Shown one piece after another: positions 1-64,000 of a stretch of 64,000 bases of DNA. The notes beneath the pieces are model-generated. The model had not been told where the DNA came from. It was given only the letters and a program-made list of their open reading frames with translations, and did not search any database. The position numbers and the translations under genes are program-made. The DNA is from Paludibacteraceae bacterium. Its GTDB lineage: Bacteria; Bacteroidota; Bacteroidia; Bacteroidales; Paludibacteraceae. Each line of letters opens with the position of its first letter. The first letter of the stretch is position 1. The DNA is taken from contig JAFTXV010000011.1 in NCBI GenBank assembly GCA_017461505.1, positions 124,001 to 188,000 on the forward strand. The letters run 5' to 3'.

Positions 1-63
1 GGGCAAATGTATATCCTACGCCACGATAGTTTGTATAGTATCACGGGCGCACGCGTAAAATAA
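1..63 (+). CDS. C-terminal end of a secreted, tagged protein (partial)
   Basis: The frame is open from base 1 to a TAA at 61-63 and encodes GQMYILRHDSLYSITGARVK. This matches the C-terminal tag of four other proteins in the window (860-aa, 450-aa, 2341-aa and 723-aa), with the pattern DGxLxIIRxGxxYxxxGxxV. I infer that a large secreted protein ends here and that most of its gene lies upstream of the window. Nothing can be said about its function. A hairpin follows at once, and the next gene on the same strand carries the same kind of tag, so the two may be tandem surface-protein genes. Confidence 0.75.
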   Translation, partial: GQMYILRHDSLYSITGARVK

Positions 64-71
64 TTATGGTA

Positions 72-120
72 TTACCCACAAAGAGGGCTATACCTTGATG
101 TGGGTGATACTTTCTTGTTT
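72..120 (+). terminator. Possible terminator after the partial tagged gene
   Basis: TACCCACA (73-80) pairs with TGTGGGTG (99-106), with a partly paired 18-nt loop. The T-rich stretch TTTCTTGTTTCTTT follows. The U tract is interrupted, so this could instead be a leader hairpin of the next gene. Confidence 0.4.
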
Positions 121-151
121 CTTTAAGTTTAACTTCTAAATTTTAGTCTGT

Positions 152-2734
152 ATGAAAAAATTTTTAACTCTTTTCATGGCTATGGTAGTGACAATGTCCA
201 TGTCTGCGTTGCCACTACATGTAAAGACCTCTAAAGAAGGTCCTGTAAAACATCAAACCGAGAGCTCTATCAAGAAGGCGGAGCAAATGGAGAAGATGAA
301 AATAGAGTTGCCTAATGCTGAGATGAAGCGCACTGCTGCTATTCCAGCAAAGAAGGTGGCTAAGAAAGCACCTGCTGCAAGTGGTATCAAATTGGCACCT
401 GCCGCTAAGCAAGATGTAGCATTTACCGAGTTGAATTATGATGCGTTTGCTGTTGGCCCAGAGTTCAAAGAAGATACTGAAACATGGTGGATGGGTTTGC
501 AAACGATGGATGAAAGCCGCCCAGAGTATGGCGTGATAATTCAATTGGATTGGAAGGCACCTGCTGATGATTTCACTGGTACATTCACCACTGAGGACTT
601 TACTCGCGATTACACATGGGCACTTACCGATTACTGCATGGGATATATCCAATTTGATAGTATCTCAATGACCATTTCTAAGGAAGCAGTAGAAAACATG
701 AATGTAATCACCCTGGATGCAGTGTTGATTGGTACCGATGGTTTTGGCGAGTATGCTTTCAAAGTGCATGCTGAGCACAAGTCTATTAATCCTATTGCTG
801 TGGTGGATGTTCCACAAATGACTGTTGCCATTGAAGAGGCATTGGACGGCTTTACCATTGCTGGTGCCAACGACGACCTCAATCTTAATGTGGCAGTAGA
901 GACCTACGATGGTGTGATTGGTACATTCGTGTTGAACAATCTGAAATTGGATGAAACAACCATCAACTACAAGGGTAACGACCTCACTCCGCTCACATTT
1001 GGTCTTAATATCTCTGCTAAAGAATTTCCTGAAGTAGGTTATGCATACGTAGGTGCTTTGACCTTTATCGGTAGTGATTTTGTACAATACAATGTACCTA
1101 TGATAGCTCCAATGCCTGCTCCTACTGACACTATCGATATCACTTGTGTTAATATGAAGTTAGAGCCTTATAATGGTCAAATCAACTTCTCTGCAAGCGA
1201 TAAGGTTTACACCATTTATGGTGCTTGGTTGGGCGAAGAAATTGTAGCTGGTACCTATTCTGGCAATGAAGCAGCTGTAGAAATCAGTAATGGCGAAACC
1301 TACGATTACTATCGCGCATTGGCTACTACTATCGTAGTTTCTGGTAATGAGGTAGATGGTTGGGTTGTAGATGTTGTGGCATACTGCCCAGACAACAAAT
1401 TGTACAAGATGCATCTCTCGTGGTACGTACCAGAACCTACAGATACTATCGTTGTAGCATTTGAGAACTCTGCTAAGGGACGTTTCTATCCTGAGTATGG
1501 AAACGACTTGCAACTCTTCAATGAGAATGACCAATACTATGCATCAATCAATATCTCAGATATTGACCTCAACTCTCCATTTACGGAGGACGACATAATC
1601 CCAATGTTCTCTAGTGTAGAGGTAAATGTGGATGGCGAATATTTGCCTATTGAGTATGCACTTGTACAAAACGGTTATATCTCTCAAGTAGAAGATACTA
1701 CCAAGATGTACGCCGAGTATGTGACTTTCGATGGCAAGTTGTACCAGGTTAATCTATGGCACGCTGTACCAACTCCTACTGAAGTGGTAGAACTTACTTA
1801 CGAGAATGTTGAGTTTATAAACAACATGGAGTATGGTGGTGTCTATAGTTTGCTCGCTTATGGTCCTGATTCGTTGACTGCCATGGTGATTAGTGGTTAT
1901 GCTTATTCTGAGGAAGAAATCGCAGGAACATATGTGAATGATGGTATGTTCGGCTTGTTCGGCGAGGGACAATATGAGTTTGATGGTGCTAATACCTATT
2001 ATGGTATATGGAATGAAGAAATTGAAAGCTACGACTTGATCTATGCAGATAAAGGAGAGTTTACCATTACTTTAGATGAGGAGAAAAATATCCTTCTGAC
2101 CGGTTCTATCATCTGCGAGAATGCTGTTCAGTATAATGTGACTATGAAATCTAAGATTGAGAGAGCTCGTCTTGAGGGCGACTCAGAAGATACTCCTCTT
2201 GATCGCACATTTACCGCAAACGATAAAGTAACATTGACTGACTATACCTCTGAATACGGACCTATTTACTTTGAGGTGGCTTCATTAGATTATATGGATA
2301 TGTTCAACTTCTACCTCATGGCAGAGGCAGCTGACCCTGATATCGTGTTGCCAGAGGGTACATATGAGATTACCGATACATATGACTATGGTACTGTCAT
2401 TGCAGGTATGGGTATTGACATGTGGAGTGGTAGCGTAGAACCTGGATACTATGCTGGTATTACCGAGGATGGCTATGTGACTTATCCTTTCTACTTCTTG
2501 GTAGAAGGTACTGTTGATGTGAAGAAGAATGATGATGGTTCGTTGTATATAGAAGTAAATGCTGTTAACTCTTACGATGTACCTGTTCACCTTGTATATG
2601 ATGCTTCTGTTACCGCTGTTGAGAATATCCAATCAGAGGATATCAATGGCGTAAAGAAAATGATGATTGATGGTCAACTGGTAATCATTCGCAATGGCAA
2701 AGCATACAATGCTATAGGTGCACAAGTAAAGTAA
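152..2734 (+). CDS. Secreted repeat protein with C-terminal sorting tag
   Basis: An 860-aa protein with a signal peptide (residues 1-19, MKKFLTLFMAMVVTMSMSA), a Lys/Ala-rich linker (about 20-90), then about five imperfect beta-rich repeats of 100-130 aa. Several repeats start with a D-T-I-[DV]-[IV] or E-V-V-E-L segment and contain a G-x-[YF]-x-x-x-x-G-T-Y-type strand motif. It ends with IDGQLVIIRNGKAYNAIGAQVK-like sequence, the short tag also seen in other proteins here. The tag resembles the first part of the T9SS type A sorting domain, so export by type IX secretion and surface location are inferred. No enzymatic motif is visible. A strong terminator follows at 2767. The function is unknown; it may be structural or adhesive. 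Confidence 0.85.
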   Translation: MKKFLTLFMAMVVTMSMSALPLHVKTSKEGPVKHQTESSIKKAEQMEKMKIELPNAEMKRTAAIPAKKVAKKAPAASGIKLAPAAKQDVAFTELNYDAFAVGPEFKEDTETWWMGLQTMDESRPEYGVIIQLDWKAPADDFTGTFTTEDFTRDYTWALTDYCMGYIQFDSISMTISKEAVENMNVITLDAVLIGTDGFGEYAFKVHAEHKSINPIAVVDVPQMTVAIEEALDGFTIAGANDDLNLNVAVETYDGVIGTFVLNNLKLDETTINYKGNDLTPLTFGLNISAKEFPEVGYAYVGALTFIGSDFVQYNVPMIAPMPAPTDTIDITCVNMKLEPYNGQINFSASDKVYTIYGAWLGEEIVAGTYSGNEAAVEISNGETYDYYRALATTIVVSGNEVDGWVVDVVAYCPDNKLYKMHLSWYVPEPTDTIVVAFENSAKGRFYPEYGNDLQLFNENDQYYASINISDIDLNSPFTEDDIIPMFSSVEVNVDGEYLPIEYALVQNGYISQVEDTTKMYAEYVTFDGKLYQVNLWHAVPTPTEVVELTYENVEFINNMEYGGVYSLLAYGPDSLTAMVISGYAYSEEEIAGTYVNDGMFGLFGEGQYEFDGANTYYGIWNEEIESYDLIYADKGEFTITLDEEKNILLTGSIICENAVQYNVTMKSKIERARLEGDSEDTPLDRTFTANDKVTLTDYTSEYGPIYFEVASLDYMDMFNFYLMAEAADPDIVLPEGTYEITDTYDYGTVIAGMGIDMWSGSVEPGYYAGITEDGYVTYPFYFLVEGTVDVKKNDDGSLYIEVNAVNSYDVPVHLVYDASVTAVENIQSEDINGVKKMMIDGQLVIIRNGKAYNAIGAQVK

Positions 2735-2766
2735 GATAAAGGATTGATACTTTAACGTGTAAACAA

Positions 2767-2802
2767 AAATGGGCTTCCTCTGGTGAGGGAGCCCATTTTT
2801 TT
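2767..2802. terminator. Bidirectional intrinsic terminator
   Basis: A perfect long stem (AAATGGGCT-TCCTC pairing with GAGGGAGCCCATTT, 4-nt loop) is flanked by A-rich sequence on the left and T7 on the right. It can end the upstream + strand gene and the - strand gene that finishes at 2849. Confidence 0.85.
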
Positions 2803-2848
2803 GTCTTATAGTTTTGTTACATAATTCGTAATATAAATACCAACGATT

Positions 2849-4201
2849 TTATGGCATGATGATATTGCCCATAATATCATATTCTTTGCCATCTTTAATG
2901 ATGATGAGATGACCATCACGAACAATCTTTTGTGCTTGTTGCTCGGGAATAGTTACATTTTCAACAGCAACATCGGGTGTTCCATAAATTGCTGATACTT
3001 TGGTTCCTCCGAAGGTGGTGAAGACAAATGAAATATCTCCATCTTCTTCTACTGTCATTTCGCCTTCTTTTATGCGCCACATATGAGCAACACTGATTAT
3101 TCCTTGGGTAAGATAATTAGACAATGCAAGTGCTACAAGTGATCCACCTAATGCTCTTTGTTCATCAATGCGATAACCTGCGGTGATTGCTCCTAATGAG
3201 TCGCCTTCACAAACAGGATATATACCAGCTTGTAGCGAATCGGCTTCTGTATTGAGATATACAATACCTACTGTTTTGGTTGGACCATAACTGGTTTTAA
3301 CCGACTTACTTGATATTAAGAGGATTTCCAATTTGTTTTCTTCTACCTTACTAGTTTGGATACTATCGAATTCAATGGATTTATTAGGACCACTTTTCTC
3401 CTCAATACCATAAGGGTAGAACTCTTCGCCACCAGTAGTTCCCTCTACCAAAGGCGCTTGCTCAGCATTGATAATAGGTTTTTTGGTTAGTGGTGTAAGA
3501 TATGCTACTACGCAACAGTTCTCAGGTACCCATTCGTCAGCAATAGTATAGGTAAGAGTATGGCTATATGCTTGATTTTCCACTTGGACAGTGTCACCGA
3601 AGTGGGCTGTCACAAAGTCGCGTATTACGCGTGCATGCATATACTCCTTCCAACCACTACCTTTGTAAGAATAGTTGTAGTCTGCTTGCTTGCCGACCAA
3701 TCTATTTTCTTTGATGAGTACAGAGAGTAGGTATTCTGTGGCTTCGGTGTTAGCCACTTGACCGCTCACAGTGATATCCAACTGACGTGTTTCTGCGTTG
3801 TATGTATGGCTGATAACCACCGATGCTTCTGCTACAGTATCATCTTTAATTGTGATTTCTGGCAAGTAACCAGGATGAAATGCTATTGTAGTTCCCATTT
3901 GTTTTGTACGGTTAAGTGCCATACTTGGTGCACCGCTTACTCCTACTGCATTACCGATTTTAGCGCTTTCGGGTATGGTATATTCATCATTGGTGTAGCC
4001 ATAGTGATGACTTACCCATATGGCTGATGAATTTTGTTCTTGGAGGTAGTTGGTAATAGCATACATACCGCCTGGGCAATAACCACAGCCATCACCCGTG
4101 AAATGCTCAATTAAGAATTTTCGTGGGAATGAGGTGGGCACATCTTGTGCTGATGTAAAGGCTGCTGCGGTGAGCAGTATAAAAGTAAAAATCTTTTTCA
4201 T
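2849..4201 (-). CDS. Omp28-like thioredoxin-fold protein with sorting tag
   Basis: A 450-aa protein with a signal peptide (MKKIFTFILLTAAAFTSAQ). An Omp28/thioredoxin-like domain follows, with the CxxC motif in EHFTGDGCGYCPGG (near residue 40) and the Omp28-type segments VSHHYG and GVSGAPSMALNR. The C-terminus, RDGHLIIIKDGKEYDIMG, is the tag shared with other proteins here. Omp28 family proteins are Bacteroidota outer-membrane or surface proteins of unclear role; the CxxC suggests thiol-disulfide exchange. It lies 14 bp after the 201-aa gene and is the last gene of a - strand set with TlpA, DUF6029 and a second Omp28-like protein. I infer that it is secreted by T9SS and works in surface redox chemistry. 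Confidence 0.8.
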   Translation of the reverse strand: MKKIFTFILLTAAAFTSAQDVPTSFPRKFLIEHFTGDGCGYCPGGMYAITNYLQEQNSSAIWVSHHYGYTNDEYTIPESAKIGNAVGVSGAPSMALNRTKQMGTTIAFHPGYLPEITIKDDTVAEASVVISHTYNAETRQLDITVSGQVANTEATEYLLSVLIKENRLVGKQADYNYSYKGSGWKEYMHARVIRDFVTAHFGDTVQVENQAYSHTLTYTIADEWVPENCCVVAYLTPLTKKPIINAEQAPLVEGTTGGEEFYPYGIEEKSGPNKSIEFDSIQTSKVEENKLEILLISSKSVKTSYGPTKTVGIVYLNTEADSLQAGIYPVCEGDSLGAITAGYRIDEQRALGGSLVALALSNYLTQGIISVAHMWRIKEGEMTVEEDGDISFVFTTFGGTKVSAIYGTPDVAVENVTIPEQQAQKIVRDGHLIIIKDGKEYDIMGNIIMP

Positions 4202-4215
4202 ACACTTGTTGTTTT

Positions 4216-4821
4216 TTATTGTTTGATATATTTCTTACCGTCAAGGATGTAGATGCCAGCTGGCAATTCGCTAAGATTGTTGCTTGGCATACGTCTGCCG
4301 AGGATATTGTAGATGATACCTTTGTTAGCAGGAGCAACCACAGATTCAACGTTGGTTGTCAAATAACTATAATTTACGGTCAATGTGATAGCAGGGTTCA
4401 CACCATCGTTGAAGGTATAAATGATGGTTTCTACACCTGCTTGCAGGGGAGTATAGTGTGTAAACCAGCTACGTTGTAGTGCGTCTTGACCAATTGTGAA
4501 CTCGCATACTTGGGTCAACTCTTTGTTGCCGTAGATACAACTTCCTGCTGCGCAGAATTGATCGATGATGCCAGTTTTTTGACGTGTGATGGTTACGGTG
4601 ATGTTTTCTGATTCATCAGAGTACATTTTTCCTCTCACTTCCATTGTGGCCTCATCCATATCTTCGTCATACTCATATTCGGTTACAACGATAGTGGTAT
4701 CCTGGGTAATGGCTACTATCTCAAGGTCTTCTCCTACCCAGTTGTTATAACTCAAGTGCAAAGCAGCTTGCATGCTCCATGCCGTGCATAGAACTAAAAT
4801 AATTGTAAAAATCTTTTTCAT
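4216..4821 (-). CDS. Small secreted protein with T9SS type A sorting domain
   Basis: 201 aa with a signal peptide (MKKIFTIILVLCTAWSMQA). The central part (about 25-150) is beta-rich and matches no family I recognise. It has two cysteines in an FCAAGSCIYG segment and a further cysteine in QVCEF. The C-terminus has a complete T9SS type A signal: the strand GIIYNILGRRM, a short linker with LPAGIYILDGKKYIKQ and an end at a basic residue. It lies between two Omp28-like CxxC proteins in one transcription unit, which suggests a joint envelope function. The cysteines may be substrates for the neighbouring thioredoxin-fold proteins (inference). Confidence 0.75.
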   Translation of the reverse strand: MKKIFTIILVLCTAWSMQAALHLSYNNWVGEDLEIVAITQDTTIVVTEYEYDEDMDEATMEVRGKMYSDESENITVTITRQKTGIIDQFCAAGSCIYGNKELTQVCEFTIGQDALQRSWFTHYTPLQAGVETIIYTFNDGVNPAITLTVNYSYLTTNVESVVAPANKGIIYNILGRRMPSNNLSELPAGIYILDGKKYIKQ

Positions 4822-4851
4822 TTTCTTATGTATTTCATTAATTATTGATTG

Positions 4852-5706
4852 TTATTCTATATGGATTCGAGTCTCGGAAGCCTGTATCACTTCTCCATTA
4901 GCACTCACGATTGCCACGATATTGCAATTCTCTTTTGCTACTTTATCGGGTAGGGTATATTCATACACTACTTGTTGCGTCATTTGTGCATCAAGTGGTA
5001 GTGCTTCGCCCCAAAGTGGAGAGATAGAGGCACGCATAAGGTGGTTGTGTGTATAATTCTTGTCTGTACCTTCAGGTTTCTTTTGACTACCGATTACTGA
5101 GTCTTCAGTTAGCCATACTTGTAAGGTGGCTTCAATAGCTTGGGTGTCAAAGTTAGTGATATCTACTGCTACGACGATAACATTTGTGTCAGTTAGAGAA
5201 ACTTCCGTCTTTAGCTGAACTGGCTTAGGATTAGCATAGGCTTGGCTAACGAGCGTTGCCCATTGATCGTAGTTGCAGAAGTAGCCCTTAGTTGCATCCT
5301 TGACCAGATTTATATTGCCCGTAGGGAATGGTGTCGTGTTGGTGCCGCCCATCATAAGATAGATGCTATCTGCCTCAGGGCAAGTATAGTTGACAGCTTC
5401 ATTAGGCTTACCTGCAGCATTCTTATAACTAGTATTAGGATTTGTTTCAGGGTGCATCACCACTACTACGAGATTTTCGCCATACAACTCCTTCAGACGG
5501 TGTGCCTCTTCAGCAGCCGTAGGACAGTTGACGCACTGCCATCCCGAATACTCGATTAGCAACGATGTACGTTTGAGAGTACTAGGGTCGGTAGGAGTGA
5601 AGATTACTTCTTCACGTTCGCCCGATGGTATCACCTCGCAAGCTGTCAACAACGAACCAATAACCAAGAGCAAGGAACAAAGACTTAATTGTATATTTGA
5701 TTTCAT
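4852..5706 (-). CDS. Omp28-like thioredoxin-fold lipoprotein
   Basis: About 284 aa. I start it at 5706 (MKSNIQLSLC) because this gives a normal lipoprotein signal, LLLVIGSLLTAC, with the lipidated cysteine in the lipobox. The longer frame from 5733 would overlap the upstream gene. Next comes an Omp28/thioredoxin-like domain with the active-site motif SGWQCVNCPTAAEEAH (CVNC) and VVVMHPETN. It lacks a sorting tag, unlike the 450-aa paralogue, so it is probably anchored in the outer membrane. It follows the DUF6029 barrel gene by 20 bp. A role in thiol-disulfide exchange at the outer membrane is inferred. Confidence 0.75.
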   Translation of the reverse strand: MKSNIQLSLCSLLLVIGSLLTACEVIPSGEREEVIFTPTDPSTLKRTSLLIEYSGWQCVNCPTAAEEAHRLKELYGENLVVVVMHPETNPNTSYKNAAGKPNEAVNYTCPEADSIYLMMGGTNTTPFPTGNINLVKDATKGYFCNYDQWATLVSQAYANPKPVQLKTEVSLTDTNVIVVAVDITNFDTQAIEATLQVWLTEDSVIGSQKKPEGTDKNYTHNHLMRASISPLWGEALPLDAQMTQQVVYEYTLPDKVAKENCNIVAIVSANGEVIQASETRIHIE

Positions 5707-5726
5707 AAATTTGACTAAATTTTCGC

Positions 5727-7397
5727 TTACCATGTAAAGTTATATGTCAAAGTAATACCCTGTTGTTTAGGAACATAGCGGCAAACGCCTCCTGAACAGT
5801 TGAATCCTTCTCTCGTCTTTGTATAGCCCGCCATCACGCGGTGAGCACCATGCGTATAGGTAGCTGCAACGGTGTAGAAGTGCTCGTTAGTTGCTTCGTG
5901 CGCGTAACCTATATTGTACATCCATTGTCCAGATAATACCAACTGACGCCACAGGCTGATCTCGTACAAAGCAGCTACCCATTGACCCTCATCTTGCTTG
6001 GTATAGAGATATTGCAATTCTGCACGCATTTGTACTTTCTTGTTGAGTGCATATTTAGCTTCTACCACGCCAATACCTGAACGCACTATATCGCCGTGAC
6101 CTTCAACCACTTGCTTGTTATATGTTTGATACATTGCCATAGCTCCGATATACCACTCTTTGGTTATCTTCTTGTTGAGTTCAAGATTGATATCGGTATA
6201 ATATGGCTCCTTGGTCATGCCGAACCATGTGTGAGAAGTGCCTCGGATATGCGAGGCGTTGAGCTTGAGGGTTGTGCCATAACGTCCTCCCATCTTTGTG
6301 CCGCGCTTCCATGTGTAACGGATTTCACCTTGGAAAGCCCATTCGTTGGCTGTCTTTTCTGTACCATATGGATAAAGCGAAGCGAGCATATAGGTATGCT
6401 GTGTAGCAAAGGGGGGCATGTGGTTGATGGTACCTGCCATAAGGTTGGCTTGTCTATCCGAACGCAGCGACATGTTCTCAGAACGTTTAGCTTGCGCCAA
6501 GATCGCCAATCCCTTTTGCGAATAACTCAATGACATCAGCAAGGCTTCGCCATGCTTGTAACTATAATTATTCAAGATGCTTGGATCGTTCGCCTTGTAA
6601 GCATATTCCACCATAGCGTTCCACCCCTTCATCTGCAATTGTGCACGTACGCTACCAGCACCTACCCACTGTGGCAAGTTATAATAGTAGTCGTATTTAC
6701 CCTCTGGTTGGATGACAGTGTTAAAAATAATGGTATCTTCTTTCTGATACTTACTCACATAACTACCACCAATAGTTAAGTTGGCACCTGCTTCTTGCAA
6801 CTGAGGAATCCATTCTTGCAAACCTAGATCAAGGTTCGCTCCGAGTACTGCATCTTGCTTGTAGTTCCATCCCCAAGCGCCATCGTCATAGCAGTTCCAA
6901 TTACGTCGTTGCTTACCTCCTAATGCGGTGATGTAAATACCTTTATAAGGTGTCACTTCTATCTTTCCACCACGCAATGCGTTATCTACACCCAAAGCGC
7001 GATCTTCGTATAAGCGTAGTACCAAACCACTACCAAATTGTCCATAGACATCGCCCACTGTCACTTTACCCCAATCGAAGGTGACACCCACATGTACGTG
7101 ACTGATACCATGTCCTTTGAAACTAGGATCTGCGTCATAGCCCGGCAATGGCCACTCGGTGAGTTCGGTACGTGTCATTAACTCCAGCGTCTGAAAGCCC
7201 GCCTTATTATCTTGCGAATGATCCCAACGCATGCCTAGATCCAGATAGGAGTTACTGAGGTAGTAGCCCGCATCAATAGTAGGTAGTGGTACCAAACCAT
7301 CGTGCTGGATACCGCCAACTACGTAAACGGTGTCATTTGCCGACAATAGAGTAGGCAAGAAACAGAGCAGTAATGCTATTTTATAATAATGCTTCAT
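5727..7397 (-). CDS. DUF6029 outer-membrane beta-barrel protein
   Basis: About 556 aa. The start at 7397 (MKHYYKIALLLCFLPTLLS) gives a clean signal peptide and overlaps the end of the upstream thioredoxin gene by 17 bp, suggesting translational coupling. The body has many alternating amphipathic strands rich in Tyr, Trp and Gly, and the C-terminus ends in an aromatic residue (TYNFTW), typical of an outer-membrane barrel. The segments GDVYGQFGSGLVLRLYEDR and LRGGK fit the DUF6029 family as I remember it. DUF6029 proteins have no known biochemical role. The link with TlpA and Omp28 genes suggests an outer-membrane partner for the redox proteins. Confidence 0.75.
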   Translation of the reverse strand: MKHYYKIALLLCFLPTLLSANDTVYVVGGIQHDGLVPLPTIDAGYYLSNSYLDLGMRWDHSQDNKAGFQTLELMTRTELTEWPLPGYDADPSFKGHGISHVHVGVTFDWGKVTVGDVYGQFGSGLVLRLYEDRALGVDNALRGGKIEVTPYKGIYITALGGKQRRNWNCYDDGAWGWNYKQDAVLGANLDLGLQEWIPQLQEAGANLTIGGSYVSKYQKEDTIIFNTVIQPEGKYDYYYNLPQWVGAGSVRAQLQMKGWNAMVEYAYKANDPSILNNYSYKHGEALLMSLSYSQKGLAILAQAKRSENMSLRSDRQANLMAGTINHMPPFATQHTYMLASLYPYGTEKTANEWAFQGEIRYTWKRGTKMGGRYGTTLKLNASHIRGTSHTWFGMTKEPYYTDINLELNKKITKEWYIGAMAMYQTYNKQVVEGHGDIVRSGIGVVEAKYALNKKVQMRAELQYLYTKQDEGQWVAALYEISLWRQLVLSGQWMYNIGYAHEATNEHFYTVAATYTHGAHRVMAGYTKTREGFNCSGGVCRYVPKQQGITLTYNFTW

Positions 7398-7851
7398 AGA
7401 TATCTTGCTCACCACCATCTACATAACCAGCGTGGTTGTATATAATCTTGCCTTTGCCATCCAATACAAATACGTGAGGTACGTTTTGTACGTTCATCGC
7501 ACGCTTGAAGTCGCCGTTAGGGTCGAGCAATACCTCGTACTCCCAACCAAATCCATCTACCATTGGCTTTACGCGGTTGGCATCTTGTGCTTGGTCGATG
7601 CTGACGATAATCATCTTTACGCCCGTCTCGTCTTGCCAATCAGGATATACCTCATGAATGGCTTTGAGCTCGCGCAAGCATGGCTTGCACCATGTTGCCC
7701 AGAAAGAGATGATAACAGGTTTGCCATTGTTGCTGATGGCGCCCGTTTGTACAGTTTTACCATTAATGTCTTGCAATTTTACATTTGGCAATTGTGCGCT
7801 CATAGCCAGTGCGCAGATTGCCATCATACTGAGTACTAAAAACTTTTTCAT
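7381..7851 (-). CDS. TlpA-type periplasmic thioredoxin
   Basis: 156 aa with a signal peptide (MKKFLVLSMMAICALAMSAQ). A single TlpA/ResA-like thioredoxin domain has the active site FWATWCKPCLRELKAI (WCKPC), the cis-Pro region NVPHVFVLDGKGKI and the usual SIDQ segment. It is a periplasmic thiol-disulfide oxidoreductase. It is the first gene of the redox/envelope set running down to 2849, 39 bp after tex, and its last codons overlap the start of the DUF6029 barrel gene. The physical substrate is not shown; the Omp28-like CxxC proteins downstream are the natural candidates. Confidence 0.88.
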   Translation of the reverse strand: MKKFLVLSMMAICALAMSAQLPNVKLQDINGKTVQTGAISNNGKPVIISFWATWCKPCLRELKAIHEVYPDWQDETGVKMIIVSIDQAQDANRVKPMVDGFGWEYEVLLDPNGDFKRAMNVQNVPHVFVLDGKGKIIYNHAGYVDGGEQDIYEALL

Positions 7852-7889
7852 ATATTCTTGCCTTTAAATTTTAATCTTTCAACTTTAAA

Positions 7890-10028
7890 CTAAACTTTCA
7901 GCGACAGCTGAATCCTTCCTCTTCCTTTATCTATATCTATAACGCGCACGCGTACGTGTTGATGCAGGCTTACCACTTCGTTGGGATTACTGATACGGCG
8001 GTTTGCCATTTCGGATATATGTACCAATCCATCTTTGTGCACACCAATATCTACAAAAGCCCCGAAGTTGGCGATATTAGTTACTATACCAGGCAGTACC
8101 ATGCCCACTTGCAAGTCGTCTATCGTGTGCACGTTCTCATCGAAGTGCCATTCTTCCAACTGTTCACGTGGGTCACGGCTAGGCTTCTCCAACTCACGCA
8201 TGATATCTTGAAGCGTTGGCATTCCCACCTTGTCACTTACGTAGCGTGGCAAATCAATCTTCTCTCGTAGAGTAGCATTGCTCATCAGGTCGCTGACGCT
8301 ACACTTCAAGTCTTTCGCCATCTTCTCCACAATGCTGTAACTCTCAGGGTGTACAGCCGAATTATCTAGAGGATTGTCCGAATTGGTGATTCGCAAGAAT
8401 CCCGCTGCTTGTTCAAAGGTCTTTGCTCCCATTTTAGGCACTTTCAATAGTGCTTTGCGGTTGACAAATGCCCCATTCTCACTGCGATAGTTGACTATAT
8501 TTTGCGCCAAAGCAGGACCTAATCCTGATACATAAGTCAATATATGTTTGCTGGCGGTATTGACATCCACTCCTACGTGGTTCACCACACTTTCAACAGT
8601 CTGTTGCAAACTCTCTCCCAAACGTGCTTGATTGACGTCGTGTTGGTATTGCCCTACGCCAATAGACTTGGGATCAATCTTAACCAATTCAGCCAAAGGA
8701 TCCATCAGTCGTCTGCCAATGGATACGGCTCCACGTACAGTCACATCCTCATCAGGAAACTCCTCTCGTGCTATCTTGCTAGCCGAATACACCGACGCTC
8801 CGCTCTCGCTGACTACAAACACTTGTGGTACTTCATGCCTTATCGCTTCCAAAGCCACTCGCACCATTTGTTCCGTCTCACGAGATGCTGTTCCGTTACC
8901 GATAGCGATAGCTTCAATCTGGTATTGTGCAATGAGTTGCTGCAAAGTCTTGGTCGATGCTACGTTGTTGACAAACACTACGGTGTGGTATAGCAAGTCG
9001 CCTTGTGCGGAGAGCACTACCGTCTTGCATCCAGTGCGGAAACCTGGGTCGAGTGCCAACACGCGCTTTTGTCCAAGGGGTGATTCTAATAGCAATTGGC
9101 GCAAGTTTTGTGCGAATACGCGAATGGCTTCCTCATCCGCTTTTTCTTTACTTGCTGCAGCAAACTCTGTTTCGATGGATGGTTTCAATAATCGCTTGTA
9201 ACTATCCTCCATAGCCAATTCCACTTGATAGGTGGTGTCGCTATTGGTCTTGAGGAATAGTCGCGCCAACTTATCCAATGCCTTTTCGCTATCGGGCGAA
9301 ATATCCACACGAATAAAGCCTTCTGCTTCTGCGCGTCTAATAGCCAACAAACGGTGTGAAGTGATGCGCTTCAGTGGCTCTTTCACGGAGAAATAATCGC
9401 GGTACTTTTGTGCTTCTTCATCCGATTCTTTGCCTTTGACTACTTTGGTGGTCAATAGGGCAGAGTAGGTAAACTCTCGGCGAATACTATTTCTTGCTTG
9501 CTCGTCTTGACTAATCCATTCTGCAATGATGTCGCGTGCACCTTGCAACGCCTTTTCTCGCCTCTCGCCTAATCGCCTAATTGCCTCATCTCCTTCACGT
9601 TTTTGTTCAAAGATTGCTTTCGCCAATGGCTCATATCCTTGTTCGCGGGCTACGTCGGCACGTGTCTTGCGGTGGGGCTTGTAGGGTAGGTAGATATCTT
9701 CCAACTCGGTCAAATCCCACGACTGCTCAATACGTGCTTTCAGTTCTTCGGTCAGTTTACCCTGCTCATCAATGGTCTTGAGAATAGTAGCTTTGCGGTC
9801 ATCAATCTCCAAAAAACGATGATATTCATCGGCAATGGCTGCGATCTGCACTTCATCCAAACTACCTGTCTTCTCCTTACGGTAGCGAGCAATAAATGGA
9901 ATAGTCGCATTATCATTCAATAATGCCACTGTGGCCTCCACTTGCTTCTCCGCAATGCCAATCTTATTTGCTATTAATCCTAAGAACTTCACTTGGTAGT
10001 TTCTTTGATGTTTTTTTAAGTTCTCCAA
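7890..10028 (-). CDS. tex: Tex, RNA-binding transcription accessory protein
   Basis: 712 aa, close to normal Tex length. Seen in order: the N-terminal Tex domain (VEATVALLNDNATIPFIARYRKEKTG), the YqgF-like RNase H-fold domain (RVLALDPGFRTGCKTVVL), helix-hairpin-helix motifs (VGVDVNTASKHILTYVSGLG) and a C-terminal S1 RNA-binding domain (GMVLPGIVTNIANFGAFVDIG). Tex is a cytoplasmic nucleic-acid-binding protein linked to transcription. The ATG at 10028 overlaps purN by 65 bp; an internal non-ATG start nearer LGLIANKIGIAEKQ is possible. A stretch near 9553-9600 (EGDEAIRRLGERR) is made of the octamer repeat found in other genes here, an in-frame insertion. Confidence 0.93.
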   Translation of the reverse strand: MENLKKHQRNYQVKFLGLIANKIGIAEKQVEATVALLNDNATIPFIARYRKEKTGSLDEVQIAAIADEYHRFLEIDDRKATILKTIDEQGKLTEELKARIEQSWDLTELEDIYLPYKPHRKTRADVAREQGYEPLAKAIFEQKREGDEAIRRLGERREKALQGARDIIAEWISQDEQARNSIRREFTYSALLTTKVVKGKESDEEAQKYRDYFSVKEPLKRITSHRLLAIRRAEAEGFIRVDISPDSEKALDKLARLFLKTNSDTTYQVELAMEDSYKRLLKPSIETEFAAASKEKADEEAIRVFAQNLRQLLLESPLGQKRVLALDPGFRTGCKTVVLSAQGDLLYHTVVFVNNVASTKTLQQLIAQYQIEAIAIGNGTASRETEQMVRVALEAIRHEVPQVFVVSESGASVYSASKIAREEFPDEDVTVRGAVSIGRRLMDPLAELVKIDPKSIGVGQYQHDVNQARLGESLQQTVESVVNHVGVDVNTASKHILTYVSGLGPALAQNIVNYRSENGAFVNRKALLKVPKMGAKTFEQAAGFLRITNSDNPLDNSAVHPESYSIVEKMAKDLKCSVSDLMSNATLREKIDLPRYVSDKVGMPTLQDIMRELEKPSRDPREQLEEWHFDENVHTIDDLQVGMVLPGIVTNIANFGAFVDIGVHKDGLVHISEMANRRISNPNEVVSLHQHVRVRVIDIDKGRGRIQLSLKV
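9553..9600. repeat. Octamer repeat inside tex
   Basis: TCGCCTCTCGCCTAATCGCC then TAATTGCCTCATC: 8-bp units GCCTAATC/GCCTCATC in frame with tex. Confidence 0.8.
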
Positions 10029-10560
10029 TCACTTGTGGAAGGAGTAGCTTTTCTTCTATCTGCACGCGTTGTGCCAAAGTGTCTGCTGTATCGTTATCTT
10101 CCACAAACACAGTGGCTTGCGCGATAATGCTGCCGCCATCTACTTCTGCACTTACATAATGCACTGTGCATCCTGCCATTCTGTCGCCTGCTGCTAATAC
10201 TGCTTCTTGCACATGGATGCCATACATACCTTTCCCGCCATGCTTAGGCAATAGCGATGGGTGTATGTTGATGATATGTTGCTCCCATTTTTGGCATATC
10301 CACTCGGGGATGATGGCCAAGAAGCCCGCCAATACGATGAGTTGTATGTGTTTCTCCGTCAGTGCTTGATCTATCTCTTTCCAATCTTTCGATTGTAGGG
10401 TAGGGATCTCTGCAGCTTGTGCACGCTCAAGGGCAACGCATGTGCGATTAGTAACTACTACCCCCACACGATAACCATACTCTTGTTGCTTATTGATCAA
10501 TGCTTGCAGTGTAGTACCATTGCCTGAAGCAAAAACCGCTATGTTTAAAATACTATCCAC
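9964..10560 (-). CDS. purN: Phosphoribosylglycinamide formyltransferase
   Basis: 198 aa. Transfers the formyl group from 10-formyl-THF to GAR in purine synthesis. Motifs: the N-terminal ASGNGTTLQALI phosphate loop, the folate/catalytic segment INIHPSLLPKHGGKGMYG (Asn and His of the catalytic triad) and TVHYVSAEVDGG with the catalytic Asp. The start codon is GTG at 10560, and it shares its first base with the TAG stop of a 37-aa ORF upstream, so translation is coupled. The C-terminus overlaps tex. Confidence 0.93.
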   Translation of the reverse strand: MDSILNIAVFASGNGTTLQALINKQQEYGYRVGVVVTNRTCVALERAQAAEIPTLQSKDWKEIDQALTEKHIQLIVLAGFLAIIPEWICQKWEQHIINIHPSLLPKHGGKGMYGIHVQEAVLAAGDRMAGCTVHYVSAEVDGGSIIAQATVFVEDNDTADTLAQRVQIEEKLLLPQVIGELKKTSKKLPSEVLRINSK

Positions 10561-10673
10561 TAATGTCCACGTACAAATACACCTTCAGTTTGATTATCTA
10601 CAAAGCAGCATTCTTCTGAATGTTCTTCAGCAAACGCTGCCTGTTGTTCTTGTATATATTCCTCGTAAGTCAT
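10560..10673 (-). CDS. 37-aa ORF linking pheT and purN
   Basis: The ATG at 10673-10671 overlaps the pheT stop (TGATG) and the TAG at 10562-10560 overlaps the GTG of purN (TAGTG). The protein starts MTYEEYIQEQQAAFAEEHSE, is acidic, and contains an adjacent Cys-Cys pair followed by a Val/Gly-rich tail. Overlaps of one base at both ends are typical of translational coupling, which argues that the ORF is translated. The family is not recognised. It could be a small regulator or only a coupling device. Confidence 0.6.
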   Translation of the reverse strand: MTYEEYIQEQQAAFAEEHSEECCFVDNQTEGVFVRGH

Positions 10674-13201
10674 CAACGAAGTTTTGCGTCAAATTTCTCC
10701 TCGAATACTTTCTGCAATTTCGCCATGATAGCTTCTATCTGCTTATCCTTCAATGTGTTCTCAGTATCTTGCAAGATAAATGACAACGCGTAACTCTTCT
10801 TGCCTGCTTCTAGGTTCTTGCCTTCATATACATCGAAGAGATTGACTGCTTTCAGCAGTTTCTTCTCCGTTGCTATAGCTGCCTTAGCGAGGTCTGCGAA
10901 TTTCACCGACTTATCCACAAGGAGTGCGAAATCTCGTTTCACCTCAGGGAACTTAGGCAAGTCATTGATAACGGGCTTGTATTGCTTGTTGAGCTTCAAG
11001 AGCATGCTCCAATCCAAGTCTGCATAATATACAGGATTATCAATATCGAATGCCTTGAGCAGTTTGCTGTTCACCACGCCCATCATACCAATCTGTTTGC
11101 CGTTAGGCGCTTTGATTACCAATCCATCCGCGCATAACTCACTCTCGAGTGGTTCGAGGAGGCAGTTGTCAATATTTACGCCCAAACGACGAAGCACATT
11201 GTTCACATACGCACGGAGAGTATAGAAAGAGGTCTTCTCCTCTTTTTGTACCCATGATTGCGTGCTCTTGTTACCTGTCAACCACAATGCCAAGTGTGGC
11301 TCTTCGCTGTACGCATAGAGTGGGTCATACTCCCATCTTGGGTCTTTGGCTTGACGGTCAGCAATTTTCTGTGCGTTGTAATGGTAGCAGTTGCCAAACT
11401 CATAGAACTTCAGGTCGGCGTTCTTGCGGTTGGCATTGCGTTGGATACTCTCCAAACCACCAAAGAGTAAGGTCTGACGCATCACGCCCAAGTCTTGACT
11501 CAGTGGGTTCATGATCTTCACACAGCTATCCAACGACAATCCTTCTAATGGCTCGTAGTACGACACCTTGGTGAGCGAGTTATTCAATATCTCATTGAAT
11601 CCTTGAGCAGTCAATTGCTCTGATATACGAATCTGTAATGCCACTGGGTTGGGCTTTGGATTGTAGCTGAGCGAGGTGTTGAGTTTCTCAGGGAACTCCA
11701 CGTTGTTGTAGCCATAGATACGCAAGATATCTTCCACCACGTCGCACTCGCGTTGTACATCCACGCGGTAGCGAGGCACACCCAGTAGCCATGTCTTACC
11801 CTCTTTGCTCAGTATCTCTACCTCCATAGCACGGAGGATACGCTCGATGAGTTCTTCGCCCAACTCCTTACCAATCAAGGCATGTGCACGGTCGATATTG
11901 AACTCTACTGGGAATGGTGCAAAGTATTTCTCGTCTTTAACCTCTAACCCTTCACCTTTAACCTCATCTACTATCTCCATTGCAATTTCACCACCTGCTA
12001 CCTCTTGAATCAGCAGTGCGCAACGCTTCAATACATAGAGTGTGTTATTAGGGTCGCATCCACGTTCATAGCGGAAGCTAGCATCGGTAGATAATTGATG
12101 ACGACGAGCGGTCTTGCGTATGCTCACGGGGTCAAAGTATGCGCTCTCCAAGAAGACATTGGTGGTCGTCTCTGATATACCTGAGTCTTGTCCGCCAAAC
12201 ACACCTGCGATACACATTGGCTCCTCGGCGTTGCAAATCATCAAATCAGCGGCTGAGAGGGTACGCTCTACGCCATCCAAGGTCACGAACTTCTGACCTT
12301 CGGTAGCGTTCTTCACAATCACTTTATTGCCTTTGATCTTATCTGCATCAAAAGAGTGGAGTGCTTGTCCCATCTCGTGTAGCACGAAGTTAGTCACGTC
12401 CACCACGTTGTTGATTGGGCGAATACCGATGGTGTTGAGGGCTTTCTTCAGCCAGTCTGGCGACTCTTTGATGGTCACACCCTTGATACTCACACCCGTA
12501 TAACGTGGGCATGCATCAGCATTCTCCACCACTACCTCAATAGGCAAGGCATTGCTTTGTACAGCAAATCCCTCCACAGAGGGTTTTTCTAGCCTTATCA
12601 CCTTATCGCCTTCTCGCCTTCTTGCCTCATAATACGCATACAAGTCGCGTGCTACGCCATAGTGACTAGCACCGTCAGCACGGTTAGGAGTGATATCTAC
12701 CTCAATCAATGTATCATCTTCCACTCCAAAATACTCCTTAGCAGGCATACCTACTGGCGTATCGGCTGGCAATACCATAATACCGTCGTGACTCGTGCCT
12801 ACACCAATCTCGTCTTCTGCACAGATCATACCCAACGACTCTTCGCCACGGATCTTGCCTTTCTTGATAGTGAACTTCTCATCGCCGTCGTAGAGCACAG
12901 TGCCTACGGTAGCTACAATCACTTTCTGTCCAGCAGCCACGTTAGGCGCACCACAAACGATTTGCAATGGCTCTGCATCGGGTGCTACGCGAGTAGTTGT
13001 GATATGCAGGTGGTCAGAGTTTGGATGATCTACGCAGGTGATGACTTCACCTACTACCAATCCTTCCAAACCCCCTTTAATGGTTTGTACTTTCTCCACT
13101 TTTCCAACTTCCAAACCAATAGAAGTCAGTATTTTTGCCACTTCTTCAGCACTATCATTCAGTGCAATATAGCGTTTAAGCCAATTATAGGATATATTCA
13201 T
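10673..13201 (-). CDS. pheT: Phenylalanyl-tRNA synthetase beta subunit
   Basis: 842 aa. Charges tRNA-Phe together with PheS. Domains in order: N-terminal B1, EMAP/OB-type tRNA-binding domain (VVGEVITCVDHPNSDHLHI), B3/B4 editing domain (IEVDITPNRADGASHYGVARDLYAYYEAR), B5, the catalytic-like core and the C-terminal anticodon-binding fold (FPEVKRDFALLVDKSVKF). It is slightly longer than the usual length because of two repeat-derived inserts: EARRREGDKVIRLEKPS (near 12592-12632) and EVKGEGLEVKDEKY (near 11936-11967). Both are in frame at domain edges. It starts 21 bp after the C1 peptidase gene and is probably co-transcribed with it. Confidence 0.95.
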   Translation of the reverse strand: MNISYNWLKRYIALNDSAEEVAKILTSIGLEVGKVEKVQTIKGGLEGLVVGEVITCVDHPNSDHLHITTTRVAPDAEPLQIVCGAPNVAAGQKVIVATVGTVLYDGDEKFTIKKGKIRGEESLGMICAEDEIGVGTSHDGIMVLPADTPVGMPAKEYFGVEDDTLIEVDITPNRADGASHYGVARDLYAYYEARRREGDKVIRLEKPSVEGFAVQSNALPIEVVVENADACPRYTGVSIKGVTIKESPDWLKKALNTIGIRPINNVVDVTNFVLHEMGQALHSFDADKIKGNKVIVKNATEGQKFVTLDGVERTLSAADLMICNAEEPMCIAGVFGGQDSGISETTTNVFLESAYFDPVSIRKTARRHQLSTDASFRYERGCDPNNTLYVLKRCALLIQEVAGGEIAMEIVDEVKGEGLEVKDEKYFAPFPVEFNIDRAHALIGKELGEELIERILRAMEVEILSKEGKTWLLGVPRYRVDVQRECDVVEDILRIYGYNNVEFPEKLNTSLSYNPKPNPVALQIRISEQLTAQGFNEILNNSLTKVSYYEPLEGLSLDSCVKIMNPLSQDLGVMRQTLLFGGLESIQRNANRKNADLKFYEFGNCYHYNAQKIADRQAKDPRWEYDPLYAYSEEPHLALWLTGNKSTQSWVQKEEKTSFYTLRAYVNNVLRRLGVNIDNCLLEPLESELCADGLVIKAPNGKQIGMMGVVNSKLLKAFDIDNPVYYADLDWSMLLKLNKQYKPVINDLPKFPEVKRDFALLVDKSVKFADLAKAAIATEKKLLKAVNLFDVYEGKNLEAGKKSYALSFILQDTENTLKDKQIEAIMAKLQKVFEEKFDAKLR
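12590..12632. repeat. Octamer repeat inside pheT
   Basis: CCTTATCACCTTATCGCCTT, CTCGCCTTCTTGCCTC in frame with pheT (EARRREGDKVIRL). Confidence 0.8.
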
Positions 13202-13222
13202 AATGTTTTGATTTATTCTAAA

Positions 13223-14437
13223 TTAAATACCTAATTTCTTGCGAATCTCTTTTGGAATAGCATTCTTGTGAACGAGCACATCGTTGGTCTTGTATTGCAT
13301 ATATGCCTCAGATACATACCAAATACCCTTGTATTCGCTTCTCTTCGTGCCCCAGGAGTTCTTCACCATGTAGTAGCGTTTGCCATTTTGGTCTTTTGCC
13401 GTACCAAATATCTGCATACCGTGGTCGTCGGTGTTTTCCCAACTGTCATAAGCTGCTTGGCGCATCTCTTGGGTGATAACCTTCTCTGGCAAAGGCTTCT
13501 TGGTCAGTTCTTCACGTTTGTCTGTTGCGGAAAGCCCTAACCAACGAGCAGCATCACTGCCTGTCAAATCGACAGCTTTCTCCTCTTCTGGCACTACGCC
13601 CAGTCCCTTGCGGGTAAAGCATATCTCGCTCACATCAGCACCCCAAGCTAAGGTATAACCTTTGGCCAAGGCATTGTCAATAATTGCCATCATCTCTTCC
13701 ATAGGTACATTATACATCTGATCCATACGCCAGTTATCAGGTACCTCAAGGGCAAAAGTGGTGTAATAAGGATGGTGGGTATAGCTGGTGATGCTTACAT
13801 AGTCATCTGCATTCAATCCCAATTCCTCCGCAAAAGATTTTGGAGTATATTCCTTGCCATTGTAGGTGAAAGTCTCAGGGCACTCGCCGAGATAGGTGTC
13901 ATATACTGCGGTAAGCGCTTTCTTCCATACAGGAGTCAGTTTCTTCAAGCCGCTATTGGTCACGGCTTTCACTACGCCACCTGCAATGGCATCCAACTCT
14001 GCATGAACTGGCAATGTATCCGCAGGAGTGCTGCCGTATTGAATACCAGGCATCACTTCTTGTGGAACCATACCATAGTTCTTCAAACAGTAAATCACAT
14101 CATATGCCGAACCACCAGGAGCAAACTCTGCGGTGCCATACATACGCACAGAGTACTCGGCGCGATCAAGCATCGTGTGATGCACCACAAACATCTCACT
14201 CAAGTCATACTCGCCTTTGCCCATACGCAATAGCTCACTCTCCAAAAAACCGATGGTAGAGTAACTCCAGCAGGTGCTACTGCGGTTTTGATCTTTTACA
14301 GGCGTGATAGCTATACTATCTATTGTGGTGAAGCGAAAACCTTCAGTACTATCGCTTGGTGTTTCTGTGTTATCAACTTGTGCTGCTAGACTCATACTCA
14401 TTGCACAAACTGCGAAGGAAAAGAGAATCTTTTTCAT
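13223..14437 (-). CDS. Secreted C1 (bleomycin hydrolase-type) cysteine peptidase
   Basis: 404 aa with a signal peptide (MKKILFSFAVCAMSMSLAAQ). A papain-like C1B fold is clear from the catalytic-Cys motif VKDQNRSSTCWSYSTIGFLE, the His segment DDHGMQIFGTAKDQNGKRYY and the Asn motif MVKNSWG. Bacteroidota have periplasmic or secreted PepC/C1-like peptidases of this type. It lacks a T9SS tag, so a periplasmic location is likely. It lies just upstream of pheT and is preceded by a 12-bp tandem-repeat array. Confidence 0.88.
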   Translation of the reverse strand: MKKILFSFAVCAMSMSLAAQVDNTETPSDSTEGFRFTTIDSIAITPVKDQNRSSTCWSYSTIGFLESELLRMGKGEYDLSEMFVVHHTMLDRAEYSVRMYGTAEFAPGGSAYDVIYCLKNYGMVPQEVMPGIQYGSTPADTLPVHAELDAIAGGVVKAVTNSGLKKLTPVWKKALTAVYDTYLGECPETFTYNGKEYTPKSFAEELGLNADDYVSITSYTHHPYYTTFALEVPDNWRMDQMYNVPMEEMMAIIDNALAKGYTLAWGADVSEICFTRKGLGVVPEEEKAVDLTGSDAARWLGLSATDKREELTKKPLPEKVITQEMRQAAYDSWENTDDHGMQIFGTAKDQNGKRYYMVKNSWGTKRSEYKGIWYVSEAYMQYKTNDVLVHKNAIPKEIRKKLGI

Positions 14438-14505
14438 AAATTTTCTATTTTGTTGTTGTTATATTTGTTTCTTGTTGCCTTTTACATGCCCCTTATACGC
14501 CCCTT

Positions 14506-14600
14506 ACTTCCATCGGAACCTCATCGGAACCTCATCGGAATCTCATCGGAACCTCATAGGGACTTCGCCGTATCGTCACTATACCTTCACCGATACTCCA
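14506..14600. repeat. 12-bp tandem repeat array (CATCGGAACCTC type)
   Basis: A run of 12-bp units such as CATCGGAACCTC, with later units diverged (CATAGGGACTTC). It fills the gap between the C1 peptidase and prfB. The same unit recurs near 43698-43735, 46230-46262 and 49098-49152, so it is a dispersed family rather than a local duplication. Confidence 0.7.
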
Positions 14601-14608
14601 TAGGGTCA

Positions 14609-15715
14609 TTAATCTGGAAATTCCATCAAATATGCTTTGATAAACTCGTCGATATCGCCATCCATCACAGCATTCACATTGCTGGTTTGGTAATTCGTGC
14701 GATGGTCTTTCACGCGGCGGTCATCAAAGACGTAACTGCGTATCTGGCTTCCCCATTCAATCTTTTTCTTACCTGCTTCCACTTTGGCAGCCGCTTGACG
14801 ACGTTTCTCCAATTCCAACTCATACAACTGACTACGCAAGTGGCGCAGTGCATTCTCGCGGTTCTTGGGCTGGTCACGGGTCTCGGTATTTTCAATCACT
14901 ATCTCGTCTGGCTGATTAGTCAGCGGGTTAATGAACTTATAGTGCAAACGCACACCTGATTCCACTTTGTTGACGTTCTGTCCACCTGCACCTGAAGAAC
15001 GGAACGTATCCCATGAGATAGCAGAAGGATCTACTTGAATATCTATCGTATCATCAATCAATGGCACCACAAACACCGACGCAAACGAAGTCATACGCTT
15101 GCCTTGCGCATTGTATGGACTCACGCGAACAAGACGGTGTACACCATTCTCCGACTTTAGGTAACCATATGCCATATCGCCTTCGATATTGAAGGTCACG
15201 GTCTTGATACCTGCTTCATCGCCTTCTTGCAAGTTGGCAATAGTCACTTTGTAGTCGTGCTTCTCGCAATAGCGTTGATAGAGACGCATCAATTGCTCGG
15301 CCCAGTCTTGGGCTTCCGTACCACCAGCACCCGAAACGATCTTCAGTACGGCAGGCATCTGGTCTTCCTCGTGGGATAGCATATTCTTCATCTCGAGCGC
15401 TTCCACTTCTTTCAGAGCATGAGCATATGCTGCATCTACCTCATCTTCAGTCACCAATTCCTCTTTGCAGTAGTCAAAGGCCAATTGCAATTCTTCTGTG
15501 GCTGCACGCACACCTTCATAACCTTCAATCCAAGCTTTGATGCTTTTTACTTTTCGCATTTGTGCTTCTGCAGCTTTCGCATCTTCCCAAAAGCCAGGAT
15601 CCTGGGTACGAAGTTCTTCTTCCTCGAGTTGTACGCGCTTCTCGTCAATAGCCAAGTATTGCTTGAGCTTGTCCGCACGTTGTTGAATCTCTTTTAATTG
15701 TTCTATTGTTATCAT
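14609..15715 (-). CDS. prfB: Peptide chain release factor 2
   Basis: 368 aa, full length. Ends translation at UGA/UAA. The GGQ motif is in RSSGAGGQNVNKVESGVRLHY-like sequence, and the stop-codon-recognition tripeptide reads SPY (VRVSPYNAQGKRMTSFAS) where E. coli has SPF. The reading frame is continuous through QYLAIDEKR, the place where E. coli and many bacteria have the in-frame UGA and +1 frameshift, so autoregulatory frameshifting is absent. The gene has its own promoter at 15836-15866 and a 110-bp leader made entirely of TTTTCAG-type repeats. Confidence 0.95.
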   Translation of the reverse strand: MITIEQLKEIQQRADKLKQYLAIDEKRVQLEEEELRTQDPGFWEDAKAAEAQMRKVKSIKAWIEGYEGVRAATEELQLAFDYCKEELVTEDEVDAAYAHALKEVEALEMKNMLSHEEDQMPAVLKIVSGAGGTEAQDWAEQLMRLYQRYCEKHDYKVTIANLQEGDEAGIKTVTFNIEGDMAYGYLKSENGVHRLVRVSPYNAQGKRMTSFASVFVVPLIDDTIDIQVDPSAISWDTFRSSGAGGQNVNKVESGVRLHYKFINPLTNQPDEIVIENTETRDQPKNRENALRHLRSQLYELELEKRRQAAAKVEAGKKKIEWGSQIRSYVFDDRRVKDHRTNYQTSNVNAVMDGDIDEFIKAYLMEFPD

Positions 15716-15829
15716 ATGTTTTCAGTTTTCACCTTTCCGTTTTCCGTTTTCCGTTTTCAGTTTTCACCTTTCCGTTTTCACTTTTCAGTTTTCAGTTTTC
15801 AGTTTTCAGTTTTCAGTTTCCCAAAAAAG
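15716..15829. repeat. Low-complexity TTTTCAG/TTTTCCG repeat in prfB leader
   Basis: Imperfect direct repeats of units such as TTTTCAG, TTTTCCG and TTTTCACC run without interruption from the prfB start codon to just before its promoter. A short relative is at 26043-26070, where it forms the end of the O-methyltransferase gene. In the prfB mRNA the region is purine-rich (CTGAAAA) and is expected to be unstructured. Confidence 0.8.
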
Positions 15830-15835
15830 TGGGTG

Positions 15836-15866
15836 CAAAGGTACAAAAAAAAACGCACATACGCAA
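15836..15866 (-). promoter_or_regulatory. Bacteroidota promoter for prfB
   Basis: On the - strand, TTG (15866-15864), 20 bp, then TACCTTTG (15843-15836). This matches the Bacteroidota sigma-A pattern and lies about 120 bp before the prfB start codon, directly after the terminator of the candidate small RNA. Confidence 0.75.
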
Positions 15867-15886
15867 GCGAACGAGCATATTTTATT

Positions 15887-16105
15887 GAAAAAGATAGATT
15901 TCATCTATCATATAATCACACTACCGCTCACAGGGAACTTGCTCTTGAGTGAGTGGTAGTGTGATTAGAAGGAAGGCAAAGCCGTATTTTCAACAAAATA
16001 TGTGAGTGAATCTGAAGTATGGGCTGCGTAGGGTGGCAGTAGCTACGGGGGAATGTTGGAAAATTCGTTCGAGCATAGCGAGATTGAATTGTTTTCAACA
16101 GGCAG
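15887..16105 (-). ncRNA. Candidate structured small RNA, about 219 nt
   Basis: A complete transcription unit without a credible ORF: promoter (16111-16141), several stem-loops, intrinsic terminator (15888-15909). Stem 1: 16054-16066 with 16086-16100 (TGTTGGAAAATTC against GAATTGTTTTCAACA, small bulges). Stem 2: CGTAG (16027-16031) with CTACG (16043-16047). Stem 3: arms 15914-15931 and 15949-15966, 17 of 18 positions pairing (AATCACACTACC against GGTAGTGTGATT). The length would suit 6S RNA or another housekeeping RNA, but I could not match any family. It is transcribed toward prfB but ends before the prfB promoter. Confidence 0.5.
15888..15909 (-). terminator. Intrinsic terminator of the candidate small RNA
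   Basis: On the - strand, GATAGAT-GAA-ATCTATC is followed directly by TTTTTC. A perfect 7-bp stem with a 3-nt loop, placed just before the prfB promoter. Confidence 0.7.
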
Positions 16106-16110
16106 ATGTC

Positions 16111-16141
16111 CGAAGGTACAAAAAAAAATCGATATATGCAA
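16111..16141 (-). promoter_or_regulatory. Promoter of the candidate small RNA
   Basis: TTG (16141-16139), exactly 20 bp, TACCTTCG (16118-16111) on the - strand. Only one base differs from the TAnnTTTG consensus. No gene starts downstream before the terminator at 15888-15909. Confidence 0.6.
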
Positions 16142-16159
16142 ATATTTTATTATATGAAA

Positions 16160-16194
16160 TAATAAGCCGAGGATATTTCTATCTTCGGCTTATC
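16160..16194 (-). terminator. Terminator of the six-gene envelope operon
   Basis: ATAAGCCGA (16162-16170) pairs with TCGGCTTAT (16185-16193) and is followed on the - strand by the T-rich run TATTTCATATAATA. It lies 27 bp after the stop codon of the acyltransferase gene. Confidence 0.6.
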
Positions 16195-16220
16195 ATCCAT
16201 ACATAAAAGGATTCTTTATT

Positions 16221-17231
16221 TCAGTGTTGTTTTGGCAATTTTATCGCTTTCTCATGGTTCAATACAGGGTAGTTGTACATCTCATAGAGGCGGTCGCGAA
16301 GGAAGTCTGTGTCCTTGTTGGAGAGATGAATCAATTGCAATCTACTCTCAATATATTCATCAAACTCTGTGCCACGTGGATATATCTCATACGCTGCATG
16401 GATGTGTCGGTCAATGAGTTCGCAGACAAACTGAATCTGCTCGTTGCGGCTGAGTTCGCGCAACTCAGGACGTTCTGCTAATGCAGCATCAATATCGTGG
16501 TTGATAGATGGAGTCAAACGATAGACGATACGCCCCTTTTGTCCTTTGATACCCACCGACATGGACACCAAATCATCCTTGCGCGACTTTTTCCACTTCG
16601 GATTATCGCGTTTGAGTTGCATCTCGCGTGCCTTGAGGTAGTCGCAAGGGTCATACTCATAGGAAATAGATACGGGGCATATATTCAGTTCTTTAACACT
16701 CTCGAAGAAGTCCTCTGCATCAATCGTGAGCATCTTTAATACACCTGGTTGAGTCACGTCATTGCCATCTTTTGCTCGCCCTTCGCGTTGAGCTAACCAG
16801 ATGGATTTGTGGCGTTTACGCAGATGACGAATATATTGAGAAAGGGTTGTAGCGTTGTTAACTTGATCGCGGAAACCACCATTGCGGATAACTACGAAGG
16901 CACGCAAGAAACGCACCAAATGTTCAATCCACCATTTGCCAAAGAGGTTATTGCCAATGCCAAAATAGGGGTGTATGAAATAGCGTGTTCGAAGCAGAAA
17001 TGTGAGCCATGCAGCGTCCATCACTATATCACGATGGTTAGTCATAAAGAACGCACCATGACGTATATCTTGCTCTATCTTTTTCTTGTCACCATAATAG
17101 TGAAGTTGAATCCCCTTGGTGGTCTTACGTCTCATAATGAGCAGAATAGGGCAGAGAATAAGGAAATCCACCAGTGGCAGAATCCACCCGGAGTAATATG
17201 CTCGAATCTTCTTGAATTTTGAATTATTCAT
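16221..17231 (-). CDS. PlsC-like glycerophospholipid acyltransferase family protein
   Basis: 336 aa. The acyltransferase signature NHRDIVMD (NHxxxxD, near residue 85) and the downstream block IWLAQREGRAKDG (EGR motif) identify the PlsC/LPLAT superfamily. A hydrophobic segment near residues 15-33 (WILPLVDFLILCPILLIM) is a membrane anchor. The C-terminal 100 residues are charged and unassigned. The likely reaction is transfer of an acyl chain to a glycerol phosphate or glycolipid at the inner membrane; the substrate cannot be read from sequence. Last gene of the operon starting at 22403, 12 bp after the previous gene and followed by a terminator. Confidence 0.82.
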   Translation of the reverse strand: MNNSKFKKIRAYYSGWILPLVDFLILCPILLIMRRKTTKGIQLHYYGDKKKIEQDIRHGAFFMTNHRDIVMDAAWLTFLLRTRYFIHPYFGIGNNLFGKWWIEHLVRFLRAFVVIRNGGFRDQVNNATTLSQYIRHLRKRHKSIWLAQREGRAKDGNDVTQPGVLKMLTIDAEDFFESVKELNICPVSISYEYDPCDYLKAREMQLKRDNPKWKKSRKDDLVSMSVGIKGQKGRIVYRLTPSINHDIDAALAERPELRELSRNEQIQFVCELIDRHIHAAYEIYPRGTEFDEYIESRLQLIHLSNKDTDFLRDRLYEMYNYPVLNHEKAIKLPKQH

Positions 17232-17243
17232 TGTTGTATGTAG

Positions 17244-18539
17244 TTATTGCTTGTGGGTCATGATGTCGAGGATGAGGTCGTCAGTCACTTTCATACCATC
17301 GTGACCAATGCGTGTGAGGTTGCGGATAGTGCGGTCAATATCGTCCTCCACGATACCTTCTGTAGAGTCTGCAAACGAGTGTTGCATCGCCAAATATGCA
17401 CTGAAGATAGCTGTTGCTACACCGCTAGTAACCTTCAACGCACAGCCCGGTTTCGCACCATCACAAATCATGCCCGAGATATTAGCTATCATGTTTTTAA
17501 TCGCATAGGTAATCTCCTCGTAATTGCCTCCCATCAGATAGGTGATACCTGCCGCCGAACCTGTGGCTGCCACCACACAACCGCATAATGCGGACAATCG
17601 ACCAAGCGACTGTTTGATGTAGATGACAGTTAGATTACTTAGTGCCAATGCGCGAAGTGTCTGCTCCTCGCTGCAATTATTCTCTTTCGCGTACAAATAC
17701 ACCGGAATGGAGCATGAAATACCCTGATTACCTGATCCCGAATTGCTCATCACTTGCACCATGGCTCCTGACATACGTGCATCACATGCACCACAGGTGT
17801 AACTGATGATCTTGGTAAATAATGTGTTTCCAAAAAGTTTTTCCATTTCGGGCGTTGCAGTGAGCGTATTGGCTCGCAGTAGTCTTCCTAATCCATGACC
17901 ATATTGGTCAGCAAACGATGTTTCTGCTGCTGCGGTATTCATCTCAGCGCCATCTTTCAAGAAGGTAATATCGTGGATATCCACCTCCATGGCAAAGTCA
18001 TACACACGGTGGAGAGATAATGCTTCGCCTTTAGCCTCTAATCTCTCGCCTTTAACCTCTCGCCTCTCGCCTTTCGCCTCATTACCCTCCACAAACTTCG
18101 TATGCCCATCCATAATGGTAGCTTGTGCCGTTTTGTCACCTTTGCGCACTTCGGCATGGATATAGAGAATACTTGGCGCATCGTAATTGATGTGTATTTG
18201 TGCAGGCACACGCAGCATGTAGTCCTTGGCATACGCAACGGCTTCAGGAGTAGCGTCCCGCAACACTTCGAGCATATACTCTGATTTACCGACCGTAGCG
18301 CCCAGCGCAATCGCAATAGGCAATCCCGTCATACCCGTATTGGGAATACCCACTGCCAAAGCGTTCTTATACACATTCTTCGAGAGGTAAACCGTTATTG
18401 CATCAGGTTCGCAGCCCAATCGCTCTTTAGCGCGAGCCACACACAATGCCACTGCAATCGGCTCTGTGCAACCAATAGCAGGCACCACCTCTGAGCGGAG
18501 TAAATCAAGGAGCAGTTGATTAGTCATAGTATTAGCCAT
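17244..18539 (-). CDS. L-cysteine desulfidase/UPF0597 family protein (CyuA/YhaM-like)
   Basis: 431 aa. The start LLLDLLRSEVVPAIGCTEPIAVALCVARAKE is diagnostic of the UPF0597/CyuA family, related to the alpha chain of iron-sulfur serine dehydratase. Conserved cysteines (AIGCTEP, SYTCGACDARM, CDGAKPGCALK) would hold a [4Fe-4S] cluster. In E. coli CyuA breaks L-cysteine down to pyruvate, ammonia and sulfide; the same activity is likely but not proven here. An insert of about 19 aa (GERREVKGERLEAKGEA) from 18027-18080 is a translated heptamer-repeat array. The start overlaps the preceding gene by 8 bp. Confidence 0.83.
   Translation of the reverse strand: MANTMTNQLLLDLLRSEVVPAIGCTEPIAVALCVARAKERLGCEPDAITVYLSKNVYKNALAVGIPNTGMTGLPIAIALGATVGKSEYMLEVLRDATPEAVAYAKDYMLRVPAQIHINYDAPSILYIHAEVRKGDKTAQATIMDGHTKFVEGNEAKGERREVKGERLEAKGEALSLHRVYDFAMEVDIHDITFLKDGAEMNTAAAETSFADQYGHGLGRLLRANTLTATPEMEKLFGNTLFTKIISYTCGACDARMSGAMVQVMSNSGSGNQGISCSIPVYLYAKENNCSEEQTLRALALSNLTVIYIKQSLGRLSALCGCVVAATGSAAGITYLMGGNYEEITYAIKNMIANISGMICDGAKPGCALKVTSGVATAIFSAYLAMQHSFADSTEGIVEDDIDRTIRNLTRIGHDGMKVTDDLILDIMTHKQ
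18027..18080. repeat. Stop-free heptamer array inside the cysteine desulfidase-like gene
   Basis: Units CCTTTAG, CCTCTAA, TCTCTCG, CCTTTAA, CCTCTCG, CCTCTCG, CCTTTCG. In the - strand frame it reads GERREVKGERLEAKG without stop. Confidence 0.85.
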
Positions 18540-19410
18540 TTAGATAGTTTTCAGGTTGATGAAATAGGGTGACGATATACACTGCTATTCGGTATAGCCA
18601 CAAAATAGCAATAGGTATAATGTATCTGTAATCCATGCTTGTTGCTACTATAAGTGCGCATGCTATGATAGCCATGATGGTGTAATAGCCTACGCGGAAG
18701 AGAGTTTTTGACTGCTCTGTTGGGATGATAGTACGTGCTATAGGGAAACGATAACGTGGCATGGAAAAGCGCTCAATCATATTGACCAAAGGGAAGGATA
18801 CAAACAATGACAATATCGCTAGCCAATCAATGCTATAGAGTAGCATAAATGGGATATATCGCGAGAATACTAGAATAGGGTATAGCCATACATTATAGCG
18901 ATTACGCCAGCGATTGTAAAGCACAAAGATGGGCAGAATAGCTGCGATAGACAAGCTCGTCACCAGTACATGCTGATGATTGATACTTGGCATTTGGTAG
19001 TTGACATGTACCACCAGCAGTACCATTGCCACGATAGCATAGAGAATACGGATGAGAATAATCCACCAGCGATTGCGAGCAAAATGTTGAAAATTCTCCT
19101 CATATAGCCGCACAGTAGGATGTTTTTCGCGACAGATGCCCATTGTGTCGTTGAGAATATATCCTAATTCATACAATGAGAATGTAGCCAGTAAAATCAA
19201 TAGGTAGTTCACGACAAACGCACACCAATCACCCTGATAGGTGAGTGCAGAATAGTAGCATGTGGGGAATAGGTAAATAAGTGCCCATGAAAGCCATTTA
19301 GGAATCGTTCCTAAGCGTACTACATAATAGTAACTGAACGGGATATAAAATACCACGTTGGAAATATGTTTGCTAGCATACTTCGATCTAATATCTTGAT
19401 TGAGTGACAT
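18532..19410 (-). CDS. UbiA-like polytopic membrane protein, degenerate active site
   Basis: About 292 aa from the ATG at 19410; the longer frame to 19512 would run deep into the HAD gene. Seven to nine hydrophobic segments are visible. The segment LGYILNDTMGICREKHPT aligns with the UbiA prenyltransferase motif N-D-x-x-D-x-E-x-D-x-x-H-P, but the metal-binding Asp residues are replaced by Gly and Arg. The pairing with a HAD gene recalls decaprenyl-phosphate phosphoribosyltransferase loci. I infer a prenyl-phosphate-related membrane protein that may have lost or changed catalysis. It overlaps the HAD gene by 23 bp and cyuA-like by 8 bp. Confidence 0.55.
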   Translation of the reverse strand: MSLNQDIRSKYASKHISNVVFYIPFSYYYVVRLGTIPKWLSWALIYLFPTCYYSALTYQGDWCAFVVNYLLILLATFSLYELGYILNDTMGICREKHPTVRLYEENFQHFARNRWWIILIRILYAIVAMVLLVVHVNYQMPSINHQHVLVTSLSIAAILPIFVLYNRWRNRYNVWLYPILVFSRYIPFMLLYSIDWLAILSLFVSFPLVNMIERFSMPRYRFPIARTIIPTEQSKTLFRVGYYTIMAIIACALIVATSMDYRYIIPIAILWLYRIAVYIVTLFHQPENYLNG

Positions 19411-20029
19411 GGATATAGGTGGTATTTTGTTGGGCGTTGAGAAGTTTTTCCCAACGTTTTTGGTTATTGTAGGTGACGATCGTAGCATGCTGTGCACGTC
19501 GTACAAGGTCAATGTCAGTCAGGTTATCCGTGATGATGTCATAGACCGTATAATGCTGTAGAACGCGCTTTTTAGTTAGCAAAAGGTCTTCATATTGTCC
19601 TGTGCAAATATTGTCTTGATAGTGTAGTTTGCTAGCATGATAAGCTGAAGCATGGAGATGCGAGGCGATGGTTTGCGCTATAATATCCAATGTGCCTGAA
19701 ACTAAGATGATTTCTCTGCCTTCAAGCAATGTCCATACAGGAGCAATACGGCGAGGCAGAAGATATTCGTGGTAGAATTGTTCAGCCAGTTGCTGCAGTT
19801 GCTGATAGGTATATCCTTGCAGGTATTTTATACCATGACTTCGTTGACAATCGTGGTGAAATATCTTGTATATGAACAAGTTGAATCGCCTGCCAAACCA
19901 CGACGAGTAGAATTTTCGCATACGAATATAACCCTTGTCTTGAACGATAAAGTCCAAGAAATCGAAGGTCGTATTCGAGGAGAATAAAGTCCAACAAATA
20001 TCAACTAATATTGTGTTTTTTGTCTTCAT
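19388..20029 (-). CDS. HAD-superfamily hydrolase-like protein with altered motif I
   Basis: 213 aa. HAD motifs: I VDICWTLFSSNTT, II ILVSGTLD, III LLTKKRVL (Lys), IV IITDNLTDIDLV. Motif I normally reads DxDxT; here the second Asp, the general acid/base, is Cys (DICWT), so phosphatase activity could be changed. A helical cap lies between motifs I and II. It overlaps the GT4 gene by 4 bp (ATGA) and the UbiA-like gene by 23 bp, so it is translated with them. The neighbours suggest a role in polyprenyl-linked glycan metabolism. Confidence 0.75.
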   Translation of the reverse strand: MKTKNTILVDICWTLFSSNTTFDFLDFIVQDKGYIRMRKFYSSWFGRRFNLFIYKIFHHDCQRSHGIKYLQGYTYQQLQQLAEQFYHEYLLPRRIAPVWTLLEGREIILVSGTLDIIAQTIASHLHASAYHASKLHYQDNICTGQYEDLLLTKKRVLQHYTVYDIITDNLTDIDLVRRAQHATIVTYNNQKRWEKLLNAQQNTTYIHVTQSRY

Positions 20030-21210
20030 TTGAGCATTGAAAGCAGTATTTGTTCAAATTGCTTCGCTTGTTTCTCGCGCGAGAAGGGCTCTTTGTTAAT
20101 GACCGCTTGACGAGTATAGCCGTTTTGTTGCCATTCATGGTATTTCTCGTATATGAATGACTGTATTTCCTTCACGTCTGTTGCAGCCAAGCCTGCATTA
20201 GTCTTGCTTATCACATCTGCCAAACACTCTTCGTCGGAGCGCACGCACAACACGGGTTTCTCTACACCCAACGCCTCAAAAAACTTAGTGGTCATGATAC
20301 CATGTGCACCACTCGAGGCGGCTGTGTTGGATAGCACTAATATGATAGAAGATTGATGAAGTATGCTGGGCACTTGTTCTAGTGGCACATAGTCATGATA
20401 ATCCATATACCGCTCAACACGATAGTGTTTGGCCATTTGCTGAATACGTTGTTGTCCTTGGGGATTGGTGTACCAGATGATACGTAAATCAATATCTATT
20501 GTCTGCAACGCTTGCATCAGCAACGTCGAATCCTGCATGTGTGCTTCGTATAAACGACCTACGTATGCCATGGTAAAACGTTCGGAAGGACAATCATGGG
20601 GATAGAAAAGGTGACTATCAAAACCGTTGTAAATCAGCGATAGGTTGCTATTAAATTCTTTGAGAAACTCCATATGCCATGGCGACACACAGGAAATCGA
20701 ATCGGCTTGACGTAATACGCGATTTCGACGGATAATATTCACGCGTTTATACCAATTGCGAAATGGACGCAACCACCATTGCCTATGGCTCTGATACTGG
20801 GCTCCGGGCACTTGTTCATCAATATCACGTAAATCTACATGTAGAGGTATCTTGCGCTCCTTGGCAATATCGTATGCCGCACGCAAAGGGAAGGTAGAGA
20901 AAGTGCAACAGAATACCAGATCATATCTCTCACTGCTAATAGCTTGACGAACTTGACGTGAGAAATAACGGTTACGCCAGTCAAATAAGAGGCTCCAAAG
21001 ACTCTTAATTGACCACTCTAACAAGGAATTTGTTCGATAAACAGGTATCTCGTAGATGGGATACGAATGGGCAAAGCATACCGAACCGCGCTCCGTATAT
21101 ACATCCACTTTCCAACCTTGTGCAACAAGATAGTCACACACTGTTCGAAGGCGCGGATTATAGGCTGGCTTACCAAATGGATCGGTTAATATCAGAACAC
21201 GTGGGGTCAT
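20026..21210 (-). CDS. Glycosyltransferase family 4 protein
   Basis: 394 aa, GT-B fold. The N-terminal domain starts TPRVLILTDPFGKPAYNPRL; the C-terminal Rossmann domain contains MAYVGRLYEAHMQDSTLL, the sugar-nucleotide region HDYVPLEQVPSILHQSSI and TTKFFEALGVEKPVL, where FFEALG matches the GT4 E-x7-E-type motif in shortened form. It transfers a sugar from a nucleotide sugar to a lipid or glycan acceptor at the inner membrane. Overlaps both neighbours by 4 bp. Confidence 0.85.
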   Translation of the reverse strand: MTPRVLILTDPFGKPAYNPRLRTVCDYLVAQGWKVDVYTERGSVCFAHSYPIYEIPVYRTNSLLEWSIKSLWSLLFDWRNRYFSRQVRQAISSERYDLVFCCTFSTFPLRAAYDIAKERKIPLHVDLRDIDEQVPGAQYQSHRQWWLRPFRNWYKRVNIIRRNRVLRQADSISCVSPWHMEFLKEFNSNLSLIYNGFDSHLFYPHDCPSERFTMAYVGRLYEAHMQDSTLLMQALQTIDIDLRIIWYTNPQGQQRIQQMAKHYRVERYMDYHDYVPLEQVPSILHQSSIILVLSNTAASSGAHGIMTTKFFEALGVEKPVLCVRSDEECLADVISKTNAGLAATDVKEIQSFIYEKYHEWQQNGYTRQAVINKEPFSREKQAKQFEQILLSMLK

Positions 21211-22403
21211 TGTAGAAAGCTGATAATTTGTTCGTACAGTGTTTTATGCCACGCATTACCTGCCGGATTAGAGTTATGCCAAAGAATCACCACTTCACCG
21301 CCGTTCTGCTGTATCTTCTCAAACAATCGTTGACACTCAAAATATGCTTCATCCTCGCTCAGGTTCATATAATTCGCATTGCTCAACGTGCAATCCATTA
21401 CCGTCAATGGATGCAGCACCAGATTGGTCAGTGTCATCGTTTTCGGGTTAATCCAACGCACCGCACGAGTGGTTTGCAAACGAAATCCTACATGATCAGG
21501 AAACATCATCGTAAAGTCCTCTTTCACCCCCATATCCACCAATTCCTGCATACGGTCTATCGAACAACGTAGATAATGACTACGATGTAATCCCACCTTT
21601 AACCTTTCACCTTTCACCTTTAACCTTCCACCATAATAACTCCCATGCCAGCCCATCTTTGCACCGCTGTTTTCTATCAGTTGGGCAGCAACCTCAAAAT
21701 CTTTACCTCCCAAATCATATTGGGGATAATCATATCCCTTACCATCTGTATCCTTCACAAAGTAAATACACTCTGCACCGTCCACCTTCTTGTCTTGTGC
21801 AATCAACCACGAGAAGGTAAAGGCAGGGTCGTTGTGAATATCTTTCTGAGAGGCCAATACCTTGCGCCACTGACCACGCACGATACCACCTATCGCACCA
21901 CGCAAATGGCGATAGTTGGCAATCGAATCTACATCATGCGTCAAGTAAATCTTACTGAAAGATGGAGTAGGTAGCGGCAAATCCAACAATTTCATCAGCA
22001 TACGAGAATACTCATCCACCGTAGGAATCATCAGTCGATTCTCTTTCCCCAAAATTGAATACTTCGCCAAGAATCTTCCATGCTCATCGCGCTGAGTATT
22101 AATCAATTCCTCTGCCCGCGAGATAAAGAAGAAGGTGTTATACACAATATCCGTCCGAATGACCCACTGTGTCATTGTTTCGTCTCCAGGCGCTTGCGCC
22201 GAACTACCATCTATAGCGTAGCGTTCTACAGCGCAGCGATCTAATTCCGGCATCACAATCTCTCCACCCAAATGTCCATTAGGCACAATCACCACGCGAT
22301 AGTCTTTCCACTGACTCTCGTCTGCGGTATACCCCACTTGTTGGGCGGCTGCTTCATTGCCATAAAGCAAAAAGCGGAGGATGTATTCAATTATCTCGTT
22401 CAT
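21207..22403 (-). CDS. Polysaccharide deacetylase-like protein
   Basis: About 398 aa from the ATG at 22403 (MNEIIEYILRFLLYGNEA). The upstream in-frame ATG at 22481 is excluded because the promoter -7 element lies at 22425-22432. After an N-terminal domain of about 130 aa, the NodB-like part has the metal/catalytic motif IYLTHDVDSI, MGWHGSYYG, FPDHVGFR and the late motif VVILWHNS. It probably removes acetyl groups from a cell-surface glycan. Two repeat-derived inserts are in frame: GRLKVKGERLKVG (21595-21632) and RCAVERYAIDGSSAQAPGDE (22190-22250). First gene of the six-gene operon. Confidence 0.8.
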   Translation of the reverse strand: MNEIIEYILRFLLYGNEAAAQQVGYTADESQWKDYRVVIVPNGHLGGEIVMPELDRCAVERYAIDGSSAQAPGDETMTQWVIRTDIVYNTFFFISRAEELINTQRDEHGRFLAKYSILGKENRLMIPTVDEYSRMLMKLLDLPLPTPSFSKIYLTHDVDSIANYRHLRGAIGGIVRGQWRKVLASQKDIHNDPAFTFSWLIAQDKKVDGAECIYFVKDTDGKGYDYPQYDLGGKDFEVAAQLIENSGAKMGWHGSYYGGRLKVKGERLKVGLHRSHYLRCSIDRMQELVDMGVKEDFTMMFPDHVGFRLQTTRAVRWINPKTMTLTNLVLHPLTVMDCTLSNANYMNLSEDEAYFECQRLFEKIQQNGGEVVILWHNSNPAGNAWHKTLYEQIISFLQ

Positions 22404-22424
22404 GCAGGCACACAATTGACGCTG

Positions 22425-22455
22425 CAAAGGTACAAAAAAAAACGCACAAATACAA
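22425..22455 (-). promoter_or_regulatory. Promoter of the six-gene envelope operon
   Basis: TTG (22455-22453), 20 bp, TACCTTTG (22432-22425) on the - strand. It leaves a leader of about 15 nt before the deacetylase ATG at 22403, and it fixes that start. Confidence 0.8.
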
Positions 22456-22493
22456 AAAAATCGCGGAAAGTTTACTTTCAACGCGATTTTTTG
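22454..22493 (-). terminator. Terminator after thioredoxin lipoprotein gene
   Basis: AAATCGCG (22458-22465) pairs with CGCGATTT (22482-22489), with GAAAG/CTTTC extending the stem. A run of T's follows on the - strand. It separates the thioredoxin lipoprotein gene from the operon promoter, which starts inside its U tract. Confidence 0.8.
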
Positions 22494-22509
22494 TATTTGG
22501 GCTGCACCT

Positions 22510-23280
22510 TTATTCTGCTATCAATATCTCTTCAATCTCTGCTTCGCTTGGATTGCGAGCTACTATCACTCCTTCACGATTAATCAGAATGGTGGTCGGA
22601 ATAGCTGATATACCATACCTATCGCATGGATTGTATTCCTCTGTGCGTTGGTCACGGATGTGCAACCATGGCAACTCATCTTCCTCTACTGCTTGCAACC
22701 ATGCGGCCTCGTCTTGGTCGCAACTTACGCCCAATATCTCCAACTTACCAGATGGATGGTAGGAGGTATACAACTCCTTCAGTACAGGCATCAACCTACG
22801 ACATGGACCGCACCATGAAGCCCAAAAGTCCACCAATACATACTCGGTCTTTCCCACCAACTCGCTCAGTGCCAAGGCGGTACCATCTGCCTTCAGCGAA
22901 ACGATGTCTATATATGGATTACCTGCTGAAGTCTTCAACTCTACTAGGTATTCCTCATATATTGGCTGCAATACAGCTGTCTCCAAACGCTCAGCGGGGA
23001 TAGCCGCAAAGAGCTCCGCCTTTTGCTCAGGAGTGAGCATATAAAAGTGAGATACCACAATAGAATCGCTAGTTTCATCCTCTACATTCGCAATCAACAG
23101 TTCATAACCCTGTGTGATAAATTCTTCAATAATTGAGTCTTTCACAACACGGTCTTCCACATTTTCCAACTGTGCCACCACATTCTCATACAACTCCGTA
23201 TATTGTTCATACGCCGTCTTCTTAGGCGTACACGCTACCAAGCAACCTAATGCCAATAGCGAAATAAAAATCTTTTTCAT
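22510..23280 (-). CDS. Thioredoxin-domain lipoprotein (TlpA/AhpC-like)
   Basis: 256 aa. Lipoprotein signal [21 protein letters not shown], with Cys at the cleavage site. The N-terminal 110 residues are helical and charged (DUF4369-like position). The thioredoxin domain has [18 protein letters not shown] (WCGPC) and the cis-Pro region [16 protein letters not shown]. It is an envelope thiol-disulfide oxidoreductase, distinct from the soluble TlpA-like protein at 7381. It stands alone with its own terminator; the upstream region is a short repeat-rich gap to ferritin. Confidence 0.87.
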
Positions 23281-23284
23281 ATCT

Positions 23285-23341
23285 CCCTGCCTTTAAACTT
23301 TAAACTCTAAACTGTAGCCGCAGCGCGGCGTCCTCTAAACA
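23285..23341. repeat. Heptamer-like units and micro-hairpin between ferritin and thioredoxin genes
   Basis: Units CTTTAAA and CTCTAAA lead into CTGTA, the hairpin GCCGC-AGC-GCGGC and then CCTCTAAAC. This is the same layout (linker ctctaaactgta, hairpin, linker) as at 33170, 36598, 37250 and 38100, but with different arm bases. Confidence 0.7.
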
Positions 23342-23863
23342 CTACTCCCCATTCGCCAAAGGCGAAGCTTGTGTATATACGCGAGCTGCTAACTCTTGAT
23401 CCAATTGATAAAGACCATAGCCGTTGTCACCTACCATACGGAACTTATTCACCAAGTCAGTAGCGTTCTCCTCTTCCTCCACTTGCTCGTCCACAAACCA
23501 GTTCAGGCGGCTTTGCAGCGCAAAATCTTTCTCCTCAACGGCCAAAGCCATCAGGTTGTTGATCATCGCTGTCACCTTACCTTCGTGCTCCAAAGTGTGT
23601 TGGAAGGCTGCCAATGGAGATGCCCACTCAGTCTCTACTGCTGCGATTGGCTCCAACAATACGCGACCACCACGGCTTTGCAAATAGTTGAGCAAAATCA
23701 TCGCGTGGTCTTGCTCCTCCTTAAATTGAATGGCAAACCAGTTCGCAATACCTGGATAACCTGCATCTTGGCAGTATGCCGACATACTCAAATATAAATA
23801 AGCAGACCACATTTCCGCATTGATTTGGGCATTTATCGCCTCTTGAAGTTTCTTTGAAATCAT
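23342..23863 (-). CDS. ftnA: Ferritin
   Basis: 173 aa, non-haem ferritin. A four-helix bundle with ferroxidase ligands: Glu in NAEMWSAYLYLS, Glu/His in FKEEQDHAMILL, Glu in HTLEHEGKVT and in the VDEQVEEEENA segment. It oxidises and stores iron in the cytoplasm. The last residues, TQASPLANGE, come from a TTCGCC-AAA-GGCGAA hairpin at the 3' end, so the repeat family supplies the C-terminal tail and stop. The upstream 70 bp is AT-rich with no clear promoter. Confidence 0.94.
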   Translation of the reverse strand: MISKKLQEAINAQINAEMWSAYLYLSMSAYCQDAGYPGIANWFAIQFKEEQDHAMILLNYLQSRGGRVLLEPIAAVETEWASPLAAFQHTLEHEGKVTAMINNLMALAVEEKDFALQSRLNWFVDEQVEEEENATDLVNKFRMVGDNGYGLYQLDQELAARVYTQASPLANGE

Positions 23864-23934
23864 AACTCGTTCTCTTTATTGGTTAATATTGTTAATAATC
23901 AAATTCTTCTAAATTTACCACAAAAACTATGCCA

Positions 23935-24858
23935 TTACATCCGCAACTTAAATCCCGCCAATATAGTGTCCAACTTAAATCCCCATACACTCGCCATCTC
24001 ACCTGCCATACAGAAACCGCACACACGGCATTGCTCCGTACCATAGCCCAAACACAAACTCCTGCTGCCATCGGTATAGATAAAGTTTGTCACAAAACAC
24101 TCTTTGCCCAATTGTATCTCACCCAACGCATTGCGCTTCATCAACTTCAATCCTGAACGAGAGTTCATGATCGGATAACCTTTCTTCTTATACGCAAGCA
24201 CTTTATCTATCAACTCCGCTTTCTTCTCTAATGGCAACATCAGATACTCTGTGCCAGGGTAGGGAGTGTGGAAATTAATCGAAATCTGCTCAATCGCAGG
24301 ATTACTCTTCGCATATTCCATTGCGGCATCCAGCGACTCGTAATTTAGGGCATTCACCACCATGTTCACACAAATATGCTTAAATCCTGACTTTTGTATA
24401 TTCTCTTCTAGTCGTGCGAATGTACCCTCTCCGCGAATGCGGTCGTGGTATTCGCCCACACCGTCCATGCTCACCCATATCGACTGCGGACGAATCCACG
24501 AGAAGTCCTGCTGAGCATTTGTCGTCACCGTCACAGAGAAGAATCCTATCTCCAACGCCTTGTCAATCAAATCATTAATAGTACGTCCATCTTCTTTCCA
24601 CAGCGTCGGCTCACCACCTTCCAAATCGATAAAACGCGAACCTTGCTCGTAACTATATTGCATATCGGATACAATATCCTCAAATCGGCGCTGCTTATAC
24701 CCCGCACTGCCATATACTGAGCAGTGCTTGCAACGCAAATTGCACTTATCCGTGATAAACAATACCGTCTGCAAAGGAGCACGACGACCCAAAAACCGAG
24801 CACGCAAAAACCATTGTGCCAAATACACATAATGAGATAATGTCTTAAATATATTCAT
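23935..24858 (-). CDS. Radical SAM protein
   Basis: 307 aa. The radical SAM cluster motif is TDKCNLRCKHCSVYG (CxxxCxxC, near residue 37), followed by DLEGGEPTLW (GGEP motif) and VSMDGVGEYHDRIRG. A C-terminal cysteine set (KECFVTNF, SLCLGYGTEQCRVCGFCMAGE) would bind an auxiliary cluster as in SPASM-like proteins. The substrate is not evident; the basic/hydrophobic N-terminus suggests membrane association. Its neighbour is a UbiA-type prenyltransferase separated by a heptamer array, which may hint at quinone or lipid modification. Confidence 0.85.
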   Translation of the reverse strand: MNIFKTLSHYVYLAQWFLRARFLGRRAPLQTVLFITDKCNLRCKHCSVYGSAGYKQRRFEDIVSDMQYSYEQGSRFIDLEGGEPTLWKEDGRTINDLIDKALEIGFFSVTVTTNAQQDFSWIRPQSIWVSMDGVGEYHDRIRGEGTFARLEENIQKSGFKHICVNMVVNALNYESLDAAMEYAKSNPAIEQISINFHTPYPGTEYLMLPLEKKAELIDKVLAYKKKGYPIMNSRSGLKLMKRNALGEIQLGKECFVTNFIYTDGSRSLCLGYGTEQCRVCGFCMAGEMASVWGFKLDTILAGFKLRM

Positions 24859-24859
24859 A

Positions 24860-24931
24860 CCTCTAACCTCTAACCTTTAACCTCTAACCTTTAACCTCTA
24901 ACCTCTAATCTCTAACCTCTAACCTCTAACA
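24860..24931. repeat. Heptamer array (CCTCTAA) between radical SAM and prenyltransferase genes
   Basis: Ten 7-bp units, mostly CCTCTAA or CCTTTAA. On the - strand the unit TTAGAGG gives TAG stops in every frame, and the array supplies the stop codon of the prenyltransferase gene at 24912-24914. Confidence 0.9.
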
Positions 24932-26045
24932 CTAAACACACAATCATCAATATCAGGCAGAAAAACGTACAGATATTTCTAGCCAATAACCATCGATACA
25001 AAAACCAATCGATTCCTACTTTCTTGTATCCTTCCCAATTGCCCATCGGACCCATCCACCAATGAGGAGTGTCCTCGCGAGGCAAACCATAGGCAAACAG
25101 TCGAGTAGAGTGAATCAAATATACCGACATAGGCAAGGTTGCCAACGTCAACAGATACCAGGCGCTCCACCATCCCATCGCTATACCCAAACCCAACATT
25201 ACAAATGGCATCATCGCAAACAAACCAATGAAAATCACCATCGCTGCTTTGCTCTTGAGCAAGCGAGCAAAAGTCATCTTACCCAACTCCGCATCGGCAT
25301 TCACCTCCATCACCGAGTGCACATACACGATATTCGTCACCATACAACCTATACCCACACTCATACACAGCATCTCCCACGAAAATGCCCTACCCGTCAA
25401 AGCCGCTTGTACGCCCAGCATGAGCAACGGACCAAACATCATACCTATCACCAACTCACCCAAACCGTGATAACCCAACTCCAAGGGCTTACCCGAATAG
25501 TTGATGCCAATAATCAAACCAAGTATAGCGTAGATAACCATTCCCATCGTGGCTTGCCAACCATGCAACAACCATTGCCCAACCAACACGATGCCACCCA
25601 TAGCCGCAGCAAAAGCCAAAAAGCCCACTATCGCCCAACCCAACTCACTCAACGTCGCCTTCTCGCTCGCCTGCGGGGTTCTACCATCTACAGGCGTAGC
25701 CGATCTACCATCTACAGCCGCTTTAGCGGCGATCTCATCCCCTCCCTTTGGGAGGGTAGGGGAGGGCTCCAAATAATGACACTTCTCCATACGTGCGCGT
25801 ATGCTCGTACTACTGATGTCCGCACGCGTACGCGAATCGTGCTTGTAATCGAAATAATCGTCTGCAAGATTCATACCTAAATGCGCGGCACAAACACCTA
25901 ATATCACAGGAATAGCCAACCACCATACGAACCCTTCCTCACCGATACACAATACGATTGCGGTCAAACATGGCAGCAACGATTGCGGCAATGCTATATT
26001 GCGCGCATTTTTTATCCAAAAACCAATTCTCATATATCCTTTCAC
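24912..26045 (-). CDS. UbiA/MenA-type prenyltransferase
   Basis: 377 aa with about eight to nine membrane helices. First Asp motif NLADDYFDYKHD, second motif VNADAELGK; both are typical of UbiA-family enzymes that join a polyprenyl chain to an aromatic acceptor. The start IGFWIKNARNIALPQSLLP and the motif pattern resemble MenA (menaquinone synthesis), but other acceptors cannot be excluded. A repeat-derived insert of about 40 aa lies in the cytoplasmic loop after the first Asp motif (25652-25769): PSPTLPKGG from a G-rich hairpin and AAVDGRSATPVDGRT from micro-hairpins. The C-terminus LEVRG and the stop come from the heptamer array. Confidence 0.82.
   Translation of the reverse strand: MKGYMRIGFWIKNARNIALPQSLLPCLTAIVLCIGEEGFVWWLAIPVILGVCAAHLGMNLADDYFDYKHDSRTRADISSTSIRARMEKCHYLEPSPTLPKGGDEIAAKAAVDGRSATPVDGRTPQASEKATLSELGWAIVGFLAFAAAMGGIVLVGQWLLHGWQATMGMVIYAILGLIIGINYSGKPLELGYHGLGELVIGMMFGPLLMLGVQAALTGRAFSWEMLCMSVGIGCMVTNIVYVHSVMEVNADAELGKMTFARLLKSKAAMVIFIGLFAMMPFVMLGLGIAMGWWSAWYLLTLATLPMSVYLIHSTRLFAYGLPREDTPHWWMGPMGNWEGYKKVGIDWFLYRWLLARNICTFFCLILMIVCLVLEVRG
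25652..25772. repeat. Composite insert in the prenyltransferase gene
   Basis: The micro-hairpins GGC-GTA-GCC and GCCGC-TTTA-GCGGC with CTACCATCTACA linkers are followed by the G-rich hairpin CCCTCCC-TTT-GGGAGGG plus TAGGGGAGGGCTCC. Confidence 0.85.
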
Positions 26046-26070
26046 CTTTCAGTTTTCAGTTTTCACCTTT
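26043..26070. repeat. Short TTTTCAG/TTTCACC repeat at 3' end of O-methyltransferase gene
   Basis: Units TTTCAG, TTTTCAG and TTTCACC, as in the prfB leader. The O-methyltransferase stop codon (26063-26065) lies in this repeat. Confidence 0.65.
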
Positions 26071-26722
26071 CAACCCGAATCACCGTCAACCCATCCCGCA
26101 AAGGCAGAATCACCTTCTCCAATCGCTCATCCGCGGCCACCTTGTCGTTAAAAGCACGCAACGCCACCGTCTGCTTATCTTTATCATACGCCGGGTCAAT
26201 GATATGACCATCCCACAACGTGTTATCTGCCAATATCCAACCACCTTCATTCATCAGAGGCAACACCAAATCCAAATAATCGCAATACTCCTTCTTATCC
26301 GCATCAATAAACACCAAATCAAACAACTCTTCGCCTTCACTCCCTCCCTTCGGGAGGGCAGGGGAGGGCTTCAACCACTCCTTCGCATCCCCGATCACCA
26401 ACTCTATCTTCTCGCCTAGCGGCGACAATGCCAAGTTCCGACGTATCGCATCTTCCATCTCATCGTTATGCTCTATCGTGATCAGACGACCATCTTCCAC
26501 CAAACCCTCGGCCAAACACAAAGCGGAATAACCTGTAAACGTACCCAACTCCAAGATACGCTTCGGACGAATCATCTTACTCAGCATACTCAACACACGC
26601 CCTTGTACATGCCCAGATAGCATGCGAGGGTTGATTACTTCTAGATGGGTATTCCGAGTGATTTGCTCCAATACTGCACCCTCTGGCGAACTATGTTGTT
26701 CGATATATTCCGCTAAACTCAT
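26063..26722 (-). CDS. Class I SAM-dependent O-methyltransferase
   Basis: 219 aa from the ATG at 26722 (MSLAEYIEQHSSPEG); the longer frame to 26773 is excluded because the promoter -7 element lies at 26743-26750. Family of caffeoyl-CoA/catechol-type O-methyltransferases: ELGTFTGYSALCLAEGL (SAM motif I), ITIEHND, FDLVFIDADKKEYCDYLD (metal Asp) and ILADNTLWDG (second metal pair DN). The substrate is unknown. The insert PSPALPKGGSEGE (26339-26371) comes from the same G-rich hairpin that gives PSPTLPKGG in the neighbouring prenyltransferase. Confidence 0.88.
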   Translation of the reverse strand: MSLAEYIEQHSSPEGAVLEQITRNTHLEVINPRMLSGHVQGRVLSMLSKMIRPKRILELGTFTGYSALCLAEGLVEDGRLITIEHNDEMEDAIRRNLALSPLGEKIELVIGDAKEWLKPSPALPKGGSEGEELFDLVFIDADKKEYCDYLDLVLPLMNEGGWILADNTLWDGHIIDPAYDKDKQTVALRAFNDKVAADERLEKVILPLRDGLTVIRVER

Positions 26723-26742
26723 GTGATTTTTCCAATTTGCCT

Positions 26743-26773
26743 GCAAAAGTACAAAAAAACTTGCATATCTCAA
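26743..26773 (-). promoter_or_regulatory. Promoter of the O-methyltransferase gene
   Basis: TTG (26773-26771), 20 bp, TACTTTTG (26750-26743) on the - strand. It overlaps the divergent trpS promoter, whose TTG lies at 26761-26763. Confidence 0.75.
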
Positions 26774-26791
26774 AAAAAAATTGTACTTTTG
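26761..26791 (+). promoter_or_regulatory. Promoter of trpS
   Basis: TTG (26761-26763), 20 bp, TACTTTTG (26784-26791), about 30 bp before the trpS start codon. Interleaved with the divergent promoter on the other strand, so binding of RNA polymerase at one should exclude the other. Confidence 0.75.
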
Positions 26792-26821
26792 TCGCCAAAT
26801 TTATTAGAATACATATAGAAT

Positions 26822-27808
26822 ATGGAAAAAGTAATTAGTGGCATTCGCCCTACAGGCAATTTGCACCTCGGTAATTATTTTGGTGCAGTGAAGAGTTTTG
26901 TGAAAATGCAAGAGGAATACAACTGTATGTTCTTCATCGCCGATTGGCATTCACTCACGACTCACCCTACGCCTGAAAACTTGCGTACATCCGTCCGCAC
27001 CATCCTTGCTGAATATCTCGCTTGTGGCATCGATCCGCAGAAAGCACCTATATACGTACAAAGCGATGTCAAGCAAGTGCTCGAACTATACCTCTATCTC
27101 AATATGAATGCTTACCTCGGTGAATTGGAACGTGTCACTTCCTTCAAGGAAAAAGCACGTAAGCAACCTGACAACGTCAATGCTGGTCTGCTTACCTATC
27201 CATCACTCATGGCTGCAGACATACTTGTGCACAAGGCAGATAAAGTACCTGTCGGCAAAGATCAAGAGCAAAATATGGAGATGGCACGCCTCTTCGCACG
27301 CCGATTCAACCGCATCTACAATATTGAATACTTCAAAGAACCTGAGTCTTTCCACTTCAATGCCAAAGCCGTGAAGGTTCCTGGCTTGGACGGCAGCGGT
27401 AAGATGGGTAAGAGCGAAGGCAATGCCATCTATCTATGCGACGATGAGGCTACTATCAAAAAGAAAGTCATGCGTGCAGTCACCGATGCAGGTCCTACCA
27501 TGCTCAACCAAGTCAAACCAGAGCCAATTGAGAATCTCTTTACGCTCATGCAACTCGTCTCTACGCCAGATACCTACGACTATTTCAACGACCAATACAA
27601 TAATATGGCCATCCGCTATGGCGATATGAAGAAGCAACTCGCTGCAGATATCAATGCCTTCTGTGCCCCTATTCGTGAGCGTATTCTCGACTTCCAAAGC
27701 AACGAAGAATACCTCGCTAAAGTAGCACGCGAAGGTGCTGAGGCTGCTGCCGCTAGCGCCGAGAAAACCATTCGTGAGGTGCGCGAGATCATCGGCTTCC
27801 GCAGCTAA
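26822..27808 (+). CDS. trpS: Tryptophanyl-tRNA synthetase
   Basis: 328 aa, normal length. Class I synthetase: GIRPTGNLHLGNYFGAV (HIGH-like, HLGN) and GLDGSGKMGKSEGN (KMSKS-like, KMGKS). Other TrpS hallmarks are FFIADWHSLTT and AADILVHKADKVPVGKDQEQN. Charges tRNA-Trp in the cytoplasm. No repeat-derived insert is seen in this gene. Confidence 0.96.
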   Translation: MEKVISGIRPTGNLHLGNYFGAVKSFVKMQEEYNCMFFIADWHSLTTHPTPENLRTSVRTILAEYLACGIDPQKAPIYVQSDVKQVLELYLYLNMNAYLGELERVTSFKEKARKQPDNVNAGLLTYPSLMAADILVHKADKVPVGKDQEQNMEMARLFARRFNRIYNIEYFKEPESFHFNAKAVKVPGLDGSGKMGKSEGNAIYLCDDEATIKKKVMRAVTDAGPTMLNQVKPEPIENLFTLMQLVSTPDTYDYFNDQYNNMAIRYGDMKKQLAADINAFCAPIRERILDFQSNEEYLAKVAREGAEAAAASAEKTIREVREIIGFRS

Positions 27809-27812
27809 TCGC

Positions 27813-27830
27813 TTTGGCACACCTTTTGCT
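27813..27830 (+). promoter_or_regulatory. Sigma-54-type promoter
   Basis: TTTGGCACACCTTTTGCT fits the sigma-54 consensus TTGGCAC-N5-TTGC, with GG (27816-27817) and GC (27828-27829) exactly 10 bp apart. It starts 5 bp after the trpS stop and would drive the small secreted protein and the porin gene. The segment 27835-27880 between site and start codon is a run of repeated AACGACCTTA-like units. Confidence 0.6.
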
Positions 27831-27883
27831 GAAAGACCATTAACGACCTTAAAGTCCTTAATGACCTTAGCGACCTTACTCGC

Positions 27884-28147
27884 ATGAAACGCTGCATAAT
27901 CATATTAACCGTTGGGCTGTTGGTTCCGAGCCTTGTCGCCTTGTCGCCGCTCGCCTCATCGCCGAACACCCTTCCTTCAGGGAGGAATGGGGTAGGCTTA
28001 TATACCGATGATTCCTACTATTGGGCTCAAGCGGATACGATTATGATGCCCACTGAACCTGTATATGACCGCAATGCACGCGAGTTCATCTTTCTTGAGG
28101 ATACCACCCAATATCCCGATACCGTAGTTATGATAATTAAGAATTAA
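27884..28147 (+). CDS. Small secreted protein upstream of FadL-like porin
   Basis: 87 aa with a hydrophobic signal-like N-terminus (MKRCIIILTVGLLVPSLVAL). Residues 21-40 (SPLASSPNTLPSGRNGVG) are encoded by octamer repeats and a G-rich hairpin (27928-27997), so the signal-peptide region has been invaded. The mature part, about residues 45-85, is acidic and contains YWAQADTIMMPTEPVYDRNAREFIFLED. No family is recognised. It is 14 bp before the porin gene and is probably co-expressed from the sigma-54 site. The insert may have impaired export. Confidence 0.55.
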   Translation: MKRCIIILTVGLLVPSLVALSPLASSPNTLPSGRNGVGLYTDDSYYWAQADTIMMPTEPVYDRNAREFIFLEDTTQYPDTVVMIIKN

Positions 28148-28161
28148 GAAGGTAGAATTAG

Positions 28162-29676
28162 GTGAAACGATATGCCTACATATTAAGTCTTTGCTCCTTG
28201 TTCCTTGTTCTTGGTTCTACACTAAAGGCGCAAGATGTGCAACGCTTCTCCGAACGCCAACTCATCGGTACAGCCCGCTACGTGGGTATGGGCGGCGCCA
28301 TGACGGCCATCGGTGGTGACCCTTCGGCTGTGCTTGATAACCCAGCGGGACTCGGATTATACCGCCGCAGTGAGATAGCGCTCACGATCGACGAAACTAT
28401 CGATCGCACGCAGCAATTCGATAGTGAGGATACATACCAACGCGCTCGCTTCGCACTGCCACATGTATCCGCTATCTGGGCTTGGGGAAACCCTAGCAAA
28501 CAGCGAGGAATGATATACAACAATTTTATGTTCTCCATCCAACGCCTTGCCAATTTCAATCGCGACATAGTGGTTCAGGGTGCAGGAATGGGGATGCTAC
28601 CAACGATTTGCAATATCACCAACGATATGGGGGGAGTGGCAGAGAATAATTTGCAAAATAAGCCTTGGGACGATGTCGAGATTGGTTGGCTGAGTATTCT
28701 AGGATACGAGGCATATCTCATCAATCCGATAGATAATAATCAATGGGAACCTGCTGTGGACTTTAATGATGGCACATTATCGGTCACTGAGACAGGGACT
28801 GCTGACCAATACACAATATCTTGGGCGAGCAATATCAATAATCAGTGGTATGTGGGCTTGAATCTGAATATCCCTACTTTGTCCTATACCAAACGCACTT
28901 CCCATTACGAGACCTCCCGAAGCAATTCTGCAGAACTCAAATCCATGTATCATCTCTCAGGACTTGGCGTGAGTGGTAGTATCGGATTAATCTATCGTCC
29001 TTTACAAGCATTACGCATTGGAGCATCCTTCCAAACGCCTACTATGATGAGCCTATCCGTACAAACCGAAGGCGATATGTACAGCACAATAGATGGACAA
29101 AAGTACGAGATATTGACTCCCGAGAGTGGCGTAATCAATACCCAAATGACTTCGCCCTTGCGCACCAGTGTCAGTGTGGCAGGGCAGTTAGGCAGTATTG
29201 GGCTACTCGCATTGCAATACGACTATGCCCATTCTTCTGAGATGGAGGATGTACATACACTCCGTGCTGGCGTGGAAGCACAGGCATATCGCGGACTTTT
29301 CCTCAACGCTGGATATGTGTACGAATCGTCATTCATGAAGGAAGATCCTATTTGGATGCTCGGGTACAACGAAATGCGCACCGATATGGATTACCGATAT
29401 ACCGCATCTTCGCAATATGCGAGCATTGGTTTGGGCTACCGTAGTGATGTCGTGATTGCGCAAGTGGCATACCAATATCGTTGGCAAACAATCCATCAGT
29501 ATGCTTCTGAAGTGCAAACCCTTCCGTTTGAAGTGGGCACACAAACACACCGCGTTGTAGCCACATTGGCATGGCGATTTAGTGACCGTGCACAAATGGC
29601 ATACGATAATGGTGTAGAACAATATACATATATAGAGCCACGTCGAAACGATCTTACTCAAATAAGAAAATATTGA
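28162..29676 (+). CDS. FadL/OmpP1-type outer-membrane transport protein
   Basis: 504 aa, GTG start at 28162. Signal peptide (KRYAYILSLCSLFLVLGSTLKAQ). The segment LIGTARYVGMGGAMTAIGGDPSAVLDNPAGLGLYRRSE is characteristic of the OmpP1/FadL family (annotated in Bacteroidota as hemin receptor or hydrophobic-compound transporter). The rest alternates strands rich in Tyr, Gly and Ser, as in a barrel. The ligand is unknown. The gene lies behind the 87-aa ORF and a sigma-54 site. Confidence 0.82.
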   Translation: MKRYAYILSLCSLFLVLGSTLKAQDVQRFSERQLIGTARYVGMGGAMTAIGGDPSAVLDNPAGLGLYRRSEIALTIDETIDRTQQFDSEDTYQRARFALPHVSAIWAWGNPSKQRGMIYNNFMFSIQRLANFNRDIVVQGAGMGMLPTICNITNDMGGVAENNLQNKPWDDVEIGWLSILGYEAYLINPIDNNQWEPAVDFNDGTLSVTETGTADQYTISWASNINNQWYVGLNLNIPTLSYTKRTSHYETSRSNSAELKSMYHLSGLGVSGSIGLIYRPLQALRIGASFQTPTMMSLSVQTEGDMYSTIDGQKYEILTPESGVINTQMTSPLRTSVSVAGQLGSIGLLALQYDYAHSSEMEDVHTLRAGVEAQAYRGLFLNAGYVYESSFMKEDPIWMLGYNEMRTDMDYRYTASSQYASIGLGYRSDVVIAQVAYQYRWQTIHQYASEVQTLPFEVGTQTHRVVATLAWRFSDRAQMAYDNGVEQYTYIEPRRNDLTQIRKY

Positions 29677-29707
29677 TTGAATAACTACTATATATCTTGT
29701 AAGCCCT

Positions 29708-29724
29708 TTGGCACAGAATTTGTA
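29708..29724 (+). promoter_or_regulatory. Second sigma-54-type promoter
   Basis: TTGGCACAGAATTTGTA: GG (29710-29711), 10 bp, then GT in place of GC at 29722-29723. Only two positions depart from the consensus YTGGCACGrNNNTTGCW. The predicted start is near 29734, at the beginning of a structured non-coding stretch. Confidence 0.5.
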
Positions 29725-29733
29725 AAGAAGTAT

Positions 29734-29925
29734 AACGCGATCTTACATATATTGTTGCATTGCTCAGAGACCGGAAAACTCAACAAATTTTATCTTACGA
29801 GGTAGGTGCTTTTCCAATGGCGTGCTAATACTCTACGCCGTGACCAGTTTCGGCTGTAGCGATGAGTCGGTTAGATTACAAAGGGCTGGTACCCCTCAAA
29901 TCCTGTTTTTATAGGAGTTTTCTCG
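29734..29925 (+). ncRNA. Candidate structured RNA behind a sigma-54 site
   Basis: A 330-bp gap without ORFs that holds several pairings: GGAAAA (29773-29778) with TTTTCC (29810-29815); GGCGT (29819-29823) with ACGCC (29835-29839); ACCAG (29843-29847) with CTGGT (29886-29890). A weak terminator-like TCCT...AGGAGTTTTC lies at 29901-29922. The base composition differs from the low-complexity gaps elsewhere. It could be a trans-acting RNA, or a leader/riboswitch for the peptidase gene at 30007. No known family was recognised. Confidence 0.4.
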
Positions 29926-29967
29926 CGTAGTAGCAATGCAGCAATTTTTTTGAAAAAATCTACCAAC

Positions 29968-29998
29968 TACAGGCGCTTGCGCCGAATTACCAACTACT
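29968..29998. repeat. Micro-hairpin element upstream of M20 peptidase
   Basis: The linker TACCAACTACA, the hairpin GGCGC-TT-GCGCC, then TACCAACTAC. The same hairpin arms occur in the deacetylase gene near 22197, and the TACCATCTACA-type linker recurs at 25680 and 32148. Confidence 0.65.
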
Positions 29999-30006
29999 AA
30001 CTAAAT

Positions 30007-31401
30007 ATGATTCGTTCTTATATTGCTGAAAATCGTGCCCGTTTCCTGGAAGAGTGGGCTAGTTTGATTCGTATCCCAAGTATCAGTTGCCAACCATCTC
30101 ACAAAGCAGATATGCTGCGTTGTGCCGAGCGTTGGCGCGAACTACTCCTGCAAGCAGGCGCACAACATGCCGAGGTGATGCCATCTCAAGGCAATCCCTT
30201 CGTCTATGCAGAATACTCGCCTCTTGCCTCATCGCCTAATAGCCTTATCACCTCAGATATTCCCACCGTCCTCGTCTATTCCCACTACGATGTAATGCCA
30301 GTCGAACCCTTGGACTTGTGGCATAGCAATCCTTGGGAACCTTCCATCCGTGACGGACGTCTCTATGCCCGCGGTGCAGATGACGACAAAGGACAAGCCA
30401 TGATACAGGTCAAGGCCTTTGAGTATTTGGTAAAACATGGGCTGATGAATTGCCGCGTGAAGTTCATCTTCGAGGGCGAAGAGGAGATTGGTAGCCCAAG
30501 TCTAGAGGCCTTCCTTGAGGAACACCGCGACTTGCTTGCCTGCGATATTATCCTTGTGAGCGACACTTCGATGATTGGCAAGGACACTCCATCTATCACC
30601 ACGGGTTTGCGAGGCTTGGCGTATTGGGAGATAGAAGTCACAGGCCCCAACCGTGACCTACACAGTGGTCACTTTGGCGGTGCCGTGAAGAATCCTATCA
30701 ATGCTCTCACGGAGATGCTGGCTAAGGTAGTAGATGATAAAGGACGCATCACTATTCCTCATTTCTATGACGATGTCTTGCCTATTCCGCAAGCCGAACG
30801 AGATATGATAGCTCAGATACCTTTCTCAGAAGAGGCATACTGCAAGGCCATTGATGTAGATACTACATTTGGCGAAGAGGGATATTCTACTTTGGAGCGC
30901 AACTCCTGCCGTCCATCCTTTGATATCTGTGGTATTTGGGGTGGATATACGGGCGAGGGTAGTAAGACCGTTTTGCCTAGCAAAGCGTATGCCAAAGTCA
31001 GTTGCCGACTCGTTGCCAACCAAGACCACGAGAAGGTGAGCCAAGCTTTTGTGGACTATATACAAAGTATCGCGCCCGCAGGCGTGCGCGTACAAGTTAC
31101 CCCTATGCACGGTGGTCAAGGATATGTCTGCCCAATTGATATCCCTGCATACAAAGCAGCAGAACGTGGCTTTGAGATAGCTTTTGGTAAGAAACCATTG
31201 GCTGCTCGACGTGGAGGTAGCATCCCTATCATCAGTAGCTTTGAGCGGATACTAGGCGTGAAGACCATCCTCATGGGCTTTGGATTGGAGAAAAACGCCA
31301 TCCACTCACCCAACGAATCCATGGATCTCGAAGTATGGGAGAACGGTATCGTAGCCGTCACAGAGTTCTATAAATCCCTGCCTTTAACCTCTAACCTTTA
31401 A
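30007..31401 (+). CDS. M20 family dipeptidase/metallopeptidase
   Basis: 464 aa. Zinc ligands and catalytic residues of M20 are visible: VLVYSHYDVMPVEP (His and catalytic Asp), YARGADDDKGQ (bridging Asp), FEGEEEIGSPS (catalytic Glu and ligand Glu), VSDTSM (Asp) and KNAIHSPNES (His). Dimerisation domain with DLHSGHFGG. It cleaves dipeptides or short peptides in the cytoplasm. Residues SPLASSPNSLITSD (30222-30262) are a translated octamer insert. The C-terminus LPLTSNL and stop are from a heptamer array (31378-31414). Confidence 0.9.
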   Translation: MIRSYIAENRARFLEEWASLIRIPSISCQPSHKADMLRCAERWRELLLQAGAQHAEVMPSQGNPFVYAEYSPLASSPNSLITSDIPTVLVYSHYDVMPVEPLDLWHSNPWEPSIRDGRLYARGADDDKGQAMIQVKAFEYLVKHGLMNCRVKFIFEGEEEIGSPSLEAFLEEHRDLLACDIILVSDTSMIGKDTPSITTGLRGLAYWEIEVTGPNRDLHSGHFGGAVKNPINALTEMLAKVVDDKGRITIPHFYDDVLPIPQAERDMIAQIPFSEEAYCKAIDVDTTFGEEGYSTLERNSCRPSFDICGIWGGYTGEGSKTVLPSKAYAKVSCRLVANQDHEKVSQAFVDYIQSIAPAGVRVQVTPMHGGQGYVCPIDIPAYKAAERGFEIAFGKKPLAARRGGSIPIISSFERILGVKTILMGFGLEKNAIHSPNESMDLEVWENGIVAVTEFYKSLPLTSNL

Positions 31402-31414
31402 CCTCTAACCTAAA
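31378..31414. repeat. Heptamer array at 3' end of M20 peptidase gene
   Basis: Five 7-bp units (CCTTTAA, CCTCTAA) cross the stop codon. On this strand the array reads LTSNL then TAA. Confidence 0.85.
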
Positions 31415-31416
31415 CA

Positions 31417-32127
31417 ATGAATATTGTTATCATCGGTCGTGGCAACGTAGCTACCAATCTCCATTACGCATTCGCCAAGAGAGGCGTAGCGTGTCAGATG
31501 GTTAGTAGTCGTGAGGGATTAGACCAACTTCCGCAAGCTAATGTATATATCTATGCGGTCAAAGACGAAGCTTTGGCTGAAGTGGTTGCACAAGTCAAAG
31601 GAAAAGAGCGTGCCATGCACCTGCATACTTCTGGCACGATGCCTATTTCCGTGTTTGGTGCAGATAAACCGCATGCAGGTATCTTCTATCCCTTCCAAAC
31701 TTTCAGTAAGGCACGTATAATTGAGGATTTCTCTACGGTACCTGTCTTCTTTGAAGCACGCGGAATAGATGATATTAGCGCGGTGTATTCTTTGGCATTG
31801 ACCATCACTAGCCATGTGTATGAAACCACACAACACGACCGCGAACGCTTGCATGTGGCAGGAGTCTATGCGTGCAATTTCACTAATCTGATGTACACCA
31901 TGGCGGCTGACTTACTCAAGACTACGCATATTCCATTCTCTGCGCTTTTGCCATTGATTGACGAAACAGCTGCCAAGATTCACACCCTAGCTCCACGTGA
32001 TGCACAGACAGGCCCAGCTCGCCGCAATGATGAGAATGTGATGAACCACCACCTCTCATTGCTTAACGTTGAGCAACAACAGGTATATCAACTCCTATCC
32101 GAAGAAATAAGAAAAAGAAATCTTTAA
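31417..32127 (+). CDS. Rossmann-fold DUF2520 protein
   Basis: 236 aa. The N-terminal dinucleotide-binding motif NIVIIGRGNVATNL (GxGNVA) and the C-terminal helical DUF2520 domain (ERLHVAGVYACNFTNLMY, the block ALLPLIDETAAKI, then TGPARRNDENVM) identify the family, distantly related to NADP-dependent ketopantoate/pyrroline-carboxylate reductases. The substrate is unknown. It follows the M20 peptidase by 15 bp and is likely in its operon. Confidence 0.85.
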   Translation: MNIVIIGRGNVATNLHYAFAKRGVACQMVSSREGLDQLPQANVYIYAVKDEALAEVVAQVKGKERAMHLHTSGTMPISVFGADKPHAGIFYPFQTFSKARIIEDFSTVPVFFEARGIDDISAVYSLALTITSHVYETTQHDRERLHVAGVYACNFTNLMYTMAADLLKTTHIPFSALLPLIDETAAKIHTLAPRDAQTGPARRNDENVMNHHLSLLNVEQQQVYQLLSEEIRKRNL

Positions 32128-32145
32128 CCGCAGGGCTCTTCCCAA

Positions 32146-32205
32146 TCTACCATCTACAGGCGTAGCCGATCTGCCATCTACAGCCGCTTCGCGGCGATCT
32201 GCGGC
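32146..32205. repeat. Micro-hairpin element at 3' end of recQ
   Basis: The linker CTACCATCTACA, the hairpin GGC-GTA-GCC, the linker GATCTGCCATCTACA, then the hairpin GCCGC-TTC-GCGGC. Nearly the same series is at 25680-25740, where the second hairpin has the loop TTTA. It encodes the last residues (DKPQIAAKRL) and stop of RecQ on the - strand. Confidence 0.8.
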
Positions 32206-34079
32206 TTGTCGCTATTCACCGCCCTTCCCGTCTTCTTCCTCATCCGACACACATCGCATGTGCCACATGCTTCTGCATCATTCTCTCCGAAGTAGGATTG
32301 CAACACTTGCGAACGGCAGTATAATGAATTATCCGCATATTCTACCATCGCTTTTAGTTTCTCCACATAATGCGTTTTACGTCCCGTGTAGAAGTGCTCT
32401 GGTATTCTAATTTCTGCTTGTCGATTGACATTCAAACGTAGCACATTGGCTATTGTTCGAGGTACATAGGAGATGATACCCTTTTGTGCTAATAACACCA
32501 ACAACTCATGCCTCTTTTCCTCATCTCCTTTTTGACTCATCGCCTCAAAGGCTCTCAGATACTGCAAATCAGTGAAGATGCCCGTATATTCACGCATCAG
32601 CGACTCTAGCAATGCGATTTGCTCAGGAGTGAGCGTATAGTTTTCCAACTCACGTCGTTGCACGCGTATCATCACACGAGGACGTATCTCCTGATCTTCA
32701 TCAAAAGAGAAATAGCCCATCTGACTCAGCAGATGTAGCGCCGAGTAAGTCGGTATAATAGGTAGGTGCATTTTCCGACAAAGGTCATACACATCTAGGA
32801 AGAAGGTCGCTCCCAGTCCGCTATCTGCCCCTACGCCGAGGTAGTTGCATGTCTTGTGATAAACAGTGTGTAAAAACTCCTCATCGGGATAGTTATCCAC
32901 CACACGCTTGCGGGCTTTGGCTTTGTCTGTAGATGGGTCATAGAGTAGTACAGCAAATGCTTTTTGCTCATCTCTTCCTGCACGCCCTGCCTCTTGGAAA
33001 TACGCCTCTATCGTATCTGGCAAATCATGATGAATCACCACCCTAACATCCGCCTTGTCAATGCCCATACCAAACGCATTCGTCGCTACGATAACTCTGG
33101 TTCCCTCGCCTCTCGCCTCTCGCCTCATCGCCTCATCGCCTCTCGCCTCTTGCCTCTCGCCTCTCGCCTCTAAACTGTAGGCAGCTTTGCTGCCATTCTG
33201 TAGCTCGCCTTGCGAGCGTTCTTTAAACTTTTTCCACGCCTCTTGCTTCTCGCTTCGTTCTTTAGACGTGAGCCCCGCATGGTAGAAATCAGCGGAGATA
33301 CCTTTCTCCTGTAAATAAGCAGCAATCTCTTGTGCGCGTTGGCGATTACGAACATATACAATAGCACTGCCAGGCACTCTACTCAATATATGTACAATTT
33401 CGTCCGCTTTCTTGTTGGTTTGGCGTACCACATAACTGATGTTCGGACGAGCAAAACTCTTGCGCAATACATGCTTCTCACGAAATGCCAACCGCTCTTG
33501 TATATCATCCACCACATCAGGCGTCGCCGTAGCTGTCAGTGCCAAGATTGGCACCTCTCGCCTTATCGCCTCATCGCCTTTTTGCCTTATAACCTCTCTA
33601 ATCTCCGCTATTTTGAGGTAACTAGGGCGGAAGTCATATCCCCATTGCGAGATGCAGTGGGCTTCGTCCACGGCGATGAGGCAAATAGGCAAACGAGATA
33701 ATCGTTCACGAAACTCCTCCGATTCCAATCGCTCAGGCGATACATACAAAAAGTGGTACGGACCCCATTGACAGTTATCCAAAGCTGTCTTCTGTTGCTC
33801 GTAACTCATGCCCGTATAGATAGCCGCAGCACGAATATCGCGTTTTTTGAGGTTCTCTACTTGATCCTTCATCAGCGCAATAAGGGGCGTAATAACCAAA
33901 CATAGCCCGCCCATTACCATCGTAGGCACTTGAAAACACAGACTCTTGCCGCCACCCGTTGGCATGAGCGCCAGCGTATCGCGACCGTCTAAGATGGATT
34001 GAATAATTTCCGCCTGTAAGGGGCGGAAATTATCGTAGTTCCAATATTTTTTGAGTGTCTGTAGCATCCAGCCTACCAT
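32178..34079 (-). CDS. recQ: ATP-dependent DNA helicase RecQ (repeat-invaded)
   Basis: 633 aa. Helicase motifs: FRPLQAEII (0), MPTGGGKSLCFQVP (I), VDEAHCISQWGYDFRPSY (II), TATATPDV (III), VRNRQRAQEI (IV), ATNAFGMGIDKADVR (V) and QEAGRAGRDEQ (VI). Zn-binding cysteines are near the C-terminus (SYFGENDAEACGTCDVC); there is no HRDC domain, as in the Bacteroidota short form. The start could also be the ATG at 34067. Between motifs IV and V an insert of about 45 aa (QGELQNGSKAAYSLEARGER and more) is translated repeat DNA; further octamer inserts give KGDEAIRRE and QKGDEEKRHE. Unwinds DNA in recombination repair; whether the inserts are tolerated is untested. Confidence 0.93.
   Translation of the reverse strand: MVGWMLQTLKKYWNYDNFRPLQAEIIQSILDGRDTLALMPTGGGKSLCFQVPTMVMGGLCLVITPLIALMKDQVENLKKRDIRAAAIYTGMSYEQQKTALDNCQWGPYHFLYVSPERLESEEFRERLSRLPICLIAVDEAHCISQWGYDFRPSYLKIAEIREVIRQKGDEAIRREVPILALTATATPDVVDDIQERLAFREKHVLRKSFARPNISYVVRQTNKKADEIVHILSRVPGSAIVYVRNRQRAQEIAAYLQEKGISADFYHAGLTSKERSEKQEAWKKFKERSQGELQNGSKAAYSLEARGERQEARGDEAMRREARGEGTRVIVATNAFGMGIDKADVRVVIHHDLPDTIEAYFQEAGRAGRDEQKAFAVLLYDPSTDKAKARKRVVDNYPDEEFLHTVYHKTCNYLGVGADSGLGATFFLDVYDLCRKMHLPIIPTYSALHLLSQMGYFSFDEDQEIRPRVMIRVQRRELENYTLTPEQIALLESLMREYTGIFTDLQYLRAFEAMSQKGDEEKRHELLVLLAQKGIISYVPRTIANVLRLNVNRQAEIRIPEHFYTGRKTHYVEKLKAMVEYADNSLYCRSQVLQSYFGENDAEACGTCDVCRMRKKTGRAVNSDKPQIAAKRL
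33108..33235. repeat. Composite repeat inside recQ
   Basis: Heptamers CCTCTCG and octamers GCCTCATC are followed by CCTCTAAACTGTA, the hairpin GGCAGC-TTT-GCTGCC, ATTCTGTA, the hairpin GCTCGC-CTT-GCGAGC. All is in frame with recQ on the - strand. The last 60 bp are almost identical to 37250-37310 in the DUF4831 gene. Confidence 0.9.
33555..33605. repeat. Octamer repeat inside recQ
   Basis: CGCCTTATCGCCTCATCGCC then TTTTTGCCTTATAACC in frame with recQ, between helicase motifs II and III. Confidence 0.8.
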
Positions 34080-34085
34080 GCTTTA

Positions 34086-35615
34086 TCAACTCAACTTCTC
34101 CAACGCTGTTCTCACGCGTTTGAGTGTCTCCTCTTTGCCCAGCACATCGGTGATATTCCAGATATGTGGACCACGAGCGGCACCTACCAAACAAATACGG
34201 AAAGCATTCATCACAATACCTACACCATATTCCTTCTCCGCAATCCAAGGCATGATCAAGTTATCCAATCCCTCTGCAGACCAATCTTCGTGCGCCTCAA
34301 GCAAGGCAAGCATCTCAGTCATATGTTTTGGACTATCCTCTTTCCAGCGTTTCTTGAGTGACTTCTCATCGTACTCCTCAGGAGCGACAAAAAAGAAATT
34401 GACTTGCTCCCATAACTCGGAAACGAAGTTCACACGGTCTTTCGTCAAACCGATTACCTTCGCCACCACAGCCTTATCGCCTGATAGCCCTTTTGCCTCC
34501 AAATATGGCATAAACTGCTCGGCCAACTCCTCATTCGACTTAAGTTGCAGATATTGGTGGTTAAACCATTTGCCCTTCTCATAGTCAAACTTAGCGCCTG
34601 ACTTGCTTACGCGCTCGAGAGAGAACTGCTCAATCAATTCTTGCATGGTGTACATCTCTTGGTCGCCTGTAGCGTGCCATCCGAGCAAGGCAAGGAAATT
34701 AATCACAGCCTCTGGATAGTAGCCCTCTTCGCGGTAACCGGATGACACGGAGCCATCTTTTTGATTGTGGAACTCGAGTGGGAACACAGGGAAGCCCAAT
34801 CGATCGCCATCGCGTTTGGATAGTTTACCATTGCCGTCTGGCTTCAAGAGCAGTGGCAAGTGCGCAAACTCAGGCATGCTCTCTTCCCAACCAAACGCCT
34901 TATATAGTAGCACGTGGAGTGGGGCACTTGGCAACCACTCTTCGCCACGGATGACATGGCTAATCTCCATCAAGTGGTCGTCCACGATATTCGCCAAGTG
35001 ATAAGTTGGCAGATCATCTGCTGACTTGTACAATACCTTGTCATCCAAGATATTAGAGTTAATCACCACTTCGCCACGGATCAAGTCTTGCACATGTACA
35101 TCGATATTTGGCTCCACTTTGAAGCGAACCACATACTTCTCGCCATTGGCGATACGCTCCTCTACTTCCTCTTTGCTCAGTGTCAAGGAGTTCACCATTT
35201 GCTCGCGAGTGCGGGCATCATATTGAAAGTTCGCGATCTCTGCGCGTTTTGCTTCTAGTTGCTCGGGGGTGTCAAATGCAATATAGGCGTTGCCTGAAGC
35301 GAGAAGTTGATCCACATATTTGTGATAGATCTCACGTCTTTCGCTTTGGCGGTATGGACCATGATCACCTTTGCCATTAGGCGCATCTTGACAGATACCT
35401 TCATCTATCTCGATACCGAGCCATGCGAGAGACTCTGTGATATATTCTTCGGCTCCTGGTACGAAGCGAGTAGAGTCGGTATCTTCAATACGAAGCAACA
35501 TGTCGCCACCGTGTTGGCGAGCAAACAAATAGTTAAACAAGGCAGTGCGCACACCGCCGATGTGCAATGCGCCGGTTGGACTAGGCGCAAAACGAACACG
35601 AACTTTTCTTTCCAT
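34086..35615 (-). CDS. gltX: Glutamyl-tRNA synthetase
   Basis: 509 aa. Class I synthetase with HIGH motif [21 protein letters not shown] and KMSKS-like [11 protein letters not shown]. Segments [17 protein letters not shown] and [14 protein letters not shown] are typical. Charges tRNA-Glu. It lies 6 bp before recQ and 3 bp after tilS, so the three are likely co-transcribed. No repeat insert is seen. Confidence 0.96.
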
Positions 35616-35618
35616 TTC

Positions 35619-36563
35619 TTATTCTATCTTTTGTATTTCTATCTTCTTTTTCTTTATAGTCGCCACATGCGTCGCAGAGCGGAATATTTTTCCTCCGATG
35701 CCTTTTTGTAGTGCATCGTAAATCTTATCTATCTCGGCAAAACCGTAGTCTTTTAGTTCTTCATACAGTTTCGCTCTTCCTGCCTCTTGACTCTCTCTTC
35801 CTTCTAGCCAATCCACATAACCCTGCATATGTTCTGCTGTTGCGGCTATATGTTCAATCTCGGCTTTTGTATAGTGCTTCAGCTGCTCACGTATCGCATT
35901 TCGTTTGATACTGATGTCGGTATTCGTTGAGTCATCCACCCAATCTATCTTCCTAATATCCCGCAGATAATGCTCAATATAATCCCTCGTTGTACATAAT
36001 AGTGGTCGAATAATCGGTATCCCTGTCTCTAACCTCTCACCTTTAACCTCTAAACTGTGCTGCAAGCGCCCGCCTCTCGCCTCATACGGATTCCCGCTCT
36101 TCGCCCGCATACCGCACAATCCTCGTATGCCCGTTCCGCGCTTGAGGTTGAGCAGCACGGTCTCAGCTTGGTCGTTTTGATGATGTGCCACGGCAATGGC
36201 TTTGCATCCTGTCTCGGCGGCTACCTCAGCAAACCATCTGTAGCGCAACTCCCTAGCTGCCATCTCTATGCTGATCCCTTTCTCCTGTGCGTAACCCACT
36301 GTATCAAAATCCTTCACCCACAATTTCTCGCCTTTCGCCTTTAACCTTTCGCCTATTACCTCTCTCACAAACCGCTCATCCCTATCGCTCTCTTCGCCGC
36401 GAAGATGAAAGTTGCAATGTGCTACCACGCATTCGTAACCGCCACGCTGCAATACATCCAACAGTGCTACGCTATCTGCGCCGCCACTTACACATACGAG
36501 TACCCTGTCGCCTTTCTCCAGCAACTCCTTATCTCGTATATATTTCAGCACCCTGCGCAACAT
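35619..36563 (-). CDS. tilS: tRNA(Ile)-lysidine synthase (short, repeat-invaded)
   Basis: 314 aa. PP-loop ATP pyrophosphatase motif VCVSGGADSVALLDVL, then VAHCNFHLRGEESDRDE and AVAHHQNDQAETVLLNLKRG, diagnostic of TilS. Modifies C34 of tRNA-Ile(CAU) so that it reads AUA. The protein is shorter than many TilS (the C-terminal domain looks reduced), although it gained two repeat inserts: GERLKAKGEKLW (36325-36365) and EARGGRLQHSLEVKGERLE (36025-36095). It ends 3 bp before gltX. Confidence 0.92.
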   Translation of the reverse strand: MLRRVLKYIRDKELLEKGDRVLVCVSGGADSVALLDVLQRGGYECVVAHCNFHLRGEESDRDERFVREVIGERLKAKGEKLWVKDFDTVGYAQEKGISIEMAARELRYRWFAEVAAETGCKAIAVAHHQNDQAETVLLNLKRGTGIRGLCGMRAKSGNPYEARGGRLQHSLEVKGERLETGIPIIRPLLCTTRDYIEHYLRDIRKIDWVDDSTNTDISIKRNAIREQLKHYTKAEIEHIAATAEHMQGYVDWLEGRESQEAGRAKLYEELKDYGFAEIDKIYDALQKGIGGKIFRSATHVATIKKKKIEIQKIE

Positions 36564-36624
36564 CTTTCTCTCGCCTCTAACCTTTAACCTCTAACCTCTC
36601 GCCTCTAAACTGCGACAAAGTCGC
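36564..36624. repeat. Heptamer array plus micro-hairpin upstream of tilS
   Basis: Units CCTCTAA, CCTTTAA and CCTCTCG, then CTCTAAACT and the hairpin GCGAC-AAA-GTCGC. Same order of heptamers, CTCTAAACT linker and hairpin as at 33170 and 37250. Confidence 0.85.
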
Positions 36625-37689
36625 CTATCTCCTAATCTCCAATATATTCCCCGTCTCAGCACTAATCTGAATGGTTGGCACCGTTTTACCGGTAAACAAG
36701 TCTTGCGCCAATGGTATAGCTACGCCATATTGTGCTACGGCTACGGTCTGTTCTGCCATTTGCTTTCCTTTGAACGTCAATGCCACTTGTGCTTCGCCAG
36801 GTAGGTTATAGTGGATTTGTGACAATGATGGGGTATTCTTGTCTGCAATGCCCGCAGGCAGTAATGTCTGTTTCTTTGCCACCAATGTCAGGTATAGTGG
36901 CTCGCCGCTCAAGTCATTTTTATCCACAATACCATTATGAGCAGACAATCTACATACTACCTCTTTTTCCACACTCTCTCCTGGTACATAACGCACCGCA
37001 TGCGTATGATGGGTGACTTGTGTCTTGCCCACGAAGAGTGCCACCAGTGCTTGCTCTTGTTTGTCCAACTCGTTCAGTACCAGCTCCATCGCCTTTCCGT
37101 CTGCAGGAACGTGCTCCACATCGCCCGCCAATATATTGAGTCGTGTCTCGCGAATACGGTAGATTTGCTTAGCGGCACCTTCTGCCATTTTCGCCACCGA
37201 ACCAGCCATAAACTGCTCTTCCAGTAGCGGCATCAACTCCTCACCTCTCGCCTCTAAACTGTAGGCAGCCTTGCTGCCGTTCTGTAGCTCGCCTTGCGAG
37301 CGTCCACTAAACTGTAGCGAAGCGTTCTCTACCCCATAACCTACCAATCTCCCATCCTCGCTCAAACTCACCAACTGGGTATTTATCCCCTTTTGTGCAG
37401 TCACTTTGTACGCACGCTCAGTATCCGCACTGCTTTCTGTGGCTACGCGAACGGCACGTAGTTGACAGTTGGTGTTATTTTCCATAATAATCTCTTCTGC
37501 GCCCAAATAGCGTTCAGCGTATTGATAGAATACGCCTGGTGTTTGTGTCACCACCTCATAATCAATGTGAATTACCAACTCTGTCTTGGGCATGTAATAT
37601 ACCACTGCCGCTTCATTCTCTCGCACCACCTGTGCGAATGTCATACAGCTAATTGCCACGAGCATTCCGCTCAATAAATACTTTTTCAT
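36625..37689 (-). CDS. DUF4831 family secreted protein (repeat-invaded)
   Basis: 354 aa with a signal peptide (MKKYLLSGMLVAISCMTFAQ). The body matches the Bacteroidota family DUF4831 (segments VVYYMPKTELVIHIDYE, RETRLNILAGDVEHVPADGKAM, VRYVPGESVEKEVVCRLS). The function is unknown; a periplasmic or outer-membrane location is inferred. The insert GELQNGSKAAYSLEARGEE near residue 133 is encoded by the same composite element as in RecQ, in the same reading frame. Confidence 0.82.
   Translation of the reverse strand: MKKYLLSGMLVAISCMTFAQVVRENEAAVVYYMPKTELVIHIDYEVVTQTPGVFYQYAERYLGAEEIIMENNTNCQLRAVRVATESSADTERAYKVTAQKGINTQLVSLSEDGRLVGYGVENASLQFSGRSQGELQNGSKAAYSLEARGEELMPLLEEQFMAGSVAKMAEGAAKQIYRIRETRLNILAGDVEHVPADGKAMELVLNELDKQEQALVALFVGKTQVTHHTHAVRYVPGESVEKEVVCRLSAHNGIVDKNDLSGEPLYLTLVAKKQTLLPAGIADKNTPSLSQIHYNLPGEAQVALTFKGKQMAEQTVAVAQYGVAIPLAQDLFTGKTVPTIQISAETGNILEIRR
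37244..37330. repeat. Composite micro-hairpin element inside the DUF4831 gene
   Basis: CCTCTCG, CCTCTAAACTGTA, hairpin GGCAGC-CTT-GCTGCC, GTTCTGTA, hairpin GCTCGC-CTT-GCGAGC, then CTAAACTGTAGCGAAGCG. Compared with 33170-33235 only a few bases differ, yet the arms still pair. Confidence 0.9.
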
Positions 37690-37721
37690 ATATCTCTAAC
37701 TTCTAACGTCTAACTTCTAAT

Positions 37722-37756
37722 TTCCTCCCCTTTTGGGGGAGGTCAGGAGGGGGCTC
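37722..37756. repeat. G/C-rich hairpin CTCCCCTTTTGGGGGAGG type
   Basis: CCTCCCC-TTTT-GGGGGAGG is followed by TCAGGAGGGGGCTC. Relatives are at 25738-25772, 26339-26371, 27968-27997 and 38055-38100. It lies between DUF4831 and aroE and is one of the dispersed families that also enter genes. Confidence 0.8.
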
Positions 37757-38564
37757 AAACTCTAAAAACTCCCCACGCCTCATCAGCTTGCCTATGCAGC
37801 ATCTCCAGTCCGTTCTTCACTTGGCATCCCATTTTTTCGCCTTTCTGCAAGAACAGTGTCCTCTCGGGATTGTAGATGCAGTCGTATAGCAGATGTTCTT
37901 TGCTCAGGTACTCATAGGGTATGTTGGGGTATTCGTTTTCGTATGGATGCATACCCAGAGGCGTACAGTTCACTATTATCCTATGCTCCCGCATCACCTG
38001 CTCATCCACTTCATCATATCCCAATCGCCTCATCACCTCATCACCTCTTTCTGCTCCCTTGTTTATAGGGGAGCTGTCGCAAAGCGACTGAAGGGTTCCT
38101 TCACCTCTCACCTGTAGCGAAGCGTCCTCTAAACTGCAGCTCCGCTGCCTACTCACCACCGTCCACTTTACTCCCATCTCTTTCAGCGCATATTGTATAG
38201 CTTTGCTCACGCCACCTGTGCCTAGCAGCAGTGCTTTCTCTCCGTTGTGTACAAGTGGTGCCAGACTGTCGCGAAAACCTATCCAATCGGTGTTGTATCC
38301 TTTCCCGTGGCAAACCACGTTCACGGCGCCAATCTCTTGTGCTATGCTGTCTATCTCATTTAGGTAGGGTAGGATAGTTTCTTTGTAGGGGTAGGTGACA
38401 TTGAATCCATCCAGTTGTTTCATCAGTTCTCTGACCTCTTCTATCTGGTCAATGGGGTATGGCCTGTATTGCGCGTCTATTCCTTCTCGCGCAAACAACT
38501 CCGTGAAGTACCTCTCCGAATACGAGTGCCCCAACGGCTTCCCTATTATCCCATATCTATTCAT
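37755..38564 (-). CDS. aroE: Shikimate dehydrogenase (repeat-invaded)
   Basis: 269 aa. Converts 3-dehydroshikimate to shikimate with NADPH. Motifs: GIIGKPLGHSYSERYF (shikimate-binding Ser), DGFNVTYPYKETILP (catalytic Lys), VNVVCHGKGYNTDWIGF (Asn/Asp), LLGTGGVSKAI (NADP loop), IVNCTPLGMHP and LLYDCIYNPERTLFL. Between the NADP-binding VVSRQ and IIVNCTPLG lies an insert of about 48 aa (37985-38141) made of hairpins and octamers, including DSSPINKGAERGDEVMRRLG. It sits at a surface loop between two strands of the NADP domain. Confidence 0.92.
   Translation of the reverse strand: MNRYGIIGKPLGHSYSERYFTELFAREGIDAQYRPYPIDQIEEVRELMKQLDGFNVTYPYKETILPYLNEIDSIAQEIGAVNVVCHGKGYNTDWIGFRDSLAPLVHNGEKALLLGTGGVSKAIQYALKEMGVKWTVVSRQRSCSLEDASLQVRGEGTLQSLCDSSPINKGAERGDEVMRRLGYDEVDEQVMREHRIIVNCTPLGMHPYENEYPNIPYEYLSKEHLLYDCIYNPERTLFLQKGEKMGCQVKNGLEMLHRQADEAWGVFRV
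37985..38141. repeat. Composite insert inside aroE
   Basis: From the high-coordinate end: hairpin CAGC-TCC-GCTG, CTCTAAACTG linker, TAGCGAAGCG, CTCACCT heptamers, hairpin GTCGC-AAA-GCGAC, the GCTCCC...GGGGAGC hairpin and octamers GCCTCATC. Confidence 0.85.
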
Positions 38565-38681
38565 TGCCTTTACACCCTCGCCTCTAACCTCTCACCTCTA
38601 ACCTCTCACCTCTCACCTCTCGCCTCTCACCTCTCACCTCTAACCTCTCACCTCTAACCTCTCATCTCTTCTCTCTACTCT
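38565..38681. repeat. Long heptamer array between aroE and DUF4835 gene
   Basis: About fifteen 7-bp units (CCTCTAA, CCTCTCA, CCTCTCG and a few CATCTCT). The longest pure array in the window. Confidence 0.92.
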
Positions 38682-39590
38682 CTACTTAATCCCCTCATAC
38701 GTGCTCTGCCTTGTAGGATCCACATCCATCAGCACGTCATATACCAGTTTTTTCTCTTCGCTAGTGCCTCCCTTGAATATGTTCACCAGCTCATCGTTCT
38801 TTGCATCGAGGAAGGCGCCCACTACGTATGTCGCAGGGCGAGCACTGTACGCTTCTTTCAGCACTTTGATATCTTTCGCAATGCGTGCACGACCGTTGGC
38901 TACGTTGTTCACCATCTCATCCAGTCCGTAGCGGTGGTAGTCGTAGTAGTAGGTGCGGTATTTCTTAAACGCCTCATCCATCAGGTTGTTGATCAGCGCA
39001 TAGCGGTTGCGGTTGCTCTCGAACGCCTTCCATCCTGCCGCTTCGCTCATCTCTAGCGATGCCGACTGCGCAGCATTCACGATGTTCTCGCACATCTGGA
39101 AGTAGGGTGTACCGCCCAACTTCGAGAACGAGTCCATGTCGTGTCCGATGATCAGGTAGCAGTAGTATGCCAGCAGTGCCGTCAGGTTGGTTGTGAAGGT
39201 ATGTTGCTGAAAATCCAATCGGTCGTACTCTTGGTAGGTGAATACGAAGTTATTGTCCTTGAAGTTTAGCAGTGGGGTAGAGTATGCTGTGCCATATACG
39301 GGACGACGACTCTGACAGGTCATCTCGCAGGTGAATAGGTTATCTGCCACGCTTTTCACCACGATCAGCATACTGCACTCTATGCGTTCTGTCTCTTGGA
39401 ACGTCATATTGGTCCATCGCATGGTGTTCATGTATTCCTCTATGCTTTGTTGCAGGGTGGTGAATACTTGTTTGTTGGTACCTTGCACTTGGTCTGAGTT
39501 CACGTTCACGGTGCATCTCAGTTCTTGTCCCCAACTCGCCGCGCTGAGGCAAGCTAGAGCGATAGCTATGATTACTTTTTTCATTTTCAT
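38682..39590 (-). CDS. DUF4835 family secreted protein
   Basis: 302 aa (ATG at 39590 or 39584). Signal peptide KKVIIAIALACLSAASWGQ. The segments ELRCTVNVNSDQVQGTNKQVF, TNLTALLAYYCYLIIGHDMDSFS and KLGGTPYFQMCENIV are typical of DUF4835, a Bacteroidota-only family of unknown function. Probably an envelope protein. It has its own promoter at 39630-39660. Confidence 0.85.
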   Translation of the reverse strand: MKMKKVIIAIALACLSAASWGQELRCTVNVNSDQVQGTNKQVFTTLQQSIEEYMNTMRWTNMTFQETERIECSMLIVVKSVADNLFTCEMTCQSRRPVYGTAYSTPLLNFKDNNFVFTYQEYDRLDFQQHTFTTNLTALLAYYCYLIIGHDMDSFSKLGGTPYFQMCENIVNAAQSASLEMSEAAGWKAFESNRNRYALINNLMDEAFKKYRTYYYDYHRYGLDEMVNNVANGRARIAKDIKVLKEAYSARPATYVVGAFLDAKNDELVNIFKGGTSEEKKLVYDVLMDVDPTRQSTYEGIK

Positions 39591-39629
39591 TTATTTCGCG
39601 TGTGGTGCGCATGTGCGCATAATAACGTG

Positions 39630-39660
39630 CAAAGGTAATACTTTTTTCTGACATATGCAA
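39630..39660 (-). promoter_or_regulatory. Promoter of the DUF4835-aroE-recQ direction
   Basis: TTG (39660-39658), 20 bp, TACCTTTG (39637-39630) on the - strand, 40 bp before the DUF4835 start. Confidence 0.8.
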
Positions 39661-39689
39661 ATCTTTGTTATTTTTTTCAAAAAAATCTC

Positions 39690-39768
39690 TCCACCCTCTA
39701 ATCTCTAACCTCTAACCTCTAACCTTCCTTCTCTCTTATCTCTACTCTCTTATCTCTTATCTTATTAA
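39690..39768. repeat. Heptamer/CTCTTAT repeats between divergent promoters
   Basis: CCTCTAA units pass into TCTCTTAT units. The array sits between the - strand DUF4835 promoter and the + strand endonuclease promoter. Confidence 0.85.
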
Positions 39769-39775
39769 AAAAAAA

Positions 39776-39806
39776 TTGCAAGTTTTGCAAATTTTTCGTA
39801 CCTTTG
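39776..39806 (+). promoter_or_regulatory. Promoter of the endonuclease I gene
   Basis: TTG (39776-39778), 20 bp, TACCTTTG (39799-39806), about 28 bp before the ATG at 39835. Confidence 0.8.
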
Positions 39807-39834
39807 CACCCGCAAACGAAAAATACTTGTATTT

Positions 39835-41085
39835 ATGAAGCACATCCACCTCTTTTTGGGCATTCTTCTTGCCTTATTACCTTGTCAAATTTTTGCCTCA
39901 ATTGACATGCAAGCGCACGTAGCGTCCGACGAAGGCAAACAGTCTTATACGGCATATTTGAATAAGCAAAAGTCTTATTATACAGGCGTTTATGCTTATG
40001 ACCAACTTCTTGCTATCACGGGCGATGAACTCTTTGGTCGTCTCAATCAACTGATGGGTAATACCTGTAAACTTGATGCGTGGGGCCTTGATTACGGTGA
40101 TCTACGCTATGCATACGAAGATGTCGATCGTGACCTCAATCGCAGTGGGTATATTATTGGTTATTACAATGGCGCAAGCTTCGAGGCTAAATGGGATTCT
40201 GGTAAGACTTGGAATCGCGAGCACACATGGCCACAATCCAAAGGGGCTAACAAGGATATTACGATGGGGCATGATATGCAGTCTGTACGTCCAACTCAAA
40301 CCTCTATCAACTCCGACCGTGGCAATACGGCCTATGGAGAGAGTTATGGCTACTACGACCCAGATGAGGAAATTAGCATTAATAATAGTGCGTATAAGAA
40401 GATTAACTTGGGTTCGTACCGTGGCGATGCTGCGCGTGTGATTCTCTACGATTATTTGGTGTATGGTGAGCAGGGAGGTCATAAGAATGCTTTGTATAAT
40501 GGCAATGCGCAGTTGCCTGCTAAGGTAGGTTCTAAAGGGGTGTTTGAGACGATTGAAGTTTTGCTCAAGTGGCATATGCAGGACCCTCCATCGCTCACCG
40601 AGATGGTGCGTAATGATGGTGCGCAGGAGTATCAGGGTAATCGCAACCCTTTGATTGATTTCCCCGAGTTGGCTATCGAACTCTTTACTAGCAGCAATAT
40701 GCTCTGTTATTCAGTCAATTATGATGTAGCAGAAACTGTTTCTCCTCGGTATATGCGTACTGTCAGTGGTGGTGGCTTTATTACCTATTTGACTATGCCT
40801 GATGGTTCTCATCCATCTCACGTGACTGTCACGGGGGCTCAGTCTTCGTATGATGCTGATCTTGGGCGTCTTACGATTACCAATGTGACGGGGAATGTGA
40901 CTATTCGTACTACCACTCCTGCATCGTATGTATCTGTTGAAAGTCGCGCGTGTGCGAGAATATATAATGTGTCAGGTGAGTTGCTTTGTACTACGGATGA
41001 TGTGCCTGCGGCTCTTATGCAATTGCGTTCAGGTTTGTATATTGTCAGTCAAGGTACACAAACGCGCAAGGTCATGGTTCCATAG
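39835..41085 (+). CDS. Secreted endonuclease I with T9SS sorting domain
   Basis: 416 aa. Signal peptide (MKHIHLFLGILLALLPCQIFA). The endonuclease I (EndA/NucM) domain has the catalytic-metal motif KTWNREHTWPQSKGA, MGHDMQSVRPT, INSDRGNTAYGE and LLKWHMQDPPS. C-terminal part: a small beta domain with GGGFITYLTMPDGSH, then a complete T9SS type A signal (ARIYNVSGELL ... LRSGLYIVSQ ... RKVMVP). Predicted to cut DNA outside the cell, for nutrient release or biofilm/host DNA. Confidence 0.9.
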   Translation: MKHIHLFLGILLALLPCQIFASIDMQAHVASDEGKQSYTAYLNKQKSYYTGVYAYDQLLAITGDELFGRLNQLMGNTCKLDAWGLDYGDLRYAYEDVDRDLNRSGYIIGYYNGASFEAKWDSGKTWNREHTWPQSKGANKDITMGHDMQSVRPTQTSINSDRGNTAYGESYGYYDPDEEISINNSAYKKINLGSYRGDAARVILYDYLVYGEQGGHKNALYNGNAQLPAKVGSKGVFETIEVLLKWHMQDPPSLTEMVRNDGAQEYQGNRNPLIDFPELAIELFTSSNMLCYSVNYDVAETVSPRYMRTVSGGGFITYLTMPDGSHPSHVTVTGAQSSYDADLGRLTITNVTGNVTIRTTTPASYVSVESRACARIYNVSGELLCTTDDVPAALMQLRSGLYIVSQGTQTRKVMVP

Positions 41086-41309
41086 TCCATTTGCCGAGGT
41101 TACCGCTGCGTAGCAGCCATCACCTTGCCCATCGGGCGACATCACCCATTATTCTTCACTATTGTTTTAGCTAACTAGCGATGTATCGCTCTTTTAACCT
41201 AAAACAATATACCCGTTGAATTGACAATAATTGTCGTTAAAATTGACGTTAATTGACATTCTAAAAAAACCACCTACATTGTTGTTCTTAATTTTTTCTT
41301 AAAAAAAAC
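41086..41309. other. Intergenic stretch with micro-hairpins and TTGAC repeats
   Basis: No ORF. Hairpins GCTGC-GTA-GCAGC (41104-41116), GCCC-ATC-GGGC and AGCGAT-GT-ATCGCT occur in succession. An AT-rich block at 41219-41265 has TTGACAATAATTGTC and two more TTGAC half-sites in both orientations, a possible operator region for the promoter at 41310. Confidence 0.6.
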
Positions 41310-41340
41310 TTGCTTAATTCGAAAAAAAGTACTATCTTTG
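41310..41340 (+). promoter_or_regulatory. Promoter of a short leader transcript
   Basis: TTG (41310-41312), 20 bp, TATCTTTG (41333-41340), followed by CAGCGTCAA, as in the ATPase promoter at 42103. Confidence 0.8.
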
Positions 41341-41346
41341 CAGCGT

Positions 41347-41487
41347 CAATTCAAATGAAAACGGTTAAGACACTCCACTTTGATGCGATTAACTATTTGT
41401 ATATCAGCGTGTAACGTATGTTTGTGTGTCCTTTTTTTAGGGCTGTGTTTTTAGGGCGATAGGTGAACTATCGTCGTTTTTATTTTT
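41347..41487 (+). ncRNA. Short transcript with stop-split peptide frame
   Basis: Promoter at 41310-41340 and terminator at 41455-41487 define a transcript of about 140 nt. It contains MKTVKTLHFDAINYLYISV (41355-41414, TAA) and, after one codon in the same frame, MFVCPFFRAVFLGR (41418-41462, TAG). It may be a leader, an attenuator, or a small RNA with incidental frames. The single in-frame TAA between the two halves is notable. Confidence 0.4.
41455..41487 (+). terminator. Terminator of the short transcript
   Basis: GGCGATAG-GTGAA-CTATCGTC stem is followed by GTTTTTATTTTT. Confidence 0.75.
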
Positions 41488-41611
41488 GGCTTGACGGCTG
41501 TTTTTTGAGCAGCATTTTTACATATTTCGACGAGTATAGTACGCTATACCGTCCTTTGGTGTTTATTTGTATGCGCACACGCGCACATGTATGAAGTACT
41601 AATCACTTCGC

Positions 41612-41841
41612 CCTCTGCTCACAGAAATGAGCAATAAATTGCGCCTTTGGCGCACATGATATAACATACCTAACGAGGACTTCATGGTCTGAGTTTGCAA
41701 ATACCTAACGAGGACTTCGTGGTCTGAGTTTATAAATACCTAACGAGGACTTCATGGTCTGAGTTTATAAATACCTAACGAGGACTTCGTGAGTCCGAGT
41801 CAATAAATACCTAACGAGGACTTCGTGAGTCCGAGTTAAGA
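41612..41841 (+). repeat. Left copy of long direct repeat, with five tandem 35-bp units
   Basis: Starts with CCTCTGCTCACAGAAATGAG (hairpin GCTCA/TGAGC), then the hairpin TGCGCC-TTT-GGCGCA, then five 35-36-bp units beginning at 41671, 41706, 41741, 41776 and 41812. Each unit contains CTAACGAGGACTTC and TGAGTCCGAG or TGGTCTGAG; in the last two, GGACT and AGTCC can pair. The right copy is at 45938-46096 with three units. No spacers, so it is not a CRISPR array. Confidence 0.92.
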
Positions 41842-41861
41842 GGAGGAATGGCGGCGAGCCC

Positions 41862-41882
41862 AACTCGTAGAACGAGTTTTTT
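41862..41882 (+). terminator. Terminator after the left repeat array
   Basis: AACTCG-TAGAA-CGAGTT is followed by a T run (six T's including the end of the stem). It suggests that the tandem array is transcribed. Confidence 0.65.
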
Positions 41883-41900
41883 CTCGCAAGCACATTCCGA

Positions 41901-41938
41901 CGAAGTGTTCTTTGACGTATTGACATATTTGGATTTTA
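41901..41938 (+). repeat. Cassette A left terminal inverted repeat
   Basis: CGAAGTG followed by TTCTTTGACGTATTGACATA and TTTGGATTTTA. A reverse-complement copy (about 27 of 30 bases) lies at 43621-43650, after the ATPase gene. Nearly identical sequence starts the HipBA cassette at 46975, and an inverted copy ends that cassette at 48819-48854. Confidence 0.85.
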
Positions 41939-41952
41939 CACTTTTTAGGCGG

Positions 41953-42085
41953 AATTTTCGCCAAACTCGGTAAAAATTTACCGCCAAACTCGGTAAAAGT
42001 TCCGCCAAATTCTATAGTAATTTTCCGCCAAACTCTATAGTAAGAATCCGCCAAACTCTATAGTAAGAATCCGCAAAATTCATTA
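41953..42085 (+). repeat. 23-bp tandem repeats upstream of the ATPase promoter
   Basis: About five units with CCGCCAAACT and either CGGTAAAA or CTATAGTAAGAAT. The first units form the palindrome GGTAAAAATTTACC. They end 18 bp before the promoter, where iteron-like operators would be expected. Confidence 0.85.
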
Positions 42086-42102
42086 TTTTTTTTCATAAAT
42101 AC

Positions 42103-42133
42103 TTGTATATGTGAAAAATAAGTTGTATCTTTG
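42103..42133 (+). promoter_or_regulatory. Promoter of the DUF4143 ATPase gene
   Basis: TTG (42103-42105), 20 bp, TATCTTTG (42126-42133), then CAGCGTCAA. The start codon is about 38 bp downstream. Confidence 0.8.
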
Positions 42134-42171
42134 CAGCGTCAAAAACACACGCATAATAACTATTATTTTTT

Positions 42172-43452
42172 ATGGCAGAGAAAACATACAAAAAGCGTAT
42201 TGCAGACCAGTTGTTAGCAGAACGTCTAGAAGAGGTTGGAGCAGTACTGATAGAAGGACCTAAGTGGTGTGGAAAAACCACTACTGCTCTTCAGCATGCT
42301 AAAAGTTCAGTCATGTTAGCAAACCCAGAGACTCTACAGAAGAGCAAAATCATGATTGCTACCAATTCTTCTCAGCTATTAAGCGGTAATACTCCGCGAC
42401 TGTTTGATGAGTGGCAGACCGTTCCAGAACTTTGGGATAATATCCGATATGAGGTTGACGAGCGTAATGCAGAAGGTCAATTCATATTGACGGGTTCTGC
42501 GGTGCCAGTTACATCAGACAAGATAGTGCATTCTGGTACTGGTCGCTTCGCTTGGATAACCATGCGTCCGATGAGTCTTTGGGAATCTGAAGAATCCACA
42601 GGCTCAGTGAGTCTTCAAGCACTTTTTGATGGACATCAACAAGTTGAGGGCGATTGCAAATACAAACTAGATGATATCGCTTTTAAGCTATGTCGTGGTG
42701 GATGGCCCTCATCGCTTAATCGCTCTCCAAGAGCGGCATTACGCGTGGCTAGAAATTATTTTGATGCGGTGGTAAAAACAGATTTTATCCGTGTAGATGG
42801 TACTTTGCGAGATCAAAATCGCAGCCGCATGCTTCTTCGCTCATTAGCTCGTTTACAAGGAACACAAACTGCAATTAGTGTAATCAGACAAGATATGCTT
42901 TCGAATGATGAAAGTACATTGTCGGAAGTAACGGTGGCTTCCTATATTGAGGCGTTGCGAAAAATCTTTGTAGTTGAAGATATGCCCGCATGGAGCGCTA
43001 ATTTGCGTTCCAAGACGGCTATTAGGACCAGCCCAACACGTTATTTTGTTGATCCAAGCATCGCGGTTGCCGCATTGGGTATCACACCAGCGGATTTATT
43101 GGATGATATGCAAACATTTGGTTTCCTCTTTGAGGCCATGGCTATCCGAGATTTGCGTGTGTATGCTGATGCTTTGGATGCTAAAGTTTACCATTATCGC
43201 GATAAAGATGAACTGGAATGTGATGCTGTAATAGAGTTGCGCAATGGTAGATATGCTTTGGTGGAAATCAAAATCGGTGGTATGGATAATATACTCATAG
43301 CAGCTAAGCAATTGCAGAAGTTAGCGAAGAAGATTAACACAGAGAAGATGGGCGAGCCAGCATTCCGCATGGTACTAACGGCTGTTGGTGATGAAACCTA
43401 TTGCCTTGAAGACGGCACTCTTGTAGTGCCAATTGGCTGCCTAAAGCACTGA
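42172..43452 (+). CDS. AAA ATPase with DUF4143 nuclease-like domain
   Basis: 426 aa. N-terminal AAA_14 domain: Walker A IEGPKWCGKTTTALQ, Walker B PRLFDEWQTVPE and sensor FILTGSAVP. The C-terminal DUF4143 domain is PD-(D/E)xK-like: DELECDAVIEL and YALVEIKIG keep the acidic residue and the ExK motif. Such proteins are common accessory genes of unsettled function, often scattered and variable between strains. It is the cargo of cassette A: inverted repeats at both ends, tandem repeats and promoter before it, terminator after it. Confidence 0.88.
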   Translation: MAEKTYKKRIADQLLAERLEEVGAVLIEGPKWCGKTTTALQHAKSSVMLANPETLQKSKIMIATNSSQLLSGNTPRLFDEWQTVPELWDNIRYEVDERNAEGQFILTGSAVPVTSDKIVHSGTGRFAWITMRPMSLWESEESTGSVSLQALFDGHQQVEGDCKYKLDDIAFKLCRGGWPSSLNRSPRAALRVARNYFDAVVKTDFIRVDGTLRDQNRSRMLLRSLARLQGTQTAISVIRQDMLSNDESTLSEVTVASYIEALRKIFVVEDMPAWSANLRSKTAIRTSPTRYFVDPSIAVAALGITPADLLDDMQTFGFLFEAMAIRDLRVYADALDAKVYHYRDKDELECDAVIELRNGRYALVEIKIGGMDNILIAAKQLQKLAKKINTEKMGEPAFRMVLTAVGDETYCLEDGTLVVPIGCLKH

Positions 43453-43498
43453 TTTACAGTGAAAACACGGTGCTAACACAAACTTGTATTACCATCCA

Positions 43499-43535
43499 AA
43501 TGAAATAGAGGCAAACGACTCTATTTCATTGTTTT
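43499..43535 (+). terminator. Terminator of cassette A
   Basis: TGAAATAGAG (43501-43510) pairs with CTCTATTTCA (43519-43528), followed by TTGTTTTAT. The block CCAAATGAAATAG...CAAACGACTCTATTTC is also the terminator of cassette B at 48781-48812. Confidence 0.85.
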
Positions 43536-43559
43536 ATACTCTCTCCGAAAAACACTCTA

Positions 43560-43650
43560 ACAGCCGCAGGCGGTCCAACAGCCCTCTTGGCGGTCTAACT
43601 TCTAACAGCGTTAGCGGTCTAATATCCAAATTTGTCAATACGTCAAAGAA
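43560..43650. repeat. Hairpin-like units and right inverted repeat of cassette A
   Basis: 43560-43620 has three units of the type CTAACAGC-[short G/C-rich inverted piece]-GCGGTC. 43621-43650 is the right terminal repeat, the reverse complement of TTCTTTGACGTATTGACA plus AATTTGGATATT. Confidence 0.8.
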
Positions 43651-43783
43651 GTAGGAAGTGCCCTATCTGTTTCACGACTATTAGGCGACCACGATAGGAC
43701 ATCTGTGGGACATCTGTAGCACTTCTGTGGAACTTCAAACAAAACAAAGAATAATAACTACCTTCCCTGAAGGATAATCAACA
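43651..43783. other. Gap before the 226-aa gene
   Basis: Contains GGACATCTGTGG / GGACATCTGTAG / GCACTTCTGTGG, three diverged 12-bp units of the dispersed 12-mer family, and the hairpin CCTTC-CCT-GAAGG at 43762-43772. No clear promoter was seen. Confidence 0.5.
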
Positions 43784-44464
43784 ATGACAAAGCAGGCTCA
43801 AATAGAAAACGTACCACGCACACAAGCAGAAATACTACAATTGGGCAAGGAGGTGATTTCCTACTTGCAACATTTGTGTGAAGACTATGACATGGGAAAC
43901 ACCTTTGCCATTGTGCTTGTGGCTGTTCTCCTGCGAACACTGCTTAAGACGAAAGGATCAACCGAATCTGTCTTGAAGCAGTTGGGAAAAGACACAATAG
44001 ATTTTGTTGACACACGCGCACCAATAGGTTCGTTTTCGTATTGGACATTTGGCGACAATATATGCAATCATACTTTTATTGCGCACAATGTATATGGTGG
44101 TTTGTTGAGTAAGATAGTTACCAACGGTGAGCATGGTTTGAACTTGGATTACCAACCATTGTTGGATAGAAACCGAAACGCTGATAAGCAATCTTTCGAT
44201 GATTGGTACACGGCTATTGTGTTCAAAGATTCTACATTCCAATTATCTCGCGAAGATTGCATTAATATTGTAGCAGACAAGGATGGTGGTGCTCATTTAG
44301 ACAAAAGGATTCCTCCTAAATATAGTTGTTTCCGTGAACCTACAGCATTGCAATTCATCATTGATGGCCAAATAGCTGTTTTTAACCAAAATCCCGTATA
44401 TGTTTCCATCCGCCAAATAGCATGGGAAGTATTAGAGAGTTTGAAAAGAGCAAAAGTGATTTAA
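43784..44464 (+). CDS. Protein of unknown function, first gene of accessory module
   Basis: 226 aa, no signal peptide. A hydrophobic helix lies near residues 39-52 (TFAIVLVAVLLRTLL). Conserved-looking blocks: FSYWTFGDNICNHTFIAH and INIVADKDGGAHLDKRIPPK; I have a vague memory of the DKDGGAH type of motif in uncharacterised accessory proteins, without a known function. C-terminus SIRQIAWEVLESLKRA. It is 37 bp before the P-loop gene and probably forms an operon with it. Both lie inside the long direct repeats. Confidence 0.65.
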   Translation: MTKQAQIENVPRTQAEILQLGKEVISYLQHLCEDYDMGNTFAIVLVAVLLRTLLKTKGSTESVLKQLGKDTIDFVDTRAPIGSFSYWTFGDNICNHTFIAHNVYGGLLSKIVTNGEHGLNLDYQPLLDRNRNADKQSFDDWYTAIVFKDSTFQLSREDCINIVADKDGGAHLDKRIPPKYSCFREPTALQFIIDGQIAVFNQNPVYVSIRQIAWEVLESLKRAKVI

Positions 44465-44501
44465 AAAACAGATAACAAACCCCGCCTAGACAAAAAGAAA
44501 T

Positions 44502-45908
44502 ATGGCATTATTTGTAATATATGGCTACCAAAATTCAGGCAAGACGCATACGGCTTGGCTGGTGTATAATCTGCTCAAGGCAGCAGGTTCTAAATTGTAT
44601 TTTGAAAGCCATCCTGCACAAAACGAACTCACATACGCTGAGGTATTGCAACATATTACAGACAGATATAATGCTCCTGACACCACACCTCACATCTCGG
44701 ATTTTAGAGCATTAATTGAGTACAAAGGTAAAAAGGTGGCAATCTTCAGTGCAGGTGATTGTGTGAAAGATTATAATTGGGCAGTCACTAGTTTAGTAGA
44801 TAATTTGGATTGGGCACAAAAGGAGGGGGCTGACCATATCGTTTGTTGCTCAAGATATATAAATCGAGCAGGTTCTGTACAACGCTACTTGTTAGACAAT
44901 TACAATATATACAAATTGTATCATAAATCTCGCACAAATATTCTCTCTGAGCAATTAGCGGATATACAAAAGGTAGCAAAAAAAATATTTACAGATATAA
45001 AACATAGTAGTATGCTTCAATCAGCACTGCAGGACGCATATAATCAAGATAATAATATTGGAGAAGTTGGTTTATTTCAAAGGATAATTGAATATTTTGA
45101 GTGTCATCCTAAATGCACTCCTATCAAGATGCACCAACATTATGTTCAATATGGTAATCCTGTTGTTAAATGTGAAATCTCAGACATATTATTTGTGTCT
45201 TATTCGAAGCATTATCCTTGGATGAAAATAAATTTTTTGCAAGCAAAAAAAGCGGATTTTAACAATAGGAAAGAGGGATTGGTTTCAAATAATACAAAAT
45301 TAAAGTTTAGTATTGACAAAAATCAGTATAATTTATTGAAGGATCGTCCTGAAATTGACCCATTGAAAACAGGATTGCCTAAAGACATTTTGAGTAAAGC
45401 ATGTAATGCGTCAATCACTTCATATGGAGTATTCTACAATGCTTCGAATTCTAGTAAGACTACTACGGTTGAATTTGCATTTGAGATTACTGATTTATTG
45501 CAACCTACTCCAAAAGTTACAAGGGCTTGTTTTGGAACAATTGACACCTACTATGGTTGTATTTGCAATAATAAATATTGTCATTGTCATTGTTGGCATG
45601 AACTTAATTTATTGACGACTTTAGATACAGATTGTTTTGAGAACGCACTATTAAATTTCCAAATAGGTTCACCTATTGAAGATGAAGGGGCAATCCACTT
45701 AGCAAAAGCCATTGAAGCACTTTTACAAAAAGAGGGGAAAAGCAACCATTCATTCATGCAATTTATGCAAAAACATGAACATCAGTGGAAATCTATTTCG
45801 AATGATAATAATAAAGGTTTAGACATGGACAATCTCGAATCGTTATCATCCATTCAATATGTTGTATTGGTAGATATTGACAACGAAGAATACAGCAATA
45901 ACGATTAA
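44502..45908 (+). CDS. P-loop NTPase with possible nuclease domain
   Basis: 468 aa. Walker A at the very N-terminus (FVIYGYQNSGKTHTAW), followed by a compact NTPase-like domain to about residue 165 with VAIFSAGD and DHIVCCSRY. The second half is unassigned. EISDILFVSY followed 15 residues later by FLQAKKADF resembles the D...QxK core of PD-(D/E)xK nucleases (inference). A cysteine/histidine cluster, CICNNKYCHCHCWHE, lies near residue 355 and could bind zinc. Base composition is clearly more AT-rich than the flanking housekeeping genes, suggesting transfer. A sensor-effector defence protein is one possible reading. Confidence 0.6.
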   Translation: MALFVIYGYQNSGKTHTAWLVYNLLKAAGSKLYFESHPAQNELTYAEVLQHITDRYNAPDTTPHISDFRALIEYKGKKVAIFSAGDCVKDYNWAVTSLVDNLDWAQKEGADHIVCCSRYINRAGSVQRYLLDNYNIYKLYHKSRTNILSEQLADIQKVAKKIFTDIKHSSMLQSALQDAYNQDNNIGEVGLFQRIIEYFECHPKCTPIKMHQHYVQYGNPVVKCEISDILFVSYSKHYPWMKINFLQAKKADFNNRKEGLVSNNTKLKFSIDKNQYNLLKDRPEIDPLKTGLPKDILSKACNASITSYGVFYNASNSSKTTTVEFAFEITDLLQPTPKVTRACFGTIDTYYGCICNNKYCHCHCWHELNLLTTLDTDCFENALLNFQIGSPIEDEGAIHLAKAIEALLQKEGKSNHSFMQFMQKHEHQWKSISNDNNKGLDMDNLESLSSIQYVVLVDIDNEEYSNND

Positions 45909-45937
45909 TCCCCCACGGGCACGGGTCATTGGTTTGA

Positions 45938-46096
45938 CCTCTGCTCACAGAAATGAGCAATAAATTGCGCCTTTGGCGCACATGATATAACATGCCTAAC
46001 GAGGACTTCGTGGTCTGAGTTTATAAATACCTAACGAGGACTTCGTGAGTCCGAGTCAATAAATATCTAACGAGGACTTCGTGAGTCCGAGTTAAG
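45938..46096 (+). repeat. Right copy of long direct repeat, with three tandem 35-bp units
   Basis: The first 94 bp match 41612-41705 with only a few mismatches, including both hairpins (GCTCA/TGAGC and TGCGCC-TTT-GGCGCA). The 35-36-bp units begin at 45997, 46032 and 46068. Together with the left copy it brackets about 4.3 kb with the ATPase cassette and the two-gene module. Confidence 0.92.
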
Positions 46097-46271
46097 AGCG
46101 GAGGCGCATGTCGCCCAATGATGCAAGGCATCAGTCATTGCGACCATGCTGCCGAACGCGAAAGTGTTCTTTGACATATTGATATGATAAAAATCTATTT
46201 GAGATAGGGTAGGTTTTTGGAGGTTCTTTACAACTCCCATAGAACTTCGCTTACCACTCGGTTACCACTAA
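46097..46271. other. Gap with a third, diverged left-end sequence
   Basis: 46160-46203 has GTGTTCTTTGACATATTGAT, a diverged form of the cassette left end, followed by ATGATAAAAATCTATTTGAG; a related ATTGATATGATAAAAA segment is at 49019-49034. Diverged 12-bp units (CATAGAACTTCG, ACTCGGTTACC) follow near 46230-46262. No gene is seen. Confidence 0.55.
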
Positions 46272-46901
46272 TCACGTGCCGCCACTGTCACCTCTGTATT
46301 TTGGTGTCAAATAACGGCTCGGTTCTGTGGTACCTTCTTCTGCTGTTATACTAATATTATCAATGTAACAACTGTATGTTGTAATTGCATTCCCCTTGTT
46401 CGATGTCCCTTCTGCAGGTGAAATGGTTAGGACAACTTTATCAAACTGTTGCAGGTCTGAAAAAGTATATGTGCTATATGAAGTTGTTTTGTTGCTCCAT
46501 GTTATTGTGGTAGAATTTGTATATACAACATTATTATTTAAGTATGTGGTAAAAGTCACGTGTGGCCATGTTTGTGTTGTACTAGGGAAAGAAGTCCATG
46601 CAGCGTCAAGTGTAAATTGAATATTGGTATATGACGATAAATCAAATCCAGCAAATGTGAACGTGTTATTATTTTTTGAAGTACCTCCAAACGATGGCTT
46701 AGGATTTCCATTATTGTTATTGATATTACCTGATGCTGTAATGTTGTTAGTGGTTCCTGATGCTCCTGTATTGGAATAAATTGTCTCACCCCACACCTGT
46801 CCTATTCCGACAATAAGGAGCATAGTTAATACCATCACAAGGCGTTTGCCTAATGTTTTGCTTAAAGCACTTGCTTGACTGAAAAGTAGATTTGTCATCA
46901 T
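46272..46901 (-). CDS. Secreted surface-protein fragment or short paralogue
   Basis: 209 aa. Long signal peptide ending in VLTMLLIVGIGQVWGE, very like MVLMTIGIGSAWGE of the 2341-aa adhesin, so the two share export and cleavage signals. The mature part is Ser/Thr/Asn-rich and beta-rich and looks like a carbohydrate-binding/jelly-roll type domain (VVLTISPAEGTSNKGNAITTY, CYIDNISITAEE). It stops soon after this domain and lacks any sorting tag, so it may be the remaining 5' part of a larger gene broken by the island. Alone among the surface genes here it lies on the - strand. Confidence 0.55.
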   Translation of the reverse strand: MMTNLLFSQASALSKTLGKRLVMVLTMLLIVGIGQVWGETIYSNTGASGTTNNITASGNINNNNGNPKPSFGGTSKNNNTFTFAGFDLSSYTNIQFTLDAAWTSFPSTTQTWPHVTFTTYLNNNVVYTNSTTITWSNKTTSYSTYTFSDLQQFDKVVLTISPAEGTSNKGNAITTYSCYIDNISITAEEGTTEPSRYLTPKYRGDSGGT

Positions 46902-46974
46902 ATCTTTATGTTTTAATTATTAGCACATCAATAGCCCCCATGGGCGTTGAAATATAACGGCTCTGCCGTAAACG
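46902..46974. other. Gap with hairpin before cassette B
   Basis: AT-rich, with CCCCATGGG and the micro-hairpin ACGGC-TCT-GCCGT (46957-46969). No gene is seen. Confidence 0.4.
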
Positions 46975-47020
46975 CGTTCTTTGACGTATTGACATATTTG
47001 GATTTTACACTTTTTAGGCG
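46975..47020 (+). repeat. Cassette B left terminal inverted repeat
   Basis: TTCTTTGACGTATTGACATA, then TTTGGATTTTACACTTTTTAGGCG. Identical over more than 40 bp to 41908-41951 at the start of cassette A. The inverted partner is at 48819-48854. Confidence 0.88.
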
Positions 47021-47098
47021 CACTTTTTGTGAAATATCACACTTTTTAGTCGCACTTTTTGCAAAATATCACACTTTTTAGGCGCACTTTCTTGCACA
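47003..47098 (+). repeat. Three direct repeats upstream of the hipBA promoter
   Basis: About 32-34-bp units with CACACTTTTTAGGCGCACTTT (first 20 bases shown as CACACTTTTTAGGCGCACTT) and TTGTGAAATAT or TTGCAAAATAT. The last unit overlaps the promoter TTG. Position and spacing suggest operator sites. Confidence 0.8.
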
Positions 47099-47122
47099 AT
47101 TCAAAAAAAAGCAGTATCTTTG
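47092..47122 (+). promoter_or_regulatory. Promoter of hipBA
   Basis: TTG (47092-47094), 20 bp, TATCTTTG (47115-47122), then CAGC. Same form as the promoters at 41310 and 42103. Confidence 0.8.
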
Positions 47123-47130
47123 CAGCCGAA

Positions 47131-47182
47131 TTAAACTATCATATAATATAGTTTATATTTTCATTTGTGTTACTATATGATA
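47131..47182 (+). promoter_or_regulatory. Likely HipB operator sites in the hipBA leader
   Basis: AAACTAT (47133-47139) and ATAGTTT (47148-47154) form an inverted repeat around CATATA, and a second half-site TACTATATGATA follows at 47171-47182. They lie between transcription start and the hipB ATG, where the antitoxin is expected to bind for autorepression. Confidence 0.55.
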
Positions 47183-47195
47183 TTTTATTGGTATT

Positions 47196-47516
47196 ATGAG
47201 CAAGTCCACACAAAGTACTCTTCTGCCACGGAGAGCCCAAAAAAACTTAGCCATTGTAGGCGAACAAATTCGTTTGGCTCGTTTGCGTCGTGATATTAGC
47301 ATTGCGCAAATTGCTGATCGTGCAGGTTGTTCAGAACTGACGGTAATGCGTGTCGAAAAAGGTACTCCTTCTGTAGCGATAGGTACATATCTGCGCATTC
47401 TATTTGCCCTGAACTTGGACGAGGATATCCTATTGATTGCGCAGCAAGACACCATCGGTCGTGAGTTGCAAGACCTATCACTCAAAAAACGCCAACGTGC
47501 ATCATCAAAACAATAG
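47196..47516 (+). CDS. hipB: HipB-like XRE antitoxin
   Basis: 106 aa. Helix-turn-helix of the XRE type: GEQIRLARLRRDISIAQIADRAGCSELTVMRVEKGTPSVAI. The N- and C-terminal tails are basic. It lies 3 bp before hipA, the classical antitoxin-first order. It should bind the operator in its own leader and neutralise HipA. Confidence 0.88.
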   Translation: MSKSTQSTLLPRRAQKNLAIVGEQIRLARLRRDISIAQIADRAGCSELTVMRVEKGTPSVAIGTYLRILFALNLDEDILLIAQQDTIGRELQDLSLKKRQRASSKQ

Positions 47517-47519
47517 ACT

Positions 47520-48755
47520 ATGCAAGAGATTGAAGTATATCTTGACCACAATGCCCAATTAGAATTGGTGGGTAAACTTACCTACGAACAATTGCGAGGT
47601 AATGCTACGTACCATTTCTCATATGATGCTGCGTGGCTGACTAATCATCCACACTTATCCTTGAGTGGTGATTTGCAATCCCATACAGGTTGGCAGCATG
47701 CAACAAAGCGCCTCTTTGGTTGTTTCACAGATGCCTTGCCTGACCGTTGGGGACGGCGTTTGATTGATAAACGCGAGCAGATTGTGGCTCAAGCAGAGAA
47801 TAGAATTCCTCGAACATTCAGTGATTTTGATTATCTGCTTCAGTTGGATGATTACTCTCGTATGGGAGCGTTCAGATTTCGCATAGCTGGCGAAAAGAAT
47901 TTTATCGGCACTTCTGATGGTGAGATGTCTGTACCTCCACTCACATCGCTACGCGATTTCACGCAGATAGCACAGGCGTACGAGGCAAAACCTGATAATA
48001 TACAATGGGTTACCAATCTGTTACGTCAAGGCTCATCCTTAGGCGGAGCACGTCCGAAAGCCAATATGATGGATGAAAATGGCATGTTATATATTGCCAA
48101 GGTGCCATCCATTCATGACGACTACGATGTGGCTCTTTGGGAACATTTTGCTCATCAGTTAGCGAAGAAAGCAGGCATACAGGTTGCTGAAACTAAGCTT
48201 ATGGCTATCTCGGGTTTCTCTCATCATGTATTGCTATCCAAACGCTTTGACCGAATGGGAGCCAATCGTGTACATTCCGTATCCGCTATGACGCTCACCA
48301 ATCTTCAGGATGGCGCAGATGCTTCTTCGGGGAATGGATATTTGGACATTGTGGATACGATTGTCAGTGGCATGGGTATTGCAGATGCGGATAAGAATCT
48401 CAGAGAATTGTACCGTCGAGTGGCTTTCTCTATTTGCATAGGCAATCACGATGATCACTTCCGCAATCACGCCTTTGTTTTGACATCCAATGGTTGGACA
48501 CTTTCGCCAGCATATGATATTAATCCCACTAACATGCTGACTCAGAGTTTGCTGATTTCTGATTGTTCCTGCGAATCCTCGCTTATGGAGTTGCAGCGCG
48601 CTTCAGGACACTACTTATTATCTGAAGAAATAGCATTGCAGATCATCAACGAGGTGAAAGATGCAGTCCGTGATTGGCGTAAGGTAGCAACGCTTTGCCA
48701 CATTACTCCAGCAGAACAGCAGCGTTTTGCAAAACGATTGGAGTATTGCTTGTAA
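47520..48755 (+). CDS. hipA: HipA-family serine/threonine kinase toxin
   Basis: 411 aa. N-terminal HipA_N-like part (EIEVYLDHNAQLELVGKLTYEQL), then the kinase: phosphate loop RQGSSLGGARPKAN, active-site Lys region YIAKVPS, KRFDRMG, catalytic loop IGNHDDHFRNHAFVL and metal motif LSPAYDINP. HipA toxins phosphorylate aminoacyl-tRNA synthetases and cause growth arrest; the target here is unknown. All key residues appear present. The GTP/ATP loop serine is retained, so autophosphorylation is possible. Confidence 0.92.
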   Translation: MQEIEVYLDHNAQLELVGKLTYEQLRGNATYHFSYDAAWLTNHPHLSLSGDLQSHTGWQHATKRLFGCFTDALPDRWGRRLIDKREQIVAQAENRIPRTFSDFDYLLQLDDYSRMGAFRFRIAGEKNFIGTSDGEMSVPPLTSLRDFTQIAQAYEAKPDNIQWVTNLLRQGSSLGGARPKANMMDENGMLYIAKVPSIHDDYDVALWEHFAHQLAKKAGIQVAETKLMAISGFSHHVLLSKRFDRMGANRVHSVSAMTLTNLQDGADASSGNGYLDIVDTIVSGMGIADADKNLRELYRRVAFSICIGNHDDHFRNHAFVLTSNGWTLSPAYDINPTNMLTQSLLISDCSCESSLMELQRASGHYLLSEEIALQIINEVKDAVRDWRKVATLCHITPAEQQRFAKRLEYCL

Positions 48756-48780
48756 CCACATAACGAACTTTCCGTTCAAT

Positions 48781-48818
48781 CCAAATGAAATAGGGTCAAA
48801 CGACTCTATTTCTATTTT
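48781..48818 (+). terminator. Terminator of cassette B
   Basis: GAAATAGGGT pairs with ACTCTATTTC (one G-T pair), followed by TATTTTTA. The surrounding bases CCAAATGAAATAG and CAAACGACTCTATTTC match the terminator of cassette A. Confidence 0.85.
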
Positions 48819-48854
48819 TATCCAAATTATGTCAACATTTCAAAGATCACTTCG
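48819..48854 (-). repeat. Cassette B right terminal inverted repeat
   Basis: On the - strand it reads CGAAGTGATCTTTGAAATG then TTGACATAATTTGGATAA, matching the left ends at 41901 and 46975, including the CGAAGTG that precedes the left end of cassette A. Confidence 0.8.
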
Positions 48855-49097
48855 CGGCAGAGCCGCTATATTAGGTTATAGGTCAAAGGCGAAAGGTTAA
48901 AGGCACGAACCTCATCTTCGCTATAAACCTTAATAACTCAACACAACGCACCAAAGGTGCAAACAACATAACAACGTCGCTTTGCGACACACAACGTTCG
49001 GCTCGCCGAACAAGAAATATTGATATGATAAAAAAACTCGTTATCAATTAAATAATACTTATAAGACCCCAGTATATTGCCCCTTATATGCCACCTA
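48855..49097. repeat. Run of micro-hairpins after cassette B
   Basis: GCGGC-AGA-GCCGC at the start; then heptamer-like GGTTA/GGTTAAAGG units; then GCACC-AAA-GGTGC, GTCGC-TTT-GCGAC and TTCGGC-TC-GCCGAA, separated by AACATAACAAC- and ACACAACG-like linkers. 49019-49034 resembles 46179-46193. No gene is seen. Confidence 0.75.
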
Positions 49098-49152
49098 TCT
49101 CCATAGGAACTTCATTGGAACCTCATAGGAACTTCATAGGAACTTCACCGAA
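49098..49152. repeat. 12-bp tandem repeat array upstream of surface-protein genes
   Basis: CATAGGAACTTC / CATTGGAACCTC / CATAGGAACTTC units, related to the array at 14506-14600. Followed by GGGATATATATGGGATATAT repeats up to the start codon region. Confidence 0.75.
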
Positions 49153-49248
49153 GGATTGGCGAGATATAAGCAAGGAATCTATAAGGGATATATATGGGAT
49201 ATATCAGGGATAAACTGCAGATAAGAAACATATAAAACTTCATATATT

Positions 49249-50379
49249 ATGACAAGTTCTACTACTCGTGCCTTTATGGCTAAGAAACCATTTGCTACTG
49301 CTTCTGCTTTCATGGCAAAAACCAACCAACTGTTATCAACTATGGCAAGACTCCGCCTCTTGCTCGTGATGTTCGTGACCTTAAGCGTTAGCGCGGAGGT
49401 ATTAGGTGCCGCTGCAACTCTACCTGTGGACTATTCTTTCGCAAACGGAAAAAATTCTCTTCCTACAGGAGTAAGTCAATCTGGATTAGGAAGTGACTAC
49501 GATAGTCATTCTCCCTATCTTTTGAAATTTGATAGTGATAATGATTACCTTCAAATTCAAGTTGATGCTGCAGTAGATAAGATTATATTCGCAGTCAAAA
49601 TGATTGGTGGTAATAGTACATCATATTTTCAACTGCAAGGTTCTTCTGATGGGAACACATACACTGACATCCAAAAATTCGAAATTAAAGGTAAGCAAAA
49701 TGATATCAAAAATTGCACAACTACGGTAGTTATCAATTCTTCGTATCGCTATTTTAGATTTGTATTTGATAAGGGGTCTAATGTGGGTTTTGGAAAACTA
49801 AAAATCACCAAAGCAACTGTTGCCACTCCAACTTTAACTGTAACTCCCACTTCTTTAGCATTTGGCACTGTTGAGAAGGGTAGTACTGTTGCTGCAAAAA
49901 CATTCTCTATTAGTGGTTCTAATTTAACTAGTGGTAACTTGAGTATTTCTGCTCCAACGGGATATTCAGTATCACGAACATCAGTCAGTGTCAACGGTAC
50001 TTTATCAAGTACGGACATCACCGTCACACCAAACACATCTACCGCAGGAACATACAATGGCAATATCACAATCTCAGGTGGAGGTTTAACATCTGATGTA
50101 AAGGTTGAAGTGAAAATGACTGTTCTAGAGACATATACTATTACATGGATTGTAGATGGAGAAACCAAGCATACAAATTCTGCTACTTATGGTGGTAGTG
50201 TAACCGCACCTAATGTTGATGAAATTCCATGTGGTGATGTCATTGCAGGCTGGACAGACGCCAAGAATGGCGAGTATATTCACGAAACTTCTACACTATA
50301 CGAAGGTGCTAAAGCAAATATTACCAATATTACTAGTGATATAACCTTCTACGCAGTCTTTGCGGATTATGCAGATTAA
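49249..50379 (+). CDS. Surface-protein paralogue without sorting tag
   Basis: 376 aa. Unusual long N-terminus with AFMAKKPFATASAFMAKTN (a repeated AFMAK), then a signal-like helix LRLLLVMFVTLSVSA. Domains: a discoidin/jelly-roll-like beta domain (60-185), a domain of the type TVTPTSLAFGTVEKGSTVA (choice-of-anchor/BACON-like, 190-290) and a partial Listeria-Bacteroides repeat-like domain (YTITWIVDGETKHTNSATYG). It ends YAVFADYAD directly after that domain without a tag; homologous segments in the 2341-aa neighbour continue for long stretches. It may be a 5' remnant or a truncated paralogue. Confidence 0.6.
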   Translation: MTSSTTRAFMAKKPFATASAFMAKTNQLLSTMARLRLLLVMFVTLSVSAEVLGAAATLPVDYSFANGKNSLPTGVSQSGLGSDYDSHSPYLLKFDSDNDYLQIQVDAAVDKIIFAVKMIGGNSTSYFQLQGSSDGNTYTDIQKFEIKGKQNDIKNCTTTVVINSSYRYFRFVFDKGSNVGFGKLKITKATVATPTLTVTPTSLAFGTVEKGSTVAAKTFSISGSNLTSGNLSISAPTGYSVSRTSVSVNGTLSSTDITVTPNTSTAGTYNGNITISGGGLTSDVKVEVKMTVLETYTITWIVDGETKHTNSATYGGSVTAPNVDEIPCGDVIAGWTDAKNGEYIHETSTLYEGAKANITNITSDITFYAVFADYAD

Positions 50380-50422
50380 TAAAGCGAAAGGAAATAAATA
50401 GTATTAACCAATTAAAAATGAA

Positions 50423-53400
50423 ATGATTATGAAAACTTTACATACTATATACACATCTTTCGCAAAGCGTTTTATAATGCTGCTTATGGTTTTAATGACT
50501 ATTGGCATTGGTAGTGCGTGGGGAGAAGATTATGAATTGGTATCAACAATCACAGATGGTGAATATGTAATCGGTGCTGTGAAAGGTTCTGCAGGAACAA
50601 ATACTACAATATATGCTATAAACAATACAGACGGGAGTAATTGGAAGAGTGCCACAGAAACAACTCCAAGTAATGGTAAAATCTCTAATCCAGCATCATC
50701 AATTGTATGGACATTAACTAAAACGGGAAATAATAGTTTTACATTGAAAAATGGCTCTGTTTATTTAACTATTGCAACTACAACAGGTTCTGGAAGTGTT
50801 AGGTCAAATTCGACAAGTGCAGGAACAATATATTTTGCTTCTACAGGTTCTAGTAGTACATTCGAAATATCAGGAGTTAGCACTTTTACTGTCTCATCAG
50901 GAAACCAAGTAGGTTACAATATTGGTAATGGATATCGTCAATATGCGGAGCGTGGTCATTCCACTACTACAACTACTGGAAGCATTTCTACACAGTTTAG
51001 ATTTTACAAGAAAATTGCTTCTACTTTTACCGTTAAATGCCAGTCTAACAATGCCAATTATGGTACCGTTTCAGAAGCATCTGTGACAAATGTCGCAAAC
51101 AATACAAGCATTTCTGCCGAGGGTAATGTACTGACTATTGGCGAAACTGAGATAACTGCTACACCAAATGCACAAGATGCTAATTATACCTATGCCTTTA
51201 GTGAGTGGACTGGAATCCCTGCAGGTGGAAAGGTAACTGCGGATGTTACTGTTACAGCTAACTTCACAAGCACGGCACGTGCCCTCACCAACTACCGTAC
51301 CACATGTAGCGCACAAACGAGCTATTCTGTGACCTATAAAGAGAATGGTGCAACAAGTGGAAATGTGCCAACGGATGCAAATAGTCCATATGAAGAAAAT
51401 GCAGAAGTCACCGTTCTTGAGAATACAGGCAATCTTGCAAAGACAGGTCATACTTTCAACGGTTGGAATACCCGAGCCGATGGCTCTGGCAATAATTATA
51501 CTGCTGGTGCAACATTTACTATTACTGAGAATACAACTCTCTACGCCCAATGGAAGCAGAATTATACTATCACTTTCCATGATGGCGATGATACTACTCC
51601 TTGGACTCAAACCATTGATGCGGAATCAATAGACCTTAATACCTATGTAGGTACACACGCGTGCGGAGAGTATAATTTCGCAGGTTGGTCCACAGCTTCC
51701 ACGCAATACAATGACCAAACAGCTAATATCACTACTTGGGTTACGGGTACTTATACACCGACTGCAAATATTGACTTATATGCCGTTTATGTAAAAGGCG
51801 ACATCGCACAAGATTTTGCACTCAACTGCGAAGGCGGTGTATATGAGATTTGGGAGAAAGGAACAAATAAACATATGGCTGGACGCCAAGATGGTGGTAA
51901 TAATAAGTTCTATACAACTGAATATTGGGATGCAAACAATAGCGAATCTAATGGCGCACCATTTACTATTACTAAAGTTGCAGACAATACATATACTTTG
52001 CAAAATGCCGATGGTCAATATATCATAGGAAATACATACGATGAAGATGACCTTGATATAGAAGATACATGGGAGAATGCTGATAAATACAAGTGGACAA
52101 TATCTAATGGTACTAACGGAACTTGGCGTTTTACAAATAAAGTTTCTACCAATTACGCATTGGTTTTCTATAGTACCTCTTTCCAATTACGTTCTGCTTC
52201 TACTGTAACATCAGGAAGCTCCTACTACGATTTGGAACTCACTCCTGCAGCATCAAATGTATATCAATCTAATCCTAATTGCGGACCTTATTATATTATA
52301 TTCAACACTCATGGCGGAGAATTTATTCAAGGTGATGAATATCCATATGGAAAAGAGAAGACAGGTTTGACTGAGACTACCGACGCGAAGTTCCCTGCTG
52401 CAGAATTAGAAGGATACACTTTTGCAGGTTGGAAAGATGGTTCTCCTCAAGAGGACATCAACTATGAACCATATCTAAAGAAGGCAGGTGATAATCTTGT
52501 GGTTTCTTCCAACAAAACATACCATGCCGTTTATTATTACTACGATGAAGAAGAGGATATTGATTGGTCAGAAGAGTTTACCACTGGTATCTATGCGGAT
52601 GTAAACGGAATAAAGTATTTTCTCGCAGGTACGCCTGATCGCGGAACTATGTCCTCTACCACTGATTGTGGATATGTGTCCGAAGTTACCATTACTCCAG
52701 GTACAGGAGAAAATGCAGGAAAATACAAGATTACAGTCAATGACGTAGGTATGGCTCCTGAAGCAGGGGAAACAGACCTTGTTGATGGTACCGCGTGGTG
52801 GACGATTACAGAAACTTCTGTAGGTTCTGGTGAGTATAAGATTTCAGGAGAAGATAAGAGAAATATTGTTCTGCGAAATTCTTCGTTTGGGCATTACTCG
52901 TATAATGCGGGTAGTAGTTATGGTGCAGGTTATTATTACCCTCGTTTCGGTAAATGTCTTGAGCACCACTGGACATCTAATCCTGTAGATGTATATACTA
53001 TGACTTGGAAAATAGATGAATATATCCATGCTACAACAACTGTTCAATCTGGTAAAACAATCGCAGCATTACCAACTAATCCTTTGGACAATGCTCTCGG
53101 TTGCTGTGCAGATAAATTTATCGGTTGGACTGCATCTGAGGCTCAAACCATCAGCAAGGCAGATGTCTTTACTACATTAGCCGAAGCTAAAGCTAAATTC
53201 CCCAATATCACTGAAAACAAAACCTTCCGTGCCGTCTTCGCAACTGCCGCACAAGGTGTTGGAACTTCTATTGCTGACTTCAGCGAGATGGGATATGAAA
53301 ATGCCACAGCCGTTACCGCCCCAATCTTCTTAGGCGATGGCGAAGGTCATGGCGATGCAACTATCAGATTGGCGAAAGCACAAAGCTCAAGCAATGCGCC

Positions 53401-56400
53401 TACATATTACACCGACGGCGAAGCCGTGCGTATCTATGCAGGCGGTACTATCACTATCGAATCGTCCTATCATATAAAGAATGTTACATTTGCTTTTGCA
53501 ACAGGCGATGGTACAAATGAAATAACTGCAAACTCAGGTACATATGTGGAGAATGTATGGACAGAAAATGTTGAAAGCCCAACAAATAATCTAATCCTCA
53601 CTATCGGCGGCGAAGCAGGACAACATCGTCGTATCGCTTCCATCACTGTAACAACCGGCGTAAGCGGTAGCCAATATACCAACTATGTAACCCAATGTAC
53701 AACATTGCCAAATCCTGCTCTCAGTGATGGTAGTGTTTCTGAAATCGATGTAAGTTGTGGCGATTTCTCTACTCTCAATAATAGTCAAGCGATTACATTC
53801 TCAACCATGCAAAACTTGACCTGTCCAGTTACTTTTGAGGTGATAGAAGGTGACTTCCTCATTTCAACCGCTAGGGACAGGGCAGCACAATATCAATCAA
53901 AAGTTAAAGTGGTACCATATAAAACGGGTGAAAATCTTGGTAAACTGAGGAATGTATATGTCCGTGCAAATGCCACAGACCACAACGAGACCTTCACTGG
54001 TCAAATTAAGGTAACAAGTGATGAAATCACAGAGAACATAATCATCGATCTTACAGCCACAGTAACTTGTGATAAATTTACGCTCACTACAAATAACCAT
54101 TTGGGTACTGAAACAGTAGTAGTAGGTAATTATTTTGCCGGCGATGTCATTGCTGACGAACCTACACCATCATCCGACGCATGTACTGCTGGTTACACCT
54201 TCGACGGTTGGTCAACAAGTGAGGTAGAGTATGGCTCCGTTGCATATTCTAAGGTTACTTTCCCATACACTATGCCAGCTGAAGATGTCGCTCTTTATCC
54301 AGTATATCGCATCAACCCTACCGAAGACTACCACCGTGTCACCTCCGACCTCGGTGCTAACAACTGGGCAGGAGACTATTTGATAGCGGCGGCATCTACA
54401 ATAGTTGCAGACGGTAGAACTTCTGATTTGGAAACAATTAATGGTGCTAATATTGATGAAAATATAGTGCCCGCATCATTTGGTGATGATTACTATGTAT
54501 CGCTTATAGCAGTTGAAGGTGGATATGTGTTGAAAACACGAGATGATTTAAAGCCTTATATATACATTACGGACGGGGCTACTTCTGGGAAAACAACGGA
54601 TGATTTAACAACAGCAGATGATTATCCATTAACAATAACGTGGGATGAAGAATCAAAAAAGATTACTATCCATAATGCTAAAAACACTAAAGGATATGCA
54701 ATCAATTATTCATCACGAGCAAGTCCTTCTAGATTTGGATTCTTTAAAGCATCCCCTATCTACCTCTACAAGAAATCACCTCTCTACACTTCATCTTTGA
54801 TTTGCGAGGAGATAACGGCTGAGAATGCTATGGTAACTTCTACTGCGGGTCAAACCGTGAAGGTGAATGTGACAGCTACCATGAGTGGTATGACTGTCAA
54901 TCGAGTTCGCACACTCACTGTAGAGAGGGATAATAAACACTTTACCGCGACAATCACCCCAACTGCTACCGAAAATGAATACAATGTAGCAGTAAGTTAC
55001 ACTCCTTCTGTAGAGGATATTACTGACGGCACAGAAACAGCCACTATTACTATCAAGGTGAACGACAACCCTGTTACCACTTTCCAAGTCACTGGTCGCC
55101 ACTTACCAGAGAACTTTGTCATCGCAGCCAAATGGGGAGATAATTGGTATGCCCTGCCAGCGAACTGTGTCAATAGTGGCGATTCTAAACAAGGTATCTT
55201 GATTGATGTGGATGATATTAATAATCCTATCTCCGCAACCGCTCCTACTACTACCAAGTATGGTTTACATGGTGTGAAACCTGGTCGTCAAACGGAGTAT
55301 GGACAAAGCATCCTACTTACCGAACGTGTGTCAAACACCCAAAAAGCATTGTACCAGAATAATGGAGCTAATGAGAATATTTGGGTGTATGCTCAATATG
55401 CAAATTATGATAAGGAAAATCCTACTTATTACGAGTGGATACCTTCCACTAATGATCTAACCAACTACACATTCACACATTCTGCTTCTTCACGTAAGTT
55501 AGGTGTAAATGAGAATGGCATATTTGGTGCATATACCACTGATGTTCAAGTGCGTCTGTTACCTGCTACATTCTATGATCAAGTAGCCGTACAAGTGATT
55601 AAGTGGAAAGCAAATAGTGTCATAGTAATGTACACAGGTGCGGAAACTACCGCTACAACCCAAGTGGGCACCAATGCTGCCACTGCTGATCAAACATTGG
55701 CTAATCAAAAAATTACACACGGAATCTACGAATTAACTACGAATCAATCATTGACTGCAAATGCAGGTAAGATATTGACTATGTGCTTTGGAACTACCCA
55801 AGTGAAGGTAGAAGTGCCATTGATTGTTAGCGAAAAAGTGATAGCTTCTGCCAATGGACACGATGTGGTAATTTTGAATGGTGGTAAACTGACAGCTGCA
55901 GCGACATCCTATTCATATAATACTATATATGTGTATGGTGGCGGTAAATTGGCTATTCCTGAAGGTGCTCAGTTAGACGTAAACAATATCATTCTTCGAG
56001 CAGGTGGTATAGATGGAGTTGGAGAAGATGCAATCTACCAATACATCTACCCACAAGTAGATTTGAAGGGCACACTAACTGCAGCATCACAAACATTCCT
56101 CAAATATGAATATGTGACAGATTATGACCATTGGTATCACCTAGTACTGCCATTCAATGCAAGCCTAAGCACTATCACGTACCCTCAAGAGTACTACGGT
56201 GAGAATGTAAATGCTGATAACAAGGGTAGTTGGGTCATCAAACGCTACGATGGTGCCACCCGTGCTACTGGTAACTATGAAGCTTGGAAGGATATCGAAA
56301 CAGATAATCCTAAAGCAACCCAAGTGATTGCGGGTAAGGGTTATATATATTGGGGTGCACCTAAGAAAGTGACCATTGGTGGTGATACCCAACGCCAGAA

Positions 56401-57448
56401 ATGGGGTATCCAGCGTATAACAATGAACAAACAAGCTGACACTGCAAAAAATGAAGAAAATGGCAATAAGAAAATATCTGGTTTGAGCTCATACGCTAAT
56501 GTTGCTAATAATAGTGGTGCAGACAACGACCAAGGTTGGAACCTCGTCGGTAACCCATACATGGTGAATCTGACAGACATGGCAACTGCTGGATTACATG
56601 CATGCAAACTTGTAGAAGTCATTGACCCCGCTACTGGTAAGTGGAATGGTAAATGGGAGTGGAACAATGAAACCGACATCCGCTATCTCACCATTCCATC
56701 TAACCACTTTGACACCTATACAGCTAAAACAGTCGCTCAAACCGTTCCATTAGTTGCAGGACGCGCATTCTTTGTTCAACTCGAAGGCGAAGCTAATGGT
56801 ATTACCTTCGCTGCGGCTAACCGCGCATCTTTGATGCCTGCTTTATTGGCAGAGAACGACGATAAGCCAGTCGATATCGAAACAGGTATCATCCTAAGTA
56901 ACGAGACCCTACAAGATGAGATGAACTTCTGGATTAAGGACGGCAAAACCAACGACTACGAGTACAATGCCGACTATCCTAAGACACCTAACAACAATCG
57001 CTTCAATATCTATGGTGTACACACCAATGGTGATTTGAGTTGGGTGGCTATTAGTCCAGAATTCGCAGCGGAAAGCATGCCTATTGGCTACCAAGTACCT
57101 GCTGCGGGTACATATATGTTGAGTCTCAGCGAAACATATTATTCCGAGGACTTGCAAGCACTCTATGTTACTGACCACGCTATGTCACCAGAACTGACCG
57201 TTGATTTGATGAGTGCTCCATATGAGTTCTCAGTCAACCAAGCAGAGACCAACAATGAGCGCTTTACGGTTAGTATTATACTGAAAACGGAAGAAGATGA
57301 TGGTGGTGGAGATGTAAGTACGGGAGTGGATGACGCCACGAATAACTATCGTCCAATCAAGTTCTTCTATCAAGACAAACTCTACATCCTCCGCAACGGA
57401 ATCATCTATGATGCAATGGGTAAACAAGTAAAAACTATCAATAAATAA
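50423..57448 (+). CDS. Giant secreted adhesin-like protein (2341 aa)
   Basis: Signal peptide ending MVLMTIGIGSAWGE. Domains, rough positions: beta-rich ricin/lectin-like segment (37-200), InlB-type segment (205-290), Listeria-Bacteroides repeat with GHTFNGWNTRADGSGNNYTA (302-383), related repeats (385-465, 650-740 with GYTFAGWKDGS, 875-970), discoidin/choice-of-anchor-like blocks (1000-1300), another InlB-like unit with GYTFDGWSTSEVEYG, and a large C-terminal beta region (1700-2300) with LVLPFNASLSTITYP and NLVGNPYMVNL. It ends with the tag YQDKLYILRNGIIYDAMGKQ. Likely a T9SS-exported surface adhesin or glycan-binding protein. No catalytic motif recognised. Confidence 0.85.
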   Translation: MIMKTLHTIYTSFAKRFIMLLMVLMTIGIGSAWGEDYELVSTITDGEYVIGAVKGSAGTNTTIYAINNTDGSNWKSATETTPSNGKISNPASSIVWTLTKTGNNSFTLKNGSVYLTIATTTGSGSVRSNSTSAGTIYFASTGSSSTFEISGVSTFTVSSGNQVGYNIGNGYRQYAERGHSTTTTTGSISTQFRFYKKIASTFTVKCQSNNANYGTVSEASVTNVANNTSISAEGNVLTIGETEITATPNAQDANYTYAFSEWTGIPAGGKVTADVTVTANFTSTARALTNYRTTCSAQTSYSVTYKENGATSGNVPTDANSPYEENAEVTVLENTGNLAKTGHTFNGWNTRADGSGNNYTAGATFTITENTTLYAQWKQNYTITFHDGDDTTPWTQTIDAESIDLNTYVGTHACGEYNFAGWSTASTQYNDQTANITTWVTGTYTPTANIDLYAVYVKGDIAQDFALNCEGGVYEIWEKGTNKHMAGRQDGGNNKFYTTEYWDANNSESNGAPFTITKVADNTYTLQNADGQYIIGNTYDEDDLDIEDTWENADKYKWTISNGTNGTWRFTNKVSTNYALVFYSTSFQLRSASTVTSGSSYYDLELTPAASNVYQSNPNCGPYYIIFNTHGGEFIQGDEYPYGKEKTGLTETTDAKFPAAELEGYTFAGWKDGSPQEDINYEPYLKKAGDNLVVSSNKTYHAVYYYYDEEEDIDWSEEFTTGIYADVNGIKYFLAGTPDRGTMSSTTDCGYVSEVTITPGTGENAGKYKITVNDVGMAPEAGETDLVDGTAWWTITETSVGSGEYKISGEDKRNIVLRNSSFGHYSYNAGSSYGAGYYYPRFGKCLEHHWTSNPVDVYTMTWKIDEYIHATTTVQSGKTIAALPTNPLDNALGCCADKFIGWTASEAQTISKADVFTTLAEAKAKFPNITENKTFRAVFATAAQGVGTSIADFSEMGYENATAVTAPIFLGDGEGHGDATIRLAKAQSSSNAPTYYTDGEAVRIYAGGTITIESSYHIKNVTFAFATGDGTNEITANSGTYVENVWTENVESPTNNLILTIGGEAGQHRRIASITVTTGVSGSQYTNYVTQCTTLPNPALSDGSVSEIDVSCGDFSTLNNSQAITFSTMQNLTCPVTFEVIEGDFLISTARDRAAQYQSKVKVVPYKTGENLGKLRNVYVRANATDHNETFTGQIKVTSDEITENIIIDLTATVTCDKFTLTTNNHLGTETVVVGNYFAGDVIADEPTPSSDACTAGYTFDGWSTSEVEYGSVAYSKVTFPYTMPAEDVALYPVYRINPTEDYHRVTSDLGANNWAGDYLIAAASTIVADGRTSDLETINGANIDENIVPASFGDDYYVSLIAVEGGYVLKTRDDLKPYIYITDGATSGKTTDDLTTADDYPLTITWDEESKKITIHNAKNTKGYAINYSSRASPSRFGFFKASPIYLYKKSPLYTSSLICEEITAENAMVTSTAGQTVKVNVTATMSGMTVNRVRTLTVERDNKHFTATITPTATENEYNVAVSYTPSVEDITDGTETATITIKVNDNPVTTFQVTGRHLPENFVIAAKWGDNWYALPANCVNSGDSKQGILIDVDDINNPISATAPTTTKYGLHGVKPGRQTEYGQSILLTERVSNTQKALYQNNGANENIWVYAQYANYDKENPTYYEWIPSTNDLTNYTFTHSASSRKLGVNENGIFGAYTTDVQVRLLPATFYDQVAVQVIKWKANSVIVMYTGAETTATTQVGTNAATADQTLANQKITHGIYELTTNQSLTANAGKILTMCFGTTQVKVEVPLIVSEKVIASANGHDVVILNGGKLTAAATSYSYNTIYVYGGGKLAIPEGAQLDVNNIILRAGGIDGVGEDAIYQYIYPQVDLKGTLTAASQTFLKYEYVTDYDHWYHLVLPFNASLSTITYPQEYYGENVNADNKGSWVIKRYDGATRATGNYEAWKDIETDNPKATQVIAGKGYIYWGAPKKVTIGGDTQRQKWGIQRITMNKQADTAKNEENGNKKISGLSSYANVANNSGADNDQGWNLVGNPYMVNLTDMATAGLHACKLVEVIDPATGKWNGKWEWNNETDIRYLTIPSNHFDTYTAKTVAQTVPLVAGRAFFVQLEGEANGITFAAANRASLMPALLAENDDKPVDIETGIILSNETLQDEMNFWIKDGKTNDYEYNADYPKTPNNNRFNIYGVHTNGDLSWVAISPEFAAESMPIGYQVPAAGTYMLSLSETYYSEDLQALYVTDHAMSPELTVDLMSAPYEFSVNQAETNNERFTVSIILKTEEDDGGGDVSTGVDDATNNYRPIKFFYQDKLYILRNGIIYDAMGKQVKTINK

Positions 57449-57490
57449 TGAGTTTAAAGTTTAATGTTTAAAGTTTAAAGGCAAAGAATT

Positions 57491-57862
57491 ATGAAAGCAA
57501 TGAAACAATTATTGATAGTAATCGGCTTGATGAGCATACTTTCGCTCAATGCTCAAACCCCAACAGAATATCCTGTAGCACAGATGCACTCCACCTCTGC
57601 CATGGTAGGGTCGGGGAGTGCATTGCCGAGTGCAGCTACCACGGGCGTTATTTCTGCGGATGATAATCTACCTACTTCTTCACCACGTGGTCCACGCCGA
57701 GCGAAAGGAGAGGACGATGATGCCCCACCAGCAGATCCACCAGGCCCAAACGAGTATCCTCTTGGCGACACGCCTTGGCTACTGATGCTCCTTCTCGCGC
57801 TGGGCTATGCCCTATACGTGCGCAGAAAATACGGACTCCCATCTCGCGCCTCCCGAAAATAA
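57491..57862 (+). CDS. Small membrane-anchored partner of the adhesin
   Basis: 123 aa. Signal peptide (MKAMKQLLIVIGLMSILSLNAQ), an extracytoplasmic Ser/Pro/Asp-rich linker (SSPRGPRRAKGEDDDAPPAD) and one C-terminal membrane helix preceded by PLGDTPWLLMLLLALGYALY and followed by RRK. Small proteins with such a GDTPWLLML end often follow large surface proteins in Bacteroidota (from memory); the role is unknown. The last residues, GLPSRASRK, come from the CCCGACTCGC repeat family. Confidence 0.65.
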   Translation: MKAMKQLLIVIGLMSILSLNAQTPTEYPVAQMHSTSAMVGSGSALPSAATTGVISADDNLPTSSPRGPRRAKGEDDDAPPADPPGPNEYPLGDTPWLLMLLLALGYALYVRRKYGLPSRASRK

Positions 57863-57967
57863 CCCCAATCGGACTCCCGACTCGCAACTCCCAATAAAAC
57901 CAAATTGGACTCCCGCCTCGCAACTCCCGAAAAAAAACAATCGGTATCCCGCCTCCCGAGTCCCGAC
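57843..57967. repeat. GACTCCCGACTCGC repeat array
   Basis: Units of GACTCCCG / ACTCGCAACTCCC alternate with AATAAAACCAAATTG spacers. Same family at 58738-58812, 60997-61132 and inside rarA at 62142-62196. Confidence 0.85.
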
Positions 57968-57989
57968 ACAAAAAATAATAACAAGAATT

Positions 57990-58733
57990 ATGTCATCCCG
58001 ATTCTTCTGCAGCGGTTACTACAACCTCGATGCGTGGGTGTTAGCCCATTGCATAGCCATCTTCACAAGGCGTTTTTGCGAGCAGTTCCTAACCTCGCAG
58101 AACGACCCCAAAGGTCGCCTATACGACCAGATGTATATGGCAGCACGCTCTATCTATGCCAATATCGCAGAGGGTATTGCACGACACAATACCTCCACTG
58201 AAACAGAGATGCGCCTCATTGATGTAGCACGTGGCAGTGCCATCGAACTATCAGAGGACTTCATGCAACTCATCATCGAACAAAACGGAGAACTCTGGCA
58301 GGCCAATAATCGCACCATGCACTCCTTGCAGCAGGTGCCCTTTATTCGTACCGACTACGAGGAAAACAACTGGTCGCACGATGCTGCGGAACGCATTAAA
58401 ACGCAAGTGGCATTGTACGAACCACTAGTGATGACCAATAGCATGCTAGACTGTGCAAATGCCCTCTTCGTGCTATGTGGAAAACAGGTGCAGATGTTAT
58501 CCAGGATGATAGACAAACTGTTCGAAGAGTTTACCCAGAAGGGCGGTTTCACCGAGAGCCTTACCCAAGCCCGCTTAGAGCATCGCCAGCAAGAGGCACA
58601 GTCTGCCAATGCTCCGCTTTGCCCGAAATGTGGCAAACCGATGCTGCAACGCATGATCAAAAAAGGCACCAAGCAAGGACAAACTTTCTGGGGTTGCAGC
58701 GATTACCCCCGCTGCGATGGCACCCGTGATTAA
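57990..58733 (+). CDS. Four-helix bundle suffix protein with zinc ribbon
   Basis: 247 aa from the ATG at 57990 (MSSRFFCSGYYNLDAW); the longer frame to 57807 only translates repeats and the end of the previous gene. N-terminal four-helix bundle like the 23S-rRNA intervening-sequence/S23 family (YDQMYMAARSIYANIAEGIAR), an extended helical middle, then a topoisomerase-type zinc ribbon, CPKCGKPMLQRMIKKG...WGCSDYPRC. I recall this pairing as the four helix bundle suffix domain proteins of Bacteroidota. The zinc ribbon suggests nucleic-acid binding; the cellular role is unknown. Confidence 0.82.
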   Translation: MSSRFFCSGYYNLDAWVLAHCIAIFTRRFCEQFLTSQNDPKGRLYDQMYMAARSIYANIAEGIARHNTSTETEMRLIDVARGSAIELSEDFMQLIIEQNGELWQANNRTMHSLQQVPFIRTDYEENNWSHDAAERIKTQVALYEPLVMTNSMLDCANALFVLCGKQVQMLSRMIDKLFEEFTQKGGFTESLTQARLEHRQQEAQSANAPLCPKCGKPMLQRMIKKGTKQGQTFWGCSDYPRCDGTRD

Positions 58734-58737
58734 TAAT

Positions 58738-58812
58738 CAGCGTCCCGATTCGCGATTCCCGACACAACCAATAATCGGCCTCCTGACTCCCGACACCCGA
58801 CACAACACCAAT
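58738..58812. repeat. GACTCCCGACTCGC repeat array
   Basis: CCCGATTCGCGATTCCCGAC / CTCCTGACTCCCGACACCCG units with ACACAACCAATAATCGG spacers, as at 57843. Confidence 0.8.
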
Positions 58813-58819
58813 AACGATC

Positions 58820-60991
58820 ATGAAGAAATTATCTTTCCTTTTCCTCGCTATCGCGAGTGCATTGGCTCTCCAAGCCGAGACATTCGTTAAAGTTACCGAT
58901 GCAACCACCCTGCAAGACGGCGACCAAGTAGTATTGGGCTATGAAGCAGGTGCTAAAGTTAGCGCAGGTTTCTCTTCTACCAAGAAGTATATTGATGTGG
59001 CCACAGCTACCTTCGATGGCGACAACGTCACACTCAGCGAACCAACTACCATCACACTCAAGAAAAATGGTTCCTACTGGAATCTCTATATCGGTACCAA
59101 ACCTGTGGGACATAAGTCTGGTAGCAGCGACTTAGATGTTAATCAAAAGACTACCACCGACTTCGCTATCTCCATCGAGAAAGGCAATGCCAAACTCATC
59201 AGTCAAACCCCTGGCAAGAACAACAACGAGGTATTCTTTGCCTATAACTCATCATCCCCACGCTTCTCCCTCTACCACGCGGGCAGCAACATGAAGGAAA
59301 TTACCCTCTATCGCCTCGATGAGACTACTATCCCTGATGTGGTAGTCAAAGAGGTGACTATCGACCCTACCGAACTCACCCTCCGCGTAGACGATCAAGC
59401 GCCCCTCACCGCCACACTCACGCCTGCGGACGCTGTGGACAAAACTGTAGAGTGGGGTAGCACCAATCCCGAAGTGGCTACCGTCAGCAATGGCGTTGTG
59501 ACAGCCATTGCCAAAGGTACAGCCCAAATCTGGGTAAAGGCCACCGCAGTAGGCATCAGCGACACCTGCGAACTTACCGTACTCGGCGCAATGGACCAAA
59601 CCACCGTCACCTACAACGCACTCAAAGACCCTGCTTTACTCACCGATGGAGCCAAAGTATTTTTTGGCACCAGCAAAGAGGGAGAAGACTATATCATGGG
59701 CTTCTTTAACGAGGAAATCAGCAAGAATAACATCAAAGGTGTAGCTGCTACCTATGGCGAGAATCGCCATACTGTGACTGCCGAACTAGCATACGCCTAC
59801 ACCGTACAGCGCGAGGGCGACTACATCATCTTCATCGACCAAGACGGCAACTACCTACGCCCTATCAGCGATAGCAAACTGCGCAGCAGTACCACCCTCG
59901 ACAACCAAGCTAAGTGGACTATCAGTTCCATCAACCAAGATGATGCCACCGTAGAAGTCAAAAACGCGGGCTTTACCTCTCGCTATATCTACAACAATTG
60001 CCAAGGCACCAACGAGATATTCAATATCTATCAGGGCTTTGACGCTAGTTACCTAGCCAAGACCATCCTCTATGCCAGCACCGCACCCGAATGGGAAGAC
60101 CGCGTACTGGATTCATGGATGAAGGTGGATACAACTACCCTAGACTGGGGACAAATAGAACCCGACACCACCTACGCTTCCGATGAGAACTGGAAAGACT
60201 GGGGCGATGCACGACGTTTTACTCTCTCCTTCAATGACTTAACAGATGATATAACTGTGACACTCACAGGCGACACATCTTTCTATTGTGGCACGGAAAT
60301 TATCAGGAAGGATGCTAAGAACCCAGTGGAGATTACCGTTTATTGGGAGACCGACGAAGTGGGCGTTTATACAGGACAACTGACCCTCTCTACTGCTACC
60401 GAAGGAGTGGAGGATATCGTGATTGATCTAAAAGCAGAGGCTGTGCCTGCAGGTACCTTCCCAGATCCTAACCAACCCGTATTCTCTATTTCAACCCATG
60501 CGCTGACGCTCAATGTGGATCAAGAGAATTATGTTGATGTACAAGCATTTACCTTTAGCGCAAGCAACTTACAGAAGACGCTCTATTGCAAGTGGCAGCA
60601 TACGGGTAGCGTATTATTTAAATATGAGTATGAAAACGAATGCATGGAGATTCTAGCAGGCGACTATGAACTAGAACTCAACGGCTCGGTTCATTTCCCT
60701 GCTGGTGAGGATTACGAAGATGTGGAGGTCTTGGTTTCTGTAGATAACCTATGGTCAGTAGGTACATATACGACCCAAATCCATTTCTATTCCTACGAGT
60801 ATGATAGCAAAACCGAATTAGCTATTGATGAGTATGTGACCATCACTACTATAGTGAAAGGCGTTAGCACTGATCTAGAGACCATTGGTGATCAAACGCA
60901 AGACAACGAGCTAAAGAAACTGATACGCGATGGACAATTGCTAATCATCCGCAATGGAGTGGTGTACTCAGCAATAGGACACAAGTTATAA
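58820..60991 (+). CDS. Secreted protein with Big2 domain and sorting tag
   Basis: 723 aa. Signal peptide (MKKLSFLFLAIASALALQAE). Domain 1 (20-170): beta-rich, KVTDATTLQDGDQVVLGYE, similar in style to the N-terminal domain of the 2341-aa protein. Domain 2 (175-255): bacterial Ig-like Big2 (VTIDPTELTLRVDDQAPLTA, WGSTNPEVATVSNGVVTAIA). Then another lectin-like unit (265-420), two BACON/choice-of-anchor-like units, and the C-terminal tag IRDGQLLIIRNGVVYSAIG. A surface protein exported by T9SS is inferred; ligand unknown. Confidence 0.83.
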   Translation: MKKLSFLFLAIASALALQAETFVKVTDATTLQDGDQVVLGYEAGAKVSAGFSSTKKYIDVATATFDGDNVTLSEPTTITLKKNGSYWNLYIGTKPVGHKSGSSDLDVNQKTTTDFAISIEKGNAKLISQTPGKNNNEVFFAYNSSSPRFSLYHAGSNMKEITLYRLDETTIPDVVVKEVTIDPTELTLRVDDQAPLTATLTPADAVDKTVEWGSTNPEVATVSNGVVTAIAKGTAQIWVKATAVGISDTCELTVLGAMDQTTVTYNALKDPALLTDGAKVFFGTSKEGEDYIMGFFNEEISKNNIKGVAATYGENRHTVTAELAYAYTVQREGDYIIFIDQDGNYLRPISDSKLRSSTTLDNQAKWTISSINQDDATVEVKNAGFTSRYIYNNCQGTNEIFNIYQGFDASYLAKTILYASTAPEWEDRVLDSWMKVDTTTLDWGQIEPDTTYASDENWKDWGDARRFTLSFNDLTDDITVTLTGDTSFYCGTEIIRKDAKNPVEITVYWETDEVGVYTGQLTLSTATEGVEDIVIDLKAEAVPAGTFPDPNQPVFSISTHALTLNVDQENYVDVQAFTFSASNLQKTLYCKWQHTGSVLFKYEYENECMEILAGDYELELNGSVHFPAGEDYEDVEVLVSVDNLWSVGTYTTQIHFYSYEYDSKTELAIDEYVTITTIVKGVSTDLETIGDQTQDNELKKLIRDGQLLIIRNGVVYSAIGHKL

Positions 60992-60996
60992 TCAGA

Positions 60997-61132
60997 CTCC
61001 CGCCTCGCAACTCCCGATAAAACTAATCGGACTTCCGACTCGCGACTCAGGATAAAACTAATCGGACTCCCGACTCGCGACTCCCGATACAAACCAGAAT
61101 CGGAATCCCGACTCCGGAGTCCCGACACCATA
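60997..61132. repeat. GACTCCCGACTCGC repeat array
   Basis: Four or five units (ACTCCCGCCTCGCAACTCCC, ACTTCCGACTCGCGACTCAG and similar), separated by GATAAAACTAATCGG. Confidence 0.85.
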
Positions 61133-61133
61133 A

Positions 61134-61166
61134 ATAAAAAAATAGGGCACACGCCCTATTTTTTAT
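61134..61166. terminator. Bidirectional terminator overlapping the rarA stop
   Basis: AAAAAATAGGGC-ACAC-GCCCTATTTTTT: perfect stem flanked by A's and T's. The rarA TAG stop (61158-61156) lies inside the right arm. Confidence 0.9.
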
Positions 61167-62484
61167 CATCCCAAAGGAATCTCATCCAGTCTGCCATCTT
61201 CTGCTCTTGAGGGCTGCCCTGAGCTTGCCAGAGTTGCGTGCCCAGCAATGCATCAGGCATAAACTGCTGACGGACAAAATGATTGGGGAAGTCGTGCGCA
61301 TACTGATACCCCTCACCATAACCCAATTCGTCCATCAACTTAGTTGGTGCATTGCGAAGATGCAATGGCACAGGCAGATTGCCTGTCTTTTCTACCAACT
61401 CTAGCGCTTGGTTGATAGCCAGATATGCTGAATTCGACTTCTGAGAAGTAGCTAAATACACCGTCGCCATCGCCAGTGGAATACGCCCCTCTGGCCAACC
61501 AATCTTCTGCAAGGTATCGAAACATGCATTCGCTACCAACATCGCATTTGGATTCGCCAAACCGATATCCTCGCTCGCAGAGATAACCAAACGGCGAGCG
61601 ATAAACTTTGGGTCTTCGCCTGCAGCTACCATACGTGCCAACCAATACATGGCAGCATCGGGGTCACTGCCGCGTATAGACTTGATGAATGCTGAGATAA
61701 TATCGTAGTGCAACTCACCATCCTTGTCATACGCCACAGGATTCTGCTGCAACTGCTTGGTGACCGTCTCGTTATCAATTACCTTGACACCCGAGTTGGT
61801 GACCAATTCGATGATATTGAGCAACTTACGCGCATCACCACCCGAATAGCGGAGAATACTCTCCGTCTCCTTAATCTCAATATGCAGACCGCGGATATGC
61901 TCATCTTGGGTCAAGGCTCTATCTAGCAGTTCTAGCAAATCTGCCTTCTCTAGCGACTTCAGCACATACACCTGACAACGGCTCAACAAGGGCGTAATCA
62001 CCTCAAACGAAGGATTCTCCGTAGTAGCACCTATCAGCGTAATCGTACCATCCTCCACTGCTCCTAGCAGACTATCCTGCTGCGACTTGGAGAAACGGTG
62101 AATCTCATCAATGAATAATATTGCTCGTCTCTCACTCGACTCCCGACTCGTGACTCCCGAAGTTTGTGTCCCGATTCCCGATTCCTGACTCCCAAATAAT
62201 CCGCTGTTCATCGCTGCGAATCTCTTCGCCTTATCAATGACCTCACGTACCTCTTTCACTCCGCTAGTCACAGCGGATAGGGTATAGAAGGGTCGCTCCA
62301 ACTCCTGCGCAATGATACGAGCCAATGTGGTCTTACCCACACCCGGAGGACCCCATAAGATAAACGACGACAAGTTGCCGCGCTCTATCATCTGGCGAAG
62401 GATTGCTCCTTCACCCACCAAATGGCGTTGCCCTATGTATTCCTTCAGCGTCTTCGGACGCAATCTTTCTGCCAATGGAAGCAT
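61156..62484 (-). CDS. rarA: Replication-associated recombination protein A (AAA ATPase)
   Basis: 442 aa. Walker A WGPPGVGKTTLARI, Walker B ILFIDEIHRFSKSQQD, sensor IGATTENPSFEVI and arginine finger region LLSRCQVY; C-terminal MgsA domain (RKLLNIIELVTN, SEDIGLANPNAMLVA, PLHLRNAPTKLMDELGYG). Acts at stalled replication forks. Between the Walker A and B regions an insert of about 25 aa (GSQESGIGTQTSGVTSRESS) is encoded by the CCCGACTCG repeat family (62142-62196). It begins 8 bp after the next heptamer array. Confidence 0.94.
   Translation of the reverse strand: MLPLAERLRPKTLKEYIGQRHLVGEGAILRQMIERGNLSSFILWGPPGVGKTTLARIIAQELERPFYTLSAVTSGVKEVREVIDKAKRFAAMNSGLFGSQESGIGTQTSGVTSRESSERRAILFIDEIHRFSKSQQDSLLGAVEDGTITLIGATTENPSFEVITPLLSRCQVYVLKSLEKADLLELLDRALTQDEHIRGLHIEIKETESILRYSGGDARKLLNIIELVTNSGVKVIDNETVTKQLQQNPVAYDKDGELHYDIISAFIKSIRGSDPDAAMYWLARMVAAGEDPKFIARRLVISASEDIGLANPNAMLVANACFDTLQKIGWPEGRIPLAMATVYLATSQKSNSAYLAINQALELVEKTGNLPVPLHLRNAPTKLMDELGYGEGYQYAHDFPNHFVRQQFMPDALLGTQLWQAQGSPQEQKMADWMRFLWDDKK
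62142..62196. repeat. GACTCCCGACTCG repeat inside rarA
   Basis: ACTCGACTCCCGACTCGTGA, CTCCCGAAGTTTGTGTCCCG and ATTCCCGATTCCTGACTCCC in the - strand frame of rarA, giving a Ser/Gly/Thr-rich insert just before the Walker B region. Confidence 0.88.
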
Positions 62485-62496
62485 ATTTTCCAGCCT

Positions 62497-62529
62497 TTAA
62501 CCTCTAACCTTTAACCTCTAACCTCTAAA
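62497..62529. repeat. Heptamer array between recN and rarA
   Basis: Units CCTTTAA and CCTCTAA; the recN stop codon (62527-62525) lies at its edge. Confidence 0.85.
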
Positions 62530-64000
62530 CAATTAACATCTTCTCAATCTCAGCAGCGTGCTCCTTTGGAGTCAAAGCACGGATATGAGTTTCCGTACGA
62601 ACTGCCGTATCCTCTTTATACACCAAATAATGGTGTTCACCGCGGGCTGCCACTTGAGGGAGGTGAGTGATGGCTATAATCTGTCTCGCATCGGCCATCT
62701 GACGCATGATCTCTCCCATCTGACTAGCAATACTGCCACTCACACCTGTATCAATCTCATCAAAGATAATAGTAGGCAATCCATTGCTGCTAGCAATCAA
62801 TGCCTTGATACATAGCATCAGTCGGCTAATCTCACCACCCGAAGCTACCTCCGCTACACGACGAAGCGACTGATTTAAGTTAGCAGCAAACATAAACTGC
62901 ACATTGTCTCGTCCCGTCTCAGTGAAGTCATCTGTGGGCTGTATATCCACCGCCACTTTGGCATGAGGTACCCCCAACTTTATCATCGCATTTACTAAAT
63001 TCAAAGCAATTTTATCACAAACACCTTGGCGTGAGTGAGTCAGTTGTGTAGCAACTTCGCCTAATAGCCTTTTCGCCTCATCGCCTTCTCGCTTCAATCT
63101 TTCCAGATCCTCGTCAATATTCTCTATCCGCTGTACCTGTTGAGCAAACTCATCACGCAGCGTGATGAGCTCTTCCACCGTCAGTACACGGTGCTTTTTC
63201 ATCAGTGTCTGCAACATACTGATGCGCTCTTGTACTTGCTCCAAACGCATAGGATCTCGTTCAGTACGGTCGTATATACGTTGTATATCGGATACAATAT
63301 CCTTAAGCTCAATCTCTACACTATCTAGGCGTTCTGCCAAAGTGGAGTCGGCATCGGCTAGTCGGGTGGAGTGGATCAAAGATAGCGCACCATTGTCGCT
63401 ATCCAACTGCTGCAGCGCTTGTGCCAAGGCAGCCTGTATCTCCTCGGCATGCGATAGACGATATTCTTCTTGCTCCAATTCCTCCATCTCGCCTGCAACA
63501 AGTTGTGCTTCCTCCAATTGGTTATACTGCCATTGCAGATAGTCGGCATCGGCTTGTGCTTTCTTGGCTAGGGCTTGCGCCTCGCGCAATGCAGCTGTGG
63601 CTTGCAAATAGGCAGTATATGCCGTGGCATATGCCTCACGCTCAGAGGCATTGCCTGCGATAGCATCCACCACTTGTATCTGAAAGAGGTCGTCACCAAT
63701 CAGCAGACTCTCGTGCTGCGAATGGATATCAATGAGCTCTCGCGCCAAGGCCTTCAGCTCTGCTTGAGTCACCACCTCGTCATTTACAAACGACCGCGAA
63801 CGCCCATTGCTACTGAGTTCACGACGAATGATGATCTCCTTACCTATCGCCTCTCCCCTTGTAGCTTTATCACCTAAGAACGTAGCTTCGATGATACACT
63901 TGTCCTCACCCTCGGTGATGGCTTTGGTATCGGCACGTGCACCCATAACCAAGTTGAGCGCACCCAAAATGATGCTCTTGCCCGCACCTGTCTCACCTGT
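62525..64000 (-). CDS. recN: DNA repair protein RecN (N-terminus outside window)
   Basis: At least 490 aa; the frame is open to the window edge, where GETGAGKSIILGALNL (Walker A) is encoded. Then NLVMGARADTKAI, long coiled-coil arms (about 160-300), the ABC signature ASGGEISRLMLCIKAL and Walker B TIIFDEIDTGVSGSIASQMG, D-loop/H-loop IAITHLPQVAARGEHHY. SMC-like protein of double-strand break repair. An octamer insert in the coiled coil (63057-63105) gives LKREGDEAKRLLGE. The true start lies beyond base 64000. Confidence 0.94.
   Translation of the reverse strand, partial: TGETGAGKSIILGALNLVMGARADTKAITEGEDKCIIEATFLGDKATRGEAIGKEIIIRRELSSNGRSRSFVNDEVVTQAELKALARELIDIHSQHESLLIGDDLFQIQVVDAIAGNASEREAYATAYTAYLQATAALREAQALAKKAQADADYLQWQYNQLEEAQLVAGEMEELEQEEYRLSHAEEIQAALAQALQQLDSDNGALSLIHSTRLADADSTLAERLDSVEIELKDIVSDIQRIYDRTERDPMRLEQVQERISMLQTLMKKHRVLTVEELITLRDEFAQQVQRIENIDEDLERLKREGDEAKRLLGEVATQLTHSRQGVCDKIALNLVNAMIKLGVPHAKVAVDIQPTDDFTETGRDNVQFMFAANLNQSLRRVAEVASGGEISRLMLCIKALIASSNGLPTIIFDEIDTGVSGSIASQMGEIMRQMADARQIIAITHLPQVAARGEHHYLVYKEDTAVRTETHIRALTPKEHAAEIEKMLIV
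63057..63105. repeat. Octamer repeat inside recN
   Basis: TCGCCTAATAGCCTTTTCGC, CTCATCGCCTTCTCGC in frame with recN, inside the coiled-coil arm. Confidence 0.8.

Follow-up and report, generated by a model that had tools for sequence, protein, structure and literature searches.

We read two gene units of a Paludibacteraceae genome, A and B, as lineage-restricted, non-autonomous gene cassettes that appear to be shuffled by recombination at common ends, promoters, and flanks, a reading to which we give a probability of about 0.6. Both lie in the window, the whole stretch of 64,000 nucleotides that was analyzed, and both are real rather than chance arrangements, their ends, promoters, and terminators having been found again there. 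Much work on mobile defense genes starts from large islands, prophages, and integrons. Here single defense candidates are bounded by a short, searchable signature; the ends alone could reveal new candidates in this gut Bacteroidales lineage, and the spread of orphan defense genes with no obvious vehicle becomes directly testable. No description of these ends was found in the open-access literature searched.

The two units have the same order of parts, as the original prediction held: an end, tandem repeats, a promoter, one or more genes, a terminator, and an inverted copy of the end (Table 1). The left ends, said to be identical over more than 40 bp, share 45 identical bases by reading and are 92% identical over 59 nt. 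Exact copies of the 20-bp end lie at 41908–41927 (+) and 46977–46996 (+), and an inverted copy closes each unit, at 43631–43650 (−) with one mismatch in A and at 48828–48847 (−) with four in B. The inverted pair of unit A comprises 34 nt at 91% identity; the right end of unit B fits its left end, by reading, only after a 1-bp shift. The proposed cassettes stand, with their edges corrected from 41901–43650 and 46975–48854 to 41908–43650 and 46977–48847, and a further copy of the 20-bp end, missed earlier, is present at 46167–46186 (+) with three mismatches. TTG-N20-TATCTTTGCAGC boxes, which we take to follow the Bacteroidota-type promoter consensus, are found at 42126 and 47115, with a third outside the units at 41333. 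The terminators of A and B are related and are strong predicted hairpins (z of −6.4 and −5.4). The genes are unrelated (a DUF4143/AAA_14 ATPase versus HipBA) and, as predicted, no transposase was found inside the units, each of which brings its own promoter and terminator to accessory cargo, such as a toxin–antitoxin pair.

Table 1. Parts of units A and B and of the extra core, in window coordinates
Feature	Position	Strand	Basis
Unit A left end: 16-bp core 41908–41923 and class-1 inner sequence	41908..41938	+	repeat comparison, end search
Unit A tandem repeats, block of 23-nt units of CCGCCAAACTCTATAGTAAGAAT type	41941..42081	+	repeat comparison
Unit A promoter-like TTG-N20-TATCTTTGCAGC	42103..42137	+	Bacteroidota-type consensus
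Unit A cargo: AAA_14/DUF4143 ATPase, PADLOC candidate PDC-S01	42172..43452	+	
Unit A terminator hairpin	43499..43530	+	folding
Unit A right end, inverted; 26/28 match to left end	43623..43650	−	
Extra core, inner class 3 (TTGATATGATAAAAATC)	46167..46182	+	end search
Surface-protein-like fragment adjoining extra core	46272..46901	−	
Unit B outer flank, common to G067	46886..46976	.	genome comparison
Mini-hairpin in unit B outer flank, just outside core	46957..46969		
Unit B left end: core 46977–46992 and class-1 inner sequence	46977..47007	+	
Unit B tandem repeats, 32-nt unit present three times	47002..47097	+	
Unit B promoter-like TTG-N20-TATCTTTGCAGC; −7 box holds cargo-exchange junction	47092..47126	+	
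Unit B cargo: HipB-like antitoxin (HTH)	47196..47516	+	
Unit B cargo: HipA-like kinase toxin	47520..48755	+	
Unit B terminator hairpin	48783..48817	+	folding
Unit B right end, inverted (ATCTTTGAAATGTTGACATAATTTGGAT)	48820..48847	−	

The end consists of a 16-bp core, WTCTTTGAMRTRTTGA, and about 12 bp of inner sequence that falls into a few classes. With up to three mismatches, the 28-bp end occurs three times in the whole genome, against none for the reversed control. As the original prediction had anticipated, a search of Bacteroidales genomes, compared at one genome per species, found a cassette family with unrelated cargo beyond the window. Passenger cargo lies between inversely oriented ends in 18 units; the inner class is identical at both ends in all 18, and 35 of these 36 ends are within one edit of a class sequence, the remaining one being within three. 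One type of flank is joined through the core to classes 1, 2, and 3 (for example, at window position 46167, at G068 1336, and at G067 C19 4889). Neighboring units each have their own ends, separated by spacers of 135, 170, and 184 bp.

Many ends are unpaired. As scored by script, a right-hand core is absent for 17 of the 32 set I left ends and for all 10 in set II; the 15 paired left ends of set I include one class-3 core situated outside another unit, and unit B is missing from the count because a shadow ORF masked hipB. In G014, G066, and G069, the direct arrays consist of left ends only. The second set covers other species (G011, G012, G016, G033, and G064); there, no inverted partner was found at any of 14 sites, and a sense-side ORF was present at 10, including one BRO gene, one insertion-sequence remnant, and one ORF that is probably spurious. 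The cassette idea had been said to fail if the end occurred singly before genes, with no inverted partner and no empty sites; the 14 second-set sites bear out half of that picture, but the paired family exists elsewhere.

The core marks a break in homology between loci at 40 of 65 sites in interior alignments and at 46 of 65 in flank alignments, compared with 2.2 and 3.1, respectively, for uniform random positions. Against intergenic positions, the fairer control, the excess is smaller (random values of 7.1, maximum 14, for interior and 9.6, maximum 16, for flank alignments) and still lies beyond all 100 trials. The outer flank and core are common to loci in alignments of 60 to 951 bp, and across loci the same flank and core are followed by different units.

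Swaps and relocations were seen between related genomes (G025 and G067), as expected of a cassette family with exchangeable cargo. Window positions 46975–47130 and 48753–48856 are 92% and 87% identical to G025 C4 21533–21688 and 23014–23117, and the cargo between these B-type ends in G025 is a 440-amino-acid ATPase, not HipBA. Positions 46886–47130 match G067 L129 11066–10819 at 92%, and there, too, the 440-amino-acid ATPase comes next, the outer flank, left end, and promoter of unit B preceding a different gene. The HipBA of G067 sits elsewhere, outside any ends (no core between L129 11212 and 16000), in a match that starts at the −7 box (47114–48830, 88.6%); the junction of the HipBA/ATPase exchange falls in about 17 bp around this box, not in the end. 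Since related species carry different genes between near-identical ends, the cassettes look exchangeable. In one relocation, a BRO unit of L070 is matched in L132, and an edge of the match falls 8 bp beyond the core. An ATPase unit (L069 6657–8348) is 97.3% identical to L132 over 1,693 bp, compared with 75.7, 76.0, 75.8, and 82.3% for four other segments shared by G000 and G067; one edge of this match lies 7 bp outside the core and the far edge about 155 bp beyond a degenerate left end (L069 8174–8193). Different cargos show mixed combinations of right end and terminator. Unit A and its G025 homologue are 78.7% identical, no more alike than neighboring segments (79.6% and 74.9%), so this G025 copy may reflect vertical descent.

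In the reading we prefer, a complete unit has an inverted end, usually tandem repeats, a promoter, and one toxin–antitoxin or candidate antiphage gene or operon, closed by a terminator and a second inverted end. Such units would move between loci and species as their ends, flanking repeats, promoter boxes, and terminators recombine; a trans-acting recombinase or transposase would recognize the paired ends, or would once have done so. The result would probably be a rotating stock of defense and addiction genes that arrive ready for expression.

The original description, a non-autonomous mobile gene-cassette family, is supported as to the common ends, promoter, and terminator, the unrelated cargo, and the exchange, but not as to target-site duplication, mobilizer, or base-exact empty site. 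No target-site duplication of 4–9 bp was found at the exact edge of any of the 18 units. Within 4 bp of the edge, 4-mer repeats occur in two of the 18 (shuffled mean 1.4) and a single 6-mer, GAAGTG, in unit A (shuffled mean 0.09), too few for a rule. Among 23 hits spanning joined flanks there was no base-exact empty site: 14 were the units' own flanks, and the other nine were weak (64–76%) or crossed the joint by 12–15 bases. In the best joined-flank hit (L070 3594–3399, 73% over 197), a copy of the repeat stands with no unit and with other sequence in the gap. In favor of cassettes, a locus can lack units: by the script's criterion no core was present in 20 stretches starting at gene X homologues, drawn from 29 matches with two loci known to hold units left out. 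The few candidate mobilizers considered included none with the same ends. An IS4-family (DUF4372) element was rejected: by reading, its similar string lies about 24 bp inside its own GTCCACTAAAAA ends. This family is present in four of 41 genomes and absent from G000 and G025; sites in G008, G016, G023, and G064 fell in insertion sequences of the DUF4372 type or in what remains of them.

These results bear on a transposon-like origin, in which a transposase from an element bounded by the same terminal repeats would serve the units in trans, as in mobile insertion cassettes. The 28–34-bp terminal inverted repeats around a promoter and passenger with no transposase, the class-matched ends, and relocations such as that of the BRO unit argue for it; the clean edges and the candidates just described, none an insertion sequence with these ends, argue against it, and we consider it doubtful. 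As described in PMC3913671, mic-qnrD places a passenger gene and its promoter between imperfect 24-bp inverted repeats, with no transposase, and mic-qnrD and pVERM hold different passengers between similar repeats. Our units resemble such cassettes (MIC231, mic-qnrD) in this layout and differ in lacking the usual target-site duplication at the edge (at 4–9 bp; that of mic-qnrD is 2 bp), in having ends with a common core but differing inner class, and in the many units with no right end. A very improbable reading is an element inverted by a serine recombinase, presumably Mpi-like, with the ends serving phase variation. Class-2 ends have such a recombinase nearby in G021 and G032 (L067 and L068), the own genome has three copies, and in G062 an end of promoter type lies 3′ of HipBA, pointing inward; however, at the thresholds used the recombinase is found in 11 of 15 core-bearing and 20 of 26 core-free genomes, that is, with no co-occurrence, and was rejected as mobilizer. 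Acinetobacter plasmid dif (pdif) modules, as PMC13141974 describes them, hold toxin–antitoxin and accessory genes between inverse short sites and are shuffled and replaced one by another. Our units likewise hold cargo between inversely oriented site copies, but have their own ends and spacers, with no common site, and are known here from MAG contigs. A dif site consists of XerC and XerD 11-bp arms around a 6-bp spacer; by reading, the ends lack the TTCG-ATAA/TTATG arms printed for the Acinetobacter sites, which may not be those of Bacteroidales dif. When the ends were given a dyad score for a dif-like arrangement, the dif control itself scored little better.

A stronger contender, to which we give somewhat less than even odds, is purely homologous or short-homology recombination (RecA or microhomology) in intergenic regions that are mosaics of tandem repeats, hairpin arrays, promoters, terminators, and cores, exchanging whatever is enclosed, with no dedicated enzyme ever acting on the ends. 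It agrees with the long shared flanks, the junction at the −7 box, the missing edge duplications, and the mixed right ends and terminators; yet single-flank swaps would break the matching of inner class seen in 18 of 18 units, and one core joins one type of flank to three classes. The core might instead be a boxA-like antitermination RNA signal upstream of many ordinary genes. It is within one mismatch of a site 140–490 bp after the 16S gene, which we take to be boxA, in three of four Bacteroidales rRNA operons (from 17 order-level relatives; no 16S gene was found in eight genus genomes), and in G033 and G064 various genes have a bare, single core in front of them. The cores of A and B (41908 and 46977) are, however, upstream of the promoters (42103 and 47092) and would be outside the unit's own transcript; with an inverted copy beyond the terminator, class-specific inner sequence matched between ends, and homology breaking at the core, they appear unlike a transcribed sense leader, and we think this reading distinctly unlikely. 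Slightly less so is a reading in which the core, borrowed from or mimicking host boxA, would be a recombination site at which a recombinase joins any core-ended flank to any unit in either orientation, loading defense and toxin–antitoxin genes at core sites beside small hairpins chromosome-wide. We prefer shuffled, lineage-restricted cassettes to each of these.

The cargo is mostly of defense or toxin–antitoxin type. Viral contigs yielded no class-1 or class-2 end and only three relatives of one cargo (24–45% identical), and plasmids only relatives below 60% of the unit A protein (best 54.5%). Bounded single genes seen were PDC-S01, PDC-S02, HipBA, Fic, ParE, and BRO, the commonest matching the PADLOC candidates PDC-S01 and PDC-S02; these are gene families, whereas what is described here is shared DNA ends that carry such genes. 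PMC13356809 counts PDC-S01 with the most abundant candidate systems of rumen genomes.

Sequence analysis of the window bore out the cassette structure claimed for units A and B, which carry unrelated cargo between inverted copies of one end and each have a strong hairpin as terminator. An end comprises a 16-bp core and an inner sequence of about 12 bp, which defines its class. The unit A ATPase matches the PADLOC candidate anti-phage system PDC-S01 (E 1.2e-69). Throughout the genome (1.74 Mb in 22 contigs, 81.85% complete), the 28-bp end with up to three mismatches occurs three times, and units A and B hold all of the copies; a control search with the reversed end gave no hit.

Units and associated features (window positions unless a genome, G, contig, C, or stretch, L, is named)
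Feature	Location	Content
Unit A	41908-43650	AAA_14/DUF4143 ATPase
Unit B	46977-48847	HipB-like regulator and HipA-like kinase
Class-3 core	46167-46182 (+)	
Gene between units A and B	43784-44464	No match in Pfam, PADLOC or NCBIfam scans
Gene between units A and B	44502-45908	468-aa protein; no match in the same scans
35-36-nt tandem repeat (CTAACGAGGACTTCGTGAGTCCGAGT...)	41607-41860; 45933-46100	Before unit A; before class-3 core
Leader-like element (promoter and TCAATTCAAATGAAAACGGTTAAGACACTCCACTTTGATGCG)	41336-41409; G025 C4 23576-23503 and 6146-6113; G067 L129 11769-11650	
Small-hairpin arrays	48940-49020; L069 6560-6665; other intergenic sites	
Serine recombinase	L067 2576-3190; L068 3250-3855; G000 (window's own genome), 3 copies	

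Across related genomes, units have been exchanged and relocated, with the core and the inner box (-7 box) of their TTG-N20 promoter-like sequence as junctions, and their inverted ends are matched by class. The comparison set of 22 stretches (11 genomes, 250 kb), selected for holding a core, contains 65 core sites: 39 with no mismatch, 16 with one, and ten with two plus a matching inner class. Defined as consecutive inward-facing cores at most 4.5 kb apart, 18 units were found, 13 of class 1 (TTGACATATTTGGAT) and five of class 2 (TTGAAAATGACTGA); further inner classes are TTGATATGATRAAAATC and TTGTAGAGAAA. All 18 have the same class at both ends, 35 of the 36 ends lying within one edit of the class sequence and the other within three. 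By our own arithmetic, random dealing of 13 and five gives full matching in one of 8,568 deals, units with related cargo not being independent. One unit (G068) holds two convergent ATPase genes, and another (G021, 286 bp) no open reading frame (ORF) of at least 60 aa. A script sorted the 65 cores into 32 left ends, of which 15 had a right-hand partner and 17 had none, 22 right-type ends and 11 cores without an ORF. It erred, or may have erred, twice: the left end of unit B was placed among the 11, hipB having been masked by a shadow ORF, and one supposedly paired left end is a core of class 3 lying outside a different unit. By reading, partner ends are sometimes only degenerate (e.g., L070, L069).

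The core is also a breakpoint of homology. An all-against-all comparison of the stretches gave alignments that, where the stretches are related, depend on one another. At 40 of the 65 sites, unit-interior alignments stop between -10 and +3 relative to the outer edge of the core; outer-flank alignments stop just inside the core (+10 to +30) at 46 and at its outer edge at 24. The respective null means over 100 trials were 2.2, 3.1 and 2.4 for any position and 7.1, 9.6 and 6.8 (maxima 14, 16 and 13) for intergenic positions. Flank plus core therefore often precedes differing units. For example, G014 6406-7354 and G067 C9 8291-9241 share 951 bp (86%) spanning the terminal part of a YhcG gene and the flank after it, and diverge at core +15. 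A small hairpin of variable sequence occurs in 31 of the 65 30-mers just outside the core; the background is 316 of 4257 30-mers from elsewhere in intergenic DNA, and 3% for shuffled sequences.

Exchange of cargo is seen in G025, where a 440-aa ATPase stands between counterparts of the left 156 bp (at 92%) and the right 105 bp (at 87%) of unit B; the same ATPase in G067 follows a counterpart of window 46886-47130 (outer flank, left end and promoter of unit B; 92%). HipBA in G067 (window 47114-48830, 88.6%) begins at the -7 box, about 0.85 kb from this unit-B-type end, and adjoins a gene that in the window (31417-32108) stands without HipBA beside it. Right of HipBA in G062 there is, by reading, a B-type left end in inverted orientation, together with repeats and a promoter truncated inside the -7 box. 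Over 1,693 bp, the 402-aa ATPase units of G000 C8 (L069) and G067 (L132) match at 97.3% identity, and they have different neighbours (YhcG versus BRO); one edge of the match lies 7 bp outside the core and the other about 155 bp beyond a degenerate left end. Four other segments compared between these genomes are 75.7, 76.0, 75.8 and 82.3% identical. A BRO unit, at this baseline (82.8%), occupies different loci, and one of its edges lies 8 bp outside the core. Unit A is 78.7% identical between G000 and G025, similar to two neighbouring shared segments (79.6 and 74.9%), and these copies therefore do not show recent transfer. Units with differing cargo also lie at a hot spot 3' of one gene, X, in G000 C8, G014, G067 (two loci) and G069. 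Gene X has 29 matches in the genus; the script's criterion detected no core in any of 20 stretches inspected, which left out two known unit-bearing loci and some others, and in several of the 20 an operon of other genes comes directly after X. Most identities to X are 25-38%, which marks these as distant or paralogous loci and not exact empty sites.

By Pfam and PADLOC, the cargo comprises AAA_14/DUF4143 ATPases of several subfamilies (PDC-S01), ATPase_2 proteins, YhcG/DUF1016 nucleases (candidate system PDC-S02), HipBA, ParE, Fic, BRO and DUF2442; one array also has a DUF4062 gene. Exceptions are a Kinase-PolyVal protein at L139 and a surface-protein-like fragment bordered by the window's class-3 core; the gene behind the core at L130 9591 had no match in profile scans. 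The only transposase among the scanned proteins, in L047, belongs to a DUF4372 insertion sequence rather than to a unit.

The 28-bp end occurs in two of 61 genomes (the window's own and 60 relatives), G000 and G025. The shorter core with at most one mismatch has 48 sites in 15 of the 41 genomes of the genus, and the reversed pattern one. Among 84,980 species (one genome each, the window's own record possibly absent), the class-1 pattern gave 16 matches in 12 stretches of seven assemblies. The titles of all seven describe Paludibacteraceae or Bacteroidales MAGs; ruminant gut samples are named in four (water buffalo in two, dairy cattle and water deer in one each) and no source in three. Viral contigs gave no match, and the open-access literature searched yielded no description of the ends.

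Three of four rRNA operons from order-level relatives have, some 140-490 bp beyond the 16S gene, a boxA-like site that differs from the core by at most one mismatch; none was seen in the fourth. The site is presumably in the 16S-23S spacer, being positioned relative to the 16S gene. This makes it plausible, from sequence resemblance, that the core was taken from boxA or imitates it. BoxA does not account for the units in three respects: the core's position outside the promoter, its orientation with an inverted partner, and the class matching of the ends. The single cores that precede other genes in G033 and G064 may be explained in this way. The role of boxA in rRNA operons is treated in PMC7862264.

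Units would have been moved in trans by an enzyme, at least at some time, and much of the later shuffling would have come from recombination at shared modules. Transposon-like mobility drew no support from target-site duplications, which are absent from the exact edges of all 18 units; a 6-mer, GAAGTG, is repeated near the edges of unit A. No mobiliser was found among the few candidates examined. The units work like mobile insertion cassettes (PMC3913671) and Acinetobacter dif modules (PMC13141974), but the target duplication of the former is absent and the dif site anatomy of the latter was not seen, and we therefore place them in neither.

Several further features were noted. A Mpi-like serine recombinase is present in 31 of the 41 genomes of the genus. 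The 468-aa gene is 93.3% identical in nucleotides to its G025 copy (neighbouring shared segments, 75-80%) and, on this comparison, is probably mobile as well; it lacks core ends. In G067, G025 and G062 (L134, L142, L143), one more core class (TTCTTTGACGTATTGTAGAGAAA) occurs on the 3' side of Fic and DUF4143 genes, and in L144 and L148 it has no gene near its inner side. The two tandem-repeat regions share a 115-nt stretch, 95% alike. By reading, the small-hairpin arrays have stems that all differ, separated by short A-rich linkers. The conserved leader-like element recurs beside units and is partly repeated elsewhere in the window, at 15830 and 22414.
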